A DNA stretch of 25,187 nucleotides. Origin: a virus. The translations under genes were made by a program, and so were the position numbers. Where the stretch lies: positions 1 through 25,187 of IMG/VR virus record IMGVR_UViG_3300025286_000129, one strand, 5' to 3'. The notes beneath the pieces were generated by a model, which ran no database searches, was not told the origin of the DNA, and saw only the letters and a program-made list of their open reading frames with translations. Positions 1 to 25,187 of the stretch are shown here, piece after piece. Positions within the stretch are counted from its first letter, which is position 1. Each line of letters starts with the position of its first letter.

Positions 1-28
1 TTACATACTTAGACATCATAAAAAAACA

Positions 29-177
29 TTGTGAAAATGTTCACAAACATCGTTGGAAAGATGTGTTAACATGATATTGTGAAAAGATTCACAATCAACG
101 TTGTCTTAACATCGTATAGTGAACAATTTCACAAACGTTTATCATCGCATAACATCGTATTGTGAAAAGTTTCACTA
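29..177. repeat. Four iterated palindromic sites, consensus TTGTGAA-N4-TTCACAA
   Basis: Four 18-bp sites lie at 29-46, 77-94, 117-134 and 160-177. The first two have perfect 7-bp arms around spacers AATG and AAGA. The third has one arm mismatch (TAGTGAA) and the fourth has a degraded right arm (TTCACTA). Centres are about 48, 40 and 43 bp apart. Three of the four are preceded by AACAT(C/G)-type sequence, and AACGTT or ATCGTT follows several of them, so the repeating unit is longer than the palindrome. The pattern fits cooperative operators for a dimeric repressor/activator, or iterons of a replication origin. It is not a CRISPR, because the unit is degenerate and the spacing irregular. Confidence 0.85.
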
Positions 178-248
178 AGTACATTATATATAGTTCTAGC
201 AATTCGTAGCTTTAGCGTTGAATTGATAGAATATAAAACGTTGAATAA

Positions 249-361
249 TGTCTACCCTGTCTCCCCACTGTCTACCCTGTCTACCCTATGACTAATACAA
301 CCTAAAAGCTATTGAGTGCGTTGACAGCTTGGTATCTGTTGCCTAGCCACTGTCTACCCTG
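249..361. repeat. TGTCTACCCTG direct repeats
   Basis: TGTCTACCCTG occurs at 249-259, 269-279 and 351-361, with a near copy (TGTCTACCCTA) at 278-288 that overlaps the second. A partly matching CTGTCTCCCC element lies between the first two. The 15-mer CCACTGTCTACCCTG is exact at 265-279 and 347-361. The copies are all in the same orientation and outside any gene. They may be protein-binding sites; no function can be assigned. Confidence 0.8.
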
Positions 362-528
362 CCGCCTACGGTTGATTGAGTCCGTCTAGTAAGTGCTATG
401 AGGTAATGCCCTGAGCGTGTCGATGGGATAGGTTGTTGGTTGGTGTTGTTGGTTCGTGCATGATAATTGTCAACTGTAGTGTTTGGTGTAATGATGGTAT
501 GGGGGTATGGCTTGCGAGTAATGATTAG

Positions 529-544
529 TGGGTATAGATACCCA
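529..544. promoter_or_regulatory. Perfect palindrome TGGGTAT-AG-ATACCCA, operator-like
   Basis: Two perfect 7-bp arms flank a 2-bp spacer. It lies about 53 bp upstream of the best promoter candidate in the region (597-624). The arms differ from the TTGTGAA palindromes, so a second DNA-binding protein would be needed. Assignment as an operator is inference from symmetry and position only. Confidence 0.45.
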
Positions 545-596
545 TGACAAAATTTTTCATACTAAAGACACTTTGCTCAGAATATACTAAAAACAC

Positions 597-624
597 TTGA
601 CACATACATTGTCGGGGGTATATG
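597..624 (+). promoter_or_regulatory. Candidate promoter for the late operon
   Basis: A perfect TTGACA (-35) at 597-602 is followed after 16 bp by TATATG (619-624), a 4/6 match to TATAAT. It reads toward the terminase genes, with about 240 bp of AT-rich leader before the TerS start. The spacer is 1 bp short of optimum and contains a GGGGG run. The neighbourhood is so AT-rich that chance -10 matches are common, so support rests mainly on the exact -35. Confidence 0.35.
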
Positions 625-634
625 TTTCTTTTGT

Positions 635-686
635 AATTACTAGTAATAACAGTATTACTGAGTAATTTTAGTAATTTACTAGTAAT
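635..686. repeat. ATTACT/AGTAAT element cluster
   Basis: The palindrome TTACTAGTAA occurs exactly at 637-646 (extended to 12 bp, ATTACTAGTAAT, at 636-647) and at 676-685. Between them are further AGTATTACT and AGTAATT copies, in both orientations. The same hexamer forms part of the stem of the hairpin at 734-800. Repeated short sites immediately upstream of a small terminase gene are typical of recognition sequences bound by TerS or an origin-binding protein; the identity of the binder is inference. Confidence 0.6.
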
Positions 687-733
687 TTTATTATAATTAG
701 ATATATTATAATATATATATATATAATATATAA

Positions 734-800
734 TTAATTATATATATATTACTAATTACTCTCTTACCTAAAGTAAGAGTAATTAGTAATATATAATTAA
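734..800. repeat. Long AT-rich inverted repeat (hairpin)
   Basis: The right arm (773-800) is the reverse complement of the left arm (734-767) apart from an extra TATA and an extra CT on the left side. The loop is the five bases CTAAA (768-772). The central stem contains ATTACTAATTACTCT paired with AGAGTAATTAGTAAT. It lacks a following T-tract and GC-rich stem base, so it is not a convincing intrinsic terminator. It could extrude as a cruciform, act as an origin or packaging element, or form a structured leader RNA. Confidence 0.8.
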
Positions 801-821
801 TAATATAATATTAACTCTTAC

Positions 822-836
822 GCGCGCGAGGCGCGC
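822..836. repeat. GC-only hairpin GCGCGC-GAG-GCGCGC
   Basis: A 6-bp perfect GC stem with a 3-nt loop is embedded in nearly pure AT sequence, nine bases upstream of the GGAG (845-848) before TerS. The abrupt change in composition is striking. In RNA it would form a compact stem just before the ribosome binding site. No T-tract follows, so it is unlikely to be an intrinsic terminator. Confidence 0.7.
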
Positions 837-863
837 TTACTAGTGGAGTAAAAAGAGTAAAAA

Positions 864-1376
864 ATGTCAGATAAGCAAAGCACTCAGGAATTACTAAGGG
901 CTTCTCAGAAGAAGACTCTTTTAGTAGCCTTAGAGGAATGGGGCACTGTCCGTAAGGCGTGTCAGGTGGCGGGCGTTTCTCGGCCTGTATTCTATCAATG
1001 GAACTCTAACGACCCTGAGTTCTCGGTAGGTGCTGACTTAGCACGGAAGTCTTTTGCGGAGTCGCTTGAGGAGCTTGCCTTGATGAGGGTACGAAACCCT
1101 GAGAAGGGTAAGGGTTCTGACATATTGCTTCTAGGATTACTTAATGCCAATATGCCTCATAAGTTCAGACCTCAGATAGCTATGAACGAAGATTCAGCTA
1201 AGGAGCTGATTGTTGAATGGCGTAAGGCAGCGAAGGAAGTGAAGAAGGATAGACCTGCCGAAGAGGAAGGAGTGGTTCTGAACGAGGATGTAGAGAAGAC
1301 TCTGCAGGAGATACTCGCCAAGAAGGGTGTGGATTCTAAGAAGACAGAGGCATCGGGTAGTGACCAAGCTATCTGA
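864..1376 (+). CDS. terS: Terminase small subunit (TerS)
   Basis: A 170-aa protein that would recognise the packaging site and guide the large terminase to phage DNA. The N-terminal part carries a helix-turn-helix-like segment (about residues 26-48: WGTVRKACQVAGVSRPVFYQW), typical of TerS proteins in which a 'cold' step of the form TVxxACxxAGVSRxxxYxW precedes an acidic helix. The middle (70-100) is an LxxALRxGN-like helical region, and the charged C-terminus (115-170) is rich in K and E. It is the first gene of the cluster and is followed by TerL and portal, which fits. The start is set by the ATG after GGAG (845-848) and GAG (855-857). Function is inferred from motif and context. Confidence 0.85.
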   Translation: MSDKQSTQELLRASQKKTLLVALEEWGTVRKACQVAGVSRPVFYQWNSNDPEFSVGADLARKSFAESLEELALMRVRNPEKGKGSDILLLGLLNANMPHKFRPQIAMNEDSAKELIVEWRKAAKEVKKDRPAEEEGVVLNEDVEKTLQEILAKKGVDSKKTEASGSDQAI

Positions 1377-1386
1377 TTGGGTAACT

Positions 1387-1625
1387 ATGCACAATGAAGA
1401 AGCTCTTCTTGCTGATGGGTTTGAAGATCCTTTCTTGGAATGTGCGAAGTATTTAACAGGCCCCCTCTTGCGACGTATGACAGGGATAAGTGTATTGAAA
1501 TTCTTGTGAAGCGTGATGGAATGACCTATGAGGAAGCTGTCGAGTTCTTTGATTTCAACGTAGCTGGAGCTTGGGTAGGAGAAAACACTCCGATATACCT
1601 GACGCTACGAGGGGAAGACGAATGA
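1387..1625 (+). CDS. Small conserved-type phage protein, split by an apparent -1 frameshift
   Basis: Two overlapping frames each carry half of one small protein. The frame from ATG 1387 gives MHNEEALLADGFEDPFLECA and continues to TGP, then turns into unrelated sequence with a stop at 1507-1509. The frame ending at 1625 gives PPLATYDRDKCIEILVKRDG, then a MTYEEAVEFFDFN segment and AGAWVGENTPIY. The joined order (LADGFED, YDRDKCIEIL, DGMTYEEAVEF, GAWVGENTP) matches a widespread small phage protein of about 75-85 aa as I remember it. The join falls at the C5 run 1461-1465; one extra C, or a -1 slip, would give a 79-aa protein. A gene caller would probably report only 1440-1625. Its function is unknown. 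The stop overlaps the TerL start. Confidence 0.7.
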
Positions 1626-2974
1626 CAACAATCACAAAGGGGCCTGACATACGTGATTATCTTTTTGCAAAAGTGGGTTTCACGCCTACGGACGAGCAGA
1701 AGGTCATCCTTAACTCGCCCTATAGGTTCAATCTGGTCGCTGGTGGAGAACAAGCAGGTAAATCCCTTATTGCGTCGAAGTATTTACTTGGACGATTTGC
1801 TGAAACGGATCAACGAGGTCTCTACTGGCTCGTCGCAGCAGACTATGAGAGAACGAGAGCGGAGTTTGAATACCTACTTGCTGATTTCAGTGCACTTGGC
1901 ATCCTCAAAGAAGCGTCGAAACGAGTTGATCCTGGCCATCTTACACTTGCTGATGGCACGAGGATCGAAACGAAGAGTGCAAAAGACCCAAGAACCCTTG
2001 CTATGAGGGCTCCAAACGGGATTATTGGATGTGAGGCATCACAATTAGATATGGAAACCTTCTTCAGGCTTCGTAGCAGGTGTGCCCCGAAGCGTGGATG
2101 GATGTTTTTGGCAGGTACGTTTGAGGGATCGCTTGGATGGTATCCGCAGATGTTTACTGCATGGGCATCTGGAGCCGATAAGGAAGCCAGAGCTTACTCG
2201 TTACCTAGCTATACGAACAAATATCTCTATCCGGGTGGAGCAAATGACCCTGAAATATTACGATTAAAAGATGTGTCGAGTGACGATTTCTTTATGGAAC
2301 GGATCGAGGGGAAGCCATCACCTCCCAAGGGAGTTGTGTTTCCTGAATTCAGACCTGACGCTCATATCAGTGAGATAAAATACGAACCAGGAGAACCAGT
2401 GCATATCTGGATGGACCCCGGCTATGCAGGGGCGTATGCCGTAGAAGTTATTCAGATTATTGGAGAACAGATTCGTGTTATTGACGAAATCTACGAACAG
2501 GGACTTGTTACCGACGATATCATAGATGTCGCTAGATCACGAGAATGGTGGCCTGATGTTAAGTTTGGAGTAATAGATATTGCAGGAACACAGCATCAGG
2601 CTATGGCAGCTCCCGCAGAAGCGTGGCTTAACCAGACAGGACTATACCTATCGTCACAGAAGATAAAAATCAACGAAGGGACAGAGAGATTAAAGGGATG
2701 GCTTAAGATAGACCCGAAGACACATGCCCCACGTATTGTGTTTAGTCCTAGGTGTCATGGTATCCTGTCAGAATTCGGATCTGCACCCAATCCGTTCGAT
2801 GGGCAGACGAAAGCGTATCGGTGGAAAACGGATAGGGAAGGTAATATTGTCGGCGATGTGCCGGAAGATAAGAACAATCACGGCGTGAAGGCTGTTATCT
2901 ACGGCCTAGTAGATAGATTTGGATATGGGTATGTGGAAGGGAGAGATCGGATTCGTGTAAAAAGGTGGACATAA
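1622..2974 (+). CDS. terL: Terminase large subunit (TerL)
   Basis: A 450-aa ATPase/nuclease that pumps DNA into the prohead and cuts it. Walker A is GGEQAGKS (residues 41-48). Walker B with the catalytic Glu is in IIGCEAS (134-140, E138). A coupling-type motif follows at FLAGTFEGS (162-170). The C-terminal RNase H-like nuclease shows its expected acids: WMDPGYAG (D265), GVIDIAG (D319) and the DKNNHGVKA region (around D416) before a final helix with D431. The start at 1622 is chosen because ATG overlaps the stop of the preceding gene (ATGA) and follows a GAGGGGAAG sequence; an upstream in-frame ATG at 1571 lies inside that gene and adds an atypical basic extension. TAA abuts the portal ATG. 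Confidence 0.95.
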   Translation: MTTITKGPDIRDYLFAKVGFTPTDEQKVILNSPYRFNLVAGGEQAGKSLIASKYLLGRFAETDQRGLYWLVAADYERTRAEFEYLLADFSALGILKEASKRVDPGHLTLADGTRIETKSAKDPRTLAMRAPNGIIGCEASQLDMETFFRLRSRCAPKRGWMFLAGTFEGSLGWYPQMFTAWASGADKEARAYSLPSYTNKYLYPGGANDPEILRLKDVSSDDFFMERIEGKPSPPKGVVFPEFRPDAHISEIKYEPGEPVHIWMDPGYAGAYAVEVIQIIGEQIRVIDEIYEQGLVTDDIIDVARSREWWPDVKFGVIDIAGTQHQAMAAPAEAWLNQTGLYLSSQKIKINEGTERLKGWLKIDPKTHAPRIVFSPRCHGILSEFGSAPNPFDGQTKAYRWKTDREGNIVGDVPEDKNNHGVKAVIYGLVDRFGYGYVEGRDRIRVKRWT

Positions 2975-4813
2975 ATGGCGAAACGGAAGCCCGAAGATAT
3001 TGTTAACCTCGTAGACTCACACTATGATGCGACCGAGCCCCTGCGTCAGCGGATGCAGGATGATCATGCCCTTTATCGTTTGGAACCCTATGATGCAGGG
3101 GAAGGATATCAGTCCTATACGTCCAATGAGCCGCAGACCTTTGCGGAAAAGATTATTAACTGGATTACCGGAGCCGATATGACAGTTCGTATTCCCCATG
3201 ATGGGGCAGATGCGGAACTCAGGGAAAAGAATGACCTCAAGGAACGGTTCCTGATAGGTATCGAACGTAGTGCGAATGAACGGCTATGCCGTATGATGCT
3301 ACCCGAACTACGAGACCAGCTAGCCTGGTACTCAGCTATCAGAGGATGGTATGCAGGAAGAGCACTTCTTGCAAAAAGACCTGACGGTTCGACTTATGTT
3401 GATATAACACCGTGGGATCCACTTCATACATACTGGGGTGTAGGCCCAGAAGGTCTTGAATGGGCATGTTACAAGATGCCAAAGACCAAGGATCAGATTT
3501 TCTCACAGTATAGCGTCAAAATCGATTGGGATTTGCCTAATAGTACGGACGGTATCGAGGTATATGACTTCTATGACAAGGAAACAAATACGATACTGAT
3601 ATCTAACGGGGCTTCAAAAAACCCACTGATACAGGTCGTGAAGAAACAAACCACTCACGGAGCAGACCAGGTGCCTGTTTTCCTAGGCCCTGTCGGTGCG
3701 AACCCCTATGTGGTCGCACTAACACAAAGCACGATGGATGATACCATCGCCGATGTTGGCGAATCAGTCTTCCGTGCTACACGGGCTCTGTACCCGAAAC
3801 ATAACTTAATGATGAGTACCATGCTGGAGCTTACCGCACGGTCACGAAGGCAGGGACTTATTGTCAGAAGTAGGGACGGAACGAAGTCTCTTGACGAAGA
3901 CCCGTATCTGGAGGGCTCAGAGATTAGCCTTGCTCAGAACGAAAACGTAGAGCCTTTGGGACTACTGGAGATGGCAAAGGAGACAGGTGCGTTTATGGGT
4001 ATAGTCTCTGGAGAGATGCAGAGAGGCTCACTCCCCTATAGCGTCTACGGAGAACTGCCGTTCCAGTTATCAGGGTTTGCTATTAACACACTCAGGCAGG
4101 GTGTGGAAACCGTGGTGAATAAATATTTGAAGTCTGTGGAGAAAGCGTACCAGATGATTTTTAATTTGATATCTGACCAGTATGCCGCAGGTTCATATAA
4201 GTCTATGGAACTCTCCGGCATGGACAGGAACAGAGTGTTCTTTACGGAAGATATCAGTACAGAGATGTTAAAAAATGCAGGGCAGCCAGTAGTTAAACTG
4301 GTTGGTCAATTGCCACAGGATGATATGACTCGCTTCTCGATGGCTCAGATAGCACGAGAAGGCCCGACACCGCTTCTGTCTGATAGGGCAATCAGGGACA
4401 GGATTCTGTCTTTGCAGGATGCAGACCAGATGGATGATGCCATTAACGAACAGATGGCAGAGCGGATGTTGCCTGAAGCAGCACTCTGGACTCTTCTTAG
4501 ATCTTCAGAAAAGCAGGGCCGTGATGACCTTGCTCAGTTCTATCTCGGTGAGCTGATGTCAGTTATGATGCAGAAACGACAAATCGCAGAGCAACAAGTT
4601 GCACCAGGCCCACCACCAGGAGGGCCACCTCCAATGGGGCCACCGATGGGGCCGTTACCGCCGATGGGGCCTCCGATGGGAGGGCCACCAGGTTTACCAC
4701 CTGAAGTAATGCCCGATGCAATGCTTGGAGTACCGCCTCCTATGCCAACTCCACAGGCTGGGCCAATCGTACCACCAGGAACTCCACGACCTGGTGCACA
4801 AGGAGGAATATAA
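2975..4813 (+). CDS. Portal protein
   Basis: A 612-aa protein immediately after TerL with no spacer, the standard portal position. It would form the dodecameric ring through which DNA enters and leaves the head. The N-terminal half is mixed alpha/beta with the WDPLHTYWG and YKMPKTKDQI segments typical of portal wing regions. The C-terminal half contains long helices (about 360-535). Residues from about 543 to the end form a low-complexity tail of PPMGPP, GPPPGG and similar repeats, with almost no charged residues. That tail is not part of the usual portal fold and is probably disordered. Portal identity rests on size, position and overall character rather than one catalytic motif. Confidence 0.88.
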   Translation: MAKRKPEDIVNLVDSHYDATEPLRQRMQDDHALYRLEPYDAGEGYQSYTSNEPQTFAEKIINWITGADMTVRIPHDGADAELREKNDLKERFLIGIERSANERLCRMMLPELRDQLAWYSAIRGWYAGRALLAKRPDGSTYVDITPWDPLHTYWGVGPEGLEWACYKMPKTKDQIFSQYSVKIDWDLPNSTDGIEVYDFYDKETNTILISNGASKNPLIQVVKKQTTHGADQVPVFLGPVGANPYVVALTQSTMDDTIADVGESVFRATRALYPKHNLMMSTMLELTARSRRQGLIVRSRDGTKSLDEDPYLEGSEISLAQNENVEPLGLLEMAKETGAFMGIVSGEMQRGSLPYSVYGELPFQLSGFAINTLRQGVETVVNKYLKSVEKAYQMIFNLISDQYAAGSYKSMELSGMDRNRVFFTEDISTEMLKNAGQPVVKLVGQLPQDDMTRFSMAQIAREGPTPLLSDRAIRDRILSLQDADQMDDAINEQMAERMLPEAALWTLLRSSEKQGRDDLAQFYLGELMSVMMQKRQIAEQQVAPGPPPGGPPPMGPPMGPLPPMGPPMGGPPGLPPEVMPDAMLGVPPPMPTPQAGPIVPPGTPRPGAQGGI

Positions 4814-7591
4814 ATGGCAAATAACTTTGATATGTTTACTAAAAAAGGGCCATCAAACACATCTGAGAATCTTCCCTATGCGTTCTCGCATATAGCAACA
4901 GGTGCACCTCCTTCAGTGTATATGTCTATGATGACTGGGAATACGTTCGATGAGGCTATGCAGGAAACGAATAATATTCCTTTTGCTACTGATGAAATGG
5001 ATATGGATCTAGACCTCGCCCTCGACCCCGAACTCGATGACCCGGATGCGATTGAAAAGGCAATTTACCAACTGCGTATCGCTGAAGAAAAGGAAATCGA
5101 GCCGGAAGAAGTTTTGGAAACACCTTATGGCCCAGGTCTGTCAGGTGAAGAAATTGATTTATTACTGGATATGTATCCTGCCTTAGATGCAGGAGTAGAC
5201 CTGGATATGATAGATGAAAACTTTGATGAAGTGGATCGTATGCTTGGTGAGTCTGGTGAGAGTATTGAAGCAGCAATGGATGCAGCAGAGCAAAGAGCCG
5301 AGGACGAAGGGGATATCGGATCATCACCAGCATTGATGAGGCAACTGGGAGATAACCTTGGTAATTCTCTAGAGGCTATGTTAAATCCAAGAAACCGTGG
5401 TGAGGAATTGGCAGCGGAAAGCTTCACTAATTCTCCATTTAGCGCACCCGATGCAATAAAAGTAGCAGCGGATAATGCAACAGGAGTCTTTCAAAACTTT
5501 AATAATAATCGCAGCGTACGCTTGGATAACGGACAAGTGCTAGGGCCAAGCGATCTATTGGGTTCTGGTGTTGATACTAATCCAGACCTTATGTTATCTG
5601 GTGCGGAATCACCTAAAGCATCGACAGCTCACTATGACTTTAGGCATATGTTAACACTAATGGAACCTAACGATGATGGGAGCTTCTTAACTCCAGCAGT
5701 GATGATAGAAGAACTGCAAAAAGGTATGAGCAATATAGATACTGCTGAGTATGTGAAAAAGTTCTTTGCTGCTATAGATCGTGGTGAGTTCGACACAACG
5801 TATGGCACTGGACGAGATGTCGACCCAATGGATCGGGGAGAATCTAGACCTTTTACGTATGGAGGCGGCACTTTAAGCCAACTTAAAAAGGATTTAGAAG
5901 GATTGGTGGGGCAGGAAGAGAGAGAACCAGAACAGACGCAACCAACGGAAAGTGAGGAGGAAAAGAAACGGTTCATCGTCACCGAAGACGAAGACGAAGA
6001 CGAAGACGGTTTCGTTGAAAAGGCCCTGCCTCGAGAATTGGCAGATGCCGAATCTCTTTTAGCTGAGAACCTTCAAAAGGTTTTCTACACCTCGATTTAT
6101 GCTTATCCAGAGGCAGGTAGAAGCGATGTCAGGCCCAGGCTACCAAATATTTATAATGATACACGGACATTGTTTTTCTTGGAGTACGGGGGAGACGCGG
6201 TTGCAGTTCTCAATAAGCTGATGGAACTAGAGAAGGAAGAAGATATAGTGATAGGTGACGTGGAAGAAGCGGAGCTACTGGAGAAAAGAAAGAATGTACT
6301 TGGAACGATGGAAGCTAGGTACAAAACGTTTCTTTCAGAATATCTTACTGATCCGACAAGCAAACGCTCAGGTGACTTCTTCAGGAAGAACCTGGCGTTA
6401 ATTAGCAATACCCTATCGTATGCAGCCAACAACCCCGACAGGGAGGATTGGCCCGAAGGGATGGAAGAAAGAGAACTGTGGGTAGATGCCCTGTTTGGGA
6501 CAGGCGGTGGTACCTTTGCTGAAGAGAACCGCAGCAACCTTATAAAGATGGCAGCGTCTCAGGGTGGGAGAGGATGGTATTCTAATCTGATTCACAGCTC
6601 AGTCGATAGGGTTATGAATTACTACGACCGATTAGGTTGGACTGTTGAAAGGATATTTACAAAAATGGCCCAACTTACGGGTATGCCTGTAACCGATCCC
6701 ACTGGGCAGACTGACATAGAGAAGTTAGCGGCGGATTTAGAAACAACAAAGACGCGGGTTACTGACGATATACCCCCTCCTCTGATCACTGAAATTATGC
6801 GGCAACAAGGGCTTCTAGGGAGTCTAGGAGACGGGGGTCTAGGAGAGCTAGGAGAGGAAGATGGTATATTAGATGGCCCCACACAGTTACTACCAGGTAC
6901 AGGTTTTGACGTAGACCCAGTGATAAGAGGAGACGTACCTTACGTGGAGCAGCATCCAGGGATTACTCAGGCCGTGGCAGCCGCCCAAAAACAAAGGGAC
7001 GAAGGAGACTTCTCTGGACTGTTTCCCTTCGAGGGGCCTGGTAGCCCCACGCCAGATGTGGAAGTGGACATGGATCCAATGGCGGAGGACTGGGAGTTCT
7101 ACGCTGACCCGGCTGCTATCCCAGGAGAAGTAGAAGCAAGTAGAGCGCGACAAACAGGAGACGGAGGAGATGCAGAGCGCATATTAGAGATGGACCCCAC
7201 TCGATTATATGGACTCCAGGATTTGGATCCAATGAATCCCCTTAGGGACGAAGTACACGGCTACAGCAGTTTCTCTGGTGTGCCTGTGCAATATGATTAT
7301 CCTGAACCTGGCACTGGGCCAGGGTATGATGTATTACAAGGGGGCGGATATGCTGGTGCAGGCGGAAAGTTAACCCCAGAAGAATTTCAACAAGCTGTAG
7401 ATTATCGGAGATTGGGCATGAAGTTTGGTGGAGGAGGGGGAGCGTTAACTCCAGAACAATGGGCCAAGATACGACCTACTGGGTACGGAACTAGACCAGA
7501 GGTAAACCCGATGCTGCGTGGTGAGCCAGACAATTTTTCCGCCTTTCGTGATGCAAATGGAAGATTGCCCTGGATGAAGCTTAGACTATGA
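4814..7591 (+). CDS. Large acidic protein with recurring GTGxxVDPMxRG motifs; candidate virion/ejection protein
   Basis: This 925-aa protein is not recognised as a known family. Residues 60-170 are strongly acidic, with LDLALDPELDDPD and repeated aspartate/glutamate helices; 391-398 are alternating E and D. A helical region covers about 405-645. The C-terminal quarter is rich in Gly, Pro and Asp and looks disordered. The motif GTGxxVDPMxRGE occurs at residues 330-343, 695-707 and 891-904, and again in the next gene. Two LTPE elements (853-856 and 878-881) are each preceded by a glycine run. It has no predicted TM segment or enzyme motif. Its place between portal and scaffold suggests an internal virion, portal-associated or ejection role (inference). 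The stop-to-start spacing with the portal gene is zero. Confidence 0.75.
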   Translation: MANNFDMFTKKGPSNTSENLPYAFSHIATGAPPSVYMSMMTGNTFDEAMQETNNIPFATDEMDMDLDLALDPELDDPDAIEKAIYQLRIAEEKEIEPEEVLETPYGPGLSGEEIDLLLDMYPALDAGVDLDMIDENFDEVDRMLGESGESIEAAMDAAEQRAEDEGDIGSSPALMRQLGDNLGNSLEAMLNPRNRGEELAAESFTNSPFSAPDAIKVAADNATGVFQNFNNNRSVRLDNGQVLGPSDLLGSGVDTNPDLMLSGAESPKASTAHYDFRHMLTLMEPNDDGSFLTPAVMIEELQKGMSNIDTAEYVKKFFAAIDRGEFDTTYGTGRDVDPMDRGESRPFTYGGGTLSQLKKDLEGLVGQEEREPEQTQPTESEEEKKRFIVTEDEDEDEDGFVEKALPRELADAESLLAENLQKVFYTSIYAYPEAGRSDVRPRLPNIYNDTRTLFFLEYGGDAVAVLNKLMELEKEEDIVIGDVEEAELLEKRKNVLGTMEARYKTFLSEYLTDPTSKRSGDFFRKNLALISNTLSYAANNPDREDWPEGMEERELWVDALFGTGGGTFAEENRSNLIKMAASQGGRGWYSNLIHSSVDRVMNYYDRLGWTVERIFTKMAQLTGMPVTDPTGQTDIEKLAADLETTKTRVTDDIPPPLITEIMRQQGLLGSLGDGGLGELGEEDGILDGPTQLLPGTGFDVDPVIRGDVPYVEQHPGITQAVAAAQKQRDEGDFSGLFPFEGPGSPTPDVEVDMDPMAEDWEFYADPAAIPGEVEASRARQTGDGGDAERILEMDPTRLYGLQDLDPMNPLRDEVHGYSSFSGVPVQYDYPEPGTGPGYDVLQGGGYAGAGGKLTPEEFQQAVDYRRLGMKFGGGGGALTPEQWAKIRPTGYGTRPEVNPMLRGEPDNFSAFRDANGRLPWMKLRL

Positions 7592-7630
7592 CAAACGGTT
7601 CTTATATAATAAACTTGGAAGGATAATAAT

Positions 7631-8359
7631 ATGGCTAACGGATTTGCACAATACGGAACTGGATTGAATGTTGATCCAATGGATCGTGGTGCACCTAATT
7701 TTGGATTTCCCATTAGCACACCAGAAGCCTCGGAAGGCTTTGGGGGATTCGCAGGAGATGCTGCTGCTTTCCGTAGTCCATCCGAGGATTGGGCTAGACT
7801 ACAAACAAGGATGAGTCCCTTCTGGCAGGAACGTGCTCCTATGAACGATTTGATATCAAGGATGATGGGAAGGTATTACTTAGGAGCCCCGTATATATCA
7901 ACAGCAGAGAGGCCTAATCCGACTTTTGCGGATTACCTAACAAGATATACTAGTCCTGCTGCTGGTGCTACCGCCCCACCGGCGATGGCAAGTTTAGAAG
8001 ACTTACGAAGCCGGGCAAGGGAAGCAGCCCAAGCATCAACATTTGTAGGTGGACCGGATGCTTATGTAGCTGCGTCACAGAATCCAGAGGAATTGAGGAG
8101 AAGAGCCGTATATGCTAGTTTGTTTGGACAAGATGCAGCAAACCAAGCAGCAAATCAATTAGCGGTAGCTCAGACACTTGCGATGCAACGAGTAGATCCT
8201 GAAACTGGTAGGGCAGCGGGTACGTATCGAGGAAGAATGGGTGATGCCATACGGAGAGCGTTGCAAGGAGTTCAGCAGTATCGGACAGCGCAGGGAGCCC
8301 CAAGAGAAAGTTTTCTTGATTGGTACTTGGGTAAATACCATCCAAAAGCAACGACATAA
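7631..8359 (+). CDS. Motif-sharing virion-associated protein, 242 aa
   Basis: No known family is recognised. The N-terminus (residues 8-21) carries YGTGLNVDPMDRGA, the same motif found three times in the preceding protein. A second module, an aromatic helix followed by (P/A)xxSFxDYL, occurs twice: around 94-110 (PTFADYLTRY) and 223-238 (APRESFLDWYLGKY), and again in the next gene. The middle (118-215) is alanine-rich and helical. The gene is preceded by GGAAGGAT (from about 7617) and lies 39 bp after the previous stop. Sharing motifs with both neighbours suggests the three products bind a common partner, perhaps in the capsid interior. That is inference. Confidence 0.75.
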   Translation: MANGFAQYGTGLNVDPMDRGAPNFGFPISTPEASEGFGGFAGDAAAFRSPSEDWARLQTRMSPFWQERAPMNDLISRMMGRYYLGAPYISTAERPNPTFADYLTRYTSPAAGATAPPAMASLEDLRSRAREAAQASTFVGGPDAYVAASQNPEELRRRAVYASLFGQDAANQAANQLAVAQTLAMQRVDPETGRAAGTYRGRMGDAIRRALQGVQQYRTAQGAPRESFLDWYLGKYHPKATT

Positions 8360-8369
8360 GGAGTGAATG

Positions 8370-8702
8370 ATGCCAACTTTTAACGACTATAGCCCTGACT
8401 GGTGGCAGGAAGTTCTTAGAGGCTTCGAGCCAGCTCAGTATTACAGCTCCCCAGCAGGTATGCAATTCGGAAGAAGAAGTCCTCGTCGGCAACGGTATTT
8501 TCAGGATGCGTATGAGGATACACTGAAAGATTATTATCAACAGGCAGGGACTGCGATGAGGGGCGGACAGGCTCCAGCAAGTTTTATGGATTACCTGGAG
8601 ACCAACCCGTGGACAGCACGGTATTCATCTTTACCCCAGACATCTCGTGGGGTAACTGGTATGGCAGCTAATCCCAGAACGAGGTTTTTATTTAATTACT
8701 AA
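8370..8702 (+). CDS. Small aromatic-rich protein with SFxDYL module
   Basis: A 110-aa protein of unknown family, rich in Tyr, Trp, Phe and Arg. It begins with PTFNDYSPDWW and has APASFMDYLETN at about residues 68-79, matching modules in the 242-aa protein just upstream. ATG occurs twice (8367 and 8370); the AAGGAG at 8358-8363 is only 3 nt from the first and 6 nt from the second, so 8370 is preferred. The stop TAA shares its last base with the ATG of the next gene (8702), implying translational coupling. The role is unknown; context suggests the same virion complex as its neighbours. Confidence 0.7.
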   Translation: MPTFNDYSPDWWQEVLRGFEPAQYYSSPAGMQFGRRSPRRQRYFQDAYEDTLKDYYQQAGTAMRGGQAPASFMDYLETNPWTARYSSLPQTSRGVTGMAANPRTRFLFNY

Positions 8703-11700
8703 TGGGTAGATTAACTCCACAAGAAATCGAAGAATTAAGAAAGGAACAGTCAGGCGTTAAAGAGCCCGTAAAGACAACTGACGTTGGAGTTCCTGTAGAG
8801 AGCCGTGACAGAACAACTGGACGCGGCTTACCTAGTATGAAATGGTGGGGTTTGCCAGAGAAAGAATATTGGCCAGACCCAGACGATCTACCGAGCCTTG
8901 GGGAGATTTGGTATACAGGAGAGCGTTTTGCAGGATTAGGTCTTGGAACAGTAATGGCTGATACGCGCAAATATCCTGGAGCATTCAGAGCGTTTAGGGA
9001 TCACGCTAGTAGGGGTGATTGGGACGCTGCAATCGAGGCGTATCAGGACGAGCTGGATATGCCCAAGTATTACTGGGGAGCTTCCGAGGTAATAGCACCC
9101 ATCATTCTTACAGGTGGTCTTGCGGGGGCGGGGAAAGGACTTATGTCTGCCGCTCCGAAACTTGCAACAACTCTCGGAAGGTTTTTACCTGCCACCCGTG
9201 GTGGTGTTAGGGCAATACGTGGTATAGAGACAGGATTAAGAGGGATAGGCAAGGGGCTTAGGGCTCCTTGGCAAGCAGAAGAAGCAGTAGCTAGGGCGGC
9301 TTTGAGAGGGCTAACATATCCTTTCCGAAAAGGAGCCTCTTTGCTAGGCAGACGAACCGGAGCAGAAGTAGGGCAGCAAGCCGTAGGCGATATGCCCGTT
9401 GAAGATGTTATTAAGGCTGATGAAATCCTTGGCTCACCTCAACCCCCCGAACTCGGATTTTATGCCCAGATACACAGACAAAGACAAAATGCGATACGTG
9501 CCTTAGAGAATGAATATACAAAAGCAAAGGAACGATTATTGCCATGGAGGGAACAGCCGTTAGCGCAACAAAAACCTCGTATGCGAGAAGATATAATGCG
9601 GGACCGTGAGTTCGTTGAAACATTTGATGAGCGGCTTGCTTCTGCAAAAGCAGACGAGAGAGCTGCAAGAGAGGCAATGGAAACTTATAGCGACCCACCA
9701 GATATCCAGTTATCCATTCGTCAGACATCCCGGGTCGATGACCTAACACGAGGAAAGAAGCCACCAAAGCGTGCCACAAGAGCCGAGGCTGAACGTGGTC
9801 CGTCTGAGATTAACTTAGATTTCATGGCAGGATTTGAAGCGGCTCCAAAGCTAGGATGGTGGAGCGGTAAGGTTAATGCACTACACGAAATAACCAAAGG
9901 TTTGTTGGGCTCGAAAAGACGCACTGCTGTAGAAGGTGTGATAGAAACATACAAGAGAGTACAGAAAGATATTGTGTCCAAAGCAGAGAGTGCTGCGAAC
10001 ATCGTAAGAATATTTGTTAGGAAAGGAATGCAGGACAACTTCAAAGTAGATCCCGAGACAGGACATATCCTAGACGATGCACTCCAGAACAGGGTGAGGA
10101 TATGGTTTAAGGATGCTGAGGCAGTACTGCAATCGCCGACGATACCGGACATAGCAGCACGGTACGATGTATATGCACGGTTCCTTACTGCGGGACAAAA
10201 AGTCTTTATACGTGCAATCCGACATATTCTTGAAGACGGAACCACGTGGGAAGTGGGAGGAACCAAGCTTAGTATGCCTGGATATAACAGGGTGCTTAGG
10301 GAGAATATGCCTGGGTTTGCCCCAGAGCGTATACGACCCGATATAACGGGTAATGGGTTCTATATAACAAGAGGAGCAGTCAAGATTGGGAATGAAGTAG
10401 TAACCAGTATTGCGGACGAACTAGAGAAGATGGTAACGCTTGGAAAGAAACGTATGCCAGGTAAAATCGCTGCCGAGCAAAGGGCAACGATGCCCGTTAT
10501 GGGCAAGCTGGTCGATGCCCAAGGCAAGGTTATTCCTCACGTTGACACTAAAGGAAGAATAATTAAGTATGAGTCTTTCGACAAAACGATGGAGGATTTT
10601 ATCAAGGGTGTTGCCAACAGGGTTACTGGCTACAGGGTCAAAACAAGGGTAAAAGCACTTGCTGAAAAACACATAGGCACGGCAAGGATCAAAAAGGAGA
10701 TAATAGAAAAGGGGATAATAGAAGGGGTAGAAGATGCTGATGATGCTTTGGCGGCTGCGATAAACCGTGAGTTCAGCAGGTCACTAGGGGAAGCAGCAGC
10801 AAACCTCCCCGTAATCAGGAATATTAACAACATGTATCGTGGGATTAAAGCGAACGGTGATCTGTCTGCTCTCAGTATACAAGGGCATCTTGCAATGACC
10901 AGAGCCCCTAAACAATGGGTGCAAGCAACGAATGTAATATTCAAATCTCTTGCGGCAACCATGAAGGGGGGACTGCCTGGAGGTCGGGCAAGGGGACAAG
11001 AACTTGTTGACGAAGCCATGGAAGTGTTTAACGTAGACGCAGTAAAAAATAATCGTCTTGTTTCCCGAGTATGGGCATATTTTGGATTGCGTGTAGGTGG
11101 CACTTCCGTAGAGACAGCACTCCCAGGAGTCGAAAGGTTGTTGGGACAGGCAGGAAAGGGATTCCGTGGAAGAGTCGCTGCTGGAGCTAGGGGAATAGGC
11201 GGAGCGTTCCAACTAAGTAACCGTCTGTACGGGGCTTGGGGTGATGTGTTGCGTCTGCGATGGGCAGACGAACTACTAAGACAGGAACTTGCCAAGGGTA
11301 GAACAATTCAGGAACTGGCTGATTCAGGTGACTTAAACCAAATAGCAAATGCCACAAACAGATTGACCGGGTGGTCAAATAAGCGATTTGGTGGTGACAT
11401 CGGTGAGCTATCAATGTTTGCAGCAAGGTTCTTCCAGGCACGACTCGAAACATTTGGTCGGTCCTTAGTTGGGGCAAGCCAGTTGAGGCTACCGACATGG
11501 GCAGCACTGGGAGCTATTGGGCGAACAAGGGTGAACGTGCCATTCCGAGGAAGACCGATGATAGAATCTGATGTGCTTACAAGTATCGGAAGGAAACAGA
11601 CGATAGAAAACAGGGAAGCACTGCAATCAATTATTCGTATGATTGGATTGAGTATGTTCGCAACAGAGTTCGCAAACGCCATGCTGGGCAACGAGACAGA

Positions 11701-13279
11701 CCACAGGCCGATTGTGGATGGGAAAATAAACTCGAACTTCTACACTGTACGAATGGGTGGACGAGACTTCTCATTCTTTGGTCCGGCAATTGGTTTGGTC
11801 AGAGCTATAGGTACACTTGGGATAGGGATAACAGAAGACCCATCTCCACGGGGAGTCGCTAAGGCAATGGCTGCGGCATCAAAGGGTCTTGGTGGTGGTG
11901 TGGTACGTCTGGTATGGGACAATGTGACAGGTTATGGATTTACGGGAGATCCAGCCCCAATAGGAGTTTTCAGGGAAGACCCTGAAATAGGCAGAGTGTC
12001 TGACCCCAGGAATTTATCAGAGGCGTTGGATATTCTCCAATATGTTGGTGAACTAGCAATACCAATCGCACCTGGTGCGGTAGGTGGGGAACTATTTGAA
12101 GGAGTTAAATCCGCTAGGGAAGGGGACTGGGGACGTGTTGCTGGAGCAGGGTTAGCGTCAGTGGGTGAAGTAGCCGGAGTAAGGGTAACCCGTATTACGA
12201 GGAAAGAGGAAGCGGAGGAACTCTCTCAAGAGAAATATGGTGTGCCTTATGAGTCTCTCACTTATCAGGTGCAAGATGAAATAGATGATCTTCTAACGGA
12301 ACGGATGGGCGAGGATACCTACGGTGGGCCAAAGGAATACCTCCACAAACGGAGAGAGAAAGCTGATGATAAACTGATAGAGAGAACTCAGGAAATCTCA
12401 AATGAATGGCTGTCTGGATCACCTGCGGGCACAGGTTATCATCCGCCTGCAGCGAGAAAGCTGCTTAATGAGGCAAAAGCAGTGCATCGTCGCACAAACT
12501 ATGGTGAGCAATGGAGTGAAGAAAAGGGGCGCATGACTGGTGGGATACTGGAGCAGCTATATGATAGAGATGAGGAGAAAGAGGTTCCTGAGCAAGGTAC
12601 TAGGGAGTATCGGATATGGCAATACGGCCAGACATTTGTCGACGCTACTGATAAGCAAACAGGAGAACTGGATTTCGACAAGCTGAACAAATTGCAAGGT
12701 AGATTCTGGGCAAGCCTGAGATACAGATTTGATCCAACAACAGGACGAAGGGTTAATGAAGTAGATGAAATGCTGGAAAGTATTAGGCTAATGGAAGGGG
12801 ATTATGATCCGAGAATGCAATACCTTGTGGACGCTGGACGTTATGCAGGAAGCCTGAGGCTTAACGTGAAAGGGGAAACTGTTGGTTACTATGACCTTGA
12901 GAATCACAAGAAGGTCGAGGATTATATTGTAGACAGAACTAAAGCGCATGATGTAAGCAGAGCGGCCATTCGAGCGTATCTGAAGAAAGGATACGAAGAG
13001 CGTAAAGCAGCCCGAAAGAGTAAGCAGGGAGAACGTATCGGGAAAGTACTGGCTATCGCATCGAGTGAGGGCGGCATCTTGTGGACGCTACGAGATGAGT
13101 TTGTTAAAAGGGCTCCTGAAGAGTGGAGATTGGCTATGTTTGAGGCGGGTTATCGTTACCAGGGCAAGACGGGCGAGAAGGGCTATGAGTATGCCATGTT
13201 TAAAAGGATAAGGGCAGGCACACCCCATCCTAGGCTAGACTATAAAAGACTGTATAGGGGTACGCTAATTGGACAATAA
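8702..13279 (+). CDS. Giant internal virion / ejection-type protein (1525 aa)
   Basis: The largest gene in the window. The product is long, helical and rich in Arg, Lys, Glu and Ala, as expected for proteins packed in the head and ejected with DNA. It starts GRLTPQEIEEL, sharing LTPE-type sequence with the 925-aa protein. A hydrophobic Gly/Ala-rich segment lies at about 125-150, followed by basic Gly/Arg helices to about 220. Around residues 720-940 the order DLSALSIQGHLAM, then SGDLNQIANATNRLTGW, then FAARFFQARLETF resembles the 'large polyvalent protein associated' type of domain seen in many phage ejection proteins (from memory). Hydrophobic segments recur at about 977-997 and 1023-1043. 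No lytic transglycosylase or peptidase motif was seen. Role by size, composition and context. Confidence 0.78.
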   Translation: MGRLTPQEIEELRKEQSGVKEPVKTTDVGVPVESRDRTTGRGLPSMKWWGLPEKEYWPDPDDLPSLGEIWYTGERFAGLGLGTVMADTRKYPGAFRAFRDHASRGDWDAAIEAYQDELDMPKYYWGASEVIAPIILTGGLAGAGKGLMSAAPKLATTLGRFLPATRGGVRAIRGIETGLRGIGKGLRAPWQAEEAVARAALRGLTYPFRKGASLLGRRTGAEVGQQAVGDMPVEDVIKADEILGSPQPPELGFYAQIHRQRQNAIRALENEYTKAKERLLPWREQPLAQQKPRMREDIMRDREFVETFDERLASAKADERAAREAMETYSDPPDIQLSIRQTSRVDDLTRGKKPPKRATRAEAERGPSEINLDFMAGFEAAPKLGWWSGKVNALHEITKGLLGSKRRTAVEGVIETYKRVQKDIVSKAESAANIVRIFVRKGMQDNFKVDPETGHILDDALQNRVRIWFKDAEAVLQSPTIPDIAARYDVYARFLTAGQKVFIRAIRHILEDGTTWEVGGTKLSMPGYNRVLRENMPGFAPERIRPDITGNGFYITRGAVKIGNEVVTSIADELEKMVTLGKKRMPGKIAAEQRATMPVMGKLVDAQGKVIPHVDTKGRIIKYESFDKTMEDFIKGVANRVTGYRVKTRVKALAEKHIGTARIKKEIIEKGIIEGVEDADDALAAAINREFSRSLGEAAANLPVIRNINNMYRGIKANGDLSALSIQGHLAMTRAPKQWVQATNVIFKSLAATMKGGLPGGRARGQELVDEAMEVFNVDAVKNNRLVSRVWAYFGLRVGGTSVETALPGVERLLGQAGKGFRGRVAAGARGIGGAFQLSNRLYGAWGDVLRLRWADELLRQELAKGRTIQELADSGDLNQIANATNRLTGWSNKRFGGDIGELSMFAARFFQARLETFGRSLVGASQLRLPTWAALGAIGRTRVNVPFRGRPMIESDVLTSIGRKQTIENREALQSIIRMIGLSMFATEFANAMLGNETDHRPIVDGKINSNFYTVRMGGRDFSFFGPAIGLVRAIGTLGIGITEDPSPRGVAKAMAAASKGLGGGVVRLVWDNVTGYGFTGDPAPIGVFREDPEIGRVSDPRNLSEALDILQYVGELAIPIAPGAVGGELFEGVKSAREGDWGRVAGAGLASVGEVAGVRVTRITRKEEAEELSQEKYGVPYESLTYQVQDEIDDLLTERMGEDTYGGPKEYLHKRREKADDKLIERTQEISNEWLSGSPAGTGYHPPAARKLLNEAKAVHRRTNYGEQWSEEKGRMTGGILEQLYDRDEEKEVPEQGTREYRIWQYGQTFVDATDKQTGELDFDKLNKLQGRFWASLRYRFDPTTGRRVNEVDEMLESIRLMEGDYDPRMQYLVDAGRYAGSLRLNVKGETVGYYDLENHKKVEDYIVDRTKAHDVSRAAIRAYLKKGYEERKAARKSKQGERIGKVLAIASSEGGILWTLRDEFVKRAPEEWRLAMFEAGYRYQGKTGEKGYEYAMFKRIRAGTPHPRLDYKRLYRGTLIGQ

Positions 13280-13349
13280 CATATAATACTTGGTATTGTA
13301 TAATAAGGGTAATAGTTGTATATATATTTAGGAAAAGGAGACATAAAGT
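13280..13349 (+). promoter_or_regulatory. Candidate promoter ahead of scaffold and capsid genes
   Basis: This 70-bp gap is one of few in the operon. It contains two exact TATAAT hexamers, at 13282-13287 and 13299-13304, the second preceded directly by TG. No good -35 is at the right distance (TTGGAC at 13269-13274 is misplaced), so a sigma-70 promoter would be -10 driven or activator dependent. AATAC-TTG-GTATT forms a weak hairpin. A strong AAGGAG precedes the scaffold ATG. A booster promoter before the capsid genes makes biological sense but is unproven. Confidence 0.3.
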
Positions 13350-14123
13350 ATGGTAACGCCAACGGAACCACAGGAAGTAGAAGAAGTCGTACAGGAACAA
13401 GAGGTCGAGACTCCTGAAGTAGAAACAATAGAAACACAGGAATCGACTGATGGTGAAGGAGCTGTAGCACCAGAGGGATCTCCTTCTGGCGATGCTCCAG
13501 TGGTTACTGATGTTGTGCCTAGTGAACCAGAGGCAGTGCAGGTTCCTGCACAGCAGCCGGTGGCACAGGTTGACGAGCAGACGCAGAAGGCGATAGACGA
13601 ACTCCAACAGCGTAGAGAAGCTGACGTAAAGCGTGAATGGGAAGAGGCTGTTGGTAAGAAGGCTCGTTCATATGAACGACAACTTAATGATGCTGGCTAT
13701 ATGCCGGAACAGTCCAGAGATCAGGCCAGACGGTATATCCAACAGGAACAAAGGTTCCGAAAACAGGAAAAGGAAACCTCCGATATGCTTGGTTACGTCG
13801 AAGGACGACAGGCAGCGGCGGTTCATTATATGAAGAAGCATGGGCTGGCAAACCAGCAAATGCTTGATGATTTAATAGCTCTCCAAAGGACAACCTCTCC
13901 AGATGCGATGGAAAGAGAAGCGAATCGCATGAAGCGGGAGAGAGCCCTTCTTGCAGAGAATGCACGGTTGAAGCAGGGACGTGTTGCTCCGCAGACTTTC
14001 GACAATAGTCAGGGATCGGCAGAGGTCACGACCAATCAGGATAGATTGCTTGAGGCATACATTAATGGAGACAGGTCGGAAGCAGCGGTAAAGGCTGCAA
14101 GATTCTTAACACTTGGAACGTAA
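13350..14123 (+). CDS. Capsid scaffolding protein
   Basis: A 257-aa protein directly upstream of the major capsid gene, the usual position for a scaffold that guides prohead assembly and then leaves. The first 75 residues are very acidic and Pro/Val/Glu-rich (VEEVVQEQEVETPEVE and similar), hence probably disordered. Residues about 75-225 are charged and helical with coiled-coil character (QKAIDELQQRREADVKREWE; EREANRMKRERALLAENARL). The short C-terminus (YINGDRSEAAVKAARFL) could be the coat-binding helix. The length is normal for scaffolds. The ATG follows AAGGAG at good spacing. No protease motif is seen, so it is probably not a scaffold-protease fusion. Confidence 0.82.
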   Translation: MVTPTEPQEVEEVVQEQEVETPEVETIETQESTDGEGAVAPEGSPSGDAPVVTDVVPSEPEAVQVPAQQPVAQVDEQTQKAIDELQQRREADVKREWEEAVGKKARSYERQLNDAGYMPEQSRDQARRYIQQEQRFRKQEKETSDMLGYVEGRQAAAVHYMKKHGLANQQMLDDLIALQRTTSPDAMEREANRMKRERALLAENARLKQGRVAPQTFDNSQGSAEVTTNQDRLLEAYINGDRSEAAVKAARFLTLGT

Positions 14124-14141
14124 ACGTAAAGGAGATTTATT

Positions 14142-15017
14142 ATGGCACAAACAGCCACAACTGGTAATTTAGAAAACGCATCGAAAATCATCATATCGAC
14201 GGCACGATACACCGAGGAGCATAACGCTCCTGCTTTGGCTCTTATTGAGGCATTCACCCTACCCAAGGGTACAAAGCAGGTTACTGTTCCCAAGGTAGGG
14301 CAGATGACAATGTCAGACCTCACTGATGGTCAAGACATTATTGATGAAGAAGATATAGGAATGACCACGGTTGACCTGACAGCATCTGAGGTCGGGGCAA
14401 AGGTTATTCTGACAGACAAACTTCTTCGTGAACAAGTCAACAATGTCTTTACCATGATCGGTAAACAGTTAGGCGATGGTATGGCAAGGAAGAAGGATAC
14501 AGATGTACACGCCCTCTACACCAACCTGAACGGTGGTACTAAACTGGGTGCTGCAACAAAGTTTATGAAAGCATCCAACTTACAGGGAGTCATTGCTTAC
14601 GCAAAGGCAAACAAGTTTGGAAGCCAGCTTTACATTCTTCACCACCCCAACGCCGTTGCATACCTTTCCAAGGAAGCCGCAACAGTGGCCTCCGCAGTAA
14701 CCAACGGTATTCCTCATGGATGGTCTGAAGACCTCCTGAAGAATTTTTGGAGTGGCCTGAGACCAATGAACAATGTTCCTATCTTTGAGGATGGAAACCT
14801 TTCGGTAGATGCCAGTGACGATGCTATTGGGGTAATTGCTGACAAGGGAGCAATGGCATACTTACAAAGTGTAGCTACCCGACAAGAGCGACAGAGAGAT
14901 GCTTCTCTCAGGGCATGGGAAGTGGTTATGACAGCAGACTACGGTGTATTTGAACTTGATGATTCCCGTGGTGCTGGTGTTACTTTTGATGCATCAGCTT
15001 TGGCAACTAATAACTAA
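14142..15017 (+). CDS. Major capsid protein (HK97-fold type)
   Basis: A 291-aa protein that would form the icosahedral shell. It follows the scaffold gene by 18 bp with a strong AAGGAG. The N-terminal arm (1-30) leads into FTLPKGTKQVTVPKVGQM (38-55), an E-loop-like acidic stretch (DLTDGQDIIDEEDIG, 59-73) and a spine-helix segment (KLLREQVNNVFTMIGKQLGDG, about 93-113). The axial-domain part includes YILHHPNAVAYL (164-175), NVPIFEDGN (211-219) and a terminal beta strand EVVMTADYGVFEL (260-272). This order of elements is characteristic of HK97-like coats. No N-terminal delta domain or protease is evident, which agrees with a separate scaffold. Confidence 0.88.
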   Translation: MAQTATTGNLENASKIIISTARYTEEHNAPALALIEAFTLPKGTKQVTVPKVGQMTMSDLTDGQDIIDEEDIGMTTVDLTASEVGAKVILTDKLLREQVNNVFTMIGKQLGDGMARKKDTDVHALYTNLNGGTKLGAATKFMKASNLQGVIAYAKANKFGSQLYILHHPNAVAYLSKEAATVASAVTNGIPHGWSEDLLKNFWSGLRPMNNVPIFEDGNLSVDASDDAIGVIADKGAMAYLQSVATRQERQRDASLRAWEVVMTADYGVFELDDSRGAGVTFDASALATNN

Positions 15018-15034
15018 TAGCTAGGAGAATAATT

Positions 15035-15415
15035 TTGGCAATAGGAATGCAGGAATATAATAAGATAAAAAATGAATTAACAGGATTAGGCTACTCAATG
15101 CGTTATGTCGATGAGTGGCAGCCAAAAACTAGACTCTATAGGCATAAAGCAGCTTATAATGTGGAGGGTGTTCTCACGGACGAGGTAGGGACATACACTG
15201 ATAATGTTCCCGGTGACCCCAGATACCTTTTGCGAAAGGCAAAAATAGGAATGTTTGGGTTCCCTCCGAGTGAGTCATGCACATGTAAGTGGTGCAAGGA
15301 AGACAATCGAACTCAGGTAGCGGCCAAGACTGAAGTGGTCGAAGCCGCACCTGAGTCTGCTAAGACAGGAACAGGAACAGGGAAGAGGCGAATGGGGCCG
15401 TATTATGAGCCCTAG
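15035..15415 (+). CDS. Unknown post-capsid protein with CxCxxC cluster
   Basis: A 126-aa product with no recognised family. Translation most likely begins at TTG 15035, because AGGAG (15023-15027) sits 7 nt upstream; the next in-frame ATG (15047) would be 19 nt away. The body is basic and aromatic (YSMRYVDEWQPKTRLYRHKAAY), and SCTCKWCKED (residues 81-90) has three cysteines at C82, C84 and C87 that could bind metal with a fourth ligand. The tail is low complexity (TGTGTGKRR). Its position directly after the coat gene suggests a head accessory or a conserved non-structural role; neither can be shown. Confidence 0.7.
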   Translation: MAIGMQEYNKIKNELTGLGYSMRYVDEWQPKTRLYRHKAAYNVEGVLTDEVGTYTDNVPGDPRYLLRKAKIGMFGFPPSESCTCKWCKEDNRTQVAAKTEVVEAAPESAKTGTGTGKRRMGPYYEP

Positions 15416-15497
15416 TCAGGTGTAACGAAGGCCGTGCCTGAAAAAAATCTAATAACGGCGTTCGCAGGACTTAGAGCCTGTAAAAAGGAGAATTATA
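15416..15497 (+). other. Structured intergenic gap with inverted repeats
   Basis: CGAAGGCCGT (15426-15435) pairs with ACGGCGTTCG (15455-15464) with a single mismatch, enclosing a loop that includes an A7 run. A second, smaller inverted repeat, CAGG-A-CT/AG-CCTG, lies at 15465-15480. There is no T-tract on the + strand, so neither looks like a simple terminator. The AAAAAGGAG ribosome binding site for the decoration-like gene follows immediately. This might be an mRNA-stabilising or processing hairpin between capsid genes. Confidence 0.5.
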
Positions 15498-16250
15498 ATG
15501 GCATTTCCAAATAGTATATACGGTAAGTATGGATGGGAAAAAGTCCAGACTTCTGATCAAAGACACAAACTTGGAACCAGAATGGTGTTCGATGATGGCA
15601 GGGCGTTTCGGTATGCCGAGGTCGGCGGTTCCGACATTGCTGCTGGAGCGATAGTACAGGCAGCAGCAGGAGTTGCTAACCATGACATGGACTTGGCAAT
15701 TACCACAGCAGCGTCAGGAGCCACCGCAGTAACAGTGACTCTTGGGGGAACAGCGTCCACAAAAAACCAGTACAAAGACGGGTTTCTTTACATCAATGAT
15801 GGTGGAACTGGTGAGGGACATGTGTATAAAATCAAGTCTAACGCAGCAGGAGACTCAGGGGGAACTTGTGTTCTCACACTTGATGAAGAAGATGGCATTG
15901 TTACAGCTCTAACAAACGGCACGCACCTAGCTGGTCTTGCTGTCAATACATACAGTAACGTCATCATATCTCCCACCACCGTATCAAACATGGCGGTTGG
16001 AGTTGCTCCTCGTGCTTTGACAAGCGAGTACTTTGGTTGGTTGCAGACTTGGGGAGAGGCAGCGGTCTTAGCTAATGCGGCTGGAGTCGTTGGGCAACAC
16101 ATTCGTGTTGGTGGTGCATCCACCCCTGGAGGCTTTGAAGACATGGACTTTGATGGGTCTGGTGAGAACGAGCAAGTAATTGGAGTGCAGCTATTGATTG
16201 CATCTGCTGCCACGGATTATGCGTTTGTTTACTTGACTATAGCACCGTAG
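15498..16250 (+). CDS. Capsid decoration / head-associated beta protein
   Basis: A 250-aa protein rich in Gly, Ala, Thr and Val. It starts MAFPNSIYGKYGWEKV and continues with HKLGTRMVFDDGRAFRYAEV (about 24-43), a pattern common in proteins encoded next to the coat gene of environmental phages. A small beta module follows: TTAASGATAVTVTLGG, then FLYINDGG, GHVYKIKS and CVLTLDEE (about 70-130). It resembles ATxVTVxxGG beta modules in the adaptor and tail proteins of this window. The C-terminal half is also beta-rich and has no TM segment or catalytic motif. It is preceded by AAGGAG. A decoration or head-fibre role is the best guess. Confidence 0.65.
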   Translation: MAFPNSIYGKYGWEKVQTSDQRHKLGTRMVFDDGRAFRYAEVGGSDIAAGAIVQAAAGVANHDMDLAITTAASGATAVTVTLGGTASTKNQYKDGFLYINDGGTGEGHVYKIKSNAAGDSGGTCVLTLDEEDGIVTALTNGTHLAGLAVNTYSNVIISPTTVSNMAVGVAPRALTSEYFGWLQTWGEAAVLANAAGVVGQHIRVGGASTPGGFEDMDFDGSGENEQVIGVQLLIASAATDYAFVYLTIAP

Positions 16251-16278
16251 TAAACGGTAGCACAGGAACAGGATATAG

Positions 16279-16638
16279 ATGCTTAGAGAATTATGGACTC
16301 CGACGGGGGTTGACTATAAAGGTACAGCCCCCGTCGCAAGAAGCAGGGAAACAGGATTACTTATAGAGCTGTGTGCGTTTGACTTCAAGTACACTGATCA
16401 GTATGGCGTTGCACATAGAACAAAAGTAATAATTCCCAGAGACTCGTCAATGAGTCAGGCTCACGTTGAGGACATGGCAGCTCAGGCGTATGAGAATTTT
16501 CTGATAGAATGTAAGCAGAAATATACGAAGAGGCCACCGAACGTAGCAGAGAAAAAGGAAATAGGACAAGCGTTGAAGGAGTTCCGTAAATCAGCTCGGA
16601 AAAGACGGCAAAGCTCCAACAATAAAATTTATTACTAG
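16279..16638 (+). CDS. Unknown protein with basic C-terminus, 119 aa
   Basis: The family is not recognised. The N-terminal 55 residues look beta-rich (LLIELCAFDFKYTDQYGVAHRTKVIIP as two strands). A helix follows (SQAHVEDMAAQAYENFLIEC), then a strongly basic tail (KEFRKSARKRRQSS). The tail could contact DNA or the capsid interior. The ATG at 16279 follows AGGA at about 9 nt. It sits between the decoration-like gene and a run of very small genes, so it may be a minor head protein; there is no direct evidence. Confidence 0.65.
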   Translation: MLRELWTPTGVDYKGTAPVARSRETGLLIELCAFDFKYTDQYGVAHRTKVIIPRDSSMSQAHVEDMAAQAYENFLIECKQKYTKRPPNVAEKKEIGQALKEFRKSARKRRQSSNNKIYY

Positions 16639-16654
16639 GACGGAGGAAATGGAA

Positions 16655-16837
16655 ATGGCAGAGGTAAAGATAATAACTGAAGATATTCAGGCAGTGATGG
16701 CGGAAGATCCGAGAGTGAGTCTCCAAGTACAGGTTAAAGCCCTTGCAAGGACGTTACAGGCAACTGAAGAAGAGGTCACTAGGCTCACGGAAGAACTAAA
16801 TGGCCTGAAAAACGGAAAGAACGCAAAGGAGAAGTAG
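16655..16837 (+). CDS. Small coiled-coil protein
   Basis: A 60-aa, highly charged helical protein. Residues about 20-55 (QVQVKALARTLQATEEEV onward to LTEELNGLKNG) have heptad-like spacing of Leu, Val and Ala, typical of a coiled coil. Two ATGs are possible, 16649 and 16655. GGAGG at 16642-16646 lies only 2 nt from the first and 8 nt from the second, which decides for 16655. No family is recognised. Its function may be oligomerisation within the head-completion module. Confidence 0.65.
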   Translation: MAEVKIITEDIQAVMAEDPRVSLQVQVKALARTLQATEEEVTRLTEELNGLKNGKNAKEK

Positions 16838-16839
16838 TC

Positions 16840-16968
16840 ATGCCTAAAGTAGGTGGAAAGCAATTTGCATATACTGCGGCTGGTAAAGCAGCGGCAAAGC
16901 GTCAGGCAGCCAAGACTGGCAAAAAGGTCACAAAGATGACAAAGACCAAGAAGAAGGGTAGGTATTAA
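16840..16968 (+). CDS. 42-aa very basic protein (MPKVGGKQF type)
   Basis: A short gene below most ORF cut-offs: ATG 16840 to TAA 16966-16968. AAGGAG at 16826-16831 lies 8 nt from the start. The product begins MPKVGGKQFAYTAAGKAAAK and ends with lysine-rich sequence (KMTKTKKKGRY), with about one third Lys/Arg and no acidic residues. Proteins of the form MPKVGxKxFxYTxxGxxAAK are common as tiny conserved genes near head-tail genes in environmental phages (from memory). The charge suggests DNA binding or packing with DNA in the head, but its function is unknown. Confidence 0.75.
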   Translation: MPKVGGKQFAYTAAGKAAAKRQAAKTGKKVTKMTKTKKKGRY

Positions 16969-16970
16969 TC

Positions 16971-17108
16971 ATGGTACGACCAGCACCAAAGAGGCTTACA
17001 CCACAACAAAAACAGCGATTAAAAGACCCTAAGTTTGGGGTTGGCTTACGTGCTGTAAAGCCGTTGATTCGTCAGACAAAACGCCAAAGAAGCCCTGGTC
17101 GTAGGTAA
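16971..17108 (+). CDS. 45-aa basic protein
   Basis: A second very small gene: ATG 16971 to TAA 17106-17108, two bases after the preceding stop. The product starts MVRPAPKRLTPQQKQRLKDP and ends RQTKRQRSPGRR. It has many Arg/Lys residues and only one acidic residue. GGTAGG lies upstream within the end of the previous gene. The next gene has its own AAGGAG overlapping the end of this one (17110-17115). The pairing with another tiny basic gene suggests related use in the virion. No family is recognised. Confidence 0.6.
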   Translation: MVRPAPKRLTPQQKQRLKDPKFGVGLRAVKPLIRQTKRQRSPGRR

Positions 17109-17120
17109 TAAGGAGATGCG

Positions 17121-18407
17121 ATGCCAGCAATACAAGGGAGAACACGTGAACAGTTAAGGCAGCATATTGGCCGTGTGATCGGGGCAGCATACGTGTCCAG
17201 TGCTACCGCAAGTGGTAGTACAACCACACTCGTAGATAACAGCATCGTACTGGGTGGAGCTGGTACTCAGATAGGCAAGTGGGTACGCTTCACAAGCGGT
17301 AGCAATGACACACTGACTAGAAGGGTTACTAACTCTTCGATAACAAGCAATGTCACCACGCTTACTTTCATGCCTGCAGCTACTGCATCGACGGCATCGG
17401 AGTCCTATGAATTGTGGGATGGCCTCTACAGCCCGGACGCAATTGATGATTTTATTAATCAAGCCATTATGTCAGCTACCGGGTGGGTCTACGATCCCAT
17501 AGAAAATATCACATTACATGGTGATGGACGCCAGACAAGGTTCGATATCCCCTCGAACATCTCGATGATCTCCAAGATAGAGTACCGGCACAAGGTGAGC
17601 TTCACCAGGATTCATGCTTGCGGTACTACCTTTGACGAAGTAACTGTTCCAACAGGGTTTACTTTGTCACTTGATACGAAAGATAAAAAGCAGGGATCAC
17701 AAGCATTACAAATTGCTTTTGCTGCTGGGGCTCAAGCTGGAGCATTTATTGCAGATTCCATTACTGCTACCAATATTTCAGGCTATGACACCATAGAGAT
17801 GTGGGTAAAAGTAACAGGAATCAGTAGTGCTCTTGTTGCAGGGAATCTTAAATTACATCTGGATGATGGCACAGTTACAGCAGATGGTAACGACAAAGAA
17901 AGCCTAAACCTTCCTGCGATATCACCAGATACATGGACGTTTGCCAGAATGTCTTTAGCTAACCCAGAGTTAGACATCGCTATTGCCTCTGTAGGGCTGG
18001 AGCATGACGCTGACCTTGGTGCTGGTGTCACGGTATGGATAGATGACATTGTAGCCGTTGCAAATGACACGGCTGAATGGACAACACTTGATAGGCGTAA
18101 CTGGAAGATCGACAAGGAATCTCGTGATTTGGTTCTTCAGAGAGATGGGCATAAGGCCGTTGGTTACGCTCTTATTAAGATAACTGGCGGGGATAAACCA
18201 GCGTTGATGACAGCGGACTCAGATACTACGGAAATAGACGAAGATTATATTATAGCCCAGGCAGCTTCCCTGGCTTTCCTCTCAGAATCAGCTGGCCCTT
18301 CTACAGACCCTGATGCAAGAAGGCAAATCAGTGCGTTCTGGACTGATCAGGCACAACGGGCTCGAAGGGCATTCCCCATGCTTGTTAATATCAGGTCGGT
18401 AGACTAG
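17121..18407 (+). CDS. Head-tail adaptor with inserted jelly-roll domain
   Basis: A 428-aa product. Residues 1-25 and about 100-160 (LYSPDAIDDFINQAIMSATG; FDIPSNISMISKIEYR), together with 320-428 (RRNWKIDKESRDLVLQ; DEDYIIAQAASLAFL; helical C-terminus), look like an adaptor/connector that would dock under the portal. Two beta modules appear inserted. The first, at 26-98, is an SGSTTTLVDN-type element. The second, at about 165-315, resembles a carbohydrate-binding-module jelly roll: KKQGSQALQIAF, SGYDTIEMWVKV, SPDTWTFARMSL, ASVGLEHDADLG and TVWIDDIVA. The AAGGAG is 5 nt from the ATG. The TAG stop shares a base with the next GTG start. Adaptor identity comes from context and helix pattern; the jelly roll is a clearer call. 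Confidence 0.7.
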   Translation: MPAIQGRTREQLRQHIGRVIGAAYVSSATASGSTTTLVDNSIVLGGAGTQIGKWVRFTSGSNDTLTRRVTNSSITSNVTTLTFMPAATASTASESYELWDGLYSPDAIDDFINQAIMSATGWVYDPIENITLHGDGRQTRFDIPSNISMISKIEYRHKVSFTRIHACGTTFDEVTVPTGFTLSLDTKDKKQGSQALQIAFAAGAQAGAFIADSITATNISGYDTIEMWVKVTGISSALVAGNLKLHLDDGTVTADGNDKESLNLPAISPDTWTFARMSLANPELDIAIASVGLEHDADLGAGVTVWIDDIVAVANDTAEWTTLDRRNWKIDKESRDLVLQRDGHKAVGYALIKITGGDKPALMTADSDTTEIDEDYIIAQAASLAFLSESAGPSTDPDARRQISAFWTDQAQRARRAFPMLVNIRSVD

Positions 18408-20581
18408 TGGCGAATAAGGTCGTAGAGGCCAATGAAATCTATCTTGACGGCACGTACTATCCTATAACACGCCCGATTCGTAGTACTTTGGCATCCATCT
18501 ATCCTGCCAAGGTAGTCATCGGAGATACCACCAAGGACTCTAACCTACGCTCGTCCATCATTGCATGGTCTGACTGGCGTGGTGGTATTGGCGTGAACCG
18601 AATGGAAGGTGCTGGTGAGACTAACAGGGCGTGGTTTAGTACGTGCCAGCTCCGCTATAAGAACCATCTTGTCCTGCCTGGGCTGGTAACAGCCTCAACT
18701 GCACCATCGCATGGCCTTACAGACGCTAAGATAGGGGCTATCAATACCTTCAATAATGAGGTGTACGCTTTCTGGAACGGGTCAGTATCGGAAAGCCCAA
18801 AGCTCTACAAATACAATAATACTGGCAATCAATGGACGGCAGAGACTCAGGGTGCTACAGCCCAGACAACAGATAGTGTGGTGTTTACCAATGCGATAGG
18901 GGTGACCTATCTTGTTTTTCCCAACTATGACTCTGGTGCCGCTGATAGTTCATATACCCATAAGTCAGATTATACGACAACATTAGACGGTGCTCTTAAT
19001 GCCAGTGCTACCTCAGTACCCGTAGCAGATGCTAGTGGGCTTGTTGCTGGGGAGATGATCAAAGTTGAGGATGAGCATATGTTAATAGGATCTATATCAA
19101 GTAATACGCTAACGGTAACAAGGGCAAGAAACAGCACAACAGGGGCATCACACGATGATGGGGATGCCGTGTCTGTAGAATGGACTACTGATACTACTGA
19201 TACACAATTTGTCACAGTGTGGGATGAAAGACTATGGGGTATATCGTATGGAGGGCAACTCTGGTATGCCACGATAGTAGGTACAGAGATAAATGATGCG
19301 GTTCTTCCGCTACCTGATGGTTCAATAACCAAGATGTTCGTAGCCAGAAACGCTCTGGGGATACCAATTATCTATGTGGCTACCACGCAGGGCTTGTTTG
19401 CCCATAACGCAGACAACGCTATGTTCGAGGAAACCCAGATGGACTTTCCTGTACATCCTAATAACGGGAAAGGCAGTACAAGATGGCGTGATTCTGTGTA
19501 CATTCCGTCAGGCAATGCAATCTATAAGTATATTAACGGCAATAATGCGGCAGTGATCACGACGATGGGCCCTGACAGAGATGACGGATTGCCTTCAGAT
19601 AAGCGTGGAGGTATTCATATGCTGGCTGGTTCTCACAACGAGCTATTAGCTGGAGTAGATGCCACTACAGCACCATCAACAATATCCTCAACGTCTATTC
19701 CGTATCAGGCGAAAAGCCATCAGGGTTCTCCTGTTATAGCCCCTGATACAGGCTATAGCTCCATATTGGGGTACAACGATATGGGGTGGGAAGTGAAGTG
19801 GCTGAGTAGCGAATCTGGAAAAGGGTTGGATTCACTCCACGTATCAAGTGCATATGATGTGTACCGTGCATGGTGGGGACACGATAATAAAGTGTATTTC
19901 ATGCCATTGCCGTCAGATATCATCAATCCCTCCGAGGTGTCAGAGTTTGAGTATGCTTTGTCAGCCATTCATGAGACTCCTTGGTTTAATGCGGGGCAGA
20001 GTGAAGTTAACAAACTGGCACTCAACTTACGCATTGAGGCACAGGATTTAACGGCAGCGGATAAGGAAATCGTCAAGATAGAATACGCAACAGATTATGC
20101 CGAAACCTATACCACGGCAGTATCAACACTTAACTCAACTACCATGTATGCCCATACAGGTGAGGGAGATGGTAGCTCAGGCACGTACACCTATGTATTC
20201 GGTAATAATGTTGGCATAGCTTTCAGATCTATCAAATTTAAGATCACCCTTGAGAGAGATGACGCTACCACTACGGGTCTTGAGAAGTTCAAGACACCAG
20301 ATATTGTATCCCTCACTCTTGAGTACCGCAAAAAGATTGCAGCCAAGTGGGGTCACACGGTAGATATTGACCTAACAAACGAGTATAAAGGGAAGGGACC
20401 GAAGGACTTACGGTCCAACCTTATTTCGGCTATCGAGAGTGATACACTGGTTGAATTTACCTTCAGGGACGACTCCTTGGGTACGAGAAACTATTATGTT
20501 GATGTAATCGCAGCGCAAGGAATGGAATTTACAGGCTACGACGAGCGTGGGTCAACCACGATACAAGTCGTAGAACCATAG
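18407..20581 (+). CDS. Beta-rich tail protein (nozzle / tail hub-like, propeller character)
   Basis: A 724-aa protein starting at GTG 18407, which overlaps the preceding stop by one base. It has repeating beta units with aromatic strand ends: EVYAFWNG (118-125), RLWGISYGGQLWYATI (275-290), IIYVATTQGLFAHN (321-334), SVYIPSGNAIYKY (363-375) and KVYFMPL (495-501). These suggest a propeller-like fold, as found in tail nozzle or hub proteins of podoviruses. Residues about 190-258 look like an independent small beta module (TTLDGALNASATSVPVAD; TLTVTRARNSTTGASHDDGD). The C-terminal part (530-724) is a separate beta domain. Placement right after the adaptor supports a nozzle or tail tube role. No hydrolase motif is apparent. 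Confidence 0.65.
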   Translation: MANKVVEANEIYLDGTYYPITRPIRSTLASIYPAKVVIGDTTKDSNLRSSIIAWSDWRGGIGVNRMEGAGETNRAWFSTCQLRYKNHLVLPGLVTASTAPSHGLTDAKIGAINTFNNEVYAFWNGSVSESPKLYKYNNTGNQWTAETQGATAQTTDSVVFTNAIGVTYLVFPNYDSGAADSSYTHKSDYTTTLDGALNASATSVPVADASGLVAGEMIKVEDEHMLIGSISSNTLTVTRARNSTTGASHDDGDAVSVEWTTDTTDTQFVTVWDERLWGISYGGQLWYATIVGTEINDAVLPLPDGSITKMFVARNALGIPIIYVATTQGLFAHNADNAMFEETQMDFPVHPNNGKGSTRWRDSVYIPSGNAIYKYINGNNAAVITTMGPDRDDGLPSDKRGGIHMLAGSHNELLAGVDATTAPSTISSTSIPYQAKSHQGSPVIAPDTGYSSILGYNDMGWEVKWLSSESGKGLDSLHVSSAYDVYRAWWGHDNKVYFMPLPSDIINPSEVSEFEYALSAIHETPWFNAGQSEVNKLALNLRIEAQDLTAADKEIVKIEYATDYAETYTTAVSTLNSTTMYAHTGEGDGSSGTYTYVFGNNVGIAFRSIKFKITLERDDATTTGLEKFKTPDIVSLTLEYRKKIAAKWGHTVDIDLTNEYKGKGPKDLRSNLISAIESDTLVEFTFRDDSLGTRNYYVDVIAAQGMEFTGYDERGSTTIQVVEP

Positions 20582-20591
20582 GAGAATAGGA

Positions 20592-20885
20592 ATGAGAGTT
20601 GATTCAGGAATAACAAACGTAGCTTCAGCAGGAACTGCGGTGCAGGTGAATAATGTGACAAATAGGGTTAAGCAGGTGGAGTTCAAGGCATTAGCAGGGA
20701 ACTCTGGCTTGGCCTACGTTGGTGAGAGTGATGTCTCTGCAAGCAACGGATTTGAGTTGAGTGCAGGGAATACAAAGACGTATAATTTTGGAGAGTTTGG
20801 TGGCAGTGTTCCTGCCAATGTGTGGTATGTGGACGTAGCCACTAACGACGACAAAATTGCTTGGAGTATGATACTAGAGGGGTAA
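20592..20885 (+). CDS. Small beta-sandwich structural protein, 97 aa
   Basis: An all-beta style protein: alternating hydrophobic strands such as AVQVNNVTNRVKQVEFKAL, LAYVGESDVSASNGFEL and NVWYVDVATNDDKIAWSMIL. The sequence VYVGxSxVSxxNGxxLxAG is a frequent theme in small virion or receptor-binding accessory proteins of environmental phages (from memory). It lies 10 bp after the nozzle-like gene with GGAG upstream. It is likely a minor tail or decoration component; no finer call is possible. Confidence 0.65.
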   Translation: MRVDSGITNVASAGTAVQVNNVTNRVKQVEFKALAGNSGLAYVGESDVSASNGFELSAGNTKTYNFGEFGGSVPANVWYVDVATNDDKIAWSMILEG

Positions 20886-20886
20886 C

Positions 20887-21279
20887 ATGGTAACACAGCA
20901 AATACAAGTTCCTGATAACTGGCAAGGCTCAGGCCCTGAGTACCTAGCGTACCAAACATTTATAGAGCTGGGAAGGAAGCCCGGATTAGATTTTACTTAC
21001 CAGTCCCCACTTATGGGGGGAAGACTGGATAAGGGAGGATTCATTATTGACTTTATGTTTACCAATCCTCCTGATTTAGCAATCAACGTACAGGGAGTAT
21101 ACTATCACTATGAATTTGGTGTGGAAGCAAAGGCAAGGGACGTAATGGCACGAGCAGGTCTTGCCGGACAGAACATCACTTTAATATTTATCGACGATGA
21201 TGACTTAATGAGTGACCCACGGTACTACTGCCGAGAAGCATTAAACTACAGGGATCACTCCAGACTAGGAGGCGGGTAA
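20887..21279 (+). CDS. Vsr/DUF559-like endonuclease-fold protein, catalytic acids possibly lost
   Basis: A 130-aa protein with the layout of the Vsr/DUF559 branch of PD-(D/E)XK nucleases. It has an N-terminal helix with Glu18, GGRLDKGGFIIDFMF (Asp55), then a strand LAINVQGVYYHY (65-75), a helix with ARDVMARAGLAGQ (83-95), a strand ITLIFIDDDDL (97-107) and a final helix. In active members the second strand usually reads I-E-V-D-G; here it reads INVQG, so the expected Glu and Asp are Asn67 and Gln69. It could be a degenerate, structural or DNA/protein-binding version, or an unrelated fold. It is encoded between tail genes, overlapping the fibre start by one base. No remote-homology search could be run. 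Confidence 0.55.
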   Translation: MVTQQIQVPDNWQGSGPEYLAYQTFIELGRKPGLDFTYQSPLMGGRLDKGGFIIDFMFTNPPDLAINVQGVYYHYEFGVEAKARDVMARAGLAGQNITLIFIDDDDLMSDPRYYCREALNYRDHSRLGGG

Positions 21280-23900
21280 TGACAATTAACTTTGGTGGGA
21301 ATATATATGATGATGCAGGTAATGCGGTAAGCGGAGCCAGTGTTAAGCTCCTTAAGACAGGAACATCCACACAGGAAGGCTCTACCGTTACCTCAGACAG
21401 CGATGGCCGGTGGGACTTTAGCGAGGCCGATCAGGATCGTTATGACGTAGAGATAACAAAAGGCAGTTCGGTTAGGCGTATCAAGTGGAGTGACGAGATA
21501 TCCCTTCAAGAGATAGATGTCAGGAACAACACAGCGGCAGGTACTCCGGCTGCTACGTTCACCAATCTTAGAAACAGTGCATCCAATCAAGTGGCTGTAT
21601 TCAGCGGGGCTAACTCCACGAAGGCAGCCGGAGATGAGATTTATCTCTCCTTTAAGTTACATGACTCCGCTGGCAACCTAGATGAGTTTGCCCGAATGAC
21701 TGTAGAAGCCACCGATGTAACGACAACAAATGAAGACGGACAGATACGTTTTGGTGTCATTGTGGCAGGGACACTAACCGATGTCTTCACGATTAACTCC
21801 ACGACTGGTGGAGCAGCAGAGATTAGCTATGAGGTTGATTCGTTCACCATCAAGGGTGGTGAGGGTGAAGCTGGAGTCCTCTACCTATTTGCAGACCAGG
21901 GTGACGATGCAGGTGACGAGTGGAAGATCAATGTGGCTGATGGTGGCGTTCTCACTATTGGGAACGACATAGCCTCGGCAGGAACCTACGTTACCATGAT
22001 GACCATCACGCCTCATGCTACGACAGCAAGTTCCAGCGTTGCCATTGCAGGTGATGCTACTGTTGGTGATGACCTCAGTCTGACTTCTGATTCTGCCGTT
22101 ATCAACATGGGAGCAGGTAATGACTTTACGATAACGCATGATGGGACGACTGGTGCAACTTTGGCTGGAACTCCAATTACCGTCAATTCTACTGGAGCAT
22201 TAACCCTTGACTCGTCAACAGATATTACGTTGGATGCTGACGGTGCTGATGTCTTCTTAAAAGATGGTGGTAGTTTGTTTGGCACACTAACCAATAGTAG
22301 TGGACAGCTCGTCATCAAGAGTAGTTCATCAGGCACAACGGCAGCCACGTTTAGTGGGGCTAACGTGACTCTTGCAGGAACAGTAGGCTCTGGTGCTATT
22401 ACATCGAGTGGAATTATCAAGACAGATGATACTACTGAAGCTACATCTACAACAGATGGGTCACTACAGACAGATGGTGGTTTATCCGTAGCCAAGGATG
22501 CGGTGTTTGGGGACGACGTGTTTCTCTTATCTGATAGTGCGGTCTTTAATATGGGGGCAGGAAACGATTTCACGATTACCCATGATGGTACAACTGGAGC
22601 CACGATAGCAGGGAATCCTGTGACTATCACAGCAGGAGGTGCGTCTACGTGGTCTACTAGTTCTGGGGCTTTAACCATTACCTCTGCTGCCGCACTGAAC
22701 CTAAACCCCGCAAGTGGATCAGCGATTCTGCTTGATGGAACTATCAGCGTTGATGCTGGGGTGGTGACAGGGGCATCAAGCATTACCTCAACAGCGTTTG
22801 TTGGTACCTTATCAACAGCCGCCCAAGCTAATGTTACTTCTCTTGGCACACTGACGGCACTAACAGTTGATGATGTAGCAATCAATGGCAAGGTAGTTAC
22901 CATGACAGGCTCCAGTAGTGATACTGCTGTATTCACAGCAGGGACTAACGGAACTCTTTCTATAGTAACCACAGATGCTGCAGCCGCAGCAGCTAACATC
23001 CAGATAACGGCAGATGGTACGGCTGAACTGGCTGGCACAACCGTCACTCTTGATTCTGCTGCAGATATAGAATTAGAAGCCACTAATGATATCAATGTTC
23101 CTTCCGATGTAGGTCTAACATTCGGAAACGATGGAGAGAAAATAGAAGGTGATGGCACTAACCTGTACATCACGTCAGGCGGTATGACCTTATCAACTGC
23201 GGCTTCTGCACCAGCACCAGACAATAATAAAATACATCTATGGTCTGGTACCGCTGGAAATGTGACAGCTTACTCAGCATCCCTGTTGGTGCTAGAGCAT
23301 AGCGATAGTGTCAGCATAAACTTCCTTAGTCCCAATGATGCTTTCAACAGCATTTATTTCGGGGACGCAGATTCCGAAACCGTGGGTGGACTAATCTATC
23401 TCCACGATGGAGACATATTCCGCATTAGAGGGGCTGGTGCAAACGTAATGGACTATGACACTGATGGTCATACATGGGAATTTGCTAATGCCACTTCTAT
23501 ACAGACTTCCGCAGGAGACCTAAAGCTGGAACCGTCAGGAGATGTAAACCTCAACAACGGTAGCAGTCTAATAAATGCCAGTGATGTAACCATCGGGGCT
23601 GACACTGACCATGGTACAACTGCTGGTACTCATGTGCTATCCATCTTCAACGGTACTCCCCCTGCAGGAACACTGACTAACGGAGCTTCATTCTTTTGTG
23701 CGTCAGGAGAAATGAAGGTAATAGATGCCGCAGGGAATGTGACGGTGCTATCGCCACACGATGACGACGGTAACTGGATATTCAATTCTAAAGACAGTAC
23801 GACAGGCAAGGTACTGCATGTCCATATGGAAAAACTAATGAGAAAACTAAACGACTATTTCGGTGGTGGATTCATCGAAGAGTATGAAGAAGCAATATAA
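21279..23900 (+). CDS. Tail fibre / receptor-binding protein, repetitive, 873 aa
   Basis: A fibre expected to contact the host surface. Residues 1-80 look like a small Ig/carboxypeptidase-regulatory-like domain (GNIYDDAGNAVSGASVKLLK; GRWDFSEADQDRYDVEI), probably the tail attachment. Residues 260-760 form a long repetitive beta shaft low in Cys/Trp and rich in Thr, Gly, Asp, Ala and Ser. A unit including SDSAV(I/F)NMGAGNDFTITHDGTTGAT occurs at about 270-294 and 418-442. Typical shaft phrases are LTLDSSTDITLDADGADVFL and VTLDSAADIELEATNDINV. The C-terminus (826-873: PHDDDGNWIFNSKDS; TGKVLHVHMEKLMRKLNDYF) looks like a conserved trimeric tip or coiled-coil cap. GGAGG (21268-21272) is 6 nt from the ATG. 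Confidence 0.85.
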   Translation: MTINFGGNIYDDAGNAVSGASVKLLKTGTSTQEGSTVTSDSDGRWDFSEADQDRYDVEITKGSSVRRIKWSDEISLQEIDVRNNTAAGTPAATFTNLRNSASNQVAVFSGANSTKAAGDEIYLSFKLHDSAGNLDEFARMTVEATDVTTTNEDGQIRFGVIVAGTLTDVFTINSTTGGAAEISYEVDSFTIKGGEGEAGVLYLFADQGDDAGDEWKINVADGGVLTIGNDIASAGTYVTMMTITPHATTASSSVAIAGDATVGDDLSLTSDSAVINMGAGNDFTITHDGTTGATLAGTPITVNSTGALTLDSSTDITLDADGADVFLKDGGSLFGTLTNSSGQLVIKSSSSGTTAATFSGANVTLAGTVGSGAITSSGIIKTDDTTEATSTTDGSLQTDGGLSVAKDAVFGDDVFLLSDSAVFNMGAGNDFTITHDGTTGATIAGNPVTITAGGASTWSTSSGALTITSAAALNLNPASGSAILLDGTISVDAGVVTGASSITSTAFVGTLSTAAQANVTSLGTLTALTVDDVAINGKVVTMTGSSSDTAVFTAGTNGTLSIVTTDAAAAAANIQITADGTAELAGTTVTLDSAADIELEATNDINVPSDVGLTFGNDGEKIEGDGTNLYITSGGMTLSTAASAPAPDNNKIHLWSGTAGNVTAYSASLLVLEHSDSVSINFLSPNDAFNSIYFGDADSETVGGLIYLHDGDIFRIRGAGANVMDYDTDGHTWEFANATSIQTSAGDLKLEPSGDVNLNNGSSLINASDVTIGADTDHGTTAGTHVLSIFNGTPPAGTLTNGASFFCASGEMKVIDAAGNVTVLSPHDDDGNWIFNSKDSTTGKVLHVHMEKLMRKLNDYFGGGFIEEYEEAI

Positions 23901-23914
23901 GGAAAGGAGGAGAC

Positions 23915-24115
23915 ATGACTACAACAGCAGCAATGATAGTACATCTGCAGGCAGTAGAAAATAACACAGCTACTAAAAGAAATTTAGCCAGAGAGTTTCT
24001 GGCCAACGGTTCAAAGTATACGGGTGCAAACCAGACGTCAGCTATTAATGCAATTAAAGCTGTGGAAACCCACGCTGACGACTGTAGCATCTGCTCAGGG
24101 TATGACGGAAGTTAA
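23915..24115 (+). CDS. Small helical protein with CxxC, 66 aa
   Basis: The product begins MTTTAAMIVHLQAVENNTAT and has two helical stretches (4-28 and 37-55), followed by HADDCSICSGYDGS. His53, Cys57 and Cys60 give an H-x3-C-x2-C arrangement that might bind metal, though a fourth ligand is not obvious. The ribosome binding site is strong: GGAGG about 5 nt upstream. No family is recognised. It is the first gene after the fibre and precedes a candidate lysis cluster. Confidence 0.65.
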   Translation: MTTTAAMIVHLQAVENNTATKRNLAREFLANGSKYTGANQTSAINAIKAVETHADDCSICSGYDGS

Positions 24116-24134
24116 GTAGAGGTACAATAAGATC

Positions 24135-24305
24135 GTGAAAATTCGACCTCAAATTTTTCTTGCCCTTATATGTGGCACTTCCTTTGGTATCGTAGGTATG
24201 TGGATAGGTTGGAAAATGGAGGCCACGGAAATAGTCACGGCAGTGATTGGTTCGGTCTTCGGTTTCCTCGGAGGGGTAAGTTTGAAAGTGCTTGAGGCTG
24301 AGTGA
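24135..24305 (+). CDS. Two-TM small membrane protein, holin candidate
   Basis: A 56-aa protein, start GTG 24135 (no ATG gives a full first TM), stop TGA 24303-24305. The N-terminus is short and basic (MKIRPQ). TM1 covers about residues 7-26 (IFLALICGTSFGIVGMWIGW) and TM2 about 31-50 (TEIVTAVIGSVFGFLGGVSL). The tail is KVLEAE. Size and topology fit a small holin that would permeabilise the inner membrane at lysis. The AGAGG at 24118-24122 is 12 nt from the GTG, a little far. The stop overlaps the next ATG by one base. No endolysin is within the window, so lysis function is inferred only from topology and neighbours. Confidence 0.6.
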   Translation: MKIRPQIFLALICGTSFGIVGMWIGWKMEATEIVTAVIGSVFGFLGGVSLKVLEAE

Positions 24306-24643
24306 TGGACGCAACCAAAATCAAACTTCCAATAGCTGTGATTTTTGTTATCGTGGCCCAAGCCTTTGGATTGATCTGGTACATGGCACAGCTAGATTCC
24401 ACAGTGGCAACCTTAGCCGATGACGTAGCTATCATTCAATCTATTGACGTAGCTGAGGAGCTATCGGAAACACTAGAGGCTTTAGAGGAACGGCTAGACG
24501 CTATTGAATTGGAACAAGCTGTTATTGTAAATGAATACAGAACCATCATGGCTGACCACCACAGCTTTGCCGAAACCCTCAAAGAATTAAACCAATCCTC
24601 TTTGTTACCAACAGGGGAGAAACGAGAATATGGGGGCTATTAA
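24305..24643 (+). CDS. Membrane-anchored coiled-coil protein, spanin-like candidate
   Basis: A 112-aa protein with a basic N-terminus (MDATKIKLP), one TM at about residues 9-28 (PIAVIFVIVAQAFGLIWYMA) and then a long acidic coiled coil (SIDVAEELSETLEALEERLD and on to about 95). This is the layout of inner-membrane spanin (Rz-type) proteins and also of generic phage membrane-anchored coils. ATG 24305 overlaps the previous stop (TGATG) and follows GAGG by 7 nt; GTG 24302 is an alternative that would add one Met. No lipoprotein Rz1 is embedded in an alternative frame that I could see. Spanin is one option only. Confidence 0.6.
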   Translation: MDATKIKLPIAVIFVIVAQAFGLIWYMAQLDSTVATLADDVAIIQSIDVAEELSETLEALEERLDAIELEQAVIVNEYRTIMADHHSFAETLKELNQSSLLPTGEKREYGGY

Positions 24644-25187
24644 ATGAAAAATCCATTACGCATATTGTTGAATGTTACACGAAGATTGTCTATTAAAGAC
24701 AAGTTTAGGTTAAGGCTTCCTGCACTTCGTGTGCCTCGTATACCATTTCCTCATATACCCTTTCCAGATATATCATGGCTTGCTAGTCACGCTTGGTTCT
24801 CTCGTATGCCTAATATACCCTTACCCTTTAAGAGGATAAGAACAGTCTTGAGGAAGAGCTTAGGGCTTACGGTACTCTTTGTATCTGGGCTAGGGATCTA
24901 TGTCATTGTCGCTAAACCCTGGCCTCTACCATTTATACACGGTTATTTCCCTATCTTGGGTCTGGAATCTACACACGTTTATGGTTGGCTAAGAGAGCTC
25001 TATACAAAGGATGTTATCTTCGGCTCTGCTATAGGAGTCGTATCATTTGCTTTATTGACGAGTTTAATTCTTCTGGTTCAGCATCCTATGAGTGCTTTAG
25101 TAGCACTCTATCTGGGAATAAAAGCTTCTCCTATGGCAGTGTTGCGGTCTCCAATTACTTTCTATCGTAAAGTAGTCAAGGTTAGGA
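24644..25187 (+). CDS. Basic multi-TM membrane protein, truncated by the window end
   Basis: An open frame begins at ATG 24644, immediately after the preceding TAA, and runs to the last base without a stop (181 codons visible). The N-terminal 70 residues are strongly basic and contain tandem proline units (VPRIPFPHIPFPDI at about 30-43, then MPNIPLPFKR at 55-64). TM-like segments are at about 73-89 (LGLTVLFVSGLGIYVIV) and 126-145 (FGSAIGVVSFALLTSLILLV), with a weaker one at 149-160. No family is recognised. Placement in a possible lysis cluster is suggestive, but a membrane-remodelling or ejection role is equally open. Confidence 0.6.
   Translation, partial: MKNPLRILLNVTRRLSIKDKFRLRLPALRVPRIPFPHIPFPDISWLASHAWFSRMPNIPLPFKRIRTVLRKSLGLTVLFVSGLGIYVIVAKPWPLPFIHGYFPILGLESTHVYGWLRELYTKDVIFGSAIGVVSFALLTSLILLVQHPMSALVALYLGIKASPMAVLRSPITFYRKVVKVR

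Follow-up and report, generated by a model that had tools for sequence, protein, structure and literature searches.

A short repeated peptide in disordered segments of two neighbouring proteins of a phage head gene block, and its possible role as a private docking motif

The head gene block and the four copies of the motif

The stretch of DNA analysed in this study, hereafter the window, is a virus contig of 25,187 bases, classed after IMG/VR. The small terminase (TerS), the large terminase (TerL) and the major capsid protein were recognised by PHROGs and Pfam, with the capsid protein matching Pfam Phage_capsid_4 above the cut-off. Based on position and conserved synteny, the gene order is TerS-TerL-portal-p925-p242-p111-p1525-scaffold-capsid. 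The putative portal protein (an ORF at 2975..4813, on the + strand like the window genes and motif copies with coordinates given below) and the scaffold had no match in PHROGs or Pfam, and both were named from their place in the block, the portal also from its conservation in relatives. The C-terminus of the portal (window 4600-4810) is a long low-complexity tail rich in Pro, Gly and Met (PPGGPPPMGPPMG...). Directly 3' of the portal gene lies the ORF of p925 (4814..7591), with homologues in the same place in relatives, followed by the ORF of p242 (7631..8359). The next gene, p111 (8367..8702), is a slow-evolving neighbour with 50-79% identity in the family and served as a marker of the gene block, and p1525 (8702..13279) encodes a large, fast-evolving protein without the motif, a candidate fellow internal protein. 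The p925, p242 and p1525 genes evolve much faster than the adjoining head genes. The p1525 homologues of relatives range from about 1340 to 2208 aa and look mosaic; those of relatives L103 and L097 are alike, and most other pairings with L103 are not. A small Pro/Gly-rich protein (131-143 aa) takes two alternative positions in the block, before p111 in L105 (near 8530-8960) and before p428 in L108 (18482-18874) and L120 (13841-14269). The capsid protein of the window is distantly related to that of pelagiphages such as HTVC026P and HTVC111P (27-32% identity, profile E about 1e-39), and none of the other profiles matched these pelagiphages.

An earlier note, made from the sequence alone, had described four copies of a peptide across two adjacent genes, and all four were borne out, in frame, three in p925 and one in p242. 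Copy 1 (YGTGRDVDPMDRGE, 5801..5842) lies at p925 residue 330 in a linker, copy 2 (GTGFDVDPVIRGD, 6896..6934) at residue 695 in the C-terminal tail, copy 3 (YGTRPEVNPMLRGE, 7484..7525) at residue 891 near the C-terminus, and copy 4 (YGTGLNVDPMDRGA, 7652..7693) at residues 8-21 of p242, in its disordered N-tail of about 40 residues. Copies 3 and 4 thus stand on either side of the p925/p242 gene junction. The peptide comprises about 13-14 residues with the general form YGTGxxVDPMxRGE; the consensus of the four copies is [YP]GT[GR]x[DNE]V[DN]P[MV]xRG[EDA], in which G, T, V, P, R and G are invariant. The two proteins share the motif YGTGxxVDPMxRG and have no detectable common domain.

The four copies exceed chance. 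The p925/p242 cross-gene match had a score of 62; one pair among 5000 local shuffles came as high, and a Gumbel fit puts p at about 1.5e-4. With a profile built from copies 1 and 4, copy 2 scored 42 and copy 3 scored 40.5, whereas 5000 shuffles gave at most 39.5. The degenerate fifth copy suspected earlier, GSGVDTNPDLMLSG, scored -20.5 and is not a copy. When the other genes of the window were scanned, none had a copy, confining the motif to p925 and p242; the best match outside them, LGIGITEDPSPRGV in p1525, scored 21.5, inside the shuffle range, and a weak p1525 match, LGIGITEDPSPRG, was likewise no better than the shuffles. The p925 tail also holds a second small repeat, GGKLTPEEF / GGALTPEQW (window 7340-7465, p925 residues 843-883), and a segment DPMAEDWEFYADPA (window 7070-7111, residues 753-766) that resembles TPMDSDWEYWTDPA near residue 740 of the p925 of L105, the tails being divergent.

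AlphaFold2 (AF2) models built with 26 to 29 homologues gave a confident all-helical p242 (mean pLDDT 83), with low confidence for the first 40 residues, including copy 4. For p925, the model comprises an N-terminal helical domain at about residues 15-235 and a helical core at about 405-625 with pLDDT mostly above 90, together with a disordered linker (about 236-400) and tail (about 640-925). The pLDDT of p925 was below 50 at residues 239-285, 320-402 and most of 644-925, and copies 1, 2 and 3 fall inside these segments. The pLDDT is below about 60 around all four copies, which are thus predicted to lie on flexible tethers and not within the folded parts. No significant match by PHROGs, PDB profile or Foldseek was found for p242 or for p925, the two folded parts of which were modelled together.

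The codons of the copies bear on whether the peptide itself is maintained. Any two copies agree at 6-11 of 14 positions, and 15 of the 48 identical residues in the pooled copy pairs use the same codon (six pairs, non-independent and with small numbers). This is close to the agreement expected of independent draws from the codon use of the genome, which for copies 1 and 4 would give 3.4 of 10. In comparison, TerL and the portal of the closest relative, L089, have the same codon at fractions of 0.57 and 0.61. Residues kept while synonymous codons approach saturation indicate selection on the peptide, and it is likely that the peptide is under selection whether the copies are old duplicates or convergent. 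Copies 3 and 4, with the same codon at 5 of 7 identical residues, may be a younger pair. The earlier reading of a short linear motif rather than a duplicated domain is therefore supported, since the copies lie in disordered segments between unrelated flanks and keep their residues despite nearly randomised codons.

Distribution of the motif and private repeats of related phages

A TerL scan of IMG/VR identified 532 relatives, and the 80 best were retained; scanning with a p111 profile yielded 63 loci with the gene block. Although these scans found relatives, single-protein scans with p925, p242 and p1525 found none, and a scan with the p925 N-domain returned only L089 and the same species. Among the 63 block-sharing loci and the best 80 of the 532 TerL relatives, the motif was absent outside its own species (L002 and L009 being the same species), and even relatives with TerL 80-94% identical had no motif. 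The earlier note had made conservation in homologues the test of its motif; homologues do not keep it, which refutes a family-wide signal, and the searches of the window and of related phages limit it to p925 and p242 of its own species. A strict pattern search of IMG/VR returned the same phage only, and the five other loci found by a looser pattern were unrelated ORFs without the RG end. A core motif common to the family was also considered: VDP and YGTG are enriched over shuffles, yet many of their occurrences are positions in folded domains (FMDP in the p925 family, YRxxYGTG in the p242 core), and therefore they do not represent a shared docking core.

The absence of the motif from close relatives can be followed in L089, the closest relative with a complete p925 (TerL 93%). 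Its p925 aligns with that of the window at the folded parts, and all three p925 motif sites correspond to gaps or unrelated sequence. The two proteins are 81% identical over residues 1-200, with the same codon at a fraction of 0.74, and only 26-37% identical past residue 200, with 0.30-0.48 same codons (37% and 0.48 in the core). This jump in divergence likely marks a recombination boundary near p925 residue 200, within a probable virion gene. Since the difference between the window and L089 fits one contiguous-block swap from about this residue, independent change of the four copies need not be assumed, and a single swap could have replaced the whole motif set at once. In addition, p925 and p242, which are separate genes in most relatives, form one ORF in L036, and a single ORF lies between the portal and p111 in L137 and L139-L142, which makes the p925/p242 gene boundary evolutionarily unstable; it may be most apt to treat the pair as a single functional unit.

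Private repeats were sought by an ungapped search within each genome, and several relatives have their own, different repeated peptide in p925 and p242. L103 carries TAGMEMAGGxxExxRFA twice in p925 and twice in p242; L116 has several copies of DPRSRLxFDPTIP in p242 and one copy each of LSFADAMALGVTGDPNFGRG in p925 and p242; and L101 has three copies of SVPNWINDPYSWQN and one copy of EEYLGDPAxxVGL in each of the two proteins. Further private repeats include PETLEDLRIEDQPMDVGG in L093, INMMDPQLTGGTR in L099, APxDLPYGEWQQ in L091 and YTEPxYGGFGGEST in L119. Each genome has its motif in p925 and p242 only. Thus, the habit of the family, as read from these sequences, is a private repeated peptide in the same two genes and not one peptide, which points to docking tags that change quickly and not to a single universal signal.

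The significance of the repeats was estimated by local shuffles, in which p<=0.01 is the floor of 100 shuffles. At this level, a within-gene repeat was found in 11 of 36 systems and a cross-gene p925/p242 repeat in 5 of 31. Of the two control proteins, p1525 reached this level in 2 of 28 systems and the portal in 0 of 31. More than half of the systems showed no significant repeat, and repetition is consequently not required. These data bear on the most serious alternative, that the repeats simply arise as duplication and recombination act on disordered spacers, of which only length and composition matter, and that the peptide itself binds nothing. Some repeats in relatives are indeed recent DNA duplications with nearly identical codons (21 of 21 in L101, 10 of 11 in L041, 9 of 9 in L046 and 17 of 18 in L120), and the mosaic p925, with its divergence jump near residue 200, is also as expected from such a process. 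However, most of the repeats of L103, L093, L099, L119 and L116 resemble those of the window in that residues are kept with codons near independence, and the control proteins rarely or never repeat. Moreover, the L103 motif, as TAGMEMAGG-LE-RF, is retained once in L105 (TAGMEMAGELLEQQRF), although the flanking linker is unalignable and p925 is 22-30% identical. We consider this neutral explanation somewhat unlikely, and it keeps substantial weight because more than half of the systems are without repeats and some repeats are recent duplications.

Purifying selection on the peptide beyond that on its flanks is thus indicated by the codons and by the conservation between L103 and L105, both from small samples and, for the codons, non-independent pairs. 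A C-tail motif, SMPEPFDDExxxRKxKGLPY(LTGRW), is also found, whole or in part, in L091, L099, L105, L108 and L113, of which the tails otherwise hardly align. Taken together, the sequences speak for functional linear motifs in the p925 tails, motifs that turn over and are sometimes multiplied.

Possible roles of the peptide

The best explanation, which we put forward tentatively, is that the peptide is a hypervariable short linear motif private to the phage, of a kind that is partly multi-copy, tying p925 and p242 to a common partner for head assembly or DNA delivery. Carried by the linker and tails of the co-encoded p925 and p242, which are predicted to be disordered, the copies of both proteins would bind one common partner, and the several copies on flexible tethers would raise the avidity. 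Such binding would gather p925 and p242 ahead of DNA packaging, and the procapsid, close to the portal, is the most likely site. As the motif is wholly different between related phages, the partner should be lineage-specific or a host factor; the capsid protein (68-84% identity), the portal and p111 are well conserved despite the differing motifs, which makes a fast-evolving protein or a host factor the more likely partner. Candidates are the p242 or p925 core and p1525 among lineage-specific phage proteins, or a host protein.

If the partner were a host protein, p925 and p242 might be ejected with the DNA, with tails that bind it and a motif that changes with the host. The genes lie between portal and scaffold, where internal proteins might be encoded, together with that of a very large protein that evolves fast, and p925, p242 and p1525 outpace their neighbours in evolution; weak constraint could equally explain this divergence, and the host search, in which TerL was scanned against 84,980 prokaryote genomes, gave no relative. 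We regard this host-directed role as unlikely.

The tails might instead bind the cores of p925 or p242 themselves and hold the pair together. The restriction of the motif to these two proteins and their fusion or replacement by one ORF in the relatives mentioned above agree with this proposal. Furthermore, in the one case of a shared motif, that of L103 and L105, p242 is more alike than in any other comparison made with L103, while p925 and p1525 are very different, a hint that p242 may be the partner. However, L103/L105 is a single comparison, and we judge such self-association to be distinctly improbable.

The earlier note had offered docking or processing as the function of its short linear motif, and the second part fared poorly: cleavage by a prohead protease is very unlikely, because, although phage internal proteins are often cut at short motifs, as by T4 gp21 and SPN3US gp245 (PMC7411985), PHROGs and Pfam identified no protease among the 18 window proteins that were scanned, many of which had no match, and the motif is completely different between relatives.

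Returning to the private docking motif, one extension of this reading, to which we assign a low probability, is a phage-specific address tag, in which every lineage of the family would mark its co-packaged proteins with a private multi-copy peptide, and this peptide would be replaced together with its own assembly reader as the lineages diverge. If true, such a tag would prevent the mixing of particle components when two related phages co-infect one cell.

The disordered tails of phage head proteins cannot be aligned and are usually dismissed as spacers. Repetition within a genome exposes a candidate binding motif in them without alignment across species, and among the relatives such motifs turn over completely while the capsid, portal and terminase change slowly. 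This approach may offer a general route to docking peptides in fast-evolving proteins and a testable handle on the recruitment of internal proteins in an uncharacterised marine phage group.

Comparison with known systems

In the literature, our search for linear motifs or disorder in phage ejection proteins revealed no directly comparable case. By analogy, the nearest known ways of working are those of the T4 capsid targeting sequence (CTS) and the domain bearing encapsulin cargo motifs. In T4, the CTS of IPI-IPIII and Alt directs these internal proteins, which are otherwise unrelated, to the core of the prohead (PMC3012670, PMC7411985). The peptide of the window is likewise short, lies in flexible regions and is common to otherwise unrelated co-encoded proteins, of which the internal location is putative. 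Unlike the CTS, which is single, N-terminal and cleaved off by gp21, it occurs in several, mostly internal copies, with only copy 4 being N-terminal; no protease was recognised in the window proteins scanned, and the peptide differs completely between close relatives.

Encapsulin cargo motifs recruit protein into an HK97-fold shell, and the SrpI-associated cysteine desulfurase has a disordered N-terminal domain with two short conserved motifs (PMC8049743). The resemblance lies in a short motif within a fast-evolving segment, which is disordered in the AF2 models. Whereas homologues retain the encapsulin motifs, which serve to load an enzyme, the present peptide is private to one lineage and common to two proteins, with putative shell binding, and relatives outside the species lack it although their capsid proteins are 68-84% identical. 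It cannot be filed under either the T4 CTS or the encapsulin motifs, given its mostly internal copies, the lack of a recognised protease among the window proteins scanned, and the absence of the motif from homologues whose capsid protein is well conserved. Finally, large fast-evolving proteins within the head gene block are a feature common to the window and to podoviruses with internal or ejection proteins of the P22 and T7 types. The searches by PHROGs, PDB profile and Foldseek gave no significant match of p925 or p242 to any such protein, and the genes of the window are placed between the portal and the scaffold.
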